Positions 1-64,000 of a DNA stretch of 64,000 nt are shown in pieces; position 1 is the first letter of the stretch, and each line of letters opens with the position of its first letter. Location: the NCBI GenBank assembly GCA_014654705.1, contig JACVZY010000034.1, positions 1 to 64,000 of the forward strand, read 5' to 3'. The position numbers and the translations under genes were made by a program. The notes under the pieces are model-generated. The model searched no databases, was not told where the DNA came from, and saw only the letters and a program-made list of their open reading frames with translations. The DNA comes from Ignavibacteria bacterium. GTDB taxonomy: Bacteria; Bacteroidota; Ignavibacteria; Kapaibacteriales; UBA4661.

Positions 1-55
1 TCAAAGTTCGGAGTTCAGGTAAATGGCTCAATTTAATTATGTCCACAACCTTACT

Positions 56-904
56 ATGAGACTTCTTTTATTTGCGGTATTGGTTTCACTATTCGCAGCC
101 GTAGGATTTTCTTCTTGCACGACCGTACTGGATGAGGCAGAACTGAGCTACCAAGAACAGATTGTCCTAAGCGCCGTTCTCACCGTAGGCGATACCGTGC
201 GCAATATCCATGTTATGCGCTCTGCGCCGCCTTTAGGAAGGATTGATTATGCCCAGCATGGTCTGCCGGATGCGAAGGTAACATTACTGCTTGATGGTAG
301 CCCTGTTGCCACGCGCCGCCAAACAGTTCTTCCGGCAATCGGGGCACAAGGGCTGAATCCCGATAAACGCACATTTTTTGAAGCGCCGAGCGTTATTGTG
401 CGCACAGGACAACGATACGACATTATCGTAGAATGGTCTGGCAAGCGCATAACAGCAAGCACGGTTATTCCTGCCGCCCCAACCGTTGTTGGCTATCAGG
501 TAATGGATGTTCTCACGAATAGTGGTAATCTTTGGCGGTATCTTCAAGCGGTTGTCCGACCTCGAAACGGCGAAGCATACAGCGTTTTCGCCGAATCGTT
601 CTTTATTACGCCTCGTAATCCTAATCCAAGCCCTTCTTTTGCAGAAGACCCTGCTGCTGTACAAAACCCGCTTGCACCCGCAGATACTATGCAGGTACGC
701 TCATTGGTTTCCTTAGGCTCAAGTTCTCCACAAGATACAACTCGCTACTTTGCCCGCGCTGTTGCATATGACGCACCATTTGCAGCCTACTCCCAAAGCC
801 TCCGAAACGGTAGCACATTTGTACGCTGGAATGTGCAAGGTGATGGCATTGGAATATTCGTTGGCGCAGCGGTCGGTGAACGCCGTGCTGTTCCGTATCG
901 GTAA
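56..904 (+). CDS. DUF4249-type outer-membrane lipoprotein
   Basis: Predicted 282-residue lipoprotein. The start at 56 puts a short hydrophobic signal (MRLLLFAVLVSLFAAV) just before a lipobox ending in FSSC, so the mature protein would begin with a lipidated Cys and sit on the outer membrane. An ATG at 23 in the same frame would only add a polar leader and is less likely. The body is beta-rich, with the pattern of the DUF4249 family (an early VLSAVLTVGDTVRNIHV-like strand and a central DAKVTLLLDG strand). DUF4249 proteins of Bacteroidota are typically encoded beside TonB-dependent receptors, as here (27 bp to the next gene), which suggests an accessory role in uptake. The substrate is unknown. 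Confidence 0.75.
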   Translation: MRLLLFAVLVSLFAAVGFSSCTTVLDEAELSYQEQIVLSAVLTVGDTVRNIHVMRSAPPLGRIDYAQHGLPDAKVTLLLDGSPVATRRQTVLPAIGAQGLNPDKRTFFEAPSVIVRTGQRYDIIVEWSGKRITASTVIPAAPTVVGYQVMDVLTNSGNLWRYLQAVVRPRNGEAYSVFAESFFITPRNPNPSPSFAEDPAAVQNPLAPADTMQVRSLVSLGSSSPQDTTRYFARAVAYDAPFAAYSQSLRNGSTFVRWNVQGDGIGIFVGAAVGERRAVPYR

Positions 905-931
905 CGTATTCTCACTTTCCTTTTCAACGGC

Positions 932-3280
932 ATGAAAACTTTTGTTGTTCGACCTCTCTTTATCGTTTTTGCCATACTATTTGGCTGGGAGTACTCTCTT
1001 GCACAAGTTGCGTCCTGCTCCGGTACGGTGAGCGAACATTCCTCAGGTGAGGCGATTATTGGCGCGACTGTTCTGGTGTACCGCGATAGTAGCGGTGTTG
1101 CTGCCGGTTCTGTACTGACGGGCGCACGCACCAATACGTTTGGCTTCTTTTCCCTGCCTCAGTTGGATTTCGGGCGCTATGTGCTTGTGGTGTGTGCGCT
1201 CGGGTACATTATTTCCCCCAAGCCAATAATGATTTCAGCAGAGACAGCTCGCACAAGTATTGTGCTAACGGGAGTACGAAAAAATGTACGAATGGATAGT
1301 CTCACGATTACAGGTAAGCGCTCAGGTCAATCGTTTGCGCCAAGTATCAGCATCGTTGATATTTCGGTGGAAACCGTAAAAAAAATGCCGTCTTTGGGCG
1401 GTGAAGCAGACATCTATCGAACAATTCAACTCATGCCCGGTGTGAAAGTTGCGAATGAGGTTTCCGGCGGTCTCTACATTCGTGGCGGCTCACCGGAGCA
1501 AAATTTGACGTTGCTGGATGGTGTTCCTGTGTATAATCCTCTGCATTTGGGCGGCTTTCTGAGCACATTTAATAGTGATGCCGTAAGCAACATACGCCTT
1601 ATCAAGGGTGCATTTCCGGCAGAATATGGCGGACGTTTATCAAGCGTGATAGACATTACCATGAAAGAAGGCACAAAGGAAAAGATTTCGGCTTCGGGCG
1701 GTGTTTCGCTCCTTGCATCAAGGCTCTTGTTGGAGGGACCGATTGGCGAAAAAGCTAGTTTTATGATTTCCGGGCGGCGTACATACTTAGATTTGTTACT
1801 GGGACTTGTTTCCGATGGTCAATCGCCGGACTATAATTTTCACGATGTCAATGCTAAATTTAACTGGACGTTATCTGATAATGACCGACTCTTTGTGAGC
1901 GGTTATCTTGGTCAAGATTTTCTTGCGCCTCCGCGCAACCCAGGTAACGAGGACGGGCTTTTTTACTCGACGTGGGGGAATCTCACCGGACAAATTCGGT
2001 GGACACACATTTTTTCTCCTACACTCTTTACCAAACTTGCGCTTATTTCTACTTCGTACAATTTCGGGTTAGATACGTACTCCAGAAATCGCATTACAGA
2101 AGCTCGACGGTATCTTTTCGGCATCTCCTCGCGGCTGCAGGATTATGGTGTACGTGCAGAAGCAGAAATATTCCTGCCACAAGGACATAATGTGAAAACG
2201 GGCTTGGAAACAGTCTATCACACGTTCAGAACGGTTGCTGTTGATTCCGTGCCGCGCCCTGATTTCCAACGAAATTTTGCTCAATACTTGTCATCGTGGG
2301 AAACAGCCGCATTCGTTCAAGACGAATGGTCGCCTTCACCGTTCCTAACAACCAACATAGGCGTTCGTTTCTCGCATTTTCAATCGGGAAACTACTTCTT
2401 TGTCGAACCAAGAGTGTCCGGCGTTCTCACTATTTCAGAGCAATTTTCTCTCAATGTAGCAGCGGCAGGTTCTTCGCAATTCCTGCACCTTTTGGCACAG
2501 CCCAATCCCAACATTCTTGTTCCCACCGATGCGTGGTTTCCTTCATCGGAGCGCATACGCCCTTCATATTCGACTCAATACGTCCTCGGTGGGAAATATG
2601 CCAATGCCGATGAGCAACTTGAAATTGCGGCAGAAGTCTATTACAAAACGCTCCAAAACATTTATGACTATCGTGATGCTGTGGCTTCAGGCTTCGTTGT
2701 ACCACTTGAATCGGCAATAACGCTGGGTAATGGCGAAGCATATGGACTGGAAGTATTTCTCCAAAAGAGTATCGGTATTTTCAGTGGATGGATTGGATAT
2801 ACACTTTCTTGGACGAACCGCACGTTCCCTGAAATTAATGGCGGGAAACCATTTTTTCCGCGTTATGACAGGAGGCATGATGTTTCTGCTGTCTTTTCTT
2901 GCACAATTAACGAACATTGGGATTTTTCCGCAACATGGGTGTACGGCACGGGACAAGCCTTTACTATGCCAACAAGCGTAGCAGAGTTGCCCGCAAACCA
3001 CGCATTATCCCCAAACGCCAATAATTCAGCACAAGTACGATATATCTATTCGGAGAGAAATGGCTTTCGGTTACCGCCTTTTCACAAACTGGATATAAAT
3101 TTCACGTATAAATTTCAATGGTTGAGTCTTCCTTTTCAACTTGCTATTAGTGTCTATAATGTGTACAGTCGGCAGAACCCCGATAATGCCTTTCTTTCTT
3201 ATACATCTGAAGGTGGTAAACTGGTTGTACAATCATTATTCCCTATCATTCCCACGCTTGGGCTGCGGTTTACCTTCTGA
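932..3280 (+). CDS. TonB-dependent outer-membrane receptor with carboxypeptidase-like N-domain
   Basis: A 782-residue outer-membrane receptor. A signal peptide ends near residue 25 (YSLAQ). A CarboxypepD_reg-like domain follows (about 28-110, with GEAIIGATVLVYRD and TNTFGFFSLPQLDFGRY). The TonB plug lies at about 150-250 (YRTIQLMPGVKVANEVSGG, YIRGGSPEQNLTLLDGVPVY). The rest is a beta-barrel ending in an aromatic-rich LGLRFTF with terminal Phe, the usual barrel assembly signal. It would import a ligand using TonB energy. Its partner is the DUF4249 lipoprotein upstream, and two T9SS-exported genes (both broken) follow on the same strand. This is the short DUF4249-associated receptor type rather than the 1000-residue SusC type. 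The ligand is not deducible. Confidence 0.9.
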   Translation: MKTFVVRPLFIVFAILFGWEYSLAQVASCSGTVSEHSSGEAIIGATVLVYRDSSGVAAGSVLTGARTNTFGFFSLPQLDFGRYVLVVCALGYIISPKPIMISAETARTSIVLTGVRKNVRMDSLTITGKRSGQSFAPSISIVDISVETVKKMPSLGGEADIYRTIQLMPGVKVANEVSGGLYIRGGSPEQNLTLLDGVPVYNPLHLGGFLSTFNSDAVSNIRLIKGAFPAEYGGRLSSVIDITMKEGTKEKISASGGVSLLASRLLLEGPIGEKASFMISGRRTYLDLLLGLVSDGQSPDYNFHDVNAKFNWTLSDNDRLFVSGYLGQDFLAPPRNPGNEDGLFYSTWGNLTGQIRWTHIFSPTLFTKLALISTSYNFGLDTYSRNRITEARRYLFGISSRLQDYGVRAEAEIFLPQGHNVKTGLETVYHTFRTVAVDSVPRPDFQRNFAQYLSSWETAAFVQDEWSPSPFLTTNIGVRFSHFQSGNYFFVEPRVSGVLTISEQFSLNVAAAGSSQFLHLLAQPNPNILVPTDAWFPSSERIRPSYSTQYVLGGKYANADEQLEIAAEVYYKTLQNIYDYRDAVASGFVVPLESAITLGNGEAYGLEVFLQKSIGIFSGWIGYTLSWTNRTFPEINGGKPFFPRYDRRHDVSAVFSCTINEHWDFSATWVYGTGQAFTMPTSVAELPANHALSPNANNSAQVRYIYSERNGFRLPPFHKLDINFTYKFQWLSLPFQLAISVYNVYSRQNPDNAFLSYTSEGGKLVVQSLFPIIPTLGLRFTF

Positions 3281-3367
3281 CATTGATTTTACTTTATCGG
3301 TGTGGCTACCTCACGCACACCGCTTCAACGCAAAGTTTAATCGTCGCACTTTTTTCTTTAATAACCA

Positions 3368-4120
3368 ATGAAAACCGTTTTTCTTTTCTTCGCTTTCTTG
3401 CTTGGGTTTCCAATACAATCGTTTACTCAAGGCAATTCATTAGCTTCAACGCAATGGAGACTAAGCACAATCCAACTAACAAATGGTGTCGCACCCGTTA
3501 CTATTCCCGTTCCCTTTGATACGACTGATAAATAATGGTCTGAGCAATACCTTTTGCAGTTTTCCGACCGCTCGGATACTGCCGGAGGCATTCTCGGCTG
3601 TAACGGCTTTCTTGCTACTTTCCAATCCTCGCCAGATAGCCTCATTATAACTACGTTCTCTCTCACGCTGAAAGGCTGCAAAAATTTTCGATTTGCCGAT
3701 ACCGTCGCTCATCGTCTTTTTGGTAATCGTCTGTGGTACAGTGTCGGTCGGGGTTCGCTACAACTCTCGTACAACAACGGAGAAAAGATTTGGAATTTTG
3801 TTCCGTATAACGCCGTTGCCACGACTGTACAAGAAACACAGAAAGTGTCAGCGTTACAACCTGTCTCAGCGCTTCGTGTCGTTCCGCAGCCCGCGAATGA
3901 AATTGGTACCATCGAGTATCTCCTCGGCAGCAGTGGCTTTGTCTCTGTCCGTATTATCGACAACACGGGAAAGACACTCTATGAACATAGTATCGGCTTT
4001 CAGAAGCAGGGACTTAATGCGATAACTATACCAACCCAAAGTCTGGCAACGGGTCTCTATTGGGTGAATGTATCCATTAACGGCTACTCAATGCAGCACA
4101 AGTTGTTCATTCGCCATTAA
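3368..4120 (+). pseudogene. META-domain T9SS-exported protein interrupted by an in-frame TAA
   Basis: One reading frame runs from ATG 3368 to the stop at 4118-4120 with a single in-frame TAA at 3533-3535. Before it lie a signal peptide (MKTVFLFFAFLLGFPIQSFTQ) and the first META strand (TQWRLSTIQLTNG). After it the domain continues in the same frame with GGILGCNGFLATF, the GCN signature of META/HslJ-like domains. A T9SS type-A sorting domain closes the protein (VVPQPANEIGTIEYLL to MQHKLFIRH). A TTG at 3554 could only start a product without an export signal. The most economical reading is one gene of about 250 codons with a nonsense mutation. Stop read-through or a sequencing error are alternatives. 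Confidence 0.75.
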
Positions 4121-4147
4121 CATCTCACATGGATAACACACCTCCCC

Positions 4148-5480
4148 ATGAAAACCATTTTCCTCTGCCTTGCCGTAGCACTCTGCTTTTGGTCATTGCC
4201 TTCAGCCCTTGCGCAACGCCTACAATGGGAGCGTCTGCCCGCCTTTGGCACGGATCCTATACACCTTACGCAGAGTACTTCGCAAGGTACAGTTTTCGCG
4301 TGGTCGGACAGCACTGCTCTTCTGCGCTCTGCCGATAACGGCGCATCGTGGAGCCGCATCATCACAGGGTTTGAGCCACTTCGCAAAAACTCTTCTTCGG
4401 CGAATGAAATCACGGCGCTTGCAGGACAAGATTCCAGTCTTGTCGCTGTTATCACCCGAAGCCAAGTTTTGCTGCGGGGCATTATTCGTTCTGCCACAAG
4501 CGGAGCAGCGTGGATGCCGTTCGGATGGAATCAACCATATAGTACAAATTATTCCGATGGCTTAAATAATTCTCAATTCAGTGGCTTCACCTCCGACGCA
4601 GGGAAATTCTATGCCACCCTCACAACAAGCCTGAGCGGAAGCCTCTACCGTTCCTCAGACGGTGGCGCATCATGGCAAGAGTTGGGCAATCTCGCCCGTG
4701 TTACGCCGAATCGCTCCAGCTCTATGATGTCCGTCGGTGTGCATGGTGATACGATACTGTGCGGTCTGGCATTCCCGCAGAGAACAGTGCTTCGCAGCTT
4801 TGATGCGGGGAGAACATGGGATACTGCTTCCGCAATGCCAAGCGGTGGCTCACCCGATAGAATACTTGTTGCCAAAGGATATGCGCTGGCAAGCAATGGA
4901 AATAGCATAATGACTTCCTTCGATGCCGGAAAAATGTGGCAAAATCGCGCACTGTCTTCGCCGTCCATCCCCAATCTTTCCATTACCGCCATCGCTGCAA
5001 ATGAATCTACGGCGTTTGTGGGGACAACGCAAGGGGTCTTTGTGTCTCGGGATAGCGGAAAAACATGGCAACAAGAAAACGCAGGGCTGGCAAACCAACG
5101 CATTACGGCGCTTGCACTAACCCAAACGGCAGCATTTGTAGGCACGGAAGCAGGAATGTTTCGCACATCCTTGGGGCAAGGTAGCACGGGCGTACCGCTT
5201 GGGTTTGAGCCGTTGCGCGTGGGGGTGTTTCCTAACCCGGCGGTGTTGTTTGTCTCCGTTACCGCAAGCCTACGCACAGCTTCGGCAGTACGAATAAGCC
5301 TGTTCAGTGCAAATAAGCCTGTTCAGTGCAAACGGAAGTAGTGTTTTCAATCGCTACGAATCGGCAAGCGCGGGGGATTGCCAAACAGAAATTGATATAA
5401 GCCATTTGCCCACGGGAGCCTATTTTGTTCGGATGGAAGCGGGTGCTGCGGCATGGGTGGAGAAAATCATCAAGAAGTGA
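4148..5480 (+). pseudogene. BNR/Asp-box propeller T9SS protein frameshifted by a 19-bp duplication
   Basis: The intact part (4148-5341, 397 codons) has a signal peptide ending SALAQ and repeated Asp-box motifs (SADNGASW, SSDGGASW, SFDAGRTW, SFDAGKMW, SRDSGKTW), typical of BNR/VPS10-like beta-propellers secreted by Bacteroidota. A type-A T9SS tail begins at VGVFPNPAVLFVSV but the frame is lost at 5312 and ends at a TAG at 5341. A 19-bp unit is directly repeated at 5293-5332; removing one copy restores the frame to a TGA at 5478-5480 and gives a complete tail (LPTGAYFVRMEAG, then WVEKIIKK). The current product would lack most of its export signal. It may be a recent pseudogene, or a phase-variable locus if the repeat is unstable. 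Confidence 0.8.
5293..5332 (+). repeat. 19-bp direct tandem duplication inside the propeller gene
   Basis: The unit AATAAGCCTGTTCAGTGCA occurs at 5293-5311 and again at 5312-5330, with two further matching bases. The added 19 bp shift the frame by +1. Deleting one copy in silico restores SLFSANGSSVFNRYESA and the rest of a T9SS tail, so the duplication is the lesion. Confidence 0.95.
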
Positions 5481-5521
5481 AACCTAAGGCTCATCAGCCT
5501 TTCAATGGAATGCACCTGAAA

Positions 5522-6022
5522 TTATGATATTGGCGCGTTGCGGTAGCACCGAGCAAACACTGGCGCAATTCCTTCATCCAAAGGAACAAGAATATGCCTG
5601 TGAAAATGTTCACCTGCCTCGCTATGCGAAGGAATAGCAAAGCGCGTTCGCAGGTCGGCAAGGCGAAGCCACTCATATTCGCTATGCTCGTGGGAAATGG
5701 TAACAGCAGACTCGGCGCTAACAATCGCTCCAAAGCAAGGCAGAAAATTCATGGTGTTGCGCATGGCATCGAAATACTGCGCCACAAAGGGCAGCACCCA
5801 AAGTTCTTTGGCGTGTAAGCCCGTTTCTTCTGCAAGTTCGCGGAATGCTGCATCTTGGGGTGTTTCGCCCTCTTCGATGCTACCGGTTACTGGCTGCCAG
5901 ACGTTGGGGAATACCGTTTCCGATGCCGCACGGCGCAGGGCAAGAAACTGCCAGTCATCGCTTCCCGTATCACGCTTGGCGATATGAACTTGCACAATAC
6001 GGACGGCGAAGGTCGTGGTCAT
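5522..6022 (-). CDS. Nudix hydrolase (dATP pyrophosphohydrolase-like)
   Basis: A 166-residue Nudix protein. The Nudix box spans residues 47-69: G47, E53 and the REL-AEE-TG core (61-68) fit GX5EX7REUXEEXGU. Nudix enzymes hydrolyse nucleoside diphosphates linked to another moiety, usually with Mg2+. Length and the SDDWQFLALRRA start resemble NudB/dATP-pyrophosphatase-like members, which can act on dihydroneopterin triphosphate in folate synthesis, but the substrate is not fixed by sequence. It faces the broken propeller gene convergently and lies 11 bp downstream of the ABC permease gene, so it may be cotranscribed with the transporter. Confidence 0.85.
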   Translation of the reverse strand: MTTTFAVRIVQVHIAKRDTGSDDWQFLALRRAASETVFPNVWQPVTGSIEEGETPQDAAFRELAEETGLHAKELWVLPFVAQYFDAMRNTMNFLPCFGAIVSAESAVTISHEHSEYEWLRLADLRTRFAIPSHSEAGEHFHRHILVPLDEGIAPVFARCYRNAPIS

Positions 6023-6033
6023 AGTGGGGTGTG

Positions 6034-6861
6034 TTAAAATTCTTTCCGCGAAAACGAAAATGCCGAGAGCAGAAAGAAGAGTACGCCATACCCAAGCGAA
6101 TTGTAGTACGGAACAGTGTTGGTAACGGTTTTCTCTTGAACGATATTACTGGTGATTTGAGCCATATCCGCCACTTGGGGTGTGAGATGATAGACTGCCG
6201 AAATGAGTGTGCGCCAGAAATCGCTGGTAACGGATTGAAATAACAATTCTTCGCGGCTGAAAAGAAGCGGACTGACGGTATAGACAATCAAAAAGCAAAT
6301 GACCATGCCGCTTACCGACGAGCGCGATTGAATACCAACGTACACCAGCACTCCGTACAATCCCCAAAACGTGACAATAAGCGGAAAGAACGACAGCATA
6401 TAACCGCTTGTCCAGACACCGGTAGCAATGGAGATAATAAGCCATGAGCCGAGCATGAAATAAAGCGTCAGAACCGTTACGACTGCGAAACCACCCAGAA
6501 TCTTGCCCGTCAGCAGCATTGTCCGCGAAAGCGGCTTGGAAAGGAGTAAGTCAATCACGCCTTTGGTCATCATATTCGGCACGAGGTCGGAGGTGATGAT
6601 GATTGCTAAGATAAGTGCAGCATTGAAAAATGCAAAACTGAGACCGCTTTGGAGCGAGCGGAGTTTTTCACGGAGCGCCACGCCAAGCGGGTCGTCTGCG
6701 GTGGGTTGAAGATTGTGAATCTGCTCTTGAAACCCGGAACTGGAGCAATATGCCAGCAGAATCAGAAGTCCTGCGGTCGAAATAAAGAAAAACACCAGAA
6801 AGACTTTCTTGGAAAGCGCTTCGAGGAATGTTTCGCGGATGAGCGCGTAAATTTTAATCAT
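6034..6861 (-). CDS. ABC-2 type transporter permease
   Basis: A 275-residue polytopic membrane protein of the ABC-2 family. The chosen start (MIKIYALIRETFLEALSKKVF) matches the usual short cytoplasmic helix before TM1; a longer in-frame extension to 6939 would translate spacer sequence. Several hydrophobic segments are visible (VFLVFFFISTAGLLILLAY, FAVVTVLTLYFMLGSWLII, LIVTFWGLYGVLVYVGI and a C-terminal YGVLFFLLSAF). The central LVPNMMTKGVIDLLLSKPLSR is a typical ABC-2 permease stretch. It follows its ATPase gene with a 78-bp gap and would form the membrane half of an exporter. The cargo is unknown. Confidence 0.85.
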   Translation of the reverse strand: MIKIYALIRETFLEALSKKVFLVFFFISTAGLLILLAYCSSSGFQEQIHNLQPTADDPLGVALREKLRSLQSGLSFAFFNAALILAIIITSDLVPNMMTKGVIDLLLSKPLSRTMLLTGKILGGFAVVTVLTLYFMLGSWLIISIATGVWTSGYMLSFFPLIVTFWGLYGVLVYVGIQSRSSVSGMVICFLIVYTVSPLLFSREELLFQSVTSDFWRTLISAVYHLTPQVADMAQITSNIVQEKTVTNTVPYYNSLGYGVLFFLLSAFSFSRKEF

Positions 6862-6905
6862 AGTATTGATTGTTCTTGGGTTGTAGATTATGTAGGTCGT
6901 TGACT

Positions 6906-6940
6906 CGTAATTCGTCCTTCCAAATTCGTAATTTCTCAAT
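6906..6940. repeat. Heptanucleotide-periodic repeat in the ABC transporter spacer
   Basis: Consecutive 7-mers on the + strand are CGTAATT (6906), CGTCCTT (6913), CCAAATT (6920), CGTAATT (6927) and TCTCAAT (6934). The two exact copies are 21 bp apart, three heptads. It lies between the ATPase stop and the permease start, so on the transcript it precedes the permease start codon. It resembles short tandemly repeated repetitive (STRR) heptamers known from cyanobacteria. Confidence 0.5.
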
Positions 6941-7872
6941 TACTTCGCCGGAGCAAGGTACTCTTGCTTCTCGCTCATGAGCGCAATAAAGATTTCTTCG
7001 AGTGTACTTTTCTTTGGCGAAAGTGTTGCGAGGAGGCAATTATTCTGACGAAGTACATCAAGAGCCGCGTTCAGTGCTTCCGGTGAAGCGGCGGTCAATT
7101 CAATCTCACGGGTCTCTGCGTTGTATGTCGTCATTCCGGGAAGACTGGCGGGCGGAGTGCCACCGGCGAGGGTGATGATGTACTGGTCGCGGGACTGCGT
7201 CAGTTCGTGAGTGTTGCCTGATTTCACGACTACCCCTTTGCGAAGAATAGCAACGCGGTCGGTGATAAGTTCCACCTCAGAAAGCAAATGCGAGTTCACG
7301 AAAATAGTCGTTCCTTCGCTTTTGAGAACTTCAAGAATCTCGCGTATTTCCATGCGTCCTACGGGGTCAATGCCATCGGTGGGTTCGTCCAGAAACAGCA
7401 AATGCGGGCGGTTCAGGAGTGCTTGCGCCAAGCCGATACGTTGCATCATACCTTTGGAGTAGCGCTGAATTTTGAGTTTGCGCCATTCGGTCATGTTGAC
7501 AAATTCCAAAACCTCATCAATCCTTTTTTGCAAGGTTTTGCCGGACATCCCGCCCAGATTGCCGTAGAATTCCAGCATTTGCTGACCATTCAGATAGAGC
7601 GGAAAACGGTGATTCTCCGGTAAATAGCCGATAAGTTCTTTTGCTTTGAGCGAAGAAATGTCCTGCCCCAAAATGTGGCATGAACCGCTCGTGGGAGCAA
7701 TAATGCCAAGCATGAGCTTTATCATCGTGGTCTTGCCCGCGCCGTTCGGACCCAAGAGACCAAAGATTTCGCCTTGATGCACGTCCAAATCAATGGGTTT
7801 GAGAGCCTCAATGAGTTGCTTGTTATTTTTGTAGGTCTTTGAAAGACCGCGTATTTCGATACAAGTGGTCAT
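6940..7872 (-). CDS. ABC transporter ATP-binding protein
   Basis: A 310-residue ATPase. It has Walker A GPNGAGKT (41-48), signature YSKGMMQRIGLAQ, Walker B LLFLDEPTDGIDP, and an H-loop in IFVNSHLLSEVE. The C-terminal 80 residues after the ATPase core form the extension seen in drug/lipid-export subunits paired with ABC-2 permeases (CcmA/NatA-like). It powers the permease encoded immediately downstream. Two such subunits with two permeases would form the transporter. The substrate cannot be inferred. Confidence 0.92.
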   Translation of the reverse strand: MTTCIEIRGLSKTYKNNKQLIEALKPIDLDVHQGEIFGLLGPNGAGKTTMIKLMLGIIAPTSGSCHILGQDISSLKAKELIGYLPENHRFPLYLNGQQMLEFYGNLGGMSGKTLQKRIDEVLEFVNMTEWRKLKIQRYSKGMMQRIGLAQALLNRPHLLFLDEPTDGIDPVGRMEIREILEVLKSEGTTIFVNSHLLSEVELITDRVAILRKGVVVKSGNTHELTQSRDQYIITLAGGTPPASLPGMTTYNAETREIELTAASPEALNAALDVLRQNNCLLATLSPKKSTLEEIFIALMSEKQEYLAPAK

Positions 7873-7906
7873 GCGTGAAGATTGATGAGTAAGAAATTTT
7901 GAATGG

Positions 7907-8716
7907 TTATGTTCTTTGTTGTTTTTCTTCTTGTTTTGCTTTGTTCCAAAGTTCGTCCATTTCCGCGAGGGTCATAGAATCAAGATTCTGTCCTGCTTCT
8001 CGTGCGATTTCTTCCAAGCGGCGGAATCGTTTCATAAATTTAGCATTGGCATTCTGGAGCGATTGTTCGGCGTTCAGTCCGGCGAAGCGTGAGGCGTTGA
8101 CGATAGAAAAAAGCACATCGCCGAACTCTTCTTCAATCGCCGCTTTGTCCTTTGCTTGCCTCGCGGCGCGAAATTCTGCAAGCTCTTCTTCTACTTTGTT
8201 CCAGACATCTTCGTCGTTGTCCCAGTCAAAGCCTACTGCTGCTACTTTCTCTTGAATCCGATGTGCTCTCAGGAGCGCCGGAAGGTGCTTGGGTACGCCT
8301 TCCAAGACGGAAGTACGACCTTCCTTCATCTTGATTTGCTCCCACGTGCGCTTCACGGCGTCGGGCGAATCGGCGCTGGCATCTCCAAAGACGTGTGGGT
8401 GTCGCGTGACCAACTTCGTAAATTCGCGACCAATAATTTCTTTGATTGAAAAATTCTTGTCTTCTTCTGCAATGACAGCGTTCATCACCACGTGCAGCAG
8501 AATATCACCCAGTTCTTTGCCCAATTCAAGCGAATCACCTGCTTCCGCTGCATCAATGGTCTCATAGACTTCTTCCAGCAAAAGCGGCATGAGCGTCGTA
8601 TGAGTCTGCTTCCTGTCCCAAGGACATTCCTTGCGCAGAACGCGCACCAATTCTACGAAGGCGCGAAAGTGCTCAATTTCGTCGTGGGGTGGGAGAATTG
8701 TAGGAACTGGAACCAT
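7907..8716 (-). CDS. mazG: Nucleoside triphosphate pyrophosphohydrolase MazG
   Basis: A 269-residue all-alpha NTP pyrophosphohydrolase that hydrolyses (d)NTPs to monophosphate and PPi, a house-cleaning activity. It has two MazG repeats. The first carries ECPWDRKQTHTTLMPLLLEE with metal-binding EEVYE and ELGDIL; the second carries EEELAEF and EEEFGDVLFSIVN. The length fits the two-domain bacterial MazG. It starts 34 bp upstream of the ABC ATPase gene on the same strand. Nothing suggests the toxin-antitoxin context in which mazG sits in enterobacteria. Confidence 0.93.
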   Translation of the reverse strand: MVPVPTILPPHDEIEHFRAFVELVRVLRKECPWDRKQTHTTLMPLLLEEVYETIDAAEAGDSLELGKELGDILLHVVMNAVIAEEDKNFSIKEIIGREFTKLVTRHPHVFGDASADSPDAVKRTWEQIKMKEGRTSVLEGVPKHLPALLRAHRIQEKVAAVGFDWDNDEDVWNKVEEELAEFRAARQAKDKAAIEEEFGDVLFSIVNASRFAGLNAEQSLQNANAKFMKRFRRLEEIAREAGQNLDSMTLAEMDELWNKAKQEEKQQRT

Positions 8717-9073
8717 GAAATGTTGTGGATGATGTAGAATGAAATGGCGTAGATGAAAAAGGCTATGTAAACTAGAAAGGGCGACGTATTGCCTTTGTGA
8801 CCTTGGGGTCGAGGTGATTTTTCTGAAATTTCTTTATCCGTTAGAATCCGTGCTATACTGTGCCCCTGTGGCAAGAATGGACGTATGAGTATCAGAAAAT
8901 TTTACCAATTCCTAAAATACGATTTGGAAATTTTGCATTCAAGAGATATTTTTGTAGGCTATGCACAATTTTTGTCGTGTGACGGGTATCACATTACAAA
9001 AACTGCACAGAAGTCTTTTAGCCATAGACGAAAACAACTCAATATCGTTTAACTGTTTAATGTAGGCACAACC
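8717..9073. other. Divergent intergenic region mazG / rplM
   Basis: This 357-bp AT-rich region should hold the promoters for mazG (-) and for the ribosomal operon (+). A TATACT at 8854-8859 is the best visible -10-like element for the + strand; no convincing -35 is spaced correctly. A 55-codon frame at 8885-9052 has no family resemblance and no ribosome binding site and is probably chance. No L13 autoregulatory leader was recognised. Confidence 0.4.
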
Positions 9074-9535
9074 GTGACACCGTACACGAAATCTACGAAA
9101 TCCGCAACCGACGCAATCATCGAGCATAAATGGCTCGTGGTAGATGCTGCCGGACAAAATATTGGTCGCCTCGCAGCGCAAGTAGCGACGCTCCTTCGCG
9201 GTAAGCATAAAGCATATTACACACCGCACACTGATTGCGGCGATTATGTAATTGTTATCAATGCGGATCAAGCGACCATGGCACCAAAACGTGCCGAGAA
9301 AAAAGAATACTATCGCAACACGCTATACCCGGGTGGCGCTCGCTTCACAAGCTACAAAGACGTGAAGAAGAACAATCCGGCGTTTGCTATCGAACACGCC
9401 GTGCGCGGGATGCTTCCGAAAACGTCGCTCGGCGACAAACTCGTGAAGAAATTGCGCGTCGTCAACGGCGCAGAGCATGACCATGCGGCGCAGCAGCCCG
9501 TGGCATATCCTCTGCCGTACAACTTCAAATCGTAA
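9074..9535 (+). CDS. rplM: 50S ribosomal protein L13
   Basis: A 153-residue L13, an early-assembling large-subunit protein. Diagnostic stretches are WLVVDAAGQNIGRLAAQVA, LLRGKHKAYYTPHTDCGDYV, YRNTLYPGG and AVRGMLPKTSLG. It starts with GTG at 9074; the roughly 15-residue leader before EHKWLVVDA is usual for Bacteroidota/Chlorobi L13. It is the first gene of an operon with rpsI 33 bp downstream, the conserved L13-S9 pair. Confidence 0.97.
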   Translation: MTPYTKSTKSATDAIIEHKWLVVDAAGQNIGRLAAQVATLLRGKHKAYYTPHTDCGDYVIVINADQATMAPKRAEKKEYYRNTLYPGGARFTSYKDVKKNNPAFAIEHAVRGMLPKTSLGDKLVKKLRVVNGAEHDHAAQQPVAYPLPYNFKS

Positions 9536-9568
9536 CGGATTTTCCACTTCTTTTTTCTCAACGAATCA

Positions 9569-9967
9569 ATGTCAGCAACAGTAGTTTATTCAGCAACTGG
9601 CAAGCGTAAAAACGCTATTGCTAAAGTGCGTCTCAAGCCCGGTAACGGCAAAGTGGTCATTAACGGCAAAGAGACACTCGAAACCTATCTCGCCTCCGAA
9701 TTTCAACGCATGGACGTTTTGAAGCCGCTCTCGGTCACCGGTACCATCGGTACATTCGATGTGCAGATTGACGCACTCGGTGGCGGCAAAAGCGGTCAAG
9801 CAGGCGCGATGCGCCTCGGAATCGCTCGTGCACTCGTAACATACAACGAAGAACTTCGCTCTACACTTCGTATTGCCGAACTTCTTACACGCGATCCGCG
9901 TATGGTCGAGCGTAAAAAATACGGTCGCAAAAAAGCCCGCAAGCGCTTCCAGTTCTCCAAGCGTTAA
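9569..9967 (+). CDS. rpsI: 30S ribosomal protein S9
   Basis: A 132-residue S9. It starts with SATVVYSATGKRKNAIAKVRL, has the family GGGKSGQAGAMRLGIARAL stretch, and ends in the basic tail KKARKRFQFSKR. The C-terminal SKR reaches the P-site tRNA in known S9 structures. It is cotranscribed with rplM. A strong hairpin 41 bp after the stop may end or attenuate transcription before rpsB. Confidence 0.98.
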   Translation: MSATVVYSATGKRKNAIAKVRLKPGNGKVVINGKETLETYLASEFQRMDVLKPLSVTGTIGTFDVQIDALGGGKSGQAGAMRLGIARALVTYNEELRSTLRIAELLTRDPRMVERKKYGRKKARKRFQFSKR

Positions 9968-10007
9968 TTTACGCAGGAGAGATTTGCCTCCTCAATCACG
10001 CAATATT

Positions 10008-10056
10008 GCAACGCCCGTCGTCGCCGGCAAGCATTTCTTGTCAGCGACGACGTTGC
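10008..10056 (+). terminator. Strong hairpin in the rpsI-rpsB spacer (terminator or S2 leader)
   Basis: GCAAC (10008-10012) pairs with GTTGC (10052-10056) and GTCGTCGC (10017-10024) with GCGACGAC (10044-10051), with a 4-nt bulge on the 5' side. The sequence after it (ATATTTATTCTTTA) is U-rich but interrupted, so this may be a weak terminator for rplM-rpsI or part of the 5' leader of rpsB, where S2 often controls its own synthesis. The remaining 10057-10240 has no gene. Confidence 0.5.
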
Positions 10057-10240
10057 ATATTTATTCTTTACTCATTATTCATGTGTCGGGATTATCCCGT
10101 GTGTGGCGCATACTTAACAAAATTTGCGCTTACGGCAGATAAGTTGAACGACGCAGAAGTTTTAACACAACCTCTTGGGCAGAACGATTCGAGCTTCGAT
10201 GCTTCCGAACGTTACGCTCAAACTATCTTGGAGTTTTTTC

Positions 10241-11098
10241 ATGGCTAAAGCAAGTATCGAGCAATTGCTCGAAGCCGGCGCACACTTCGGACACCTTACG
10301 CGCCGTTGGAACCCGCAAATGCGGAATTTTATTTTTGCCGAGCGCAATGGTATTCACGTCATTGACCTTCGCAAAACCCAGCTTCTGGTGGACGTGGCAC
10401 ACGATGCTGCGCAAGAAGTTGCCAGCCGTGGCGGACGCTTTATGTTCGTCGGCACCAAAAAACAAGCAAAAGAAGTAATTGCCCGCGAAGCACGTCGCTG
10501 CGGTGCCTACTTTGCTGCCGACCGTTGGTTGGGTGGTATGTTGACCAATTTTACGACCATTCGCAAATCTATTCGCCGAATGGAAGCCATTGAGAAAATG
10601 GAATCTGACGGTACGTTTGAGAAATTGAAGAAAAAAGAACGCCTTGTACTCTCGCGAGAAAAAGAGAAACTTGACCGCATTTTGGGCGGTATCCGCGATA
10701 TGTCACGCCTTCCGGGGGCAATGTTTATTGTGGACATCAAAAAAGAGCACATCGCTATTGACGAAGCGCATAAACTCGGTATTCCAATTTTTGCTATCGT
10801 TGATACAAATTGCGACCCCAATACCGTTGATTACCCGATTCCTGCTAATGACGACTCAGTACGCACCGTCGAACTGATTACGAAAATTATGGCAGATGCG
10901 ATTATCGAAGGTAAAGAGTATGCAAAAATCAATAACATTGACACAGGCGCTGACGACAAAGATGCCTTTGCCGAAGACGATGACAGCAAATCTCGCCGTC
11001 GCCCTCGCAAACGCGGTCCGCGCACGGAAGTAAATACTGCTGACGCAAGTGCTGAAGCCGTTAGCGAGCCAGTCGCAGCAGAAGCAAGCGCTGAATAA
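10241..11098 (+). CDS. rpsB: 30S ribosomal protein S2
   Basis: A 285-residue S2. The ATG at 10241 gives the canonical [18 protein letters not shown]; an upstream in-frame ATG at 10175 would add non-conserved residues. Family blocks include [42 protein letters not shown] and [15 protein letters not shown]. The core ends near residue 235. A lineage-specific tail follows: an acidic run, the basic [10 protein letters not shown] and an Ala/Glu-rich end, all absent from the 241-residue E. coli protein. It heads the second half of the translation operon, followed by tsf. Confidence 0.97.
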
Positions 11099-11197
11099 GC
11101 AAGCGCTGAATATAGCATCTGCACGTTCTGGCAAAATCGTCCGAAGAACAAACTAGAAATTTACTTTTCACTTATCACTTTTTCAACGAAACACATC

Positions 11198-12085
11198 ATG
11201 GCTGTAACTCTTGATATGGTCAAGAATCTGCGCGAAACGACCGGCGCAGGTATGGCAGACTGTAAGAAAGCGCTCGACGAGTCGCAAGGCGATATGGAAG
11301 GCGCAATCGAATATCTCCGCAAACGCGGCGCTGCCTCGGCGGCAAAACGCTCTGACCGCACGACCAATGAAGGTCTTATCGTTACCAAAACATCCGCAGA
11401 CGGCAAAATCGGCGCTATTGTGGAAATTAACTGCGAAACCGACTTCGTTGCTCGCAATGAAGAATTCGTGAACTTCGTCGGTACGGTAGTGGATACAATT
11501 TTGACAAAAAATCCTGCAAACGAAGAAGCATTGCTCTCGGCAGACATTGGCGGCAAAAAACTCGGCGACCTTATGAATGAAATGCTTGCAAAATTCAGCG
11601 AGCGCATTATTCTGAAGCGTTACGAGCGCCTCGAAGCCACAACAGCGAATGGTTTTCTCATGGATTACATTCACACCGGTAATAAACTGGGCGTTTTGCT
11701 TGAGCTGACTGCTGCTCCTGCGAGTGATAGCGCTCGTGCTCAAATGCGCGATATTGCAATGCAAATTGCCGCGATGAGCCCGCGCTTTACCCGCCGCGAG
11801 GAAGTAGATAATACAACGCTTGCCAAGGAAAAAGAAATCTATACCGAGCAGGCGATTCAGCAAGGTAAAAAGCCCGAAATTGCACAAAAAGTAGCCGAAG
11901 GGCGTGTTGAGAAATTCTACCAAGAGTTCTGCTTGGTTGAGCAGACCTTTGTGAAAGATTCTGGCAAAACTGTTGCCGATGTTCTGAAAGAAATTGGTAA
12001 CGGCACAGACGCAGTACGCTTCCGGCGCTATTTCTTGGGCGAACTTGGCAATAACGTTGCTTCTGAAAACGCTGCCAATAACTAA
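11198..12085 (+). CDS. tsf: Elongation factor Ts
   Basis: A 295-residue guanine-nucleotide exchange factor that recycles EF-Tu-GDP. The N-terminal TS-N domain is diagnostic (VKNLRETTGAGMADCKKALDE, AIEYLRKRGAA). The core has GAIVEINCETDFVARNEEF, the stretch that contacts EF-Tu, and DIAMQIAAMSPRF. It follows rpsB by 99 bp, the nearly universal rpsB-tsf pairing, and is followed by a strong intrinsic terminator. Confidence 0.97.
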   Translation: MAVTLDMVKNLRETTGAGMADCKKALDESQGDMEGAIEYLRKRGAASAAKRSDRTTNEGLIVTKTSADGKIGAIVEINCETDFVARNEEFVNFVGTVVDTILTKNPANEEALLSADIGGKKLGDLMNEMLAKFSERIILKRYERLEATTANGFLMDYIHTGNKLGVLLELTAAPASDSARAQMRDIAMQIAAMSPRFTRREEVDNTTLAKEKEIYTEQAIQQGKKPEIAQKVAEGRVEKFYQEFCLVEQTFVKDSGKTVADVLKEIGNGTDAVRFRRYFLGELGNNVASENAANN

Positions 12086-12095
12086 GACAAAAAGA

Positions 12096-12128
12096 ATGGC
12101 TCAAAACATTAGGTTTTGAGCCATTTTT
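12096..12128 (+). terminator. Intrinsic terminator after tsf
   Basis: ATGGCTCAAAAC (12096-12107) pairs perfectly with GTTTTGAGCCAT (12113-12124) around a 5-nt loop, followed by a T run. It lies 10 bp after the tsf stop and separates tsf from pyrH-frr. Confidence 0.9.
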
Positions 12129-12185
12129 CTGTGTAACTTGCTCTTCGTCATTCGTTTCCTTTTATCTCCAAACTTCTACCATCCG

Positions 12186-12899
12186 ATGAAACCACACTAC
12201 AAACGCATTTTGCTAAAACTGAGCGGGGAATCGCTCTTGGGTTCGCAGCAGTACGGTATTGATTCCGGTATATTAAGCTATGTGGCGGAGGAAGTGAAAA
12301 TCATTCACGATTTAGGGGTGGAAGTAGCGTTGGTTATAGGGGGCGGGAACATTTATCGGGGTATCAATGCCGAGCATCACGGAATAGACCGCGTTTCGGG
12401 TGATTATATGGGAATGTTGGCGACGGTTATCAATTCCATTGCCCTCCAGAATGCCCTCGAATTGCGCGGCGTACCGACGCGCCTCCAAACCGCCATTACT
12501 ATGTCGCAGATTGCCGAGCCATTCATTCGTCGCCGTGCGGTGCGGCATCTGGAAAAGGGACGGGTGATTATTTTCGGTGCCGGCACGGGAAATCCTTATT
12601 TTACAACCGATACAAGCGCTTCACTCCGCGCAACAGAAATCAATGCCGATGTGATTATCAAAGGGACGCGCGTGGATGGTGTATATGATTCCGATCCTGA
12701 GAAAAACCCCGATGCCAAGCGCTTCGATACTGTTACCTTCCGTTATGCGCTGGAGAATAACCTGCGCGTGATGGATATGACCGCCTTCACGCTTGCGCAG
12801 GAAAACAACGTCCCAATTATTGTGTACGATATGGCGACGGCGGGCAATTTGAAACGCTTGGTAATGGGCGAAAAGATTGGCACGAAAATTACAAACTAG
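12186..12899 (+). CDS. pyrH: UMP kinase
   Basis: A 237-residue hexameric-type bacterial UMP kinase (amino-acid kinase fold) that makes UDP from UMP in pyrimidine synthesis. The start at 12186 gives [19 protein letters not shown]; a longer frame from 12138 only reads spacer. Motifs: [67 protein letters not shown]. It sits between tsf and frr, the standard order in many phyla. Confidence 0.97.
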
Positions 12900-12993
12900 A
12901 AATATTACTCGCTTAGATAGCGTACGTTTGAGACACATATGTGCTGCAATGCTTCGGGGACAATGTGTGTGCCCCAGTGGCATTTGCTGACGA

Positions 12994-13028
12994 ATTCAAA
13001 CCTCAACATTCAAACCTCAACTTCCAAA
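12994..13028 (+). repeat. Heptanucleotide repeat directly upstream of frr
   Basis: Five consecutive 7-mers: ATTCAAA (12994), CCTCAAC (13001), ATTCAAA (13008), CCTCAAC (13015) and TTCCAAA (13022). The last ends 5 nt before the frr ATG, where a Shine-Dalgarno would be expected but is absent. The two 14-bp units are exact copies. Confidence 0.85.
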
Positions 13029-13033
13029 CCACT

Positions 13034-13594
13034 ATGCCAGTACAAGATATTGTGAATAAATCGCAGACGGCAATGAAAAAAACGCTTGACCATCTGCAGC
13101 AAGATTTCTCCAAAGTCCGCACCGGACGCGCTAGCGCTGCCATTCTCGACCCCGTGCGCGTCGATTACTACGGCTCTCCGATGCCGCTTAGTCAGGTAGC
13201 GTCTATGGCTGTACCTGACCCGCGTACTATCGTCGTGCAGCCGTTTGAAAAAGCAATGCTGACACCGATTGAACGCGCTATTCGGGAAGCTGATTTGGGC
13301 TTGAACCCATCCAATGACGGCAATGTTGTGCGCGTACCGATACCAATGCTCACCGAAGAACGCCGCAAGGAAATCGTGAAGACGTGCAAAAAATTTGCTG
13401 AAGATGCCCGCATTGCTATTCGTAATATCCGCCGCGACCATAACGAAATGCTCAAGAAAATCGAAAAAGAAGAACATCTCTCCGAAGATGAACGCAAACG
13501 CGGCGAAGGAGAAATCCAAAAAACCACTGACCGCTTTATCAAAAACGTTGATGAAATGACCGAAGCAAAAGAAAAAGAAGTGATGGCGGTGTAA
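13034..13594 (+). CDS. frr: Ribosome recycling factor
   Basis: A 186-residue RRF that splits post-termination ribosomes with EF-G. The ATG at 13034 gives the usual length and start (MPVQDIVNKSQTAMKKTLDHL). Conserved blocks are KVRTGRASAAILDPVRVDYYG, PLSQVASMAVPDPRTIVVQPF and IRNIRRDHNEMLKK. No Shine-Dalgarno is visible; the codon is preceded by an A/C-rich heptamer repeat. The operon ends in a strong terminator 56 bp downstream. Confidence 0.97.
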   Translation: MPVQDIVNKSQTAMKKTLDHLQQDFSKVRTGRASAAILDPVRVDYYGSPMPLSQVASMAVPDPRTIVVQPFEKAMLTPIERAIREADLGLNPSNDGNVVRVPIPMLTEERRKEIVKTCKKFAEDARIAIRNIRRDHNEMLKKIEKEEHLSEDERKRGEGEIQKTTDRFIKNVDEMTEAKEKEVMAV

Positions 13595-13649
13595 AAATGC
13601 AACCTCGAAAATACCTGAATTCTCCTTCTGAATTTCGGTGTCCATGGTG

Positions 13650-13700
13650 AACAAAGAAAACGTCCGGCTCGCATACTTGCAAGTCGGACGTTTCTTTGTT
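13650..13700. terminator. Terminator hairpin between frr and the SusCD lipoprotein gene
   Basis: A 17/16-nt inverted repeat: AACAAAGAAAACGTCCG (13650-13666) against CGGACGTTTCTTTGTT (13685-13700), with one bulged base and an 18-nt loop. It has a U-rich descending arm on the + strand and A-rich bases on the other side, so it can serve both convergent transcripts. Confidence 0.8.
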
Positions 13701-13736
13701 GCTTCTGATGTGTTGCCTTGTCGTCATTAGAGTGCG

Positions 13737-14213
13737 TTACCGCGTGGTAATTACCACAGTGCCTGCGCCGGAAATACCATTGCCGGAGAATGACTCGCCA
13801 CCAGCAGTAACGGCACTGGCAATGAAAATAATTCTCGTGTTTGCGGCTGTGCCTGTGGGAATGGTGTAGGTAAATGTTTGCGTGGCGCGGTTGGGCGAGG
13901 GACTGACATTGACACTTACGTTTGCAATGCGTGTGCGAGTCGAGCCTGCTTGTGTATAAAGATTGACTGTTGTAACGGGAGAATCAAGCGTTGTATATGT
14001 TAGCGTCAGTGTCAGTGCCGTACCGGCAGCGGCAGTAAGAGTGCTTGCTTGGGTATTTGTCGCAGAATTCAGCACTGTAAATGTCCGAATAAGTGCAATC
14101 GGTCCCCCGACTGTTGCCACACTACTGAGCGGATTCGGCTCGGTGTAGCAGGAAGCAAGCGGCAGCAACAGCGCGAACGCAACAACGAGAGAATAAAAAT
14201 TATGTCGTTTCAT
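13737..14213 (-). CDS. Small lipoprotein at the end of the SusCD operon
   Basis: A 158-residue protein not recognised at family level. A signal peptide (FYSLVVAFALLLPLASC) ends in a lipobox with Cys22, so it is probably an outer-membrane lipoprotein. The mature part is Thr/Ser/Ala-rich with alternating hydrophobic residues (LTLTLTYTTL, RIANVSVNVSP, TQTFTYTIP, RIIFIASAVT), as in a single immunoglobulin-like beta-sandwich. It lies 38 bp after the SusD-like gene on the same strand. Small beta-sandwich lipoproteins in this position often bind ligand at the surface; that role is inferred from context only. Confidence 0.65.
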   Translation of the reverse strand: MKRHNFYSLVVAFALLLPLASCYTEPNPLSSVATVGGPIALIRTFTVLNSATNTQASTLTAAAGTALTLTLTYTTLDSPVTTVNLYTQAGSTRTRIANVSVNVSPSPNRATQTFTYTIPTGTAANTRIIFIASAVTAGGESFSGNGISGAGTVVITTR

Positions 14214-14251
14214 GATGAAAAGAGAAAAGTGTTATACAAAAAAGTATTGTG

Positions 14252-15766
14252 TTAGCGTCGGTCACGCCACATGACGGTTGTGAAGAAATCCCGTGCTGTG
14301 CCCCAGTTTGCCTGATAGACCTCGCGGTTCCGGGTCTGCTCGGAAGTGGGATACAGTGGTCGTTGAATCCATTTTCCGTTTGCTTCGGGGTTGTGATTTT
14401 GCGGTAAAGCCAAGTCTCTGTACACGCTCGCACTGTAAGCGTAGCGTCGCATATCCACCCACACTTCGGGGTGCGTAAAGAGTGCTTTGTATTTCTCTTC
14501 CATAATCGTCGAAAGGCGAATTTGCCCCGCAGCAGGAATTCGGTCGATGTAAGCGGTAATGTCTGCTGTTGCAACGCCATATTTCTGCATATTTGCTCGA
14601 ACAGCATCCACAAGTGCCGTGCGTGCTTCGGCGGGAGCGCCGATGCTGGTTTCTGTTCCACCGGCAGCAAGGAAACGAGCTTCGGCTTCGATAAATTTCT
14701 GCTCGGCAAAGGTGATAATTTGAATCGGATTGTTGGGGAACCACGAATTGGGCGTAATAAATGGTTGTACACCCGTGCCGGAGCCAGCGCCGCTTACGCC
14801 TCCGACCGGCGGCAATGGCAAAGCACCGCCAGTCGATGAACCCGCAATAATCGGCAAGCGCGGATCAGCTACTCGCGGAGAGCCGGACGACATCTTGCTG
14901 ACATAATACTCACCAAAGACAAATGTATATGTTCTATTGATCACAGTCTGATTTGCTAGAGCTAGATAAGGATTCGGTGTGCGGGCATTTGTGTAGGAGA
15001 ATTGGAAATCCAGTGCGTTGCCCGTTAGCGCTCCGGCATTGAGCGCGGCAAGAGCATTTTGTGCTGCTGCGGCAGCACCTTTGGCGGTGAGGTGCAGAGC
15101 ATATCGCGCACGGAGAGCATTCGCCACTGCTATCCACGATGCAGTGTTGCCGCCATAGATGATATCGCCACGGTTGGTAAATTGTGCTCCGGCAGGCAGA
15201 GCGGTATTATTATTGGGACGACGCAATAATTCTATACCTTCGTTGAGTAGGGTTTGGATAGTCGTATAAATTTGTTCTTGTTTGTCGTAGGTCGGAAAAA
15301 GGTTTGCACTTCCTTGGAACGCCTGCGAGTAGGGAACATTTTCCCACGTATCGGTTGCCAAGCCAAGATTAATCGCCTGCATGATTTTGCCCGCACCTTC
15401 ATAGTAAGGCGAGTTCTGGGTTTTAGCTTGTTTGACCATACGGTCAGCATTAGTCAGACCATCAAGATAAATTTCTGACCACGCATTGCCGAGCGTACTC
15501 GGAATGTGCGTATCGGAAGCGCCTTGTGCAATATTGGACTGGTGCTGTGTCCATAAAGAAGAATTTACGCCCACGCTGTAATGTGCATTGGCTGCGTACC
15601 ACTGCAAGGCAGGAAGCATTGTGCGCAAATCTACTGCTGCCGGACGTGTCGGGTCAATGTTGGTATCGCCACCAATATAGTTTTCGCAGCCGGATGCAAG
15701 AATGGCAATGCAAAAGATTGCCGCAAGCACCGTTTGCCCCCGTCGCGTATATTGTGAAAAGTTCAT
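14252..15766 (-). CDS. SusD/RagB-family nutrient-binding lipoprotein
   Basis: A 504-residue SusD-like lipoprotein. The signal peptide ends with LASGC, a lipobox at residues 23-27. The mature start (ENYIGGDTNIDPTRPAAVDLRTMLPALQ) and internal blocks such as LGNAWSEIYLDGLTNADRMV, YEGAGKIMQAINLGLATDTWENVPYSQAF, ANALRARYALHL and ITFAEQKFIEAEARFLA are typical of the SusD-like_2 group. It would cap the SusC barrel encoded upstream and deliver ligand. The ligand could be glycan or peptide; no glycosidase or peptidase lies nearby to decide. Confidence 0.9.
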   Translation of the reverse strand: MNFSQYTRRGQTVLAAIFCIAILASGCENYIGGDTNIDPTRPAAVDLRTMLPALQWYAANAHYSVGVNSSLWTQHQSNIAQGASDTHIPSTLGNAWSEIYLDGLTNADRMVKQAKTQNSPYYEGAGKIMQAINLGLATDTWENVPYSQAFQGSANLFPTYDKQEQIYTTIQTLLNEGIELLRRPNNNTALPAGAQFTNRGDIIYGGNTASWIAVANALRARYALHLTAKGAAAAAQNALAALNAGALTGNALDFQFSYTNARTPNPYLALANQTVINRTYTFVFGEYYVSKMSSGSPRVADPRLPIIAGSSTGGALPLPPVGGVSGAGSGTGVQPFITPNSWFPNNPIQIITFAEQKFIEAEARFLAAGGTETSIGAPAEARTALVDAVRANMQKYGVATADITAYIDRIPAAGQIRLSTIMEEKYKALFTHPEVWVDMRRYAYSASVYRDLALPQNHNPEANGKWIQRPLYPTSEQTRNREVYQANWGTARDFFTTVMWRDRR

Positions 15767-15851
15767 AGTTCTGAAAAATTAAGTTCAAAGATTTGTTCGT
15801 TGAGGGAAAAACTTCCGTGTCAAATGTTTTCTGTCGGATGTGACAACAACA

Positions 15852-18800
15852 TTAGAACGTAACACTCACGCCAAAGGCGTAGCTCCGTGTTGCAGGAGTA
15901 TTTCTGCCGATAAATCCGAAGGTACTTGAGCCTGCACCAAAGGAGAGACCATCGGGGTCGAAGCCGCGAAACGGCGTATTGAGCCAAAGGTTGTTTCCGG
16001 TGAGCGTCAGGCGCAAGCCTTGAATAATGCTGCCTTCGCCGAAAAGAGACTTCGGAAGTGCGTATCCAAGCGATAGATTGCGCAAGCGAACCCATGAAGC
16101 ATCTTGAACAGCAACAGAATAATGGCTGATATAACTTGCGTTCGTGCGGAATATGCGATAGGTGTTGTTAATTGCCGTTCCCGTCCAGAGGACAGGCTGG
16201 GTATTCGTGTTGCCTTGTGCATCCACGCCGTTGAAAACGATATTGCGGTTGCGTGCATCACCCGTCCAGCCGCTAATGCCGTTGCGCAAGCGATTCGGTT
16301 CAGACAAATCCACTGCTTGACCGCCATGTCGCCATTCAATCAGGAACGATAACGACAAACCATTCCACGAGAACGTATTAGTCAAGCCGCCTTGCCAGTC
16401 GGGGAACGCATTACCTACTTTGACAGGGCGATTGAGATCAACCGTCGGGAAACCGTCCGTGCCGATAATCGCTTGTCCGTTGGCATTGCGAACAAAATCA
16501 AAACCGTAGATGTCGCCGACCGAAGGATTCGGATTGGTCGGGTCTGTGCCCGGGCGTACCCAGCGCAGAGTGGCGTATGGTGAGAAATCACCACCCGAAG
16601 GAACAATTTCGTTGATACCGTTTGCAATATCCACAATTTCACCGCGTTGGCGCGACCAGTTCAGCGTTGCATCCCACGAAAAATCATTTGTTTGAATAAT
16701 CCGAGCGTTGAGCAAGACTTCAATACCCGTGTTACGAACAGTACCACCGTTCACCACAAAGGAGGAAAATCCTGTGGAATTCGATACCGGCAGATTCACG
16801 ATTTGGTCTTCGGTGGTTTGGTTAAAATATGCCACATCCACACCAAAGCGATTGTCCAAGAAGCGTAATTCCGTACCTACTTCGATACCTGTGGTGCGTT
16901 CGGGGCGTAGATTCAGCGAACCGGACTGACCGGCAAGTCGGAAGCCCGTAACGTTACCAATCGGGAACGCTCCGGCGAGCGTGTAGTATTCACCAATGCT
17001 ATACGGACCGATACCGTCTCTGCCCACCGAAGCGTAGGAAGCGCGAATCTTGCCGAGCGAAAGCCAGTCCGCATCGTTTTTCAAGAGTTCGCTAAAGACA
17101 AAACTCAAGCTGGCTGAAGGGTAAAAGAAGGAGCGGTTTTGTGAGGGGAGCGTGGAAGACCAATCATTACGTCCGGTAACGTTCAAAAAGAGCATATTTT
17201 TGTAGCTCAGTTTTGCATCGGCAAAAACACCCACAAGGCGCTGCAAGGAATAACTCCGCCCGGTGAAGAGGGTCGTTGCATTGCTCAAGTCGTAAAAACC
17301 TGTAACGGAAAACCCTTCACCGCGAGAGAAGATACCGGAACTCTGAATGTCGGTAATGGCGTTACCAACGGTGAGCGATGCGCTAAAATCTTCACCAAAA
17401 TCTTGCGCGGCGGTGATGAAGAGTTGCGAGTTGATTTCGCGGTTGTTATAGCTTTCTTCGGTAATGTATCCACCGACAGCCGCAGCGCCCTCAATTTCGG
17501 GACCGACTACACGGCGGCGGGAATCATTGAAGTAGTCTAATGTCAATTGATACGTCGCTGTCAACCACGAAAAAGGACGATAATTGAATTTTACATCGCC
17601 AAATATACGGTTCACATTGTCGCGCAATGGCGCGTTGAGAGCGACATAGAGCGGGTGTTCGATAACGCCGTTTGAGTAATTAAAGGGTGTTTGTCGTCCG
17701 TCGGGTGTTAGTTCAATTTTCCCATTCGTGGAACCGGGCAGCACTCTGACTTCTCTGACATCAAATGACGGCATCCAGAATGCCAGAGCGCTGTAAATAG
17801 AGCGCCCGCCGTTCTGCGGACGTGCCCCGCCGGAGTTAGAATAGTTCACCGAGCCGCCTGCATCGAATTGTTCATCCAGTTTTGCCGTCCCGCGCAGGCT
17901 GATGGTCGTGCGCTGAAAATCTGTTCCGGGTACGATACCGGTCTGGTCCATGCGGGAAATGGAGGTGAAGAATTTTGCCGTTTCGTTGCCGCCGGAAATA
18001 GAAAGCTGCTGGTCGTACCGCATTCCGACGCGGAAGAAATTACGATAATTGTCGTAGAAGGGGTCATTGCGGTAGGAACGTGGTAATCCAAACGCCCAAA
18101 AAATTGTTCTGTTCGATGCAGTGTCAGCGCCATCGGCATAGCCACCCTCGCCAAAGGTGCGCTGTACTGTCGGTGTTTTGCCGACTTCATCCATTGTAAC
18201 GGTTGAACTGAAGGTAATCAGCGTTTTACCGGAAATCCCTTTTTTCGTCGTGATGACCACAACCCCGTTGGCTGCACGCAAGCCATAGAGCGCCGTTGCA
18301 GCCGGACCTTTGAGGATGTTAATTGATTCAATATCGTCGGGGTTAATATCCGCAGCACGGTTCGACATAGAAAATGCCTCTGAACTACCACCATTCCCAG
18401 CAACGATTGTCCCCGAACCCTGGCTGGGTTGATTGTTTCCGGCACGCGTCTCGTTGCTGATAGGAATACCGTCCACGACAAAAAGAGGTTGGCTGTTGCC
18501 GCTCGGCGAGAGCGACGACACACCGCGAATGATAATTTGAGAGCCTGCTCCTACGCCGCCACCGCTATTGTTGATGGTTACTCCTGCCAGTCTGCCTTGC
18601 AAGCCAGCAACAACGTTGGGCTGATTATTCTGCATAATTTCTCGGGAAGAGAGTTCTTGCACGGAATATCCCAGCGCTTTTTTCTCCTGCTTTACACCAA
18701 ACGCTGTAACAACAACGTCATCAAGTGCTTTTGTATCGAAATCGAGTCGAACATCAATAGTCGTGCGGTCGCCGATAGCAACTTCCGTCGGTGCGTAGCC

Positions 18801-19031
18801 CACCGAACTGAAAACCAATGCTGTTGCGCCGTCGGGGAGAACAATTTTATACTGACCGCGAGCATCGGAAAATGCTCCTGCTTTTGTGCCTTTGACAACT
18901 ATTCGTGCGCCACGAAGCGGTGCACCGTCGTCAACCGAAGTGATGCGACCTGTAACGGTCTTCTGCGCAAACGCCGTAACGCTTGAAAGAACGAACACCA
19001 CCGATATTAAACCGAGAAACAATCGTTTCAT
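15852..19031 (-). CDS. SusC/RagA-family TonB-linked outer-membrane protein
   Basis: A 1059-residue receptor. The start at 19031 (MKRLFLGLISVVFVLSSVTAFAQ) gives a clean signal peptide; an in-frame extension to 19208 would read promoter sequence. A CarboxypepD_reg-like domain follows (VTGRITSVDDGAPLRGARIV), then the SusC plug with the DVVVTAFGVKQEKKALGYSV box, GRLAGVTINNSG and SILKGPAATALYGLRAANG, then a 22-strand-type barrel ending in YAFGVSVTF. With SusD it forms a lidded importer. It lies directly downstream of the regulator and sensor kinase genes on the same strand, which suggests control by them. Confidence 0.93.
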   Translation of the reverse strand: MKRLFLGLISVVFVLSSVTAFAQKTVTGRITSVDDGAPLRGARIVVKGTKAGAFSDARGQYKIVLPDGATALVFSSVGYAPTEVAIGDRTTIDVRLDFDTKALDDVVVTAFGVKQEKKALGYSVQELSSREIMQNNQPNVVAGLQGRLAGVTINNSGGGVGAGSQIIIRGVSSLSPSGNSQPLFVVDGIPISNETRAGNNQPSQGSGTIVAGNGGSSEAFSMSNRAADINPDDIESINILKGPAATALYGLRAANGVVVITTKKGISGKTLITFSSTVTMDEVGKTPTVQRTFGEGGYADGADTASNRTIFWAFGLPRSYRNDPFYDNYRNFFRVGMRYDQQLSISGGNETAKFFTSISRMDQTGIVPGTDFQRTTISLRGTAKLDEQFDAGGSVNYSNSGGARPQNGGRSIYSALAFWMPSFDVREVRVLPGSTNGKIELTPDGRQTPFNYSNGVIEHPLYVALNAPLRDNVNRIFGDVKFNYRPFSWLTATYQLTLDYFNDSRRRVVGPEIEGAAAVGGYITEESYNNREINSQLFITAAQDFGEDFSASLTVGNAITDIQSSGIFSRGEGFSVTGFYDLSNATTLFTGRSYSLQRLVGVFADAKLSYKNMLFLNVTGRNDWSSTLPSQNRSFFYPSASLSFVFSELLKNDADWLSLGKIRASYASVGRDGIGPYSIGEYYTLAGAFPIGNVTGFRLAGQSGSLNLRPERTTGIEVGTELRFLDNRFGVDVAYFNQTTEDQIVNLPVSNSTGFSSFVVNGGTVRNTGIEVLLNARIIQTNDFSWDATLNWSRQRGEIVDIANGINEIVPSGGDFSPYATLRWVRPGTDPTNPNPSVGDIYGFDFVRNANGQAIIGTDGFPTVDLNRPVKVGNAFPDWQGGLTNTFSWNGLSLSFLIEWRHGGQAVDLSEPNRLRNGISGWTGDARNRNIVFNGVDAQGNTNTQPVLWTGTAINNTYRIFRTNASYISHYSVAVQDASWVRLRNLSLGYALPKSLFGEGSIIQGLRLTLTGNNLWLNTPFRGFDPDGLSFGAGSSTFGFIGRNTPATRSYAFGVSVTF

Positions 19032-19256
19032 CTGCGATACCCTTGGAATAAATTGATGAAAAGTGATTTGATAAGAGCCTTGTAGAGGTGAGGGCAAGTC
19101 AGGGGTTGTGTTGCTATTTTCGGGCATTAGAATTGCTGAATTTAGTGCGAAATTTACACAGATGCAAGGAAATTTCGGAAATAGATATGGTACAGCGAAA
19201 ACTGGCACTTACGGCACCAAACGCAGCGTCAAATTAGCCTTTCTCCCCACCAAAGT

Positions 19257-19278
19257 AAATACTGAATATTCAGTATTT
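19257..19278. promoter_or_regulatory. 22-bp perfect palindrome upstream of susC
   Basis: AAATACTGAAT (19257-19267) is followed directly by its reverse complement ATTCAGTATTT (19268-19278). It lies 18 bp past the regulator stop and about 225 bp upstream of the susC start. It could be an operator for the adjacent NarL-type regulator or another dimeric protein, or a loop-poor terminator. As a terminator it fits the + strand better (TTTTTT at its end), where no gene needs one, which favours an operator. The rest of 19032-19296 has no gene. Confidence 0.45.
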
Positions 19279-19296
19279 TTTGCAAATGAAATACAT

Positions 19297-19911
19297 TTAT
19301 CGATGACCGAAAAACTTGGCGACCGCTTCAATATTAGAGTTCACGTGCAGTTTTTGATAAATGTTGTAGATGTGTTTATTCACCGTTTTGACGCTAATGC
19401 TGTTCCGTTCTGCAATTTCCTTGTACGAAAAACCCTTAGAAAGAAAGGTGAGGATTTCTTTTTCCCGTCCGGTCAGTTTTTGCACGAGTGGGTCGGGTTG
19501 AAATGCCTCCACGACCTTACGGGCTATCTGCGAAGACATTGGCGCACCGCCCTCACTGAGGTCACGAATATCTGCCACGATTTCAGCAGGTGGTGTTTTT
19601 TTGAGCAGATAGCCCGTTGCACCTGCTTGCAGGGCTTGAAAGATGCGGTCAGAATCCTGAAAGATGGTCAGCATTAAAATCAAAAGTTCCGGTTGGAGTG
19701 CTTTCAGTTTTATGGTACATTCTGCACCCGACATACCCGGTAACCCAATATCCATCAACACAATGTTGGGCTTGAGCGTCGGTATGTTCGCCAGTGCATC
19801 TTCGGCGTTGGCAAATGCGCCCACGCATTCCAAGCCATCAGCACTGCCGACGAGCGCTTGTAAAAAATTACGATACTCGTGAGTATCTTCCACAATAGCA
19901 ATCGTGGTCAT
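19297..19911 (-). CDS. NarL/FixJ-type response regulator
   Basis: A 204-residue two-component regulator. The receiver domain spans about 1-120 with acidic E8-D9, phospho-acceptor D54 in VLMDIGLPGM, T83 in MLTIF and K104 in LLKKTPP. The LuxR-type HTH is at about 137-200 (KLTGREKEILTFLSKGFSYKEIAERNSISVKTVNKHI). The start at 19911 is set by the ATGA overlap with the kinase gene stop. It should be phosphorylated by the upstream kinase and control nearby genes; the SusCD operon follows 265 bp downstream on the same strand. Confidence 0.93.
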   Translation of the reverse strand: MTTIAIVEDTHEYRNFLQALVGSADGLECVGAFANAEDALANIPTLKPNIVLMDIGLPGMSGAECTIKLKALQPELLILMLTIFQDSDRIFQALQAGATGYLLKKTPPAEIVADIRDLSEGGAPMSSQIARKVVEAFQPDPLVQKLTGREKEILTFLSKGFSYKEIAERNSISVKTVNKHIYNIYQKLHVNSNIEAVAKFFGHR

Positions 19912-22900
19912 GCTTGTTCCAAATCCAAATATGGGGTGGGAAAAATGAGGATGTCGAGTGTGATAGCAGTTCCGCGCCCATCGCCCGTTTCTACGCTGAA
20001 CCCGCAATTACACTCTTCCATGCGGCGGCGCATATTGTCCAGACCGTTACCGAACCGCGAGGGAGCCGACGATGCACTTACTCCTTTTCCGTCGTCGCTG
20101 ATGCACAGTTGGAATCGGTACTCGGCAGTGAGATGATTCGGTGAACGCGCTTCAAGACTTGCATCATTGTGGTCAAAGGTGAGCGAAATAATTGCCTCGC
20201 TTGCGCGGGCGTGTTTGACGGTATTATTAAGCGCTTCTTTGACCGTCAGAAAAATATTACGCCGGAGCGTTCCATAAAGATGCACGGACGGGACGGTATC
20301 GGGAATATCAAAACGACAAGTAATGGATGCCTGCTTGAGATATTCTGCCGCATACTCTCGTATGTACGCCATGAGGTTGTCCAGTGTGTCATTTTTGGGG
20401 TTAGTCATCCAGATAATATCATTCATACTGTCAATCACTTCCTGCGCCGCTTGCGAAAGCGGGTTGCGCGGCGGAGCAACCAAAAGACCGCCATCGTGTG
20501 TGCTCTCACGCTCTGCGCCATTTTGAACTACGGTATCGGCATAGCCGGAGAGCAAGAGTATTTTGGTGATGCCGGGTCCGACTTCATCGTGGATATCTTG
20601 TGCAATCCGCCCGCGCTCACGTTCAATGGCAAGTTCACGTCCCAGTCGTGCTCGCTCCAGCGCTCGCTCATGCTCCAAACGCTCAATGCGTTGCATAAAG
20701 CGCCGTCGCACGACTGCTCGCACTAAAATTACACCTCCGCCCGCACCTGCAACAAAGCAAATCGCGTAGAACCACGCTTCACGCCAGAAAGGGGGAACAA
20801 GGTTAATCTTTAGCGCTGTGCCTTGTTCGTTCCAGATACCATCATTGTTGCAGGCTTTGACACGAAAAATGTACTCACCTGGTGGTAGAGCCGCATAGCG
20901 AACCGTCCGTCCTGTGCCGCTTTGCACCCAGTCTTTGTCTATGACATTGGTAACGCCTTCGAGTTTGTACATATAGCGATTCTTCGCAGAGTTCGTGTAG
21001 TCAAGCCCTGCAAAGGTGAAGGAAAGCGTATTCTCGTCGTAACGCAGTGTTAGTTCGCGCAAGTCTTCCACGGGTTTATCGAACTGCTTGGGCTTGTCGT
21101 TGATGAGGATTTCTGTCAGCATCACCGGTGGTGGATTGGTGTTGTCACGAACCGAGTCAGGATGAAAAATGTTGATGCCGCCAATACCACCAAAGAGCAG
21201 TTCGCCCGTCCGCAACCGTGCAAAGGAATTACTATTGAATTCATTCGCTTGCAAGCCGTCGGAAACATCGTAATTCCGAAAGGTGTGGTTTTCGGGATTG
21301 AACTTGGACAAGCCCTTGTTTGTACTCAACCAAAGATTATTGCGGCTGTCCGGTAGAATACCATAGACAACATTATTCGGCAAGCCATTTCGTTCGCTGA
21401 AGCGCATAAATATTTCAGTGCGAGGATCAAAGCGATTCAGTCCGCCGCCGTCCATCCCAATCCAGATGTAGCCTTTGCTATCTTCATAAAAATACTTAAC
21501 CGTATTGTGGGCGCTCAGCGTCGTTGAGTCCTTGGGATTATGCCGGAAATGCTTGATAGTAAAGCGCGGCAAGCCCGAACTGTCAAAAGAGTTTGCCATA
21601 GGTGAGAACATATACACCCCCGCGCCGTCCGTTCCTGCATAGACTGTGCTTGATGATGAGGAGGACGAAGAGCGGCTGACAAAAACGCTACTCACATCGT
21701 GATTGCCCAAGAAATTTGCTACATAGCACTTTTGGCGTTTACTGAAGACTTGCAGCCCGTTGCGGTCGGTCGCGAGCCACAAAAAACCGTGTGCGTCTTC
21801 GGTCAGAAAACGCATATAATTTATCCATATCGCGTCGTCCGTTGGCGGCACACTGCCTTTGCTCCCGAAGTAGCGAAAGGTCTTGGTGGCGGGATTGAAA
21901 CAGCCTAAATGATTAAAAGAGCCTCCAAACCAGATAAGCCCGTCTTTATCGGCGTGCAAGCAGAGAAGCGAGGCAATTCCACCCTTCACGACAGAATTTG
22001 CATCTTTGTACTCGGTAAATGTACCTGACGAGCGGTCAAATTTCCGTAATCCATGGTCGTATTCCGCCACCCACAATGCTCCATCGCGGTCTTCGACTAT
22101 GCCTTTCAGAAAGTGGAAGCGTCCGCGTCGCTGCAATGACGGTGCATCGGAGAGGCGATAGAGAAGAAATTTTTGCGGCAGCAGGATATTGACACCACTT
22201 CCGTTCGATGCCACCCAGAGTAAGCCGGAGCGGTCTTCGTACATCGAAACAATGCGGTTTGCTCCCAGCGAGAGCGGGTCGGCGGGATTATGCTGATAAA
22301 GCCGAAAGGTGTTATGCACAGGGTCGAATAAGTTCAGCCCGCTCAAGGTCTGCACCCAAATACGGTTTTGGCTGTCTTGAAAAATCCTGCCGACCATATC
22401 CATCATGCTCTGAATGTTCATCTCGCTCGGTTGGAAGCGTCTCCATACATCACGTGCAATGTTGTTTCCCCCCGAAGGTATCGTGCCGGATGACGTACTT
22501 GTCGCGGCGGCAGGAATAAAACGATACAATCCTAAAAGCGATGGATTGGCTCTTGCCTCACTAATAGACCAGTAACCGCCTTGCTTATCCACAAAAATAG
22601 GCATCAGCATTGCACGACGCGGGTCAACATTTCGAGGGGTATAGGCAAGAAGTGCAAAGGAGTTTGTTTCGGGGCGGTATTCGTAGAGCCTTCGTTCGAC
22701 GCGGAAGACGTAGCGACCTGTATTGTCCACAATCCGATGACACACTTTTCCGCGAAATACCGCTGCGCTGCTGTCCGTGCTGGTAAACTCCCGCAAATAT
22801 TCCTGAGCGGTATCAAATTGGAATAAGCCATTGCTTGTGGCAACGACTAATCGCCCGTCCGGAATCTCTGAAATGCCCCAAATGCTGCACTTCTGAGGGA

Positions 22901-23339
22901 TGCGTAAGCTATCAGGATAGAAACGAGAAAATTTTCCGGTCGCACGATTGAGGCGATTGAGTCCGTTGTATGTACCCACCCACATTGTTCCGGAGCGGTC
23001 TTCAAAGATTGAAATAGCCATACTGCTGGAGAGCGACGCGGAATCTTCGGCATTGTGCTTGTATGCCTTGAAGGTGTAGCCGTCGTACCTATTGAGACCG
23101 TCTTGGGTGCAGAGCCACATAAATCCATAGCGGTCTTGCAGCATTGCAAGTACCGTACATTGCGATAGCCCTTGCTCGGTACCGATACGCCGAAAGGTAA
23201 AACGCTGCGCTTGGAGTTCGTGCGATATGGCTCCAAGTCCAATCACGCACAGTGATATGCACCCTAGCAGTCTGCGCGATAGAACCCTGCCAACGGAACG
23301 CCTGCAGTGAGGATAGTTTGCGAAGGTGCGATACCACAT
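19908..23339 (-). CDS. Sensor histidine kinase with two-component propeller and Y_Y_Y domains
   Basis: A large (1143-residue) membrane sensor. The start at 23339 gives a signal sequence ending SHELQAQ. The periplasmic part (about 45-850) has the reg_prop repeats of the hybrid-two-component-system propeller (QDRYGFMWLCTQDGLNRYDGY, EDRSGTMWVGTYNGLNRL, EDRSGLLWVASNGSGVNIL, PDSRNNLWLSTNKGLSKF) and a Y_Y_Y domain (YMYKLEGV to YIFRVKACNNDGIW). One transmembrane helix lies at 855-877. The kinase is HisKA_3 type with H917 in QDIHDEVGPG; the ATPase has EALNNTVKHA and DDGKGV. It has no receiver or AraC output of its own; those roles pass to the overlapping regulator gene. Confidence 0.93.
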   Translation of the reverse strand: MWYRTFANYPHCRRSVGRVLSRRLLGCISLCVIGLGAISHELQAQRFTFRRIGTEQGLSQCTVLAMLQDRYGFMWLCTQDGLNRYDGYTFKAYKHNAEDSASLSSSMAISIFEDRSGTMWVGTYNGLNRLNRATGKFSRFYPDSLRIPQKCSIWGISEIPDGRLVVATSNGLFQFDTAQEYLREFTSTDSSAAVFRGKVCHRIVDNTGRYVFRVERRLYEYRPETNSFALLAYTPRNVDPRRAMLMPIFVDKQGGYWSISEARANPSLLGLYRFIPAAATSTSSGTIPSGGNNIARDVWRRFQPSEMNIQSMMDMVGRIFQDSQNRIWVQTLSGLNLFDPVHNTFRLYQHNPADPLSLGANRIVSMYEDRSGLLWVASNGSGVNILLPQKFLLYRLSDAPSLQRRGRFHFLKGIVEDRDGALWVAEYDHGLRKFDRSSGTFTEYKDANSVVKGGIASLLCLHADKDGLIWFGGSFNHLGCFNPATKTFRYFGSKGSVPPTDDAIWINYMRFLTEDAHGFLWLATDRNGLQVFSKRQKCYVANFLGNHDVSSVFVSRSSSSSSSSTVYAGTDGAGVYMFSPMANSFDSSGLPRFTIKHFRHNPKDSTTLSAHNTVKYFYEDSKGYIWIGMDGGGLNRFDPRTEIFMRFSERNGLPNNVVYGILPDSRNNLWLSTNKGLSKFNPENHTFRNYDVSDGLQANEFNSNSFARLRTGELLFGGIGGINIFHPDSVRDNTNPPPVMLTEILINDKPKQFDKPVEDLRELTLRYDENTLSFTFAGLDYTNSAKNRYMYKLEGVTNVIDKDWVQSGTGRTVRYAALPPGEYIFRVKACNNDGIWNEQGTALKINLVPPFWREAWFYAICFVAGAGGGVILVRAVVRRRFMQRIERLEHERALERARLGRELAIERERGRIAQDIHDEVGPGITKILLLSGYADTVVQNGAERESTHDGGLLVAPPRNPLSQAAQEVIDSMNDIIWMTNPKNDTLDNLMAYIREYAAEYLKQASITCRFDIPDTVPSVHLYGTLRRNIFLTVKEALNNTVKHARASEAIISLTFDHNDASLEARSPNHLTAEYRFQLCISDDGKGVSASSAPSRFGNGLDNMRRRMEECNCGFSVETGDGRGTAITLDILIFPTPYLDLEQA

Positions 23340-23425
23340 TATTCCCGCCGTATTTTTCTTGAATGAACAACAATTTTTGTGTAAACTTAGCAAACGGTGA
23401 GTTCTCACGTCATCCTGAATCCATT

Positions 23426-23683
23426 ATGAACGAAAATCGGCTTTACATCTTGCTTGGCATCTTGTTTTTGGTGCTGGGCGCTCTCTTTGTACGCCGCTCG
23501 GACAGTGTTGGCGCGGCGGCGTTTTTGTTTGCCGGCGCAGGAATTATTGTCAACGGCAGTCGGGCGCTTCGCAAAGGGCTTGTTCCGTCGTACAGCCCGT
23601 TTGTGCTCCTGCTCAGGCGCAGCGTCCTCATTTTGGCAATTATTTTAGCAATCGTCGTGATTTTTCTTCAAGAGCGGGGGTAA
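23426..23683 (+). CDS. Small integral membrane protein
   Basis: An 85-residue protein with three hydrophobic segments (YILLGILFLVLGALFV, AAAFLFAGAGIIVNG and VLILAIILAIVVIFL) separated by basic loops, so probably three transmembrane helices. No family was recognised. The start at 23426 is preferred over an in-frame ATG at 23363, which would add a polar leader before TM1. It is divergent from the sensor kinase gene (86 bp) and convergent with an aldo/keto reductase gene. Confidence 0.55.
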   Translation: MNENRLYILLGILFLVLGALFVRRSDSVGAAAFLFAGAGIIVNGSRALRKGLVPSYSPFVLLLRRSVLILAIILAIVVIFLQERG

Positions 23684-23754
23684 ATTCAAACAATACTGAG
23701 TTTTGAGCTGAGATAGTGTACGACTCCAGTGTTTGCAAGCCTATCGACTGCTAC

Positions 23755-23768
23755 ATTCAAAACTCAAA
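23755..23768. repeat. Heptamer pair between convergent genes
   Basis: ATTCAAA (23755) and ACTCAAA (23762) are adjacent 7-mers of the same sequence family as the repeat before frr. Upstream, TGAGTTTTGA (23697-23706) is the inverse of TCAAAACTCA (23757-23766), so the spacer could also form a long-loop hairpin between the convergent genes. Confidence 0.4.
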
Positions 23769-23779
23769 ACCTTAGCGTA

Positions 23780-24694
23780 CTAAATTTGTCCAACCCAGTT
23801 TGTATCGTGCTTCTCGAATGCTTTCCGAATGTGCTTCACGAGGTCGTTGGGCAGTGCGCCTTTATTGACAATTTCCACGTTATGCTGAAGGTTCGTCGTG
23901 CTGCTTGTGCCGACAATCGCCGTTGCAACGCCCTCGGTGAAGACTGTAAATCGTAAAGCCAGCTCGTCCCACGCCAAGCCGCTTTCTTCCACAATTTTGT
24001 GCGCTTTCATCGCTATCATACGTTCCCAATATGGTTCGCAGAAATTCCCCACAGGGCGCTCGGCGTAACGCCACGGAGCATTTCCCAGTGGGCGTTTGGC
24101 AATTACCCCCGTGCCCTCTTTTTGAGTGATGGGTAACACATTCGCTATGCCGCGCTGGTCGAAAATATTGACGGACGTTTCGATAGCAGAAAAGCGCTTG
24201 AGCGAAAGAGCATGGTCTAAATCGTCATTCTCACCCGAATAGCCGATAGCAAGGACTTTCCCCGCTCTGAGGGCTTCCTCTAGTGCGTCTATGAGTCCGG
24301 GTGTTTCCAGCGTGGCACGCGGGCAGGAGTGCAAGAGCATGATGTCGAGATAGTCCGTTCGCATAAGTCGCAACGCCATGTCTATACCTGCACGTATGCC
24401 CTCGGGCGACCAGTCTGCATAGCTCGGAATACTGTATCCGCATTTCGAGGCAAGAACGTAGTCTTTGCGGCGATACGAAAGATGCCGCCCGATACGCTCC
24501 TCCGACATTCCATAACCGCGAGCAGTGTCTATAAACGTTACGCCCAGATCTACTGCGCGATTGAGCAGTGTTCCGGCTTCTTGTTCTGTCATCTGTGTTC
24601 CTCCTATATGCCCCGCTCCGAAGCCGAGTGCCGAAACTTTTATACGGCTTGCACCGAAGGAGCGTTGAGAGGTGGCTAGAGGTGTCAAATTCAT
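23780..24694 (-). CDS. Aldo/keto reductase
   Basis: A 304-residue NADPH-dependent aldo/keto reductase. The start at 24694 gives MNLTPLATSQRSFGASRIKVSALGFGAGHIGG; a much longer in-frame extension has no conserved sequence. Catalytic elements: D and Y in FIDTARGYGMSE, K in VLASKCGY, and H in DYLDIMLLHSC. The C-terminal half carries the cofactor-binding IVGTSSTTNLQHNVE. The YGMSE form resembles the AKR group related to L-galactose dehydrogenase and YghZ. The substrate is unknown. Confidence 0.9.
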   Translation of the reverse strand: MNLTPLATSQRSFGASRIKVSALGFGAGHIGGTQMTEQEAGTLLNRAVDLGVTFIDTARGYGMSEERIGRHLSYRRKDYVLASKCGYSIPSYADWSPEGIRAGIDMALRLMRTDYLDIMLLHSCPRATLETPGLIDALEEALRAGKVLAIGYSGENDDLDHALSLKRFSAIETSVNIFDQRGIANVLPITQKEGTGVIAKRPLGNAPWRYAERPVGNFCEPYWERMIAMKAHKIVEESGLAWDELALRFTVFTEGVATAIVGTSSTTNLQHNVEIVNKGALPNDLVKHIRKAFEKHDTNWVGQI

Positions 24695-24819
24695 ACAATT
24701 TCCTTTCCGAGGTTGTGTGGCAATTTTTTCAGTGTAAACTTTTCCTGAGCAGACAGCATCAAATTTAGAAAGTTTTCCGTAAGTTTGAACGATATTTATT
24801 TCACAAATTTTCTTCCTCC

Positions 24820-25620
24820 ATGAACGCATACAGCCGTTTTTGCAAACCAGTTCTTTTCTGTATTTGTGCTTTTGCCCTTGCTGCTCTGCCCGTGCGCTCG
24901 GCAGCGCAAATGTTCCAGACAGGCGAGGTCTTAGAATATGAAGTTTCGTATTTGGGCATTTTGCTTGGAACAATCAAAATGACCGTCGAACGTGCCGACA
25001 CGCTGCGCGGAAACAATATCGTCAAAGCAAAAGCCGATATTGACACCGCACCCGGTATTCCATTCGTGGAATTTCACTCGGTCTTCGAGTCTTGGATGGA
25101 TGCTTCGGCACAGTATTCGCATCAGTTTCTTTCCAGCAGCAAAACCAAAGCAGGTTGGGAATACACGCGCTACGATTTCCTGCCGCAGCAAGGCAAGATA
25201 CACATTGAAGAAGGTATCAAAACAACCAAGCAAAAAGAATTTGATATTCTTTCGCCGAAGCGCTGGAATGATGGTTTGTCATTGTTTTTCTTTGCACGGG
25301 AGTTCGTGAAGAGCGGTCGCTACGTGAATGTGCCGACGGCAATCAACAGCGACACCTCGCGGACGCTCATCAATTTCCGGGATATTCAACGCGAAAATCT
25401 TACCCTGAACAACGTCAAATACCCCGTCAAAACGCTGTATTTCAAAGGCGAAGCCAAGTGGAAGGGCATTTACGGACTGGAAAAGGACTTTGAAGGTTGG
25501 TTTAGCGATGACGATGCACGTATTCCCATTCGTGCGAAAATGAAAGTCATTATCGGCAAAGTGGATATTCAGCTTGTGCGCTGGAAACGCGCTAACTGGA
25601 GTCCGCCGCAGGGTTCGTAA
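24820..25620 (+). CDS. DUF3108 periplasmic protein
   Basis: A 266-residue secreted protein. A signal peptide ends near residue 29 (LPVRSAAQ). The rest matches the DUF3108 pattern: FQTGEVLEYEVSYLGILLGTIK, then FHSVFESWMDASAQYSHQF, then a long beta-rich region with WFSDDDARIPIRAKMKVIIG near the end. Members are periplasmic or envelope proteins of unknown role, common in Bacteroidota and Chlorobi. The gene is divergent from the aldo/keto reductase gene and 66 bp upstream of the kinase-like gene that follows. Confidence 0.8.
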   Translation: MNAYSRFCKPVLFCICAFALAALPVRSAAQMFQTGEVLEYEVSYLGILLGTIKMTVERADTLRGNNIVKAKADIDTAPGIPFVEFHSVFESWMDASAQYSHQFLSSSKTKAGWEYTRYDFLPQQGKIHIEEGIKTTKQKEFDILSPKRWNDGLSLFFFAREFVKSGRYVNVPTAINSDTSRTLINFRDIQRENLTLNNVKYPVKTLYFKGEAKWKGIYGLEKDFEGWFSDDDARIPIRAKMKVIIGKVDIQLVRWKRANWSPPQGS

Positions 25621-25686
25621 TGAAATGAAATAACGAACAATAAATAACATATCTCTTCTATCTTAACATTTAGCGGGTGGCGAAGT

Positions 25687-26649
25687 ATGGGCAAAGTCTA
25701 TGAACCAATTATTATCGGCATCGACGGTGGCGGCTCGCGGACGCGGGGTATTCTCTACAAGGGTACAAAAGAACTGGCGCAAACCGAGACCAGTACGGCG
25801 CGGGTCGGTACGGTTGGCGTAGTCGAATCCGCCGAGCGCATTCTGAATTTGATTAGCGAACTCATTACGCTGGCAAAATTGCCAAATCGTGAATTGGATG
25901 CCGTACTTATCGGCTTGGCAGGGACGTGGCTGAAAGAAGAGCAGTTGCGCTCCCAGCAGCTTATTTCCTTACTTGCCAAACGTGAGCGCAAAATTGACAT
26001 TGACAAACTTGTCGTAACGAGTGATGCCGCAATTGCGCTTGATGCTGCTTTTGAGGGGGAGCATGGTATCGTGCTTATTGTCGGTACAGGCACGATTGCG
26101 ATTGCCAAAACGCCGAAGGGCGAGTTTGTGCGTTGCGGCGGATGGGGCATTGAGCTTTCCGACGAGGGAAGCGGTGCGTGGATTGGGCGTGAAGGCTTGA
26201 CCGCTATGGCACGTGCCTTTGATGGACGCGGCAAATGGACGACGTTTGCGGACATGATGATCAAATTCTTCCCGACTATCAATCCCGAACTCCCCCGCAC
26301 GTTTGTTGCTGCTTACAACGAGCGTGCATTCGACTATTCGACCGTTACGCCGTTTGTCATGGAATGTGCCACCAATGGCGATGAGGTATGCGTAGAGATT
26401 ATCGAACGCGCAGCCGCGAACCTCATGGCAAATGTAAGCACGCTCTACGGCAAATATTTCAAAGGCAAGAAAGTACCCGTCGCCTGTGTGGGTGGTATCA
26501 TGGAAGCCGATACGATTTTAGCAAAAATGGTTAAAAAAGGACTTGCCAAGTACGATGGTTTGAAAGTGGTCGAACCCAAGGCTGTTCCTCTCTACGGCGC
26601 TGTGCGTATGGCACGGGAGCTGGTAGCGAAAGACCAAGAAAATTTGTAG
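25687..26649 (+). CDS. BadF/BadG/BcrA/BcrD-type ATPase, N-acetylglucosamine-kinase-like
   Basis: A 320-residue ASKHA-fold protein. The phosphate-1 motif is IGIDGGGSRTRGILY near the N-terminus. Phosphate-2 is IVLIVGTGTIAIA, followed by RCGGWGIELSDEGSGAWIG, the stretch shared with eukaryotic-type GlcNAc kinases. An adenosine motif is present in VACVGGIMEADTIL. It probably phosphorylates an amino sugar (GlcNAc or a muropeptide-derived sugar), though the family also holds acyl-CoA dehydratase activators, which carry an iron-sulfur site not seen here. A terminator follows. Confidence 0.8.
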   Translation: MGKVYEPIIIGIDGGGSRTRGILYKGTKELAQTETSTARVGTVGVVESAERILNLISELITLAKLPNRELDAVLIGLAGTWLKEEQLRSQQLISLLAKRERKIDIDKLVVTSDAAIALDAAFEGEHGIVLIVGTGTIAIAKTPKGEFVRCGGWGIELSDEGSGAWIGREGLTAMARAFDGRGKWTTFADMMIKFFPTINPELPRTFVAAYNERAFDYSTVTPFVMECATNGDEVCVEIIERAAANLMANVSTLYGKYFKGKKVPVACVGGIMEADTILAKMVKKGLAKYDGLKVVEPKAVPLYGAVRMARELVAKDQENL

Positions 26650-26685
26650 GTAATCCGCACACTCTGCCGACGAAGAACAAATCCA

Positions 26686-26740
26686 AATGCCTGCTTTGCT
26701 TTGTCTCATGGCGAGAAGCAAAGCAGGCATTGATATTTTC
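26686..26740 (+). terminator. Intrinsic terminator upstream of priA
   Basis: A perfect 16-bp stem: AATGCCTGCTTTGCTT (26686-26701) with AAGCAAAGCAGGCATT (26716-26731), a 14-nt loop, then GATATTTTCCC. It ends the kinase-like transcript 22 bp before the priA ATG, so the priA promoter must overlap it or lie upstream. Confidence 0.85.
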
Positions 26741-26761
26741 CCTTGTTAATGCCGTTGTATT

Positions 26762-29365
26762 ATGCCCCAATCTGTTCAAATCGCGCTTCCACTCCCAACT
26801 CCACGGCTATTTACCTACATCATTCCCGATGAAATTATTTCTTTCACCGGTAGTCCGACTACGGAGCATTTGATGGGATGCCGTGCGCTTGTACCCTTTG
26901 GAAAGCGCATCCTGACGGGCGTAATAGTGGAAGCTACCAATATTCCGCCGGTGAAAGATGCAAAAGACGTTTTGGAAATTTTAGACAGCGAAGCAGTCTT
27001 TAGCCCGCAAATGATGGCATTTGCCAAGTGGATTGCGGAGTACTATATGGCTTCATTGGGCGAGACGCTCCGAACAATGCTGCCGCAGGGAATGTCGCCG
27101 GAGAGCGTTGTCCGTGTGAGCGCCGTGCAATATCCCACGCCTGAGCAACTTGCCCAAATGGAGCGCCGCGCACCACGTAGAGCTGCGTTATTGCACGAAT
27201 TGCTCAAGCACGACGGCGATGTGAGTGTGGGCTATTTGGAACACGTCGTGGGCGGTGGAGCGATTATTGCGCAACTGGAAGCACTAGAGCAGGAAGGCTT
27301 CGTGGAGCGGCACCGCACGATGACCCGTCAAGTTCACGCCAAAACCGTCCGTGCCGTGCGCCTCGCGCCGCTTTTGCACGACGAAGATTTTCTGCGCTCG
27401 CTTATGGACGACCTCGACCGAACCTCTCCGAAGCAAGCGGCTCTGCTGGGTACGATGTATTTGCATTATTCCAGTCCCGGCGCCCCTCCTCTGACGGCAA
27501 AAGACGCGCTCAAAAATAGCGCTAGCGCCATTTCGGGTGCGGTGTCTGATGCTGTGTTGAAGGCGCTGGTCGAAAAGGGGTACGTTGTGGAATTTCACAT
27601 CGAAGCGCCGCGACTGGACAAACCACAGAGCGCAGAAGTCTCTTCCTTGCTGGTCTCGAAGGGTGAAGCCGCCGCTATATTGACACCGGAGCAAGACCAC
27701 GCAGTTGATAAAATTGTGGAGGCAATAAAAGCGCAGAAATTCAAGCCTTTTTTGCTGCACGGTGTTACCGGAAGCGGCAAAACTTTGATTTACCTAAAAG
27801 CAATCCGCGAGGCGCTGGATGCGGGAAAGACCGCACTCGTACTGGTGCCGGAGATTGCGCTCACGCCGCAGCTGATTGAACGCTTCCGAGCGGTTTTTGG
27901 CGAAGAAATTGGTGTGCTACACAGTCACAAATCCGTCGGTGAACGCTACGACGCATGGCGACTGGCGCGGCAGGGAAAAATTCGTATCATCATCGGCGCG
28001 CGTTCTGCTATATTTGCGCCTTTGCAGAATCTGGGTGTGATTATCGTGGATGAAGAGCACGAGCCGTCTTACAAGCAAGACGACCCCGCGCCACGCTACA
28101 ACGGTCGTGATTGTGCCATTGTTCGCGGTACAATTGAAAACGCTGTGGTCGTGCTTGGTTCCGCAACGCCGTCGCTGGAAACGATGTTCAATGCTCGCTC
28201 CGGCAAATATCATCTGCTCGAAATCACAAGCCGTGCCGATGGAGCGAAGATGCCGACCATACACATCGTGGACGTGCGCCTGCGCCGTAAGCAAAGCAAA
28301 ATGAACGGAGTTTTTTCGGAAGATCTCCTGAAGGCAATCGTAGAGCGCGTGCAGAAGCACGAGGGCGTGATTTTGTTTCAGAACAGGCGCGGTTTTGCAT
28401 CGCGGTTTGAATGTCTGGACTGCGGCTATATTCCTATGTGCCCGAATTGTTCGGTGGCGCTTACCTATCATAAATTTCGCCAGCAACTGCGCTGCCACTA
28501 CTGCGGACACAGCCACGAAGCGGAGAAAGTCTGCACGAATTGCGGGTCGCTTAGTATCAAAGAAATTGGTTCCGGTACGCAACGCATTGAGGAGGATTTG
28601 CAAGAGGAACTCGCCAAGTCGCTTGAAATCTATCTTGCCGAAGTTAACGGCGCGAAGAAGCGCGACATCGTGATTCAGCGCATGGACTTGGACACCACCT
28701 TAAAAAAAGGCTCGCACGTGCAGATGCTCTCGCGTTTTGCGAATGGAGAAATTGATATTTTGCTTGGTACGCAGATGGTGGCAAAGGGGTTAGATTTTGC
28801 GCGGGTAACGCTTGTAGGCGTTATCAATGCCGATATGCAGATGTATTTGCCGGATTTTCGTGCTTCCGAGCGTACATTCCAGCTTCTGACCCAAGTGGCA
28901 GGACGAGCGGGACGCAGCAGTGAGTTTCACGGCGAAGTGATTATTCAAACGGCACACCCGAAGCACCAAACTATCGTTGCGGCAATGCTCGGTAGCTATG
29001 AACTCTTCTATAATGACGAACTACAGTTTCGGCGCGAAGCGATTTATCCGCCGTTTTCGCGCTTTGTGATGATAGAATTTTCCGGCAAAGACGAACAATT
29101 GGTCAACGCTCAGGCGCAGCACTTTGCCTACTTCATCCCGCACGACAACAAGGCGTTTACCCGCATGGGACCTGCGCCACCGTCCATTCCACGTCTGCGC
29201 GGGCAGTATCGGCGTATCGTCGTGGTCAAAAATCACCGCGAACACGACCCATCAGGGCGCATCATGCGGCACGCCCTTCTTCATGCGCATCAACTCTACA
29301 ACCAAAAGCATCCCTCCAGCGCCGTGCGTATCACGATTGATGTGGACGCGGCAGGGTTTGTTTGA
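26762..29365 (+). CDS. priA: Primosomal protein N' (replication restart helicase)
   Basis: An 867-residue PriA that reloads the replisome at stalled forks. The N-terminal DNA-binding domain starts QIALPLPTPRLFTYIIPDE. The helicase core has Walker A HGVTGSGKT, DEEH box in VIIVDEEHEPSYKQDDPAPRYNGRD, and GSATPSLE. The zinc-binding region has four Cys pairs (CLDCGYIPMCPNC, CHYCGHSHEAEKVCTNCG). Motif V/VI lies in LLGTQMVAKGLDF and QVAGRAGR. The protein is longer than E. coli PriA (732) mainly through a roughly 100-residue insertion between the N-domain and the helicase. Confidence 0.97.
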   Translation: MPQSVQIALPLPTPRLFTYIIPDEIISFTGSPTTEHLMGCRALVPFGKRILTGVIVEATNIPPVKDAKDVLEILDSEAVFSPQMMAFAKWIAEYYMASLGETLRTMLPQGMSPESVVRVSAVQYPTPEQLAQMERRAPRRAALLHELLKHDGDVSVGYLEHVVGGGAIIAQLEALEQEGFVERHRTMTRQVHAKTVRAVRLAPLLHDEDFLRSLMDDLDRTSPKQAALLGTMYLHYSSPGAPPLTAKDALKNSASAISGAVSDAVLKALVEKGYVVEFHIEAPRLDKPQSAEVSSLLVSKGEAAAILTPEQDHAVDKIVEAIKAQKFKPFLLHGVTGSGKTLIYLKAIREALDAGKTALVLVPEIALTPQLIERFRAVFGEEIGVLHSHKSVGERYDAWRLARQGKIRIIIGARSAIFAPLQNLGVIIVDEEHEPSYKQDDPAPRYNGRDCAIVRGTIENAVVVLGSATPSLETMFNARSGKYHLLEITSRADGAKMPTIHIVDVRLRRKQSKMNGVFSEDLLKAIVERVQKHEGVILFQNRRGFASRFECLDCGYIPMCPNCSVALTYHKFRQQLRCHYCGHSHEAEKVCTNCGSLSIKEIGSGTQRIEEDLQEELAKSLEIYLAEVNGAKKRDIVIQRMDLDTTLKKGSHVQMLSRFANGEIDILLGTQMVAKGLDFARVTLVGVINADMQMYLPDFRASERTFQLLTQVAGRAGRSSEFHGEVIIQTAHPKHQTIVAAMLGSYELFYNDELQFRREAIYPPFSRFVMIEFSGKDEQLVNAQAQHFAYFIPHDNKAFTRMGPAPPSIPRLRGQYRRIVVVKNHREHDPSGRIMRHALLHAHQLYNQKHPSSAVRITIDVDAAGFV

Positions 29366-29432
29366 GCGAAAAGCATAGTTCGCTGTTTCCGTTCAATTCG
29401 CATTTTCCGACAAAAGCAATGGTAGGCGCAAA

Positions 29433-30257
29433 CTACTTCTGCAGCAAAAAACTCCGATAGTACACGCCTCTGGGCGTTATCATGCGCAGCACATACATTC
29501 CACCCGAAAGCGTAGTTGTGTTTGAGAGTTGGAATATATGTCGTCCTTGATTGCGGGGGATTGGTGGGAATTCTGTCACAACATCGCCCCTCGACGAAAT
29601 GAGCGCAAATTCCACCAAGCCGGAAGCTGCAACGGTATATGGAAACATCGTACCCTCGGCAGGCGCGGGATTGGGGAAATTCTGACCAATGGCATCGGGA
29701 AACTCCGCCGCAACGAGCGGTGCGCCTTGCAATGTAATCTGTGCCGGGCGAGAGGAAACGGGCAAAAGCAAGCGCCCGTTGAGCGAAAGCGAATCAACGG
29801 CAAGAAACGTCGTTACGTCGGGGCTAGCGAGTGTCCGGAAGTACATTGTAGCAAGCGTGACCGTATCGGTATTGGCAGGAAGCGAGCGCAGGGAAGCGCA
29901 AGAAACGCGAATCGCTCCAAGATTCAGATTGACAAACTGGCTGTCTATGCGCGGCGTGGGGCACTGCATGACGCTCGCGCCACCACCACGTGCCTCTTGA
30001 AAGGCAATTGAGGACGGTGCGTATCGAACGGTGAACCGGATTGAATCTAAAGACGTGGGGAGTTGTCTAAAGACGGCACGAATGGCAAGGCGCACAAGCG
30101 TCCCACGCGGCACGGTGGTGTCTTGAAGATGGAAAGAAACTTGTGGCGTTTGTGCCGCCAGAGGGGTGCGTTCCATGCACACAAGCAGAAGCAGTACCGC
30201 AAGTGTCGGCAGAATCCAACGGTGAGAGCGCGAACAGACTAAGTAAAAAACATTCAT
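29433..30257 (-). CDS. Secreted T9SS protein with cohesin-like domain
   Basis: A 274-residue exported protein. The signal peptide is HRWILPTLAVLLLLVC, ending near LAAQ. The middle (about 38-180) has the strand order of cohesin-like domains (VSFHLQDTTVPRGTLVRLAI, DSIRFTVRYAPSSIAF, TVTLATMYFRTL). The C-terminus is a type-A T9SS sorting domain (IGQNFPNPAPAEGTMFPYTV to YVLRMITPRGVYYRSFLLQK). It is probably displayed on or released from the cell surface; its partner is unknown. It faces priA convergently. Confidence 0.75.
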   Translation of the reverse strand: MNVFYLVCSRSHRWILPTLAVLLLLVCMERTPLAAQTPQVSFHLQDTTVPRGTLVRLAIRAVFRQLPTSLDSIRFTVRYAPSSIAFQEARGGGASVMQCPTPRIDSQFVNLNLGAIRVSCASLRSLPANTDTVTLATMYFRTLASPDVTTFLAVDSLSLNGRLLLPVSSRPAQITLQGAPLVAAEFPDAIGQNFPNPAPAEGTMFPYTVAASGLVEFALISSRGDVVTEFPPIPRNQGRHIFQLSNTTTLSGGMYVLRMITPRGVYYRSFLLQK

Positions 30258-30271
30258 CGGGCTTTTGTAGG

Positions 30272-30303
30272 TTCAGGTTGTATATTCAAGTTGTATATTC
30301 GGG
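30272..30303. repeat. 13-bp tandem repeat upstream of the cohesin-like gene
   Basis: TTCAGGTTGTATA (30272-30284) and TTCAAGTTGTATA (30285-30297), followed by a partial third TTCGGG. It lies 15-46 bp upstream of the start codon of the minus-strand gene, in the same place as the heptamer repeats elsewhere. The remaining 30304-30517 is AT-rich spacer holding divergent promoters; TAACTTTT near 30484 resembles a -7 element for the DUF1800 gene. Confidence 0.6.
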
Positions 30304-30517
30304 AAGGATAGAAAACTTTCTACCGAAAATACAATCATTTCACGCTCTCTGCAAGGAAGAAAAACTCATCGGCATTACCACTGCGTGTACGATTGGTGTA
30401 ACTTTTGTAGCAATCGCTTGTTTCTTACCTCAGGACGCTCAACTACATTTGCGCATACCATCACTTTTGCAATTATAAATACCGTAACTTTTTACTTGAA
30501 TTTCACGGAGAACAACC

Positions 30518-32110
30518 ATGGCACTCCTCGACAAATATCCTGCCACGCTCACAGCAAAAACTGCGGAGCATCTGCTCCGGCGGACGATGTTCGGCGCTAC
30601 ACGTGCCGATATTGCTGCTCTTACAGGCAAAAGCATTGATGCAGCGCTGGACACACTGCTCAAAGACCAAACTGCACCTGCTCCGCCCATTGACCCCACA
30701 ACGGGGCAAACGTGGGTAAACGGTACGGCACGGACAAATAATGACGGGCAGTACAATAACTACATGAAAGCGTGGTGGCTTGGGCTGATGGCAACGCAGC
30801 CCCTTTCCATTACCGAGAAAATGACGCTTTTCTGGCATAATCATTTTGTTTCGTCCTATTCGGCAGTAAATGATACGCGGTATATGTACAAGCAGCATGC
30901 ACTCCTGCGACGTTATGCGCTGGGAAATTTCAAGACGCTGACCCGTGAAATCTCCACAGATCCTGCAATGCTGCGGTATTTGAACGGGAATCGTAATACC
31001 AAGGCTTCCCCGCAAGAAAATTTCGCCCGCGAGCTACAAGAACTCTTTACCATCGGTAAAGGTCCGGAAATCTCGGCAGGAAACTATACCACCTACACCG
31101 AACAAGATGTGCGCACCGCAGCACGTGTCTTGACAGGCTGGACAGATAATCCTACCACAGTAACTTCTACTTTTAATCTGAACCAGCATGATACCGAGGA
31201 CAAGCAATTTTCCGCCGCCTATCAGAACACAATTATTAAGAAACGTACAACGGCATCCAGCCCGAACTCTAACGTAGGCTTGGACGATCTCAATGAGCTG
31301 TTAGACATGATTTTCCGCCAAACAGCAACCTCCGAGTACATCTGCCGCAAACTCTACCGCTTCTTTGTCAATTTCGACGTAACGCCGACGATTGAGAAAG
31401 AAGTCATTGTGCCGCTTGGCAAGACCTTACGGGATAATAATTTTGAAATCAAGCCTGTACTGCGGCAGCTTCTGGGCAGTACACATTTCTTTGACAATAA
31501 TATCATCGGCTGCATCATCAAAACACCGCTTGATTTGATTATCGGTATGGTGCGCCAAATGCAGATTACAATTCCTAATTCCACAACACAAACTGGTTTT
31601 TACTACAGCTATTTCGACCAGTTGCGTAGCCTCGCTGCATCTTTACAGCAAGATGTTTTTGAGTTGCCAAATGTCGCCGGTTGGTCGGTCTATTATCAAG
31701 AGCCTCTTTTTTACCAAATCTGGATCAATAGCGCCACTATGCCGTCCCGTGCAAATCTCGGTAACACTCTTACGAACGGCTGGACACTGGTTAACCGTGC
31801 GACAAGCGCGACAATGCGAGTTACGTTCGATTCTTTGGCGTTCTTACAGCAATTCCCTAATCCCGAAGATCCCAATAAAGTCATTGACAACCTCACGCAG
31901 AATTTCTTTGCTATTGACCTCACAAGTGAGCAAAAAGATGAATTGTTGACCAAAGTTCTTCTGCCAAATCTACCGCCCTACGAATGGACAATGGAATGGA
32001 ATGACTACATGAAAACTCCGAACGATGCACAAAAGAAAGCTATGATTAAAGCAAAACTGGATGCACTCATTAAGTATATGATGCTCATTGCTGAATATCA
32101 AATCACCTAA
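30518..32110 (+). CDS. DUF1800 family protein
   Basis: A 530-residue DUF1800 protein. Family marks: AEHLLRRTMFGATRADI at the N-terminus, KMTLFWHNHFVSS, NFARELQELFTIGKG, and QDVRTAARVLTGW, with the GW-x motif that the family uses before its His-rich centre. A Shine-Dalgarno-like GGAG precedes the ATG by 9 nt. DUF1800 genes are nearly always followed by DUF1501 genes, as here (92 bp apart), and both are thought to act outside the cytoplasm, but no signal peptide is evident. Function unknown. Confidence 0.88.
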   Translation: MALLDKYPATLTAKTAEHLLRRTMFGATRADIAALTGKSIDAALDTLLKDQTAPAPPIDPTTGQTWVNGTARTNNDGQYNNYMKAWWLGLMATQPLSITEKMTLFWHNHFVSSYSAVNDTRYMYKQHALLRRYALGNFKTLTREISTDPAMLRYLNGNRNTKASPQENFARELQELFTIGKGPEISAGNYTTYTEQDVRTAARVLTGWTDNPTTVTSTFNLNQHDTEDKQFSAAYQNTIIKKRTTASSPNSNVGLDDLNELLDMIFRQTATSEYICRKLYRFFVNFDVTPTIEKEVIVPLGKTLRDNNFEIKPVLRQLLGSTHFFDNNIIGCIIKTPLDLIIGMVRQMQITIPNSTTQTGFYYSYFDQLRSLAASLQQDVFELPNVAGWSVYYQEPLFYQIWINSATMPSRANLGNTLTNGWTLVNRATSATMRVTFDSLAFLQQFPNPEDPNKVIDNLTQNFFAIDLTSEQKDELLTKVLLPNLPPYEWTMEWNDYMKTPNDAQKKAMIKAKLDALIKYMMLIAEYQIT

Positions 32111-32202
32111 GGCAGCGTTTGCACAAATTCCCAGATGCTCGGATATGTCAATTATTTTTTATCAAGAACAACATCATTACATCATTTCACAAGGATACAG
32201 CC

Positions 32203-33783
32203 ATGAAACGCAGAGATTTTATACGGGGTGCTACTGCCGTCGCGTTACCGCTTTCGCTCGGCGGCTACAGTGCCCGTGCAATGGGGCTTTCGCCGATGCT
32301 GGAAAGTTTGGCGGAGCTAACCGCGCTTGCAGACCGCTACTTAGTATTGATTCAGCTTGCTGGCGGCAATGACGGCATTAACACGGTCATTCCGCTCGAC
32401 CAAATGTCCGCCTACAATAGTCTGCGCAGCAATATTGCGCTGCCGGAAAATAGAGTGTTGAAGCTCACCAACGCAACAGGCTTGCACCCTTCTATGGTCG
32501 GCATGAAATCACTCTACGATGCTGGAAATCTAGCTATTGTGCAGGGCGTTACCTATCCCACCGCCAACTTTTCGCATTTCCGCTCAACGGATATTTGGAT
32601 GTCCGGCTCGGACTACAATGAATATCTAAGCACCGGTTGGGCTGGACGCTATCTTGATAATCAGTTCCCAAACTATCCTGCTGATTATCCTAATGCTTCT
32701 ATGCCCGATCCACTTGCTATTCAAATTAGCTCTAGTTCTTCTTTGACCTTGAAGGGTGTCAACGCACCGATGGGCGTAAGTCTCCAAGACCCGGAGGCAT
32801 TCAATCGCTTAGTGTCCGGCACTTCGGTCAATGGCTTCACCACAACACCCGACACTGCTGCGGGCAAGCAAATAACATATATCCGCCAAGTGCAAGCGCA
32901 GTCGGAAACATATGCAAAAGTGATTCAGAAAGCTAACGCCAGTGCGAAGAATCTCGCCACGTACACAGCAGCAGGGGTGAATCCACTTGCTGACCAACTC
33001 GCAATCGTAGCACGGCTTATTGCAGGCGGCTTGAAGACTCGCGTCTATATGGTAACGCTCGGCGGCTTCGACACACACGCGCAACAAGTGGTTGCTACTG
33101 ACCGTACCCTTGGCACACACGCAGTGCTGTTGGCAAGGCTTTCTGAGGCAATGACTTCATTCCAACAAGACCTAAAGCTGCTCAAAATGGATGATAAAGT
33201 TCTGGGAATGACTTTTTCAGAATTTGGTCGGCGCGTAGGGTCGAATGCCTCAAGTGGCACTGACCACGGCTCTGCTGCCCCGGTCTTCGTCTTTGGTAAG
33301 TCAGTCAAGGGTGGCATTATTGGCACCAATCCAAGTCTTACCAGTCTTGATAACGGCAATCTCAGGATGCAATATGATTTCCGCCAGATTTACGCTTCTA
33401 TTCTAAAGCAATGGTTCGGCACGAACAACAGTGAATACTCCGCGGTCTTGGGCAAAGACTTCACGCAACTGCCGCTTATTCAAGGCACCACAAGCATTGC
33501 CGAAGAACAGCAAACATTTGCCACCAACGGCATCAGGGTGCAAAATTACCCCAATCCCGTTAGTACGAATACGACTTTTGAGTACACGCTGCCCTACACC
33601 TCGCGTGTGCGCCTTATCGTCGTGGATGCGCAAGGACACGCCGTCACAACTATGGAGGAGCAACAGGCAGCCGGCACCTACAATATCAATTTTAATGCCG
33701 CCTCGCTTGCAAGCGGCGCGTACACCTACCGCCTTGAAACCGAGCGTGGCTGGGCAAGCGGAAAAATGATTGTTGCGCGGTAA
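32203..33783 (+). CDS. DUF1501 (sulfatase-like fold) protein with Tat signal and T9SS tail
   Basis: A 526-residue DUF1501 protein. The start at 32203 follows AAGGA by 8 nt and gives a Tat-like signal: KRRDFIRGATAVALPLSL. Family marks are VLIQLAGGNDGINTVIPLD, GLHPSMVGMKSLYDAGNLAIVQG, ANFSHFRSTDIWMSG, TLGGFDTHAQQV and FSEFGRRVGSNASSGTDHG; the last two supply conserved His and Asp residues of the alkaline-phosphatase-like fold. A type-A T9SS domain closes it (VQNYPNPVSTNTTFEYTL to GKMIVAR). Partner of the upstream DUF1800 protein. Its enzymatic activity is not established. Confidence 0.88.
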   Translation: MKRRDFIRGATAVALPLSLGGYSARAMGLSPMLESLAELTALADRYLVLIQLAGGNDGINTVIPLDQMSAYNSLRSNIALPENRVLKLTNATGLHPSMVGMKSLYDAGNLAIVQGVTYPTANFSHFRSTDIWMSGSDYNEYLSTGWAGRYLDNQFPNYPADYPNASMPDPLAIQISSSSSLTLKGVNAPMGVSLQDPEAFNRLVSGTSVNGFTTTPDTAAGKQITYIRQVQAQSETYAKVIQKANASAKNLATYTAAGVNPLADQLAIVARLIAGGLKTRVYMVTLGGFDTHAQQVVATDRTLGTHAVLLARLSEAMTSFQQDLKLLKMDDKVLGMTFSEFGRRVGSNASSGTDHGSAAPVFVFGKSVKGGIIGTNPSLTSLDNGNLRMQYDFRQIYASILKQWFGTNNSEYSAVLGKDFTQLPLIQGTTSIAEEQQTFATNGIRVQNYPNPVSTNTTFEYTLPYTSRVRLIVVDAQGHAVTTMEEQQAAGTYNINFNAASLASGAYTYRLETERGWASGKMIVAR

Positions 33784-33820
33784 GCAGCGCAGAATGGTGT
33801 GAAATTAGTCCTCACAAATA

Positions 33821-33865
33821 AAAATCGCAGAAAGAAACTATGAGTTCTCTTCTGCGATTTTTTTT
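33821..33865. terminator. Bidirectional intrinsic terminator
   Basis: AAAATCGCAGAA (33821-33832) pairs with TTCTGCGATTTT (33850-33861), a 17-nt loop, then further T residues on the + strand and an A run before the left arm that becomes T on the - strand. It serves the convergent DUF1501 and HAD genes. Confidence 0.85.
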
Positions 33866-33889
33866 GTGATTGTTGCTGATATAGTTTCC

Positions 33890-34630
33890 TTACCACTGCC
33901 GAATAAGAATCGGAACGTCTGCCCACGATTCTGCCCGCGCGTCTGCCCGTGTGGGTTGGTCTTTGTGCTCATCGTTCATGCGTCCGTGCGGGTCTCCGGC
34001 AAAGAGGATTGCCCGCATACCAAACGCCTTTGCTCCTTCAATATCCGTGCGCTCTATGTCACCGATATGAACGCCTGCTTCGGCTGCGCAGCCAGCGCTC
34101 GCGAGTGCCGTCCGATACGCTTGTTCATGTGGCTTAGAAACACCCGTTTCATCGCTAAAACTGAACGCCGAAAAGTATTCCGCGATGCCATCGCGCTGCA
34201 TAATTTGCCGCAGTACACGTCCGGGTGAAAAAGCGGTATCGGAGATGAGAGCTATGTAATGCTGCTCCGCTAAAAACCTGATTGTCTCTTTCGCTCCCGG
34301 AAGCAGCGCTGGTGGATGCTGCAAGATACCCTCTTCAAAGGAAAGCGTTACTTCCTCTATTGCCTGTGTGTCGGCGGGAATGGCGAGTTCTTGCCAGAAA
34401 AACTCTACCATAGAGCGCGTGGAAGGGGTGCGTTTTTCCTCTCGCCAGACGATGTTAAAATGCTCCCACGCCCGTTTTTGCGCCGCTTTGAGGTCGGCGG
34501 GTTCGAGATTGTGTCCAAGCCGATGGGCATTTTGCATGACAGTCGTAAATCTGTCTTTGTCGCGTCCTTCGCCGCCCTGCGAGTCGTAGAGCGTATTCCA
34601 GAAATCTATGGTAATGGCTTTGATGGGCAT
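33890..34630 (-). CDS. HAD-superfamily hydrolase
   Basis: A 246-residue HAD protein. Motif I is ITIDFWNTLYDSQ: the nucleophile Asp is present but the usual second Asp of DxD is replaced by Trp, as in dehalogenase-like members that lack the acid/base Asp. Motif II Ser/Thr is in IALISDTAFS, Lys in GVSKPHEQAY, and motif IV Asp in HIGDIERTDIEGAKAFGMRA. The cap is C1-type helical. It may act on a small phosphate or halo-compound; the substrate is unknown. It lies 57 bp downstream of tpiA on the same strand. Confidence 0.85.
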   Translation of the reverse strand: MPIKAITIDFWNTLYDSQGGEGRDKDRFTTVMQNAHRLGHNLEPADLKAAQKRAWEHFNIVWREEKRTPSTRSMVEFFWQELAIPADTQAIEEVTLSFEEGILQHPPALLPGAKETIRFLAEQHYIALISDTAFSPGRVLRQIMQRDGIAEYFSAFSFSDETGVSKPHEQAYRTALASAGCAAEAGVHIGDIERTDIEGAKAFGMRAILFAGDPHGRMNDEHKDQPTRADARAESWADVPILIRQW

Positions 34631-34687
34631 TGGTGGATATGGAAAACGTGAACGTGAAGTGCCTCGGTTGTCCGGGATGAGTTACTG

Positions 34688-35467
34688 TTATGAAGCGGCA
34701 AGTTTACACGCTGCGGCAATAATCGCAGCAAACGAGTCCGCTTGCAGCGCCGCGCCACCAATGAGACCGCCGTTTACGTCGGGCTTAGAGAGGATTTCGT
34801 CTGCGTTGTCGGGCTTCAGACTACCACCGTAGAGTATGAGCATTTCCGCGCCGACCGCGCCCAAAATTTCTGTGAGAAAGCCACGAATCGCTGCATGGAC
34901 TTCCTGTGCTTGTTCGGCAGTCGCGGCAAGCCCCGTGCCGATTGCCCAGACGGGTTCGTAGGCAATAACCAGTTGTGATGCGCTTTGGAGTGAAATATCC
35001 TTCAGCCCGTCCACAAGCTGCGTCCGCACAACGGCAAGCGTCCGTTCTTCTTGGCGTTCTGCCAAGGTTTCACCAACGCAATAGATTGGAATTAAGCCTT
35101 CTGAGAGCGCCGCACGAACTTTTTTGTTCAGCAGCGCATTTGTTTCGCCGAAGTACTGACGACGCTCCGAGTGCCCCAGAATCACGTGCGAGCAGCCGCT
35201 TGCTTTGACCATATTCGGAGCAATTTCGCCCGTGAAAGCACCTTTGGTCTCAAAATGGCAATCTTGCGCCCCGATGTGTACGCCCGAACCTTTTACCGCT
35301 TCCAAAGCCGCATATATACTGAGGTATGGTGGGCAAATAAGCGTTTGTACGCTGCTGGGTGGTTTCAAAGAGCTGTGTTTTTCTGCAATTGCTGCTGCCA
35401 GAGTCCGCGCCTCTGCCGGAGTGGTGTGCATTTTCCAATTGCCTGCAATGAGGTATGTTCGCGCCAT
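34688..35467 (-). CDS. tpiA: Triosephosphate isomerase
   Basis: A 259-residue TIM barrel that interconverts dihydroxyacetone phosphate and glyceraldehyde 3-phosphate. K12 in AGNWKMH, H99 in VILGHSERRQYF and E171 in AYEPVWAIGTG are the catalytic residues. The C-terminal phosphate loop is ILYGGSLKPDNADEIL. It lies 13 bp after lptC. Confidence 0.98.
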   Translation of the reverse strand: MARTYLIAGNWKMHTTPAEARTLAAAIAEKHSSLKPPSSVQTLICPPYLSIYAALEAVKGSGVHIGAQDCHFETKGAFTGEIAPNMVKASGCSHVILGHSERRQYFGETNALLNKKVRAALSEGLIPIYCVGETLAERQEERTLAVVRTQLVDGLKDISLQSASQLVIAYEPVWAIGTGLAATAEQAQEVHAAIRGFLTEILGAVGAEMLILYGGSLKPDNADEILSKPDVNGGLIGGAALQADSFAAIIAAACKLAAS

Positions 35468-35480
35468 AGTTGCCCGCTCC

Positions 35481-36146
35481 TTATCGTTGAATGATAGATG
35501 TTGTTGAAGATTTCTTAGCTGCTGCCGAAGGAATTATCGGTGATGTTGGTGGCGGCGCGGCGTTTGCCGCTGTAGCGCTGAGTGTGCCACTGCTTGCGAC
35601 TACCATGCCGCCCATGAGCAGCGTTTGACCGGTTACTTTGTAGATAGTATAATGCTGTAAATTTGGGTCGGACTCAAAGCCATAGCCCTGCAAGCGCTCA
35701 TTCGGCGAGGTAATATCCACGAAGTCGTCCGAACGCAAGAGATTACGGGCGTTATCCCAGATGAGAGTGTTTGTTTTGACAGTGGTGAGTGTTCGTTCGG
35801 AAGTAACGACGACGTTCCCACGAGCAGTCATGTTTTTCGTATCATCCTCTATCACCGCCGAATCAGCCGTGAGAACGCTTGCCAGCAGCCCGTAGGGGCG
35901 GCTGTAAAACTCTACGTTCAGTCCGCCGCCCAAGTGTTTGCGCTTGATGCGGTCGTACATCCTCGCCCAACCCGCAGTGAGTTTTGCCCGCATAAAGCTG
36001 GAATCCATGAACTGTACCACAGGGCGGATGCTGTAATGATTAGCCGAGTCCGCGGCTTCCAGTTTGATAAGCCCTGCGGAGGATTCGCGCTCGCAAGACA
36101 TCATCAGAAAGCAAGCCGCTAGCCACACAAGCGCACAAGCGCTCAT
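35481..36146 (-). CDS. lptC: LptC-like LPS export lipoprotein
   Basis: A 221-residue envelope protein. From the ATG at 36146 there is a lipoprotein signal (MSACALVWLAACFLMMSC), so Cys18 would be lipidated; an in-frame extension to 36410 overlaps kdsA and is not conserved. The body has the LptC/OstA fold pattern: LLASVLTADSAVIEDDTKNMTARGNVVV, then TNTLIWDNARNLLRSDDFVDI. LptC passes LPS from LptBFG to LptA. In Bacteroidota LptC is often a lipoprotein, as here. The C-terminal 40 residues are Ala/Ser/Pro-rich and probably disordered. kdsA lies immediately upstream. Confidence 0.8.
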   Translation of the reverse strand: MSACALVWLAACFLMMSCERESSAGLIKLEAADSANHYSIRPVVQFMDSSFMRAKLTAGWARMYDRIKRKHLGGGLNVEFYSRPYGLLASVLTADSAVIEDDTKNMTARGNVVVTSERTLTTVKTNTLIWDNARNLLRSDDFVDITSPNERLQGYGFESDPNLQHYTIYKVTGQTLLMGGMVVASSGTLSATAANAAPPPTSPIIPSAAAKKSSTTSIIQR

Positions 36147-36174
36147 GGACGAACTTCTATAGCTCGGTGCGCTT

Positions 36175-37014
36175 TTATAGTTTTTGCATGGTTGCATGCA
36201 GCGTGGCGATTTGGTGCAGAAAATTTTCCGCTTCGCTGAGGGGCAGTTGGGTAGCTGCGTCGCTTTTTGCCTCTGCGGGGTTCGGGTGTGTCTCGAAAAA
36301 CAGTCCGTCAATGCCGACGGCGACAGCGGCACGCGCCAACGGAGCGATAAATTCCCGTTTCCCACCGGACTGCGCACCGATGCTGGGCTGCTGAACAGAG
36401 TGCGTCGCATCGTAAATCACAGGCACAGAGCGGCTTGTAGCAGAAGTGCTGTTGAGCAAAGAGCGCATAATGGCAAGTGAGCGCATATCCACGACTAAAT
36501 CATGGTAGCCAAAACTCGTGCCGCGCTCTGTTACCCAGACGGGATGCGGTTTGTCCGGCGTAGAAATTTTTTCGACGGCTTTCACGATGTCGTCCGGTGC
36601 AAGAAATTGCCCTTTTTTGATGTTGACCGTTTTGCCTGTCGCGGCAGCCGCAAGCAAAATATCGCTTTGGCGGCAAAGAAAGGCGGGTATTTGCAGAACA
36701 TCCACATATTTGGCGGCAAGTGCAGCTTCTTCGGCGGAATGGATATCGGTCAGCACCGGAACGTCAAATTCGGCACGAATTTCGGCAAGATACTCCAACG
36801 CTCGCTCGTCGCCTATGGTCTCAAATGACCCACCGCTTGTGCGATTTGCTTTGCGGTAGGAGGCTTTGAAAATATAGGGCAGGTTGAGCGATTCGCAAAG
36901 GGGTTTGAGTGTCTGAGCCACTTGGCGCAAACATTCTTTTGATTCGACCACGCAGGGTCCGGCAATAATAAATAGTTGTGCGGATTGTGCCGTGAGAGTC
37001 TGGGGATTGAGCAT
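36175..37014 (-). CDS. kdsA: 3-deoxy-D-manno-octulosonate 8-phosphate synthase
   Basis: A 279-residue KDO8P synthase that condenses arabinose 5-phosphate and phosphoenolpyruvate, the first committed step to KDO of LPS. Motifs: FIIAGPCVVES, FKASYRKANRTSGGSF, DVLQIPAFLCRQSDILLAAA, VNIKKGQFLAP, ERGTSFGYHDLVVDMRSL and DATHSVQQPS. The stretch near the first motif carries a Cys (GPCVVES), as in metal-dependent forms. It precedes lptC on the transcript, an LPS pairing. Confidence 0.96.
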   Translation of the reverse strand: MLNPQTLTAQSAQLFIIAGPCVVESKECLRQVAQTLKPLCESLNLPYIFKASYRKANRTSGGSFETIGDERALEYLAEIRAEFDVPVLTDIHSAEEAALAAKYVDVLQIPAFLCRQSDILLAAAATGKTVNIKKGQFLAPDDIVKAVEKISTPDKPHPVWVTERGTSFGYHDLVVDMRSLAIMRSLLNSTSATSRSVPVIYDATHSVQQPSIGAQSGGKREFIAPLARAAVAVGIDGLFFETHPNPAEAKSDAATQLPLSEAENFLHQIATLHATMQKL

Positions 37015-37026
37015 CGTGAGATTGAG

Positions 37027-37881
37027 TTACTTTGTGAGTTCTATTTCACCGCCTGCAATTTTTTCAATTGCATTTTGTGCGGCGCTTTGTTCTGCATCTT
37101 TTTTGTTGCGACCGTTGCCGCGCCCCACAACTACGCCATTGATTACTACGTCCATGACAAAATCCTTGTGGTGGTCAGGTCCCTGAGCACTAATGACGAC
37201 ATACTTCGGCACGCCTGTACCGACGGATTGCGAATGTTCAAGCAGAATACTTTTGAAGTTCGTATCGCGCATAAGTGAACCTTCGTTCATCACGTGCAGC
37301 AGCACTGAGCGGATAATAAACTCTTTCGCTGCATCGGCACCGGAATCAAGATAAATTGCGGCGATAATTGCTTCCAGCGCATCGGCGAGAATAGAGTCGT
37401 TTCCTTGCTGCAGGGAGTGTTTTGCGCTCAAACTGACCATGATAAATTCGTGCAGCCGTAGTTTTCGGGCGCAGTAGGCAAGAGATTTTTTATTTACCAG
37501 CCACGAGCGCATTTTGGTCAGCTCGCCTTCCTGTACGTCGGAGCGGAGATAAAACAGATATTCGGCAATGACAGAACTCAGGATAGCATCACCAAAAAAT
37601 TCGAGGCGCTCATTGGAGAAAATTTTAGGATTGCTGAGAATCTGCAAGTACGAACGGTGCGTGAGCGCCTGCTCAAAATAGGAGACGGTGATGATGGGAA
37701 TATCAAGAACTTTTTCCAACTCGCGTACTTTTTCTTGCGATAGAAAACCCACTTCGGGGAACATCGAATCGTCCAGGACGCTGGTACGCAGGAACTTACT
37801 GGGCAGCGCTGCGAGCTTCAGAATTTTGCTGTGCAGTTGCTGAATAAAGCTGTTGATGGAAAGATTAACGTTGAGGTTCAT
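37027..37881 (-). CDS. rnc: Ribonuclease III
   Basis: An up-to-284-residue RNase III that cleaves double-stranded RNA, including rRNA precursors. The signature NERLEFFGDAILSSVIAEYLF carries the metal-binding Glu and Asp; a second acidic set is in DALEAIIAAIYLDSG. The dsRNA-binding domain is C-terminal (DTNFKSILLEHSQ to NKKDAEQSAAQNAIEKI). The N-terminus before YFEQALTHRS is about 45 residues longer than in E. coli. The ATG at 37881 is plausible, but one at 37764 (MFPEVGFLSQEKVREL) would give a usual length. It is 12 bp upstream of kdsA. Confidence 0.93.
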   Translation of the reverse strand: MNLNVNLSINSFIQQLHSKILKLAALPSKFLRTSVLDDSMFPEVGFLSQEKVRELEKVLDIPIITVSYFEQALTHRSYLQILSNPKIFSNERLEFFGDAILSSVIAEYLFYLRSDVQEGELTKMRSWLVNKKSLAYCARKLRLHEFIMVSLSAKHSLQQGNDSILADALEAIIAAIYLDSGADAAKEFIIRSVLLHVMNEGSLMRDTNFKSILLEHSQSVGTGVPKYVVISAQGPDHHKDFVMDVVINGVVVGRGNGRNKKDAEQSAAQNAIEKIAGGEIELTK

Positions 37882-37994
37882 ACAAGGTAGAGGAGACGTG
37901 AACTGCCGGAGTGCAAGCATTTTGTGGGTTAAAGAAAGCAATGCTTGTTGTCTGACGGCTCAGGATAACGACGAGAGGAATGTGACGTAAGTGG

Positions 37995-38357
37995 TTACAC
38001 CGCTTCTGCCAGCGCGGGGAAAATACGGTCTTCAAGGCGTTGAATCCGTTGGTCATTTATCATTAATCGTTCTTCGATGCTCTTGGTGCGGCTGTGATTG
38101 CCTGCAATCTGATCGGTCATTATCGCCAAGCGTTCATCAATTCGCTTTTGTCCTTTTTCGAGCGTCTCCATGCGGTGTTCCAGTGTCTCCATGCGATTTT
38201 CTAACCGTCTTACGTCGCTGCGAAGTTCTGTCACGTCGCTGCGAAGTTCTGTTACATCACCGCGGAGTTCCTTGATTTCGTCGGTATTCTTTTGTATCTG
38301 CACAGCCATTGTTGTGCAGAGATTCAGGATAGCTTCTACTTTTTCGTCGAGTGACAT
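37995..38357 (-). CDS. Small coiled-coil protein with 21-bp coding repeats
   Basis: A 120-residue protein of no recognised family. The start at 38357 is supported by AGGAG 8 nt upstream. Residues 1-20 (SLDEKVEAILNLCTTMAVQI) are followed by a long parallel coiled coil built from heptads (TELRSDV, NRMETLE, HRMETLE) at about 25-80, then a second helical segment. It could be a trimeric or dimeric scaffold. It lies between fabF and rnc on the same strand, with no functional link evident. Confidence 0.75.
   Translation of the reverse strand: MSLDEKVEAILNLCTTMAVQIQKNTDEIKELRGDVTELRSDVTELRSDVRRLENRMETLEHRMETLEKGQKRIDERLAIMTDQIAGNHSRTKSIEERLMINDQRIQRLEDRIFPALAEAV
38164..38274. repeat. In-frame 21-bp repeats in the coiled-coil gene
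   Basis: Three 21-bp units start at 38212, 38233 and 38254; the first two differ at one base. Two other related 21-bp units start at 38164 and 38185 (both begin GTCTCCATGCG). Each encodes one coiled-coil heptad, so gain or loss of a unit would lengthen or shorten the coil without a frameshift. Confidence 0.9.
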
Positions 38358-38581
38358 CGTATTTCTCCTATCGGAAATAATACATTCAGAAAATGCTTTT
38401 AAGAACGAAGTATAATTTACAAAATCTTCTGCATAACCCATACAAGAATACACGCAATCGTAAGCCAAACAACCACATTCAGGAAGTCCAAGCGGTCTTC
38501 GGATGGTGGATAGATTGTGTTGCTTTTACTGCCGAAGAAGTAGCGAATGAACAGTTCGGTGAGCATCGTTGGAAAGTAAAA

Positions 38582-39838
38582 TTAGTTTCGTTTCCTAAAA
38601 CACAGCGACGCATTATGACCGCCAAAACCAAATGTATTGCTGATAGCCGCATGAATACTACGTTCTACGGGCTTGTTCGGCACATAAAAGAGGTCGCAAT
38701 CGGGGTCGGGTGTTTCATAGTTGATAGTGGGTGGAAGCGTGTTGTGATGGAGTGCAAGGACTGTCGCGGCAGCTTCTACGGCACCAGCCGCACCCAGCAA
38801 ATGTCCCGTCATAGACTTGGTAGAACTTACGGCAAGATTGTATGCGTGGTCGCCGAAAACAGTCTTGATGGCAAGTGTTTCGTTCTTGTCGTTGAGTGGT
38901 GTAGATGTGCCGTGAGCGTTGATGTATCCAATCTCGTGCGGTTCTATCCCCGCGTCCCGCATTGCTAGACGCATTGACCGCGCAGCTCCTTCGCCGCCCT
39001 CTGCCGGATGAGTGATGTGGTATGCGTCATCAGTCAATCCGAATCCTGCAACTTCGGCATAGATTCTTGCGCCGCGCTGTTCGGCGTGTTCGAGTGTTTC
39101 CAGTACTAATACCGCGCCGCCTTCACCCATCACAAAACCGCTCCGTTCCTTGTCGAAAGGGCGGCTTGCTTTGTCAGGTGCGTCGTTCAGCGTAGAGAGC
39201 GCCCGCATTGCACCAAAGCCGCCGATACCCATAGGCGTGATCACGGCTTCGCTACCGCCCGCCAGTATCATATCGGCATCGCCACGTTGCAAAAGCATCA
39301 TCGCATCGGCGATGCAATGCGACGAGGTGGCACACGCAGAAACCGCGCCGTAATTGGGTCCCTTAAAGCCATAGCGAATAGCAATTTGCCCTGCGGCGAT
39401 ATTGGAAATAAGCATCGGCACAAAAAAGGGCGAGATGCGGTCTGGATTGCCGCCACGTTTGTAAAGTTCTTCCTGCTGTTTGTGATATGTCCACATTCCG
39501 CCAATGCCGGAGCCAAACATCACGCCGACTCGCTCCTTGTCAAGCCTTTCCACATCCACGCCAGCATCGTCCAAAGCCATCGCTGCGGATGCAATGGCGT
39601 AATGCGTGAACGGATCCATACGCTGCGCTTCTTTGCGGGAAACAAACTGCTGCACATCGAAATCTTTTACCTCGCAGGCAAAGTGCGTGTCGTAGGAACT
39701 TGCATCGAAGCGGGTGATTGGTGCTGCGCCGCTTGTGCTTTGCATCATTGCTTGCCAGAAAACATCCTTGCTGTTACCAATCGGTGTAACAACGCCAATG
39801 CCGGTAACGACAATTGTGGGAAAATTGAAACGTGCCAT
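38582..39838 (-). CDS. fabF: Beta-ketoacyl-ACP synthase II
   Basis: A 418-residue condensing enzyme that elongates acyl-ACP with malonyl-ACP. The start at 39838 gives [21 protein letters not shown]. Cys169 (VSACATSSH), His309 ([11 protein letters not shown]) and His346 (SMTGHLLGA) form the Cys-His-His triad of KAS I/II. It is the last gene of the fab cluster and is separated from acpP by a hairpin with a T-rich tail on the coding strand. Confidence 0.97.
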
Positions 39839-39884
39839 ATAGTTTGTTGAATGATAGGTGCAAATGACGAGTCTGATTTGGCGG

Positions 39885-39957
39885 GCTGAGAGAAAAAACA
39901 AAAACTTTCCAAGCCTGCCGGATGGTTTTTGAAGAACATCCACGACTTGGAAAGTTT
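39885..39957 (-). terminator. Partial terminator between acpP and fabF
   Basis: AAACTTTCCAAG (39902-39913) pairs with CTTGGAAAGTTT (39946-39957), with an inner GGATG/CATCC stem. Read on the - strand, the hairpin is followed by a U-rich run (39885-39901). It probably lets acpP be made in excess of fabF by ending most transcripts here. Confidence 0.75.
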
Positions 39958-39981
39958 ACGAATTGCGATGAGGCAGCGAGA

Positions 39982-40215
39982 TTATTTTGCTTTGGATTCG
40001 AGATATTTCACCGCGTCGCCGACTGTTTGGATTTTCTCTGCATCACTGTCTTCGATGGTAACGTTGAACTCTTTTTCAAATTCCATGATGAGTTCTACGG
40101 TGTCAAGCGAATCAGCACCCAAGTCGTTGGTAAATGATGCGTCGTCGGTGATTTGGGTTTCTTCAACGCCCAATTTATCAACAATAATTTTCTTAACGCG
40201 TTCTGCGATAGACAT
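39982..40215 (-). CDS. acpP: Acyl carrier protein
   Basis: A 77-residue acidic ACP. Ser36 in [11 protein letters not shown] is the phosphopantetheine site. Helix pattern and length are standard ([19 protein letters not shown]). It carries growing acyl chains for FabD, FabH, FabG and FabF, all encoded around it. Confidence 0.98.
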
Positions 40216-40297
40216 ACTTAAAACCTTAAAAAGGTGAACAAAAAGTGATTAATAATTTGAACTAATTGTGTGTAATCTTAATTCATGCGCTCTTGAA

Positions 40298-41041
40298 TTA
40301 TGCCGCCAAGCCACCATCTACCACGATAGTCTGTGCAGTAATATATGACGCATCATCGGAAGCAAGAAACGCGACCACCGAAGCAATTTCCGACGGCTGC
40401 GCTGTGCGACCAAGCGGGATGCTGCTTTGCAGGGCTTTTTTCTGCTCGTCGCTAATTTTGGCAGTCATGTCCGTGTCGATATAGCCCGGAGCAACGCAAT
40501 TTACTAAAATATTTCGAGACGACAATTCCTTCGCAAAGGATTTTGTCAGTCCGATAAGTCCAGCTTTGGAAGCAGCATAGTTCACTTGTCCGGCATTGCC
40601 GGTGATGCCGACAATGGAGCCGATATTGATAATCTTGCCCGCTCGCTGACTCATCATCGGCTTGCAAACGGCTTTACTCGTGAGAAATGCACCCTTGAGA
40701 TTGGTATCAATTACCGAGTCCCAATCGTTTTCGCTCATGCGCAGGACGAGTGTATCTTTTGTGATGCCGGCGTTATTGACAAGAATATCAATGCGCTTTG
40801 CCGTGTTGGCTGGGTGCTCAAGCACCGTTTTAATAAGATTGTTGACCGAGTCTGCATTTGCCACGTCTGCCTGTACCGCATGAGCACTGAGTTCTTGTGC
40901 AAGCGCCGATGCTTTGTCGGGGCTGGAATTGTAGGTAAAGTACACCGTCGCACCCTCGGCGGACAAACGGCGGACAATCGCCTCGCCAATGCCGCGTGAA
41001 CCGCCAGTAATGAGGGCTATTTTGCCGGAAAGTTTAGTCAT
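40298..41041 (-). CDS. fabG: 3-oxoacyl-ACP reductase
   Basis: A 247-residue short-chain dehydrogenase that reduces 3-ketoacyl-ACP with NADPH. It has GGSRGIG (13-19), NNAG (89-92), and catalytic S142, Y155 and K159 (VNYAASKAG). The start at 41041 gives MTKLSGKIALITGG. Placement next to acpP and fabD separates it from the many other SDRs. Confidence 0.95.
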   Translation of the reverse strand: MTKLSGKIALITGGSRGIGEAIVRRLSAEGATVYFTYNSSPDKASALAQELSAHAVQADVANADSVNNLIKTVLEHPANTAKRIDILVNNAGITKDTLVLRMSENDWDSVIDTNLKGAFLTSKAVCKPMMSQRAGKIINIGSIVGITGNAGQVNYAASKAGLIGLTKSFAKELSSRNILVNCVAPGYIDTDMTAKISDEQKKALQSSIPLGRTAQPSEIASVVAFLASDDASYITAQTIVVDGGLAA

Positions 41042-41074
41042 AACAGAAAAATGGGGTAAAAAGATTGACAACGA

Positions 41075-41374
41075 TTATTCTTTGGTAGATTTCCAGTCGT
41101 TCAGTTCCGATTCAATGAAGAAACTGAGCAAATCACGGTACATTTTTTCGACGACTTCGGGGTCTATCCCTTCTTCTTCAGCCCACGCACGGCGCTGCTC
41201 CAAAAGACTGCGCACACGCTCGACGGCACGAACACTAGCTTCGCTCGTTTTGAACTGCGAAGCCGCACGAACATATTTCAAACGCTCACCGAGAGCCGCC
41301 ACAATATTGCGGTCAATACGGTCAATTTCCGTGCGAATTTCCGCTATATTTTCGCATTGTTCAGGTGTTTTCAT
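41075..41374 (-). CDS. PchB-like isochorismate lyase / chorismate mutase (AroQ fold)
   Basis: A 99-residue AroQ-class protein. It opens MKTPEQCENIAEIRTEIDRI, strikingly like Pseudomonas PchB (MKTPEDC...IREAIDRID), and keeps Arg14, Arg31 and Lys42, which bind the substrate in PchB. At the position of PchB Gln90 there is Glu90. PchB makes salicylate and pyruvate from isochorismate and has weak chorismate mutase activity. The gene lies inside the fab cluster, between fabD (13 bp) and fabG (34 bp), with no isochorismate synthase nearby, so either activity is possible. Comparison with PchB is from memory. Confidence 0.82.
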   Translation of the reverse strand: MKTPEQCENIAEIRTEIDRIDRNIVAALGERLKYVRAASQFKTSEASVRAVERVRSLLEQRRAWAEEEGIDPEVVEKMYRDLLSFFIESELNDWKSTKE

Positions 41375-41386
41375 AATTGTGAAAAT

Positions 41387-42310
41387 TTAAGACAAAAGTG
41401 CTTTGACGTGTTCTGCGGTATCAACGCCGCTAATATTTACCGTGCCGTTCACGATGCGCTTTACAAGACCTTGCAAAACATTCCCGGGACCAAGCTCAAT
41501 AAATGTATCTACGCCCGATGCTTGCATCGCCTGCACACTCTGTGTCCAGAGGACGGGTGCAGTGAGTTGTTGCACAAGCGCCGCACGAATCTCGTCCGCT
41601 TTGCGAAGTGGTTTGGCAAGGGCGTTTGCATAAACTTCCACCTTTGCATCGTGCATGGTGGCTGCGTAGATAGCTTTTTCGAGTTCGTTTTGAGCGCTTT
41701 GCATCAGCGGCGAGTGAAAAGCACCACTAACAGGAAGCTCTTTCACCATTTTTGCACCCGCGGCTTTGAAGTCCGGCATTTTTGAGCGGAGATATTCAGC
41801 GCTACCGGAAATGACTACTTGTCCGGGTGAATTGAAATTTGCAGCGACAATAATATCGTTGCCATTGGTGAGTGAGGCGCAGAGTTCGCGCACCTTCTCA
41901 TCGTCCATTCCTACAACGGCAGCCATTGTGCCGGGGAGAGTCTCTCCGGCGCGAAACATCAGTTCGCCGCGCAATTTGACAAGCCCCAGACCTGTGGCGA
42001 AATCTATTACCTCGGCAGCAAAAAGCGCCGAGTATTCGCCAAGCGAGTGTCCGGCAGCCGCATGAAATGGTACTTTTTCTTTGAGCAGTGTCGCCAATAT
42101 TGCTTCGTGTACGAAAAGTGCGGGCTGCGTGTAGCGAGTTTCCTTAAGCGTTTCGACAGGACCATCGAAGCAAATCGTACTAAGGCTTGTGCCCATGATA
42201 CTATCTGCTTCGGCAAGCATCTGTTTTGCTTCAGGGAATGTCTCTGCCAAATCACGCATCATACCGACATACTGCGAGCCTTGACCGGAAAATACGAGTG
42301 CTGTTGCCAT
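41387..42310 (-). CDS. fabD: Malonyl-CoA:ACP transacylase
   Basis: A 307-residue transacylase that loads malonate on ACP. Ser89 in AAGHSLGEYSALF is the nucleophile and the N-terminus has FSGQGSQYVGM. The start at 42310 overlaps the fabH stop as TAATG, implying translational coupling; an ATG 15 bp further up would lie inside fabH. Catalytic His is in GAFHSPLM. Confidence 0.96.
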   Translation of the reverse strand: MATALVFSGQGSQYVGMMRDLAETFPEAKQMLAEADSIMGTSLSTICFDGPVETLKETRYTQPALFVHEAILATLLKEKVPFHAAAGHSLGEYSALFAAEVIDFATGLGLVKLRGELMFRAGETLPGTMAAVVGMDDEKVRELCASLTNGNDIIVAANFNSPGQVVISGSAEYLRSKMPDFKAAGAKMVKELPVSGAFHSPLMQSAQNELEKAIYAATMHDAKVEVYANALAKPLRKADEIRAALVQQLTAPVLWTQSVQAMQASGVDTFIELGPGNVLQGLVKRIVNGTVNISGVDTAEHVKALLS

Positions 42311-43308
42311 TATTTTATCCCCCATTTCAGGAACATTGCGCCGTAGGTAAAGCCGCCGCCAAAGGCTGCTACAATCATATTGTCGCCATACTTTATTTTA
42401 CCTTCTTTTTGCCATTCGGAAAGGCAGATTGGAATTGTGCCTGCCGTTGTGTTTCCATACCGTTGGATATTAATCATAACGCGGTCTATGTCGAGTTCCA
42501 TACGATTAGCAGTTGCTTCGATAATGCGCAGATTTGCTTGATGCGGCACAAGCCATGCCACATCGTTACCCGTAAGATTGTTGCGTTGCATGACATCTGA
42601 GGTCGCATCAGCCATGCTTTTGACGGCTGCTTTGAAGACGTGCTGCCCTTCTTGATAAGCATAGTGCAAGCGCTGATCAACGGTTTCGTGTGAGGCGGGC
42701 ATTACACTGCCACCGGCTTTCATATGGAGGTGCGGCAGACCGCTTCCGTCCACGTGCAGCACGGAATCAATGATGCCAACAGTATCGTCATCACTGGCTT
42801 CCAGCAAGACTGCTCCGGCACCATCGCCGAAAATAATACACGTTGCACGGTCTAAAGGGTCAACGATTGCTGTCATTTTATCGGCACCAACCACAATTGC
42901 CTTTTTCGAGCCGCCGGACTCAATCAGTCGGCGAGCAGTTTCCAGCGCAAAAATGAATCCCGAACAGGCAGCCGAAATATCAAAGCCCCATATTTTGGGG
43001 TGCTTCATGCCGAGTTTGTGCTGGATGAGGCAGGCTGTGGCAGGAAATACGTGGTCGGGCGTGACGGTGGCGCAAATGATAAAATCTATTTCATCTTTGT
43101 CAATGCCGCGCATTTTCAGGCAGTCTTCGATGGCACGAACACCCATATCGGATGTCGCCATATCATCAGGCGCATAGCGGCGCTCTCGAATGCCGGTGCG
43201 AGTGGTAATCCACTCGTCGGTTGTGTCCATGCGCTCTTCAAAATACTTGTTGGTGATAATATTATCGGGAACGTAATGCCCGACGGCAGTAATGACGGCT
43301 TTTTTCAT
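42310..43308 (-). CDS. fabH: Beta-ketoacyl-ACP synthase III
   Basis: A 332-residue initiating condensing enzyme that joins acyl-CoA to malonyl-ACP. Cys115 (ISAACSGFIFAL), His256 (WLVPHQANLRI) and Asn286 (RYGNTTAGTIP) form its Cys-His-Asn triad. The start MKKAVITAVGHYVPDNIITN is canonical. It lies 11 bp after plsX. Confidence 0.97.
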   Translation of the reverse strand: MKKAVITAVGHYVPDNIITNKYFEERMDTTDEWITTRTGIRERRYAPDDMATSDMGVRAIEDCLKMRGIDKDEIDFIICATVTPDHVFPATACLIQHKLGMKHPKIWGFDISAACSGFIFALETARRLIESGGSKKAIVVGADKMTAIVDPLDRATCIIFGDGAGAVLLEASDDDTVGIIDSVLHVDGSGLPHLHMKAGGSVMPASHETVDQRLHYAYQEGQHVFKAAVKSMADATSDVMQRNNLTGNDVAWLVPHQANLRIIEATANRMELDIDRVMINIQRYGNTTAGTIPICLSEWQKEGKIKYGDNMIVAAFGGGFTYGAMFLKWGIK

Positions 43309-43319
43309 GGAATTCAGGT

Positions 43320-44372
43320 TTATGCTTTTTGAGGTTGTGGAGCGAGTGCAGGCGGATTAAGCGCATTTTCAATGCTGATATTGACTTCTTTGCGAACGAC
43401 TTCTTCAGCGCGGAGAATCATGTTCTTGAGCGCAAGTGGCGTAGATTTGCCATGCCCGATGATGCTTACGCCGTTTACACCCAGAAGCGGTACGCCACCG
43501 TATTCTTCGTAGTTCATGCCCGTCAAAGCGCCTTTGAGCGCTGGTCTGGCTACTCCCATCATTACCTTATTGCCCAGGCTTTTGTCAGCGTATGCGGTAA
43601 ATTTTGCCCTGAGAAAAGTGAGCATACTTTCGGCAAACTTGAGAACGATATTCCCTACAAAGCCATCGCAGACAACCACGTCTGCCGAGCCGATGAGAAT
43701 ATCCCGTCCTTCGATATTGCCAATAAAATTAAGATTGCTGGCTTTGAGAAGTCCAAACGTTTCGACTGCAGCCTCGTTGCCTTTGATTTCTTCCTCACCG
43801 ACGTTGAGCAAGCCCACGCGCGGGTGCTCAAAACCGAGCATTTGCCGCACATAAATACTGCCCATCACGGCAAATTCGTACAAATGTTTCGGTTTGCAAT
43901 CCACATTTGCGCCTGCATCAACAAGAAGCGTCGGACGTGCTTCGGTGGTGGGAAGAAATGTGCCGATGGTGGGGCGACTTACGCCATTGATTCGCCCAAG
44001 AAGCAAAGTGGAATGGGACATTACAGCCCCTGTGTTTCCGGCAGAAACAAACGCATGCGCATAGCCCTCGGCGTGCTGTTGTAGCCCAATGTAGAGCGAC
44101 GAGCCACGTTTCTTACGAAAAGCAACGGCGGGTTCGTCTTCCATTGTGACAACATCATCAGCATGAATGATGGGGAAATCTGTTGCTGCTGCGCCGTGTT
44201 GCGCCAAGGCGGAGCGAATATCCTTTTCGCGCCCGACGAAAGCAACTTCGGCATTGATATTATTCGCCTTGAAGTGCTGCATGGCTGCTATTGCGCCCAG
44301 CACCTCGTTTTGCGGGGCAAAATCGCCGCCCATAGCGTCGAGAATGATACGAACTGTTTGTGACTGAGCCAT
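43320..44372 (-). CDS. plsX: Phosphate acyltransferase PlsX
   Basis: A 350-residue enzyme that makes acyl-phosphate from acyl-ACP for phospholipid synthesis. The start at 44372 gives MAQSQTVRIILDAMGGDFAP. Motifs: VSAGNTGAVM, VDAGANVDCKPKHLYEFA, LLNVGEEEIKGN, VVCDGFVGNIVLKFAE. An in-frame extension to 44510 is not conserved. Gene order rpmF-plsX-fabH-fabD is ancient and common. Confidence 0.96.
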   Translation of the reverse strand: MAQSQTVRIILDAMGGDFAPQNEVLGAIAAMQHFKANNINAEVAFVGREKDIRSALAQHGAAATDFPIIHADDVVTMEDEPAVAFRKKRGSSLYIGLQQHAEGYAHAFVSAGNTGAVMSHSTLLLGRINGVSRPTIGTFLPTTEARPTLLVDAGANVDCKPKHLYEFAVMGSIYVRQMLGFEHPRVGLLNVGEEEIKGNEAAVETFGLLKASNLNFIGNIEGRDILIGSADVVVCDGFVGNIVLKFAESMLTFLRAKFTAYADKSLGNKVMMGVARPALKGALTGMNYEEYGGVPLLGVNGVSIIGHGKSTPLALKNMILRAEEVVRKEVNISIENALNPPALAPQPQKA

Positions 44373-44572
44373 GGTCTTGCTCCAAAATCGTGATTCCTGA
44401 ACAAACGGGACAAAGTTATGAAGCTGAGAAAATACACAAACCAAGCGAGAGCAAAAAAGAAAAATTTTGCCCTGAAAAAGTACGGGAACAAACATCTGTG
44501 CAAAAGCCACATAGTCTGTTCCCGTAAAAATGTCATCACCACTAGCGAGCGCTTGTGTACTCTATAAAACGA

Positions 44573-44767
44573 TTACTCTGCCGCAGCGCCGTCGCTCACG
44601 CGAACAACGCTACGACCGTTATAGTAACCGCATGAAGGGCAGGCTGCGTGGGCAAGTTTTTGCTCGTTGCAGTTCGGACATTCCACCAATGTGGAAGCGA
44701 CCGCTTTGTAGTGGGTGCGGCGTTTTGCGCTGCGAGATTTCGAGTGTCTGCGTTTGGGATTAGGCAT
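44573..44767 (-). CDS. rpmF: 50S ribosomal protein L32
   Basis: A 64-residue L32. MPNPKRRHSKSRSAKRRTHY is diagnostic. Cys pairs CPNC and CPSC form a zinc ribbon, the C+ variant. It is flanked by plsX and the DUF177 gene, the usual context. Confidence 0.97.
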   Translation of the reverse strand: MPNPKRRHSKSRSAKRRTHYKAVASTLVECPNCNEQKLAHAACPSCGYYNGRSVVRVSDGAAAE

Positions 44768-44833
44768 TGTCGTATCCTAAAAAATCGAGTGTGAAAGTAA
44801 GAATGTTGTTTGTTTATCTATTATCTATCAGCG

Positions 44834-45352
44834 TTATTTTTTGTCAAAAGTAATGTTTTGCAGTGCTGCCCAGCGTGGGTCTATCGCTTCTGAAGAAGGT
44901 GTATGCTTTTCGCTAAAATCAGGAAAAACATCAGCAAATTCCTTGTCCCGATACTGCGGTGCTGTGCGCTTGAGAGGTAAATTTATTCCTATTTCTTGCC
45001 GCACTTCGTCGGTAATATCAATTTTTGTGTCGTCCTCACGGATATAGTACGGCGGCTCTACATCTTCTTTATCGGCATGGAAATTTGCAAGCATTGTGTT
45101 TGCAATATATTCCAGCGAAAATTGGGCGCTAATCGTTTCTTCAAACTCTTCCCCCGAAACGTCGCAGAGAAGGCGGGCGGGCGCTTCCGCTACAAGGTCA
45201 AGCAGATAGCGTTTCCCATGCTTACGCATAGTTCCGCTCACGCGAAGTGTTCCAAAAAACTCCTCAAAAATGTGATCAATTTCTGAGCAATCGACAGACG
45301 CTTCAACGGGATACTGTCCGTCAATCAGACCTTTGATAGAGATAGTCAACAT
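44834..45352 (-). CDS. DUF177/YceD-family protein
   Basis: A 172-residue YceD-like protein. It has the family's LLCDVSGEEFEETISAQFSLEYI block (here L-x-C-x-x-S-G-E), an acidic end and IDITDEVRQEIGINLPLKR. In E. coli and plants YceD affects 23S rRNA processing, and the gene usually sits just upstream of rpmF, as here. The C-terminus has WAALQNITF, the common DUF177 ending before a basic tail. Confidence 0.88.
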   Translation of the reverse strand: MLTISIKGLIDGQYPVEASVDCSEIDHIFEEFFGTLRVSGTMRKHGKRYLLDLVAEAPARLLCDVSGEEFEETISAQFSLEYIANTMLANFHADKEDVEPPYYIREDDTKIDITDEVRQEIGINLPLKRTAPQYRDKEFADVFPDFSEKHTPSSEAIDPRWAALQNITFDKK

Positions 45353-45693
45353 AGCGATTGTGAGGCGTATTCCTACAAGCGTTAGAGGATAAAGATAACA
45401 GAAATTTTACCGAAAGACTTCAAATATATGCTTTTTGTGCGTGTTACAAAAGAAAAATATACACAGTGCTCAAAAGATGAGCCACGAGGCAAGATGAAAT
45501 AGGGCATCTTGGATGCTGATCATTCTCTGATGGAAAGAGGCGGTGAAATATCGAAAAGAGGCTTCGACAAGAAATCTCTATGAAAATTATGCAAAGTGCT
45601 GAAAAAATTGTATATTTGGGGCTTTACTTGTTCATTTGTTTCAAATGCAGTTCATTCAGCCTTCTCAAGATTAGGCTTGAAAGAAAGACATTC
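45353..45693. other. Divergent intergenic region yceD-like / sugar nucleotidyltransferase
   Basis: A 341-bp AT-rich spacer with no gene. It should carry promoters in both directions. TATATTTG at 45611-45618 matches the Bacteroidota -7 element TAnnTTTG and would start transcription about 70 nt upstream of the + strand gene; a -33 TTTG at the right distance was not clear. A 38-codon in-frame extension of the downstream gene overlaps this element and is therefore unlikely to be translated. Confidence 0.45.
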
Positions 45694-46680
45694 ATGCGAG
45701 CAATCATACCCGTTGCCGGAGTCGGCAGCCGTTTGCGCCCTCACACATACACCCTCCCCAAAGTCCTACTGAACGTAGCAGGTAAGCCTATTCTCGGACA
45801 TATTCTTGATGAGCTTGTGCAGCAAGGCTTCAAAGAAGCTACCATTATTACCGGCTACATGAAGGAACTTGTTGAGCAGTACGTTACAACAAATTACTCC
45901 CTCAAATTCGATTTTGTCGAGCAATCCGAACTCAAAGGCTTAGGGCACGCTCTCTGGCTTGCACGCCACACCTTTAGCGATGACCCACTCTTTATCATTT
46001 TGGGCGATACCATTTTTGATGTGGCGCTAGGAGAAGTGTTGCAGTCAGCACACAGCGCACTGGGCGTGAAAACGGTGGAAGACCCGCGACGATTCGGGGT
46101 TGTGGAAATGGACGCGAATAATCAGTTTGTGGCTAAACTTGTCGAAAAGCCTGAAGTGCCACCGACCAATCTTGCGATTGTTGGCTTATATTACATCAAA
46201 AAACCGCGGCTGTTGGCAGAATGTCTTGATTACATCGTTACGAATAACATTCGCACCCGCGACGAATATCAGCTCACCGATGCGCTCCAGCGCATGATTG
46301 ACGAAGGCGAGCCGTTTACGACTTTCCCCGTCGAGGGATGGTACGACTGCGGCAAACCGGAAACAATGCTTGCTACTAACCGTTATCTGCTTGAACGGAA
46401 GCCATTGTCACGCGAATGTACCGATACGATTGTGATTCCGCCGGTGTATATTTCCCCAAGTGCAGTCGTTGAGCGGTCTGTCATCGGTCCATTTGCAACA
46501 GTGGCTGAGGGCGCAATGGTACTCAATTCCATCGTCCGCGATTCAATTATCAGTGATTACGCCACAGTTGACCAATCAATGCTTGATCGCTCAATTGTTG
46601 GTAATAATGCGCAGGTGCGCGGCAATTTTCGCCGCATCAACGTTGGTGATTCCAGCGAAGTTGATTTCAGTACCCCGTAA
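45694..46680 (+). CDS. Sugar-1-phosphate nucleotidyltransferase with left-handed beta-helix tail
   Basis: A 328-residue nucleotidyltransferase. The start at 45694 gives MRAIIPVAGVGSRLRPHTYTLPK, the GxGxRLxPxTxxxPK NTP-binding motif. ILGDTIFD carries the metal Asp, and EKPEVPP and WYDCGKPETM are RmlA/GalU-like. The C-terminal 70 residues hold hexapeptide repeats (ISPSAVVERSVIGPFATV, IISDYATVDQSML), as in glucose-1-phosphate thymidylyltransferases with a second domain. It probably activates a hexose phosphate for envelope sugars; the nucleotide is not certain. Confidence 0.85.
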   Translation: MRAIIPVAGVGSRLRPHTYTLPKVLLNVAGKPILGHILDELVQQGFKEATIITGYMKELVEQYVTTNYSLKFDFVEQSELKGLGHALWLARHTFSDDPLFIILGDTIFDVALGEVLQSAHSALGVKTVEDPRRFGVVEMDANNQFVAKLVEKPEVPPTNLAIVGLYYIKKPRLLAECLDYIVTNNIRTRDEYQLTDALQRMIDEGEPFTTFPVEGWYDCGKPETMLATNRYLLERKPLSRECTDTIVIPPVYISPSAVVERSVIGPFATVAEGAMVLNSIVRDSIISDYATVDQSMLDRSIVGNNAQVRGNFRRINVGDSSEVDFSTP

Positions 46681-46742
46681 CAGCAGACACTTTATCAATC
46701 TGAAATAACCTTACAACTTTTCTTCCACGTTTATTTTTCGCT

Positions 46743-47879
46743 ATGTCGTATTTCTTTACATCCGAATCCGTTTCCGAAGGTCATCCCGACAAGATTTGCG
46801 ATCAAGTCTCCGATGCCGTTCTTGATGCTGTCTTGACGCAAGATCCCACCGGGCGCGTTGCCTGCGAGTCGTTTGCTACAACGGGCTTGATTGTTGTGGG
46901 CGGCGAAATTACCACCACCACCTACATTGACCTGCCAGACCTTGTGCGCGGCGTTATACGCGACATTGGCTATACGAAAGCAGAATATCGCTTCGATTGT
47001 GATTCCTGTGCTGTGGTGAATGTCATTAACCGCCAATCTCCCGATATTGCGCAAGGTGTGGACACAGGCGGCGCGGGCGACCAAGGAATGATGTTCGGTT
47101 ATGCGTGTGATGAAACACCGGAACTCATGCCGGCAGCGATTACCTTTGCACACAAAATTGTTCATAAGCTGGCTGAAATTCGTAAAAATCATCCGTCTCA
47201 AATGCCGTACTTGCGTCCCGATGCAAAATCACAGGTGACGCTTGAGTACAATGATGATAACACCATAAAGCGCGTTGATGCTATCGTCGTTTCCACGCAG
47301 CACGACCCCGATGCAGCGAACAAAACAATTACCGATGATGTATTCAATCATGTTATTAAGCACGTTATTCCGGCAAATTTGCTCGACGATAACACGAAAT
47401 ACCATATCAATCCAACCGGCAAGTTTGTCATCGGTGGTCCGCACGGTGATACAGGCTTGACGGGACGCAAAATCATCGTGGACACCTACGGCGGTAAAGC
47501 CCCCCACGGCGGCGGTGCATTCTCCGGCAAAGACCCGACCAAAGTTGATCGCTCGGCTGCGTATGCTGCTCGGCATTTGGCAAAAAACATTGTCGCGGCG
47601 GGCTTGGCAACAGAGTGTACGATTCAGGTTTCTTACGCTATTGGCGTTGCACAGCCCGTATCGGTTCATGTCAACACGCACAATACCAGCAAAATTGCGG
47701 GCAGCGTAATGAGCGACTTTATTCGCAAAAACATTGACCTCACGCCAGCCGGTATTATTAAACGCCTCAACCTGCGTCGTCCGATTTATCGCGCTTCTGC
47801 TGCCTACGGGCATTTTGGTCGTAACGAGTTCCCATGGGAACAATTAGACCTCGTAGATGTGTTTAAGAAGATTGCGTAA
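46743..47879 (+). CDS. metK: S-adenosylmethionine synthetase
   Basis: A 378-residue MetK that makes SAM from methionine and [59 protein letters not shown], and [22 protein letters not shown] are the family motifs. There is no SAM riboswitch in the 62-bp leader. It lies 65 bp upstream of ahcY, so SAM making and SAH removal are side by side. Confidence 0.98.
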
Positions 47880-47944
47880 TCAGCGCAGCATAATGTTGAA
47901 TTCTAACTCACACACTTTCATCTTTTCTAAGCATTGTAAAGACA

Positions 47945-49417
47945 ATGGCAACAACAACCAAAAAAGCTCCGGCAAAAAAAGCAGCAAAACCTGCAGCTAA
48001 AGTCGTAGCAAAAGCAGCCGCTAAACCGGCAGCAAAAAACGGTGTCCATAAAAATGGCACACACACCAACGGCGCAGCAAAAGTAGCTGCAAAACCAGCA
48101 GGAAAAGCAGCTATTCCCGCGAAAAAAGGCAAAGGCAGCTTTAGCGAAGTTCCGGGCAAATATTGCGTCCGCGACATCGGTCTTGCCGAAGAAGGTCGTA
48201 AACTCATTCAATGGGCAGAATCGCGTATGCCCGTGCTGATGCACATCCGTGATACCTACAAAAAATCGCAGCCGCTCAAAGGCTTGCGTCTTGCAGGTTC
48301 GTTGCACGTAACCAAAGAAACAGCAGTACTTGTAGAGACATTCGCGGCTCTCGGCGCGGAAGTGTCTTGGTCGGGCTGCAACCCGCTTTCTACCAACGAC
48401 CCCGTTGCTGCGGCTCTTGCAAAAGGCGGCATTTCTATCTTTGCATGGTATGGCAATCACGAAGATTTCTACTGGTGTATTGAGCGCACGATTGATCTCA
48501 AGCCAAACTTGACGCTTGACGATGGTTGCGACCTCATCAACACCGTACACGAGAAATACGCAGATTATGCTCGTAAAGAAGTTATTGGCGGCACCGAAGA
48601 AACTACGACCGGTGTTCAGCGCCTTCGCGCTCGCGCAGCAGCAGGCAAACTCTACTACCCTGTGTATGCCGTGAATGACGCTATCACCAAATGGGATTTT
48701 GATAACGTATATGGTACCGGTCAATCCACGCTGGACGGTATTCTTCGTGCTACTTCCGTCATGCTTGCCGGTAAAACATTCGTTGTTGCCGGGCACGGAC
48801 ATTGCGGACAGGGCGTTGCAAAACGCGCTAAAGGCATGGGGTCCAATATCATTATTACCGAAGTAAAAGCTACGTCGGCAATTAAAGGTATTTTGGAAGG
48901 CTACCGCGTTATGTCTATGGACGATGCGGCTAAAGAAGGCGATATCTTTTGCACCGCGACCGGCGTCAAAGACATCATCCGCAAACGCCACTTCCTTTCG
49001 ATGAAAGACGGCGCTATCGTTTGCAACACCGGTCACTACGATGCGGAAATCAATCTTGAAGAGTTGGCTTCCATTTCCAAAAGCAAGCGTACCATTCGCC
49101 CGAACTGCGAAGAATACACGCTCAAAAACGGCAACAAAATTTTCGTTTTGGCAGAAGGTCGCCTCGTGAACTTGGCTGCTGCTGAAGGGCACCCGTCGGA
49201 AGTGATGGATATGTCTTTCTCTAATCAGCTTATGTGTCATCTCAAATTGGCTGAAGCATACAAAGCAGGCAAGAAACTTCCGAACCAAGTTCTTGACATT
49301 GACGAGTCGCAAGATGAATTTATCGCTGAAACAAAGCTCAGAACAATGGGTATGTCTATGGATAAACTCACAAAAGAGCAGCTTTCGTACATCAACGACT
49401 ATAACGCAGGCACCTAA
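47945..49417 (+). CDS. ahcY: S-adenosylhomocysteinase with Lys/Ala-rich N-terminal tail
   Basis: A 490-residue enzyme that splits S-adenosylhomocysteine to adenosine and homocysteine. Core marks: LAGSLHVTKETAVLVETFAALGAEV, NPLSTNDPVAAAL, NHEDFYWCIERT, GTGQSTLDGILRATSVM and the NAD-binding VVAGHGHCGQGVAKR. The end DKLTKEQLSYINDYNAGT fits the family except that the usual C-terminal Lys-Tyr is not present. Residues 1-64 are an extension rich in Lys, Ala and Pro (KKAPAKKAAKPAAK, AAAKPAAK, VAAKPAGK), resembling histone H1 or bacterial HU tails. A terminator follows the gene. Confidence 0.95.
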   Translation: MATTTKKAPAKKAAKPAAKVVAKAAAKPAAKNGVHKNGTHTNGAAKVAAKPAGKAAIPAKKGKGSFSEVPGKYCVRDIGLAEEGRKLIQWAESRMPVLMHIRDTYKKSQPLKGLRLAGSLHVTKETAVLVETFAALGAEVSWSGCNPLSTNDPVAAALAKGGISIFAWYGNHEDFYWCIERTIDLKPNLTLDDGCDLINTVHEKYADYARKEVIGGTEETTTGVQRLRARAAAGKLYYPVYAVNDAITKWDFDNVYGTGQSTLDGILRATSVMLAGKTFVVAGHGHCGQGVAKRAKGMGSNIIITEVKATSAIKGILEGYRVMSMDDAAKEGDIFCTATGVKDIIRKRHFLSMKDGAIVCNTGHYDAEINLEELASISKSKRTIRPNCEEYTLKNGNKIFVLAEGRLVNLAAAEGHPSEVMDMSFSNQLMCHLKLAEAYKAGKKLPNQVLDIDESQDEFIAETKLRTMGMSMDKLTKEQLSYINDYNAGT

Positions 49418-49446
49418 GTTGTTTTCGTTGCATAGCATATAAAAAC

Positions 49447-49489
49447 TTGAGGCGGTTAAGCATCAACGCTTGCTGCCTCAACTTTTTTT
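49447..49489 (+). terminator. Intrinsic terminator after ahcY
   Basis: TTGAGGC (49447-49453) pairs with GCCTCAA (49475-49481), an inner TTAAGC/GCTTG pairing, then C and seven T. It isolates ahcY from the PYP operon. Confidence 0.85.
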
Positions 49490-49518
49490 GGTACTTTCGC
49501 AATTGGCATTTATTTTTT
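49487..49518 (+). promoter_or_regulatory. Bacteroidota-type promoter of the PYP operon
   Basis: TTTG at 49487-49490, a 20-nt spacer, then TATTTTTT at 49511-49518, close to the Bacteroidota consensus TTTG / TAnnTTTG. It overlaps the tail of the ahcY terminator and lies 29 bp upstream of the first operon ATG. Prediction from sequence pattern only. Confidence 0.55.
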
Positions 49519-49546
49519 TCGTCATATCAATAACCAAGGAAATGTT

Positions 49547-49726
49547 ATGGATACAGAGCTGGTTACAACAGTTATTCAGGGCTTCGATGAGCAACTAAGC
49601 GCCTTGTACGCAGAGAAAGAGCTTTTGGAAAAAGAAATCGGTATTTCAAGCGCTGAAGATGTTATCGCAATGATTCGCAGTCTTGAAGAGCAGTTGAATT
49701 CTCTCTATGCAGAACCAAGAGCATAA
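49547..49726 (+). CDS. 59-residue coiled-coil protein upstream of pyp
   Basis: A 59-residue protein, no family recognised. AAGGAAA 6 nt before the ATG is a good ribosome binding site. It is acidic and helical, with an internal repeat: EQLSALYAE at 15-23 and EQLNSLYAE at 48-56, 33 residues apart, linked by EKELLEKEIGISSAEDVIAMIRS. This suggests two alike helices folding as a hairpin or dimer. It lies 51 bp upstream of the PYP gene on the same strand and behind the same promoter, so it may be a PYP partner; that link is inferred from context. Confidence 0.75.
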   Translation: MDTELVTTVIQGFDEQLSALYAEKELLEKEIGISSAEDVIAMIRSLEEQLNSLYAEPRA

Positions 49727-49777
49727 CACGGAAATTTACGATTTTACGAATAACCTTTTTACCACAGGAGAATCACT

Positions 49778-50149
49778 ATGACGAGTTTTGTTCCTGATAG
49801 TGTTTTGCAGAAACTTGCAGCACTTCACCGCACAGAAGCAGATACTCTGGATTTCGGCGTTGTAAAGGTGGATGACGCAGGCGTTATCCAACTTTTCAAT
49901 AAATATGAATCTGAACTAGCCGGAATTGCACCGAACGATGCCATTGGCAAAAATTACTTTACCCAATTAGCTCCTTGCACCAATAACCGCCTTTTCTTCG
50001 GACGCTTCAAAGACGGTGTTGCTGCTAACAATCTCAACGTTGCTCTTCCCTATACCTTCACCTATAAAATGCGCCCCACCAACGTGCAGATTCACCTATA
50101 TCGCGATGGAGCAACAAAGACCAACTGGATATTTGTCAAAAAACGTTGA
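49778..50149 (+). CDS. pyp: Photoactive yellow protein (PAS-fold blue-light sensor)
   Basis: A 123-residue PYP, two shorter than the Halorhodospira halophila protein (125). AGGAG precedes the ATG by 8 nt. Matches to that protein as recalled: GKNYFTQLAPCTNN against GKNFFKDVAPCTDS, GRFKDGVAANNLN against GKFKEGVASGNLN, and FTYKMRPTNVQIH against FDYQMTPTKVKVH. Cys67 corresponds to Cys69, which binds p-coumarate by a thioester; Glu44 corresponds to Glu46, which hydrogen-bonds the chromophore. Tyr42 is Phe40 here and Arg52 is Ile50. The protein should bleach and recover in blue light with shifted absorption. The ligase gene downstream supplies the chromophore step. Confidence 0.93.
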   Translation: MTSFVPDSVLQKLAALHRTEADTLDFGVVKVDDAGVIQLFNKYESELAGIAPNDAIGKNYFTQLAPCTNNRLFFGRFKDGVAANNLNVALPYTFTYKMRPTNVQIHLYRDGATKTNWIFVKKR

Positions 50150-50187
50150 TTCAGACCTTGACGCAATAATGTAAATGTATTATTCCT

Positions 50188-50220
50188 GCGGCTGTCGGAC
50201 TTCTCCGATAGCCGCTTTTT
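50188..50220 (+). terminator. Strong terminator between pyp and the ligase gene
   Basis: GCGGCTGTCGGA (50188-50199) pairs with TCCGATAGCCGC (50204-50215), one G-T wobble, CTTC tetraloop, then TTTTT. Most pyp transcripts probably stop here. The ligase gene starts 18 bp later, so it would be read by leak-through, giving far more PYP than enzyme. Confidence 0.92.
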
Positions 50221-50237
50221 GCATACAGAGCAAATTT

Positions 50238-51659
50238 ATGCCGCATCACTATTCACTTTGGCAGAAACGCCTTCGCGAGCGCCTTTTCGAGCGGGCGTAC
50301 CCGCTTTGGGTGGACAGCGAGGGCGTGCTTCCTGCGGCATCTTTGTGGTATCAGATGCGAGAGCGTTTACAGTTACTGCGCGATGCAGAAATTGATGCCG
50401 GAGACCGCATTGTACTTCAGCTTCCTGTTCATCGCGATTATCTTGCATGGATGTTTGCTGCGCTTTGGCAGGGCTGCACCGTCGCACTTGCCCCTCCTGC
50501 AAGCGATGCTCAGGCTTTAGCGATATTCTTTTCTGCGAAGGCAGTGATAAATGAAAACGGTCTGAGGAAATATGATTCAGAGGAATCTATTGCAACGCCT
50601 GATATTTGCTTGCTTTTGGCGAGTTCCGGTACTTCCGGTACGCCACGCTGGATTGCCTTGTCGGAGCGCAATATTTTTAGCGTTATTGACAGCCATATGC
50701 CGATTCTGAATTTGGTGGATGGGCATGAAAGCTCCTACAGTGCCGCACGGGTACTGTCCCTTCTGCCGCTTCATCATGCGTTTGGCTTAGTCATTGATTT
50801 TTTCGCAGCCTTTTTTGCCGGAGCCGAAATTGTCCGTGATAATAGCGGTGGGCGCGATATTCAGCAGATTCTTCGCTTGGCAGAGAATCATGGTATTACG
50901 CACTGTTCGTTTGTGCCGCTTCTAGTCAAGCGCCTGGTGGCGCTGGCGGAGGGACAGGCTTTCTTGCGCAGTTTGCAAGGAGGCGTTATCGGTGGTGCGC
51001 CTGTGAACAGCGACCTTGCTAGATTCCTTCGCACAACTCGTTTGCGAGTGGGCTACGGGCAAACGGAAGCATCGCCCGGAATCACGCTTGGAGAGCCGGG
51101 CGTGTGGCAGGAACATTATTTGGGACAGACAATTGGCTGCGAAACCCGCATGAACACTGATGGCGTGCTAGAGTTTTGCGGCGAAAATGCGCACATCGGA
51201 TTATGGACGGAACAAGGTTTGGTGCGATATACAGCAGAGCGGTGGGTGAATACGGGCGATTACGTAAAAGCAAGCACCGATACAACAGCCAAAGGATATA
51301 TTTTTGTTGGGCGTGCTGACGATACATTCAAACTTGCTAATGGGCGCTTTATTCCTGTGCCAGAGTGGGAAATGATGCTCCGAAGTCGCTTAGAAGGTTG
51401 CACGGAAGTAATGATTTTTTCGCACGATGGTGAGCGTTGTACTGTTTATCTTGCCTTTAGCAGTGGGGTTCCGATGCAGACAATCGAACAACTACGAAAG
51501 TCTGTGCTCAAATACTTGCCAATACCGAACGATTTGCTTGATGAGGTGCGTATTATTCCACTTGATAAATGGCTGTACACGCCGAAAGGCAGTACGAATC
51601 GGAGCGCAATGAGAGAATATGCTTCGTCCGACAAATCTTCCCCCATAAATCAACTATGA
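50238..51659 (+). CDS. Adenylate-forming ligase, probable p-coumarate-CoA ligase for PYP
   Basis: A 473-residue ANL-family enzyme. ATP-binding loop LLASSGTSGTPRW (127-138), LLPLHHAFGL (175-184), VGYGQTEASPG (271-281), NTGD with D341, and GRADDTFKLANGR (358-370) are the family motifs. Placement after pyp matches known PYP clusters, where a p-coumarate-CoA ligase activates the chromophore. Position A10 reads TPKGSTNRSAM (448-458); the usual P-x-G-K lysine aligns with Ser452, so catalysis may differ or Lys450 may substitute. No tyrosine ammonia-lyase gene is in the window, so the p-coumarate source is elsewhere or external. The 3' end overlaps the convergent FkbM gene by 6 bp. Confidence 0.82.
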   Translation: MPHHYSLWQKRLRERLFERAYPLWVDSEGVLPAASLWYQMRERLQLLRDAEIDAGDRIVLQLPVHRDYLAWMFAALWQGCTVALAPPASDAQALAIFFSAKAVINENGLRKYDSEESIATPDICLLLASSGTSGTPRWIALSERNIFSVIDSHMPILNLVDGHESSYSAARVLSLLPLHHAFGLVIDFFAAFFAGAEIVRDNSGGRDIQQILRLAENHGITHCSFVPLLVKRLVALAEGQAFLRSLQGGVIGGAPVNSDLARFLRTTRLRVGYGQTEASPGITLGEPGVWQEHYLGQTIGCETRMNTDGVLEFCGENAHIGLWTEQGLVRYTAERWVNTGDYVKASTDTTAKGYIFVGRADDTFKLANGRFIPVPEWEMMLRSRLEGCTEVMIFSHDGERCTVYLAFSSGVPMQTIEQLRKSVLKYLPIPNDLLDEVRIIPLDKWLYTPKGSTNRSAMREYASSDKSSPINQL

Positions 51660-52496
51660 AATCTGAGTATTCTGGAATAAAACTACATTCTCAGAGACAT
51701 CCAGTTCGTCAGAAAGAATCTTTTGAAATCCCAAATTTTGGAGTTGGTCAAGCAGTTGTTTTTCTGAATAATCTGAATGAGGGTGAATCTCCATAAGTAA
51801 GAAACGGCAATGTTTCAAATGAGTGGCTTGGTTACCTAAAATAATCTCATACTCCGCACCCTCAATATCGATTTTGCAAATATCGACATACAATGGCGAA
51901 TCACTATTGCTTGCACAGCATTGCTCATAAATACTGTCGAACGTTCGCCCTGCTATTGTATAAGCCTGACCACCCGATACATTTTTTTTTGCCCCGAAGA
52001 TATTATCATCCATTCTGCCTTGACCTAACGTAAGTGCTATGGAGCGGTTGCTTCCGCAGACACCCGCATTTATGCAATGGAGATTGTCAGGCATGATGCG
52101 AAGATTACGCTCCAAGTTCAGGCGTAAACGCAGATACGTATTTGGGTTTAGTTCAACGGCAATTACTTTCTGCAATGGAATTTTCTCCAATGCTAACATC
52201 AATGTAAAACCACCAACATTAGCGCCTAAATCCATAATGACTAAATGATTTCCGGCAGCCTTTTGTAAAATGATAGGGAGAAATTGGCGATACATTCCTG
52301 AAGTAATGGCATATCGAGCGCCGCTTTGGTCTCCGGCTGCTTTATCCATAATAATTTCCATGTCTTGCTTGCGATAGATGCTAAGATTTCCGCCGGAGCC
52401 TTGCAATACAGTCTTTTCAAGCAGTAAAGCAATACGATTATCAAAATGCCATATTGCGCGAAGGTCGCGTAGTAGTGTTGAGGTTGAAAATGCCAT
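51654..52496 (-). CDS. FkbM-family methyltransferase
   Basis: A 280-residue SAM-dependent methyltransferase. The SAM-binding motif is VIMDLGANVGGFTLMLA, followed by VIAVELNPNTYLRLRLNLERN, and the FkbM signature CKIDIEGAEYEIILG. These enzymes methylate hydroxyls of sugars, lipids or polyketides, often on surface polysaccharides. The gene ends inside the ligase gene tail (TAG at 51656-51654). Its base composition is more AT-rich than the fab cluster, as is the lectin gene that follows upstream. Confidence 0.85.
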   Translation of the reverse strand: MAFSTSTLLRDLRAIWHFDNRIALLLEKTVLQGSGGNLSIYRKQDMEIIMDKAAGDQSGARYAITSGMYRQFLPIILQKAAGNHLVIMDLGANVGGFTLMLALEKIPLQKVIAVELNPNTYLRLRLNLERNLRIMPDNLHCINAGVCGSNRSIALTLGQGRMDDNIFGAKKNVSGGQAYTIAGRTFDSIYEQCCASNSDSPLYVDICKIDIEGAEYEIILGNQATHLKHCRFLLMEIHPHSDYSEKQLLDQLQNLGFQKILSDELDVSENVVLFQNTQIS

Positions 52497-52598
52497 ATTG
52501 AGGAGTAATAATTTGAGTGACTCGGAAAGGGATAAACTAAAGGGATCAAAAAATATCAGATTATTCAGGAATACTCTTGGATGAAAACAAGCAGGTTG

Positions 52599-53351
52599 CT
52601 AGTTCAATTTGATGACCTTATAGGCTTGTTGCTTATCATTGATACAGACCAAGACGAAATACGTTCCAGTTGGCAGCACACTTACATTAATAACTTTTTG
52701 GAGCCAACCTTGTAGCGGCTCTATATCTTGTATAGAGAGCAGTTCTTGGCCTAACATATTCACAATTTTTATGCTTACCGTTGCTTGTTGTTGGTTATCT
52801 ATAGACAATCTTAAATTCAGTATTTGATTACAGGGATTCGGGAAAACTTCGCTTTGAAGAGGCGCGATTTCAACAACGCCAAAAACGATATTAAATGGTG
52901 GTCCTGGTTGTCCTGCATTCGGTAGGTCATTCCATGTTCCACCTTTGTGTTGCCATGGGTTATCTGTACGAATCATATGAACGTATCCTTCTGTACTCAA
53001 TACATTGTTGGGCTCTCCAGGGAGCCAATTTGTGTAATTCAAAGCCGAACCATCAACCCAAACATAAACGCCTTCTTTCGCCGTTTCTTGGAGACCAATC
53101 CATAAATTTCTACTTTCATTACCATACTCTCCAAACTTGGAAAACACCCATTCCTGTTCACTTGCATTATCAATAATAGCTAGGGTGCCCCCCATTTTCT
53201 CTGCTTCTGCTTCCGATGCAGTCCAAGAGTTGGCGGTGAGCAAATAGTAAGTATGATTATTATTAGGATTGGTGATAGGACCAACAATAACTGATGCCTT
53301 TAGAGATAAGGTACAAAGAAACGCCATTAAGGCAAAAGTAATCTTTTTCAT
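52599..53351 (-). CDS. C-type-lectin-domain protein with T9SS tail
   Basis: A 250-residue secreted protein. The signal peptide is MKKITFALMAFLCTLSLKAS. A C-type lectin-like domain follows (YYLLTANSWTASEAEAEKMGGTLAIIDNASEQEWV, LWIGLQE, WLPGEPNN with EPN, and TWNDLPN with WND), motifs that in classical lectins bind calcium and sugar. The C-terminus is a type-A T9SS domain (SEVFPNPCNQILNLRLSI to AYKVIKLN). It is probably a surface carbohydrate-binding protein. It lies 102 bp upstream of the FkbM gene. Confidence 0.85.
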   Translation of the reverse strand: MKKITFALMAFLCTLSLKASVIVGPITNPNNNHTYYLLTANSWTASEAEAEKMGGTLAIIDNASEQEWVFSKFGEYGNESRNLWIGLQETAKEGVYVWVDGSALNYTNWLPGEPNNVLSTEGYVHMIRTDNPWQHKGGTWNDLPNAGQPGPPFNIVFGVVEIAPLQSEVFPNPCNQILNLRLSIDNQQQATVSIKIVNMLGQELLSIQDIEPLQGWLQKVINVSVLPTGTYFVLVCINDKQQAYKVIKLN

Positions 53352-53436
53352 GAACGACGAGCAATTGATATAGATAGCAGCCTTTTTTGTCCAAAGATAG
53401 TAAGATGGTCACTAACCTGCAATACGTTTTATTTCT

Positions 53437-54063
53437 TTAGCCTTGAAATATACCATCCTCCGTTATCACCGCATCCAACCGAATATCATGTTCCTCAATG
53501 CTGATACCTTCTTTCACAAATTGGCATTGGAAGGCAAGACCGATGAGGTACGGTCTCGTGCTCGCTTCGTAGAGAAGCTCTTGGAGAAAGCGGTCGTAAT
53601 ATCCTTTGCCATAGCCGATGCGATTCAATGCCACATCAAACCCCAAAAGCGGCACAATGACGCAGTCGCAGGGCATCGCGGCAAGGGCGGCGGGCGTGAT
53701 AGCATTCGAGTTATTATCGGTGAAGTCATATTGTGGGGTGGGAATACCAAAAGAATCAGTTTCAAAGCGCGTTTGAGGGGTGATAATGCGATGTTCCAAC
53801 CGATTGCTTGCTCCGGAAACAATTGGTACAAGGACACGTTTTTGCTCCTCAAAGGCGCTCTGTATCAATCCTTGTGTCTGTACCTCGGCTCCAAATGAAC
53901 AGTAAATATGCACTGTCCAAGACTTTTTCCACCACGCTTGAGAACGTACCAAGTCTGAGATTATTTTGCTCCGCTCCGCACGTTCTTGTGAAGATAAGCG
54001 ATCGCGGCGTTCTTTTAGTATAGTGCGTAAGTGCTGTTTTGTCAAATTACTCGACGCTTCCAT
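53437..54063 (-). CDS. 5-formyltetrahydrofolate cyclo-ligase
   Basis: A 208-residue enzyme that turns 5-formyl-THF to 5,10-methenyl-THF with ATP. N-terminal KQHLRTILKERRDRLS, PIVSGASNRLEHRII, and the conserved VIVPLLGFDVALNRIGYGKGYYDRFL near the C-terminus identify it. Length is standard. It is divergent from feoA (97 bp). Confidence 0.93.
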   Translation of the reverse strand: MEASSNLTKQHLRTILKERRDRLSSQERAERSKIISDLVRSQAWWKKSWTVHIYCSFGAEVQTQGLIQSAFEEQKRVLVPIVSGASNRLEHRIITPQTRFETDSFGIPTPQYDFTDNNSNAITPAALAAMPCDCVIVPLLGFDVALNRIGYGKGYYDRFLQELLYEASTRPYLIGLAFQCQFVKEGISIEEHDIRLDAVITEDGIFQG

Positions 54064-54160
54064 GGTTCAGGCGTAACATTTTTCTTGTTCGTTATTTAGA
54101 TTTAGTTTAAGTTAGCACTTGTGAGTTTCTTCTCCCAATACTATTTCACGCTAACGAACT

Positions 54161-54382
54161 ATGAACGAGATTCCTGTCGGTTCCAAAGCCCGCATCGTGA
54201 ACTACACGCAGCACGACTCCTTTACCGAGCGCCTTCGCGAATTTGGGCTTACTCCCGGTACGATTATTCGGCTTTTACGCAAAGCTCCTTTCAATGGTCC
54301 TGTGGAGATTCAGTTCCGTAGTTCGCGCATAGTTTTGCGCCCGAATGAAGTTACCCATATGTTGTTGGAACGTATTGCGTAA
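54161..54382 (+). CDS. feoA: Ferrous iron transport protein A
   Basis: A 73-residue SH3-like FeoA. It starts MNEIPVGSKARIVNYTQ, has RLREFGLTPGTIIRLLRKAPFNGPVEIQF, and ends LRPNEVTHMLLERIA, the family layout. It lies 45 bp upstream of feoB and is thought to modulate FeoB. Confidence 0.95.
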   Translation: MNEIPVGSKARIVNYTQHDSFTERLREFGLTPGTIIRLLRKAPFNGPVEIQFRSSRIVLRPNEVTHMLLERIA

Positions 54383-54427
54383 GAATCTTTCAAGCGCTTT
54401 GCGAAACGACCTATCTCTCTTGTTTGT

Positions 54428-56323
54428 ATGCCCTCTATTCCTGATGCTGTTCCCTCACATACACCACGCCTGACTGCTGCTCTCGTCGGTACTCCAAACT
54501 GCGGTAAATCGACCATTTTTAATGCCCTGACCGGGATGCGCCAAAAAGTTGGCAATTTTCCGGGCGTTACCGTCGAACCCAAAAGCGGCGAGGTTCACAT
54601 TGACAAAATCACGACACGCCTTTTCGATCTTCCGGGAATGTACAGCCTGACCCCGAAAACTCCCGATGAAGCGCTTTCTGTTGCAGTTCTGCATGGCGAA
54701 CATGGTGCGCTGCCGAAGCCCGATGCTGTAGTCTTCGTTATGGAGGGCACAAATCTTGAAAAAAGCCTTTTTCTCTACGCTCAATTCGCCGCACTGAATA
54801 TCCCGACCCTTGTAGCCGTTACCATGATAGACGGCATCAAAGCAAGCGGTGGGGTCTTCGATGATATTGCGATGGAGCAAGCGCTCGGTGTGCCTGTTAT
54901 CGGAATCGTGGGGCATAAAGGTATCGGGCTGGAAGAATTGCGTGAGCATATTGCACTCAGAGGTTTTTCCCGTCCGGAAGCCGCAGAAAATCACATTCCT
55001 GTAGGCGAAGGCATCGAAGCGCAGTATGAATGGGCGCGAGCGCTCGCCGGAGAAGTAGCGCATACCCCGGAACTAGATTCTTTGACAACAAAGCTGGACG
55101 CGGTTTTTCTGCATCCCGTTGCCGGACCGATTGTCTTTCTTGCCGTGATGCTCTTATTTTTTCAGTCAATTTTTGCTTGGGCTACACCCGTGATGGACGC
55201 TATCGAAGCTGGGTTTGGCTCATTACAAAATCTCGTGGATACCACGCTTCCGGCGGGCATTGCGCAGGATTTACTGTCGCGCGGCGTGATAGCAGGTGTT
55301 GGTGCTGTGGTTGTGTTTCTGCCACAAATACTCATTTTGACGCTCTTCATCACACTTCTGGAAGACTTTGGCTACCTAGCCCGTGCTGCTTTTATGGTCG
55401 ATAGAGTAATGGGCGTATTCGGCTTGCAAGGGCGGTCATTTATCCCGCTTTTGAGCTCATTTGCTTGCGCTATTCCCGGCATTATGTCGGCACGAATCAT
55501 TGCTTCCGAAAAAGACAGGCTGACAACCATTCTGATAACGCCTCTGATGACATGCGCGGCGCGTCTGCCGGTCTATGTGCTGCTCATTACGGCATTTGTG
55601 CCGTCAACGATGCTGGCTGGCTTTCTGAGCCTGCAAGGGCTGGTGCTGATGGGGCTGTATTTTCTGGGCGGGCTATCGGGGCTTCTTGTGGCAAAGATTT
55701 TCAAAAGTACGATGTTTCAAGGCACGAAGCTGCCGTTTTTGATGGAACTGCCGCCGTATCGCTTTCCAACATGGCGCAGTGTTTTTTTTACTCTTTTTCA
55801 TCGTACCAAGCAGTTTCTGACCTCTGCCGGAACAACTATTCTCACGCTTTCTATTATCTTATGGGCTTTAGGGGAATTTCCTAAGCATCAAGCTCCACCG
55901 GAAGCCTCACCGATTCAAGCGGCAAGCCTCCAACTCGAACATTCTGCTCTTGGTACTATTGGCAAAACGCTCGAGCCGATATTTGCGCCTATTGGCTTTG
56001 ATTGGAAAGTAACTATCGGCGTTTTGGGGAGTTTTGCTGCCCGCGAGGTCTTTGTTTCCGTGATGGGGCAAGTCTATAGTGTGGATGTGTCGGAGAGTGA
56101 CGAAAATTTGCGCACGGTGCTCCGAAGTGCAATTTCACTTCCCACAGCACTCAGTATTTTGGTCTTTTATGTGTATGCCTTGCAGTGTATGTCCACTATT
56201 GCTGTGATGAAACGGGAAACTGGGTCGTGGAAATATCCTGCACTTGCCTTTGGTTATACGTTGCTGCTGGCGTATGGCGCATCATTGCTGGTGTTTCATG
56301 GTGCACGGAGTTTGTGGGGGTAA
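54428..56323 (+). CDS. feoB: Ferrous iron transporter B
   Basis: A 631-residue Fe(II) importer. The N-terminal GTPase has G1 GTPNCGKST (21-29), GVTV, DLPGMYSL and G4 in VAVTMIDG. The membrane part has two Gate domains (LEDFGYLARAAFMVDRVM, SFACAIPGIMSARII and GSFAAREVFVSVMGQVYSV). It is shorter than E. coli FeoB (773) mainly through shorter loops and C-terminus. The feoC gene is absent. Confidence 0.96.
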   Translation: MPSIPDAVPSHTPRLTAALVGTPNCGKSTIFNALTGMRQKVGNFPGVTVEPKSGEVHIDKITTRLFDLPGMYSLTPKTPDEALSVAVLHGEHGALPKPDAVVFVMEGTNLEKSLFLYAQFAALNIPTLVAVTMIDGIKASGGVFDDIAMEQALGVPVIGIVGHKGIGLEELREHIALRGFSRPEAAENHIPVGEGIEAQYEWARALAGEVAHTPELDSLTTKLDAVFLHPVAGPIVFLAVMLLFFQSIFAWATPVMDAIEAGFGSLQNLVDTTLPAGIAQDLLSRGVIAGVGAVVVFLPQILILTLFITLLEDFGYLARAAFMVDRVMGVFGLQGRSFIPLLSSFACAIPGIMSARIIASEKDRLTTILITPLMTCAARLPVYVLLITAFVPSTMLAGFLSLQGLVLMGLYFLGGLSGLLVAKIFKSTMFQGTKLPFLMELPPYRFPTWRSVFFTLFHRTKQFLTSAGTTILTLSIILWALGEFPKHQAPPEASPIQAASLQLEHSALGTIGKTLEPIFAPIGFDWKVTIGVLGSFAAREVFVSVMGQVYSVDVSESDENLRTVLRSAISLPTALSILVFYVYALQCMSTIAVMKRETGSWKYPALAFGYTLLLAYGASLLVFHGARSLWG

Positions 56324-56372
56324 ATGTGTGCTATCCGTATTTGTCAAGTCCTATTGAGGAAATGTATCGCCA

Positions 56373-57461
56373 TTATGTCGTTGTCGTAGGCTCTTCGTGC
56401 GTGAGGCAATGCAGCGTGCCCAAGCCCCAGACTAAATCAACCGCGTGAATACCAATCACAGGTCGGTCGGTGAAGAGTTCAGACAAGATACCAAGCGCTG
56501 TGCGGTCATTTTCGTCATTAAAGGTCGGTACCAGCACCGCGTGATTGGCAATGTAAAAATTGGCATAACTTGCCGGAAGGCGCATTCCATCAAAGACCAA
56601 TGGGGCTGGCATTGGGAGGGGAATAACATCTATTTTATGACCATTCTCAAGGTGCATTCCCTCAAGTCGCTCGCGGTTTTCTTGTAAGACTCTATAATTC
56701 GCATCGTACGGAGAATCTTCTTGCACCAGCACAACCGTTGTCGGGTTCACGAAGCGGCAGAGGTCGTCCACGTGCCCGTGTGTGTCATCGCCCGCGATAC
56801 CTTTGCCGAGCCAGAGAATGTTACTCACGCCGAGATTATCGCGGAGCGCTTGTTCCATATCGGTTTTGCTCATGCCTGGATTGCGCACTTGCACGTGTGG
56901 GTCGAGCAAACATTCCTCAGTGGTGAGTAGCGTCCCCATGCCGTTCACATCAATCGCGCCGCCTTCCAAGACCACGTGCCGTTTGTCAAATTTTGCGTCG
57001 ATGATGTGCCAGCCAGTGCTGGAACTGAGTTCGCGTGCCATTGCATTGTCGAATTGCCAGTTGTCATATTTCGCCCAACCATTGAAGGTAAATTTCACCG
57101 CCGCGCTCTCTGAAACCATATCTGAAGTCCCCGCTACGGCACGCTTCACAAAAGCGGGCATTGCGTCGCGCATCCAACCACGATTCATGCGGCATTGGAA
57201 GAACTCTACCTTTTCCATATCCACACCTACTTTGCTGAGTACCAGTCGAGCCTGCTCTTCATGGCGGTTGTTGTCCACGACGATACGGGCAACCTCGTCG
57301 GCACGTGTAATAGCGCGAACAATTTCACCATACACCCAGCGAATCGGAACAAATTTGCCGGGCCAGTCCTCTGCATTGAGGGGCCAGCCAAGCCATGTAG
57401 CTTTATGACGCTCCCATTCGGCGGGCATGGAAAAACCTTGTTGTGCGGGAGTTTGGTGCAT
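56373..57461 (-). CDS. aguA: Agmatine deiminase
   Basis: A 362-residue enzyme that converts agmatine to N-carbamoylputrescine and ammonia. The start at 57461 gives MHQTPAQQGFSMPAEWERHKATWLGWP. Motifs are WMRDAMPAF, VLEGGAIDVNGMGTLLTTEECLL, GDDTHGHVDDLCRFV with catalytic His, and LGTLHCLTHEEP with catalytic Cys near the end. It is 37 bp downstream of the amidase gene, so both steps to putrescine are cotranscribed. Confidence 0.95.
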   Translation of the reverse strand: MHQTPAQQGFSMPAEWERHKATWLGWPLNAEDWPGKFVPIRWVYGEIVRAITRADEVARIVVDNNRHEEQARLVLSKVGVDMEKVEFFQCRMNRGWMRDAMPAFVKRAVAGTSDMVSESAAVKFTFNGWAKYDNWQFDNAMARELSSSTGWHIIDAKFDKRHVVLEGGAIDVNGMGTLLTTEECLLDPHVQVRNPGMSKTDMEQALRDNLGVSNILWLGKGIAGDDTHGHVDDLCRFVNPTTVVLVQEDSPYDANYRVLQENRERLEGMHLENGHKIDVIPLPMPAPLVFDGMRLPASYANFYIANHAVLVPTFNDENDRTALGILSELFTDRPVIGIHAVDLVWGLGTLHCLTHEEPTTTT

Positions 57462-57498
57462 AATTATTTCCGATATGCCAAAATTATGGAAAAATTTC

Positions 57499-58392
57499 TT
57501 ACGCGCTTTCGATAAAGCGCTTTGTAATGTCGCCGTAGGCATCAATGCGGCGGTCGCGCAGGAAGGGCCAATTGCGGCGAATGATTTCCAGGTGTTTTAC
57601 ATCCACATCGGCATAGAGAATTTCCTCTTTTGCTGCCGAAGCCTCTGCAAGCACTACTCCTTGTGGGTCGGAGATAAACGATTGTCCCCAGAACTCCAGT
57701 TTTGTACCCGTTACAGGGTCGGTTTCCAGTCCCGTGCGATTTGCAGCCGCCACATACACACCGTTGGCAACAGCATGACCACGCTGCACCGTGCGCCATG
57801 CGTCGTGCTGCGCTGCGCCATAGCGCTCTTTTTCATCAGGATGCCAACCGATTGCGGTCGGGTAGAAAATAATGGTTGCACCGTGCAATGCTGCTAAGCG
57901 TGCGCCTTCGGGATACCACTGATCCCAACAAATAAGTGTGGCAATGCGTCCCACTTTTGTATCAAATGCCTTGAAACCTAAATCGCCGGGGGTAAAGTAG
58001 TATTTTTCATAAAATGCTGGGTCGTCGGGGATGTGCATTTTGCGGTAGAATCCCACAATTTCGCCGTCAGCATCAATAATAGCAGCGCTATTGTGATATA
58101 CGCCCGGCGCACGTTTCTCAAAAATCGGCGCTATCACGACAGTCTTTGTTTTTTTCGCAATCGCTCGAAGCGCCGTAATGGTCTCGCTTGCAGGATATGG
58201 TTCGGCAAGATCGAAGAGCGATGAATCCTCGCGCTGGCAGAAATAGGGCGACAAAAAAAGTTCTGGCAGACACACGAGCCGTGCACCACCGTCGGCGGCT
58301 TGCTCAATGAAGTCTGTGCCGCGTTTCAGATTCACGGCTTTGTCAGCGCTCATGGACATTTGCACAAGTGCGGTTTTGAAGGATGGAAGCAT
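57499..58392 (-). CDS. aguB: N-carbamoylputrescine amidase
   Basis: A 297-residue nitrilase-fold amidase that makes putrescine, CO2 and ammonia. Glu44 (VCLPELFLSPYF), Lys118 (YRKMHIPDDPAF) and Cys155 (LICWDQWYPEGARL) form the triad. The YPEGAR stretch and size match plant and bacterial AguB. It is upstream of aguA on the same strand. Confidence 0.95.
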   Translation of the reverse strand: MLPSFKTALVQMSMSADKAVNLKRGTDFIEQAADGGARLVCLPELFLSPYFCQREDSSLFDLAEPYPASETITALRAIAKKTKTVVIAPIFEKRAPGVYHNSAAIIDADGEIVGFYRKMHIPDDPAFYEKYYFTPGDLGFKAFDTKVGRIATLICWDQWYPEGARLAALHGATIIFYPTAIGWHPDEKERYGAAQHDAWRTVQRGHAVANGVYVAAANRTGLETDPVTGTKLEFWGQSFISDPQGVVLAEASAAKEEILYADVDVKHLEIIRRNWPFLRDRRIDAYGDITKRFIESA

Positions 58393-58500
58393 TGATACTC
58401 AGAGATAAAGGTGATACGTTGTTTTCTAGTTGTACTGACGTTGGCAAAAATACGGGGAAATGTAGCAGATGAGCAAATCAAATGAGCATGATGTTTGCCG

Positions 58501-59766
58501 CTACACGTCATGCCGTTTGCGCATCTGGCGAAAAAAATTCAACACAAAGCCCAGCATAGCAAGATTTATCACAAGGGAGGTTCCACCGGCGCTCATAAAG
58601 GGTAGTGGAATCCCGATAACGGGCAGCAGACCAAGTGCCATGCCGATATTGATGAACGTATGATACGTCCAAAGAGTCGCAATCCCCGCGATGACTGTGC
58701 TTTCAAATTTGCGCTGCACAAGCTCCGCTACGAGCAGAATTCGCATACACAAGCCTGCCAGCAGCACCAGTACGAGTGTCCCGCCCACAAAACCAAATTC
58801 TTCGGTCGGAACGCAATAGATAAAGTCCGTCCATTGCTTTGGAATATAGCGTAATTGCGTCTGCGTGCCTTGTTGGAAGCCGCGCCCCCACAATCCGCCA
58901 CTCCCGACTGCCATTTTGGATTGTACCACATTGTAGCCCTGACCGCGCGGGTCTTTATTGGGGTCGAGTAGAATTTCGATGCGCTGCTTTTGGTAGGGCT
59001 TCAATACATTATTGAACACCCAGGGCATAGCGTATCCCGCACCAATGTTGAGTCCGATAACAACCGCTGTAACAACGATTGTCCGGCGGAACATGAGCGT
59101 TCCCAACGAGACCGCAACAAGCGCGATGAGCAAAGGCTTGACGCCGAATAGCGCCGCAAGCGCCACCAGAGGCGGCGTTACAAGTGCGTAGAGTAGCAAC
59201 AAATCAGCACCGCCCCAGAGAGCAATTCCAAGAAATAACGCCCCGAAGACCGTAGCAGAGCCGTAGTCCGGTTCGAGAACTATCAGCACCACCGGAGCAA
59301 GGATGTAAAGAAAAACTGTACCCAAGTCGCGGATGGTCTGAAGATTCACGTTCGGTCTCGCCATAAAGCGAGCAATCGCCAGCAGCGTACATATTTTTGC
59401 CAGTTCCGAAGGCTGAAACGTAAGAGGACCAAGCGCAATCCAGTTTTTTTGCCCATTGACCACTTTTCCCACCAGTAAGACCGCCACTAAAAGAAGTAAG
59501 GATAGCCCATAGAAAAATGGCGCTCCCACTTCAATCCACCGCACGGGCGAGAACATCACACCGAGCATAACAGCCAGACCGATACCGGTAAAGACGAGCT
59601 GTTTTGTGAAAAATGTTGGGATTCCTGCATTAACTGTTGCGCTGTAAATAGAAGTCAGTCCAATAGCGCAGAGAGCAAGCGTCATCAAAAGCGAAGTCCA
59701 TTCAACAACGCTTGCGCCCTCGCCTTGAGAACCGAGACGTTCACCGAGATAAGATGCACGAGCCAT
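58501..59766 (-). CDS. rodA: Rod-shape-determining peptidoglycan polymerase RodA
   Basis: A 421-residue SEDS-family polymerase. About ten hydrophobic helices; SIYSATVNAG, GKVVNGQKNWIALGPLTFQPSELAKI, LEPDYGSATV and, near the end, PLPFMSAGGTSLVINLAMLGF are RodA/FtsW marks. The GxxRWI/NWI block and ending fit RodA rather than FtsW. It starts MARASYLGER and is preceded by a heptamer repeat instead of a Shine-Dalgarno. It normally acts with a class B PBP, not in this window. Confidence 0.92.
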   Translation of the reverse strand: MARASYLGERLGSQGEGASVVEWTSLLMTLALCAIGLTSIYSATVNAGIPTFFTKQLVFTGIGLAVMLGVMFSPVRWIEVGAPFFYGLSLLLLVAVLLVGKVVNGQKNWIALGPLTFQPSELAKICTLLAIARFMARPNVNLQTIRDLGTVFLYILAPVVLIVLEPDYGSATVFGALFLGIALWGGADLLLLYALVTPPLVALAALFGVKPLLIALVAVSLGTLMFRRTIVVTAVVIGLNIGAGYAMPWVFNNVLKPYQKQRIEILLDPNKDPRGQGYNVVQSKMAVGSGGLWGRGFQQGTQTQLRYIPKQWTDFIYCVPTEEFGFVGGTLVLVLLAGLCMRILLVAELVQRKFESTVIAGIATLWTYHTFINIGMALGLLPVIGIPLPFMSAGGTSLVINLAMLGFVLNFFRQMRKRHDV

Positions 59767-59776
59767 GAAGATCCAG

Positions 59777-59797
59777 TTTTGAGTGTTGAATTTTGAG
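59777..59797. repeat. Heptamer repeat upstream of rodA
   Basis: On the + strand TTTTGAG (59777), TGTTGAA (59784) and TTTTGAG (59791) are consecutive 7-mers; on the rodA strand they read CTCAAAA, TTCAACA, CTCAAAA. They lie 10-31 nt before the rodA ATG and share sequence with the repeat upstream of frr. Confidence 0.75.
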
Positions 59798-59873
59798 TAA
59801 TACTTTCATCAGCCTACATTGGTGGACTATCCGCCACTGCACTGCCGAGAAAGCGCCTAGCGAACTAAAGTGT

Positions 59874-62408
59874 TTAGCGAAATACGTGCTGAAGCGCTTC
59901 GCTGATGTGTGCGACGGGAATAATCTCTAAGCCGTCGGTGGTTTGGTTATTCATGTCCAGAAGGTCAACATCGTTTTGCTTCGGAATGAGTACCGTCGTA
60001 ATACCTGCCTGCTTTGCGGCGAGTAGTTTTTCATTTAAGCCGCCGATAGCCAGCACATTGCCTCGGAGCGTTACCTCGCCCGTCATCGCTATATCACCCC
60101 GCGCCGCTCGACCGGAAGCCGCCGACACAAGCGCCATCGTCATCGTAATACCCGCCGACGGACCGTCTTTCGGAATTGCGCCTTCGGGAACGTGAATGTG
60201 AATTTCTTTATCCGTCAGCGCATCAGCGGAAACGCCCAATTTCTCTGCATTTGCGCGGACGTAGGAAAGCGCCGCCATTGCAGATTCTTTCATCACATCG
60301 CCGAGTTTTCCGGTGAGCGTGAGTTTATCTTTGCCGGGCATAATGGACACCTCGACGGGCAAAATATCGCCGCCCATGCTTGTCCACGCCAGCCCCGTTA
60401 TCACGCCGACTTTATCGGAAAGCTCTTTTGTACGCTCACGATTGACGGGTGCTTTCAAATACTCATGCACCAGTGCCAGACTAATATGACGTTCTCGCTG
60501 GCGAACAATCTCACGTGCCTTGAGTGTAAGTGGGTTCTGTGGTGGTGCGCCGTCTGCGACCATTTCCGTCTCCGATACCGTTTTTTTGCGTGAGCGCTTG
60601 GGTTTTTCTTCTGGCGTGTCAAGTTTTTGCGCGTCGGCTTCGGCGGCGAGTTTGCGCTCTTCCTGTGCTATTTCAACCACAATAGTTTTTGCTATTTTTC
60701 GCACGACCGATGCAATTTGGCGCTCCAAATTTCGTACTCCTGCTTCTTTGGTGTAGCCGCGAATGATTTCGCGCACGGCATCATCGGCAAAGTGAATCGA
60801 AAAATTACTCACGCCGTGCTTCTCCAGTTGTCGTGGAATCAAGTGTTGACGTGCTATTTGCTCTTTTTCATATTCCACATAACTCGTCAGTTCGATAATT
60901 TCCATTCTGTCCAAAAGCGGTGCCGGAATATCATATTTCACATTCGCCGTCGTGATAAACAGCACCTTCGAGAGGTCGTAGTCAATTTCTAAGTAATGGT
61001 CGTTGAAAGCGTGATGCTGTTCGGGATCGAGCACCTCCAAGAGTGCAGCCGAAGGGTCGCCACGAAAATCGGTTGCCATTTTATCCACTTCATCCAGCAA
61101 AATAACGGGGTTAATTGTACCGGCACGTTTCATACTTTGGACGATGCGCCCAGGCATAGCACCAATGTACGTGCGGCGATGTCCACGAATCTCTGCTTCG
61201 TCGCGCACGCCACCCAGCGACATTCGCACAAATTTTCGCCCCAATGCCCGCGCAATCGAACGCGCAAGCGAGGTCTTGCCCACGCCCGGAGGACCTGAAA
61301 GGCAGAGCACTTGCCCTTGTACGCCGCTTACGAGATTCAGTACGGCTATGTATTCCAGAATCCGCTCTTTGATTTTTTCCAAACCAAAGTGGTCTTCGTC
61401 CAGAATCTGTCGAACGTGAAGGATGTCGAGGTTGTCGGGCGTAGTCGCGTGCCACGGCAGCGCCGCTACAAGTTCAAGGTAATTCCGCAGTACACCATAT
61501 TCCGGCGACATGGTTTGTGTTTTTTTCAGTTTATCAAATTCCTCATCAACGCGCTTCAATGCTGCTTCGGGGAGGTGCGCTTCGTCAAGGTCGTTGCGTA
61601 ATTTTGCCAAATCGGGGAAGACGCCTTCGTCATCTTCCAACTCCTGCTGCAACGCGCGTATTTGCTCTTGAATGAAGTATCGCTTTTGCGTTTTTTGGAC
61701 AGCTTCTTGCACTTTCGTATCAATATCCTGCTCAAGTTTCTGCACCTCAATTTCCGCTGTGAGCATTGCCAAAAGCTCGAAGTATTGCTCACGAAGCGTC
61801 GTTTTATCAAGTATGCGCTGCTTAGTAGCAACTTCTGTTTCCAAATTTGCAGCCGCGTAATACAACCGCCGCATGGGGTCTTGAATGCTGGTAAAAGCAG
61901 TCGCCACCTCCGGTGCAATGGAGCGATTGGTGCGAATGTAATCTACAAACAAATCCCCTGCATGGCGTACCATTGCTTGTAATTCGTTATTGCCCTCATC
62001 GTCGGTTACGACTGTAATCGGCTCAATTTCTGCTTCCAGACATTGCTTCGATTTCACAAAACGTACAATGCGCCCCTGAATTACGCCATCCACGAGGATT
62101 TTAATAAGGTTATTCGGCAAACGCACGAGTTGAATAATCTTGGCAATCGTCCCAGAGGTGTAAACATCATCTTGCGTCGGGTCGTCGGCTTCGGTGCTTT
62201 GCGCCGAAAGGAAAATGTATTTGTCGCGCTTGAGTGCCTCCGAGACCGCATGAATAGAATTCTCGCGTCCAATCAGCACGGGGAAAATCATGTGCGGATA
62301 GACAATCACATCGCGGAGCGGCAGCACCGAGAGTATGCGAGGAATCGTGTTGCCTTCAGGCAGGCTTGTTGCTTGAGTGGGTTCTGCTTTGGTTGTTTTT
62401 TTCTTCAT
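59874..62408 (-). CDS. lon: ATP-dependent protease Lon
   Basis: An 844-residue Lon. The N-domain starts LSVLPLRDVIVYPHMIFPVLIGR. Walker A is SGPPGVGKT, Walker B VILLDEVDK. The protease has Ser751 (PKDGPSAGITM) and Lys794 (NEKLLAAKQAG), 43 residues apart as in E. coli. It is longer than E. coli Lon (784) in part through a charged insertion between the AAA lid and protease domains (EEKPKRSRKKTVSETE). It degrades damaged and regulatory proteins in the cytoplasm. Confidence 0.97.
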   Translation of the reverse strand: MKKKTTKAEPTQATSLPEGNTIPRILSVLPLRDVIVYPHMIFPVLIGRENSIHAVSEALKRDKYIFLSAQSTEADDPTQDDVYTSGTIAKIIQLVRLPNNLIKILVDGVIQGRIVRFVKSKQCLEAEIEPITVVTDDEGNNELQAMVRHAGDLFVDYIRTNRSIAPEVATAFTSIQDPMRRLYYAAANLETEVATKQRILDKTTLREQYFELLAMLTAEIEVQKLEQDIDTKVQEAVQKTQKRYFIQEQIRALQQELEDDEGVFPDLAKLRNDLDEAHLPEAALKRVDEEFDKLKKTQTMSPEYGVLRNYLELVAALPWHATTPDNLDILHVRQILDEDHFGLEKIKERILEYIAVLNLVSGVQGQVLCLSGPPGVGKTSLARSIARALGRKFVRMSLGGVRDEAEIRGHRRTYIGAMPGRIVQSMKRAGTINPVILLDEVDKMATDFRGDPSAALLEVLDPEQHHAFNDHYLEIDYDLSKVLFITTANVKYDIPAPLLDRMEIIELTSYVEYEKEQIARQHLIPRQLEKHGVSNFSIHFADDAVREIIRGYTKEAGVRNLERQIASVVRKIAKTIVVEIAQEERKLAAEADAQKLDTPEEKPKRSRKKTVSETEMVADGAPPQNPLTLKAREIVRQRERHISLALVHEYLKAPVNRERTKELSDKVGVITGLAWTSMGGDILPVEVSIMPGKDKLTLTGKLGDVMKESAMAALSYVRANAEKLGVSADALTDKEIHIHVPEGAIPKDGPSAGITMTMALVSAASGRAARGDIAMTGEVTLRGNVLAIGGLNEKLLAAKQAGITTVLIPKQNDVDLLDMNNQTTDGLEIIPVAHISEALQHVFR

Positions 62409-62422
62409 AAAGAATTTTTGTA

Positions 62423-62436
62423 ATTCAACATTCGGT
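62423..62436. repeat. Heptamer pair upstream of lon
   Basis: ATTCAAC (62423) and ATTCGGT (62430) on the + strand are adjacent 7-mers of the same sequence family as those before frr and rodA, 15-28 nt upstream of the lon start. Confidence 0.4.
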
Positions 62437-62517
62437 ATAGGTTTTGGAGACGTGAAGCAATGCTTCTAGTACCGTGATAAACACAAGCGTTCATCCTTCG
62501 GTTAGTGCTTTGCCCAT

Positions 62518-62553
62518 CTCACAGGATATTATTTTCTCACAGGATATTATTTT
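62518..62553. repeat. 18-bp tandem duplication at the sirtuin stop codon
   Basis: CTCACAGGATATTATTTT occurs at 62518-62535 and exactly again at 62536-62553. The sirtuin TGA lies in the second copy (62539-62537), so the first copy is downstream of the gene and does no damage. Confidence 0.95.
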
Positions 62554-63310
62554 TTGCCAGCATACTTGCAAAAAGAGCTGGCAGTGCTTCGCCGGAAGGC
62601 GCACTAATGCTCACATCCGCAAAGCGTGTAATGGCGGTTTGATTGGGATTGACCTCAATAAACAGCGCTCCGGCTCGTTTTGCCTCAATCGGCAAGCCCG
62701 CAGCGGGATATACTTCTGCCGAAGTGCCGATACTAAAAAACACTTCGCACGTCTCTGCGGCTTCCTGCGCGGCTTCCAGAGCATCCGGCGGGAGCATTTC
62801 GCCGAACCACACCACCGCAGGACGAATCATTCCGCCGCAATATGTGCAGCGCGGCGGCTCTTTCACGTTTGGAGCAGTTGATGTATAGCGATATTCATGC
62901 GGTTTTTTGCACCGAGAGCAGTAGTTGTCAATGATATTACCGTGCAGTTCGATAACATCATGACTTCCGGCTTGCTGATGCAGACGGTCAACATTCTGTG
63001 TGATAAGCGTGAAGCGCCCTCCACGCTCTTCGTACCACTTTTGCATTTCCACAAGTGCTGTATGTCCCGCGTTTGGTTTCACGCTGTCCACCACCTTGCG
63101 TCGCGCTTCGTACCATTCCCACACCATATTCGGGTTTTTCAAAAAACCATCCATGCTGGCGAGTTCTTCTGGACGAAACTTTGCCCACAGTCCATCTGGG
63201 TCGCGGAACGTAGCCACGCCGCTTTCGGCAGAAATGCCGGCACCTGTCAAGACTGCAATTTTGCGAGCAGTGGTGAGCGTGTGCAAAAGATTGTCGCTAA
63301 AGGTGTACAT
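62537..63310 (-). CDS. NAD-dependent protein deacylase (sirtuin)
   Basis: A 257-residue Sir2 protein. The start at 63310 gives MYTFSDNLLHTLTTARKIAVLTGAGISAESGVATFRD, the NAD-binding motif; a longer in-frame extension overlaps the M16 gene. LITQNVDRLHQQAG and catalytic His in ELHGNI follow. Zinc Cys pairs are CSRCKK and CTYCGG. YEARRKVV (Ala-Tyr-Arg positions) suggests the class III type that removes succinyl or malonyl groups (CobB/SIRT5), where Tyr and Arg of the Y-x-x-R pair bind the acid. It follows the M16 peptidase gene. Confidence 0.93.
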   Translation of the reverse strand: MYTFSDNLLHTLTTARKIAVLTGAGISAESGVATFRDPDGLWAKFRPEELASMDGFLKNPNMVWEWYEARRKVVDSVKPNAGHTALVEMQKWYEERGGRFTLITQNVDRLHQQAGSHDVIELHGNIIDNYCSRCKKPHEYRYTSTAPNVKEPPRCTYCGGMIRPAVVWFGEMLPPDALEAAQEAAETCEVFFSIGTSAEVYPAAGLPIEAKRAGALFIEVNPNQTAITRFADVSISAPSGEALPALFASMLAKNNIL

Positions 63311-63332
63311 GGCTTGCGTTGGGCTTGAGTGA

Positions 63333-64000
63333 TTATGCAGTTTCGTTTGTGTTCGCTTTAGGTACAAAGTCAATGCGGACTTCATTATCAGTGCGGAAGA
63401 GCTTTTGCGCAAGGTTGTGGACTTCCTCAGCAGTAATTGCTGCGTAGTCATCGCCAAGACGGAAAACTCGCTCCGGCTCATTGAAAAACAGCGCTTGGTG
63501 CGCCGCCTCGTCCGCAATGCCGGAAGCACGCTGTATGGTACGGGCAATGCGCGTCCTGATGCGGTTCTTCGCTTTTGTTAGCTCGCGCTCGGTGATGCCG
63601 TCCTTGACAATGCTGTTCAGAACCTTCCACATTGAGGTGTAGAGCGCTTCGCAGTTATATTCTTCACCATTGGAAACGGCATATATCGTGAACAGGCTGG
63701 TATGGCGGCGGTCATCCACGTAGGCATTTACGTCGGACGCAATCAGTTCATCGTACGCCAGCGCTTTGTACAGCCGCGAACTGATGCCGTCCGAAATCAC
63801 GCTGCACAGCACGTCGGCGGCATAGACTTCCGGGGTCATGTAGCCGTCGAAATGATACGAACAAAAGATGGTATCAGTCGGAATTGTGTCCTCAACTTGC
63901 TCGTAGCGTTTTCCCAGACGGAAGTTCGGTTGAAAAGGTTTGTGCTCTATGGGCACCACGCCACGCGGAATTACGCCAAAATGCTTCTGCACAAGTGGCA
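63333..64000 (-). CDS. M16-family zinc peptidase, C-terminal part (runs off the edge)
   Basis: The frame is open to the window end, so the N-terminal half with the HxxEH zinc site is missing. The visible 220 residues begin PLVQKHFGVIPRG and have the second-domain marks of pitrilysin-like M16 proteins: HFDGYMTPEVYAADVLCSVISDGISSRLYKAL and LTKAKNRIRTRIARTIQRASG, plus AITAEEVHNLAQKLF. It probably degrades peptides in the periplasm or cytoplasm. The GTG at 63992 is internal and not the start. Confidence 0.85.
   Translation of the reverse strand, partial: PLVQKHFGVIPRGVVPIEHKPFQPNFRLGKRYEQVEDTIPTDTIFCSYHFDGYMTPEVYAADVLCSVISDGISSRLYKALAYDELIASDVNAYVDDRRHTSLFTIYAVSNGEEYNCEALYTSMWKVLNSIVKDGITERELTKAKNRIRTRIARTIQRASGIADEAAHQALFFNEPERVFRLGDDYAAITAEEVHNLAQKLFRTDNEVRIDFVPKANTNETA

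Follow-up and report, generated by a model that had tools for sequence, protein, structure and literature searches.

A small helical-hairpin protein family genetically coupled to one group of photoactive yellow proteins

Among the described systems, the pyp-pCL-TAL operon of Halorhodospira halophila is close to the locus reported here, since, in the available text of PMC12826048, it likewise combines a single-domain photoactive yellow protein (PYP) with a CoA ligase gene nearby. However, the window studied here, which is the whole 64,000-nucleotide stretch of contig JACVZY010000034.1 from an Ignavibacteria bacterium (GCA_014654705.1), differs from that operon in that a gene for a small helical protein, here called REP, stands before pyp. 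No such small protein is found in Table 2 of PMC12826048, which covers 113 predicted operons, and the main text of that paper contains no mention of hypothetical, coiled or unknown-function proteins. Another study (PMC9664959) reported, in its available sections, that Leptospira PYPs always adjoin chemoreceptors devoid of sensory domains, and compared this PYP-chemoreceptor pair with CetA/CetB of Campylobacter. The Leptospira PYPs are presumably of the same kind as that of the window, and the available Results and Discussion leave the gene between chemoreceptor and pyp undescribed; REP may supply the link that this scheme lacks. Natural PYP fusions have also been described, as in the multi-domain proteins PYP-PHY-HisKA, MCP-PYP and PYP-V4R (PMC12826048, available part). 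Within the section of that paper devoted to PYP fusions, neither a hairpin nor an array is among the partners, whereas the REP arrays reported below end in PYP-like domains without Cys69. The REP repeat family is undescribed, and no paper on it was among the matches listed for the open-access literature (supplements excluded).

In the window, REP is encoded on the forward strand at 49547-49726, an assignment supported by the open reading frame (ORF), the family profile, the structural model and purifying selection. As the initial annotation had described, this ORF encodes 59 residues carrying the EQLxxLYAE motif twice, 33 residues apart, namely EQLSALYAE at residues 15-23 (49589-49615) and EQLNSLYAE at residues 48-56 (49688-49714), and the ribosome binding site it had noted was recovered as AAGGA (49536-49540), six bases before the ATG start codon. 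Only 51 bases separate the REP stop codon from the pyp start. A terminator-like hairpin with a T-run follows ahcY at 49447-49490 (-20.1 kcal/mol, z -5.1), and a terminator hairpin with a T-run follows pyp at 50188-50220 (-23.3 kcal/mol, z -7.0), both on the forward strand; a terminator consensus scan lists the latter, together with a weaker one inside pyp, and not the former. Since these hairpins and T-runs flank both genes, REP and pyp look like one two-gene, terminator-bounded unit. The earlier statement that REP is the first gene after the PYP promoter therefore stands in part: the upstream hairpin and T-run part REP from ahcY, but a scan for sigma-70-type promoter consensus gave no match for the unit, so that its promoter is presumed. 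Additionally, mobile or phage cargo was rejected because searches of plasmid and phage records gave no match, as was a structured RNA, given that no Rfam match was obtained in 49300-50300.

The helical nature proposed for the protein agrees with its AlphaFold model, in which helices 4-31 and 36-55 form an antiparallel hairpin (mean pLDDT 88, pTM 0.53). It had also been noted that no family was recognised, and indeed no Pfam or NCBIfam model reached its curated cut-off for the window REP or for 19 further members; the best score of the window REP was 12.5 bits against a cut-off of 28.6 (HMMR_C). A known sequence or fold was likewise rejected, the best PDB profile match having an E-value of 1.1 and the best Foldseek match one of 4.2. 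Neither an MCPsignal nor a HAMP domain was detected in the window REP or in the members of the 20-row family alignment, and in the 1266-aa array described below a HAMP match stayed below its cut-off (22.6 versus 25 bits).

The neighbouring gene (49778-50149, forward strand) encodes 123 residues, and its product is, from its sequence, a PYP with a predicted blue-light photocycle. It matches a PDB PYP at E 1.2e-27 and TIGR02373 at 125.3 bits, which is below the curated cut-off of 143.05; this model matched only 20% of the PYP homologues in PMC9664959, according to its available text. The alignment indicated that the equivalents of Cys69, the p-coumarate attachment site, and of Glu46 are both kept, and that Phe takes the place of Tyr42; the Cys69 equivalent is likewise present at all 27 loci with adjacent or fused REP. 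The Y42F substitution is natural, the five other aligned PYPs of the same genus having Tyr, and Phe42 is a known natural variant, found in 8.9% of 984 homologues in the available part of PMC12826048. The gene behind the terminator (50238-51659, forward strand; PF00501) encodes an AMP-forming CoA ligase, a candidate p-coumarate:CoA ligase that shares 38.6-41.0% identity over 470-485 aa with ligases adjoining PYP or REP at seven other loci. Its longest ORF starts at 50175, where it would overlap the terminator behind pyp, and translation more likely begins with the ATG at 50238. Two genes assigned at family level to the aromatic lyases are found elsewhere in the window's genome.

A search of 99 genomes, comprising that of the window and those of its relatives, gave clear REP matches (E 2e-11 or better) only within the genus, namely in the genome of the window and in G002-G007, six of the seven others; every other match had an E-value of 0.08 or weaker. 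Thus, 7 of 8 genomes of the genus carry REP, each time directly upstream of pyp, which was confirmed in all seven, and the absence of the gene next to pyp in related genomes, which the initial annotation had named as evidence against its proposal, was not observed. Neither REP nor pyp was found in the remaining genome of the genus (G001) or in two genomes of the same family (G008 and G009). The residues E15, Q16, L17, Y21 and E23 are invariant in the seven members of the genus. Over a 41-codon core of six orthologues, pS was 0.73-1.14 in 14 of 15 pairs and 0.45 in the closest pair, pN was 0.07-0.29, and codon position 3 was the most changed in all 15 pairs. Because of this low pN relative to pS and the prevalence of third-position changes, REP is a real gene under strong purifying selection.

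Beyond the genus, PYP loci were collected by scanning genomes with an alignment of diverse PYPs, and the best 80 of the 154 relatives obtained were kept, so that more distant PYPs lie outside the sample. Ten members were used to build a REP profile, which after iteration was compared with all 13,283 six-frame ORFs (at least 25 residues) of these loci; 27 ORFs scored below E 1e-3, all of them beside or fused to pyp. One further ORF, in L060, was counted as REP by position and motif at E 0.28, giving 28 REP ORFs, adjacent or fused, in 27 of these best 80 loci. The sole other match among the 13,283 ORFs had an E-value of 6.1, and the same ORFs, reversed or shuffled, returned nothing better than E 0.91. 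Since all 27 profile matches lie at pyp and the controls are empty below that value, the family is more than a product of chance. In 22 of the 27 loci, REP precedes pyp in the same orientation. Of the remaining five, L042 and L064 have it downstream of pyp, L071 has it on the other strand, and L048 and L049 carry it as a fusion. Two REP-PYP pairs stand in tandem in L056. According to record titles and tree labels, the REP loci belong to Kapabacteria/Ignavibacteria and other Bacteroidota-type bacteria, Spirochaetota (Leptospiraceae), Bdellovibrionota, Planctomycetota, Gemmatimonadota, Myxococcota and Verrucomicrobiota. In the second motif, Q49, L50 and Y54 are invariant across the 20-row alignment. 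The window protein has the hairpin repeat, the QL..LY motif and the position at PYP (beside or fused) by which the family is defined, and is its minimal member, with a single predicted hairpin. When the 27 REP genomes were searched whole, a further locus was found only in G440, and five of them gave no profile match at E 0.01, which indicates that the sensitivity of the profile is limited and that divergent members are missed.

REP and PYP are also joined in single proteins, and REP precedes the PYP domain in every fusion seen. In two Oligoflexus records (L048 and L049), a hairpin is N-terminal to a PYP carrying Cys69. The model of the L049 fusion (pTM 0.62) shows helices 26-51 and 58-77, a block with a pLDDT of about 75-81, connected to a PYP fold by a linker of poor definition, and the packing of the hairpin against PYP is not fixed in it. 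At its N-terminus, the L045 PYP has a stretch that can be aligned with a portion of the hairpin of L049; the identity is 52% over 172 aa, a figure that takes in the PYP. As read from the sequence, this hairpin fusion (L045:3584-4363) was apparently truncated by a zinc-finger-rich segment resembling a transposase. Additionally, four arrays of REP repeats end in a PYP-like domain (L058, 587-aa ORF; L163, 1266 aa; L164, 807 aa; L165, 410 aa), in which residues 42, 46 and 69 are lost, so that the chromophore cysteine is absent. In the profile search, the L163 array (4922-8719, forward strand) gave 17 REP domain hits. Immediately after three of the arrays (L058, L163 and L164) come one or two true pyp genes. 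In L163, Ser replaces Cys69 in the PYP-like domain, and two intact pyp ORFs follow at 8818 and 9377.

The distribution of REP follows the phylogeny of PYP. In a tree of 121 columns, whose bootstrap had not settled and which included 80 PYPs, that of the window and the PYP-like domains (the array domains having long branches and an unsure placement), 47 of the 80 PYPs fall on one side of a branch (97/93), and none of these has REP in its locus. The other 33 loci, like the window, are all REP-linked: REP is adjacent or fused in 27, one has the truncated fusion of L045, and five have REP elsewhere in the genome (L050, at about 4.3 kb from pyp, L057, L059, L061 and L063). Fifty genomes without an adjacent REP were searched whole, of which 44 represent the REP-less PYP group (three of its 47 loci, L083, L085 and L087, were left out of this search), and REP was found in none of these 44 at E 0.01 or better. 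The resulting comparison, 33 of 33 versus 0 of 44, is composed of observations that are not independent. The group split reflects few evolutionary changes. In two further samples, the same association was followed genome by genome. In a sample of 296 genomes of the window's phylum, seven have a strong PYP; the profile finds REP in five of them, a Salinibacter query in G282, and reading of the ORF before pyp revealed it in G364 (L029). In the Leptospiraceae-type family, which served as a query-independent test, REP was profile-scored in five of 8 genomes and a sixth (G430, L046) has it beside pyp; all six have PYP, and G448 and G449 have neither gene. In the Salinibacter-type genomes, REP adjoins a CoA ligase at about 180-186 kb from pyp.

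Therefore, within the genomes searched, REP occurs only where the REP-linked kind of PYP occurs, and it is not a partner of every PYP, because it is missing from the PYP group to which Halomonas, Idiomarina and their relatives belong. The REP-linked group presumably corresponds to "clade B" of PMC9664959. By thresholds set for this analysis, 27 PYP positions differ between the two groups, for example (window residues) Asn at 70 and 116 in 34 of 34 sequences and Thr at 95 in 33 of 34; these positions may mark an interface or reflect only common descent. The identities of REP and PYP showed no correlation (Spearman 0.09, with 508 of 2000 permutations as high) across units that are short and partly non-equivalent. 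The same-genus co-occurrence, the contrast between the two PYP groups and the gene fusions bear out the coupling to PYP proposed initially, and this genetic coupling is well supported in one PYP group.

Some REP loci also contain chemotaxis genes. A motif scan located MCP genes immediately ahead of REP in L043 and L044, where the arrangement resembles that described in the available part of PMC9664959, and in the flanks of L039, L047 and L062; it also flagged an ORF in L051, and nothing in the 53 loci where REP is not adjacent. Pfam confirmed the MCP in L039, L044, L047 and L062 and identified a gene for an Hpt and HATPase protein before the L048 fusion. The genes tested beside REP in L041, L042, L067 and L071 are not chemotaxis genes, and fewer than half of the REP loci have such neighbours. 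In the window's genus, all eight genomes, the PYP-less G001 among them, contain 25-51 MCP matches each; this richness, present with or without PYP, is permissive only.

REP is a strong candidate partner of PYP, as it accompanies one PYP branch in the genomes examined and is sometimes fused to it, and the family is probably a dedicated partner of this large PYP group, acting as an adaptor or scaffold toward output. We infer from the sequences that REP may bind PYP physically and, as the initial annotation suggested, contribute to signal output, perhaps to chemoreceptors. The hairpin would bind PYP in a light-dependent manner, presumably at the beta-sheet face that unfolding of the N-terminal cap would expose in the signalling state, a surface to which a helical hairpin could plausibly bind; the hairpin or hairpin array could then present PYP to the output, with chemoreceptors and CheA-like kinases as the best candidates. 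Points that weigh against this reading are the unfixed packing in the fusion model, the lack of correlation between REP and PYP identities, the five loci in which REP is apart from the sampled pyp, the minority share of chemotaxis neighbours among REP loci and the richness of the window's genus in MCPs regardless of PYP. A more far-reaching version, which we hold only tentatively, is that REP is the long-sought signalling partner of a PYP group present in at least seven phyla, in which the hairpin would dock on the photo-uncovered beta-sheet and the arrays would be light-gated scaffolds where a true PYP displaces, or pairs with, the built-in PYP mimic, feeding chemoreceptor arrays. Alternatively, REP could be a constitutive scaffold or photocycle tuner that clusters PYP or slows its recovery and relays no light signal. 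Multi-hairpin arrays, some of which end in a PYP-like domain and have one or two true pyp genes behind them, do suggest multi-PYP assembly; however, the single-hairpin proteins of the window's genus would, at their size, need to self-associate in order to cluster PYP, and the chemotaxis genes near several loci suggest an output, which makes this explanation rather unlikely.

The ligases would fit another role, that of a maturation factor holding apo-PYP open or bringing it to the p-coumarate:CoA ligase without relaying a signal. Such a role was kept under consideration because the ligase behind pyp in the window resembles those at REP or PYP elsewhere, and related ligases occur beside one or the other in several phyla, the Salinibacter-type REP adjoining one far from pyp. 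Nevertheless, it is quite improbable, since a chromophore would not have to be loaded onto the PYP-like domains of the arrays, which have lost residues 42, 46 and 69, a protein with as many as 17 repeat hits does not resemble a loading factor, and the other PYP group, which has chromophore genes too, manages without REP. It is very unlikely that REP is only a hitch-hiking neighbour, or that its matches are unrelated look-alike coiled coils. False matches do arise, as in G333, one of the 296 genomes sampled, which has no PYP and whose match was counted false because it sits in an apparent alanyl-tRNA synthetase (L120, read from sequence), and the few evolutionary changes behind the PYP group split also leave room for this explanation; on the other hand, the reversed and shuffled controls were empty, and the REP-PYP pair persists across phyla amid changing neighbours, is lost together and has been fused repeatedly. 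For REP as a dedicated partner, the question left on the halophila PYP by PMC13250908, in its available text, becomes directly testable in the REP-linked group with two short genes, although REP does not answer it for the PYPs of the REP-less group. A REP-PYP pair could also yield a compact light-dependent binding pair.

Several minor features were observed in individual loci. The REPs of L052, L053, L054 and L056 seemingly have in common a strand-like C-terminal stretch, e.g. IEDDKPVLRATW, which is absent from the window REP, and the Leptospira-type REPs of L041, L043, L044 and L067 have a common N-terminal extension (around SPVYWINEY) before the repeats. In L067, the REP-PYP pair is closely preceded by an adenylate/guanylate cyclase gene of opposite orientation (2057-3283, reverse strand). 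Finally, according to the available text of PMC9664959, PYPs with Cys69 and changes at both positions 42 and 46 were never found; in the alignment, the PYP of L052 and the first PYP of L056 have Val at 42 and Gln at 46, with Cys69 kept.
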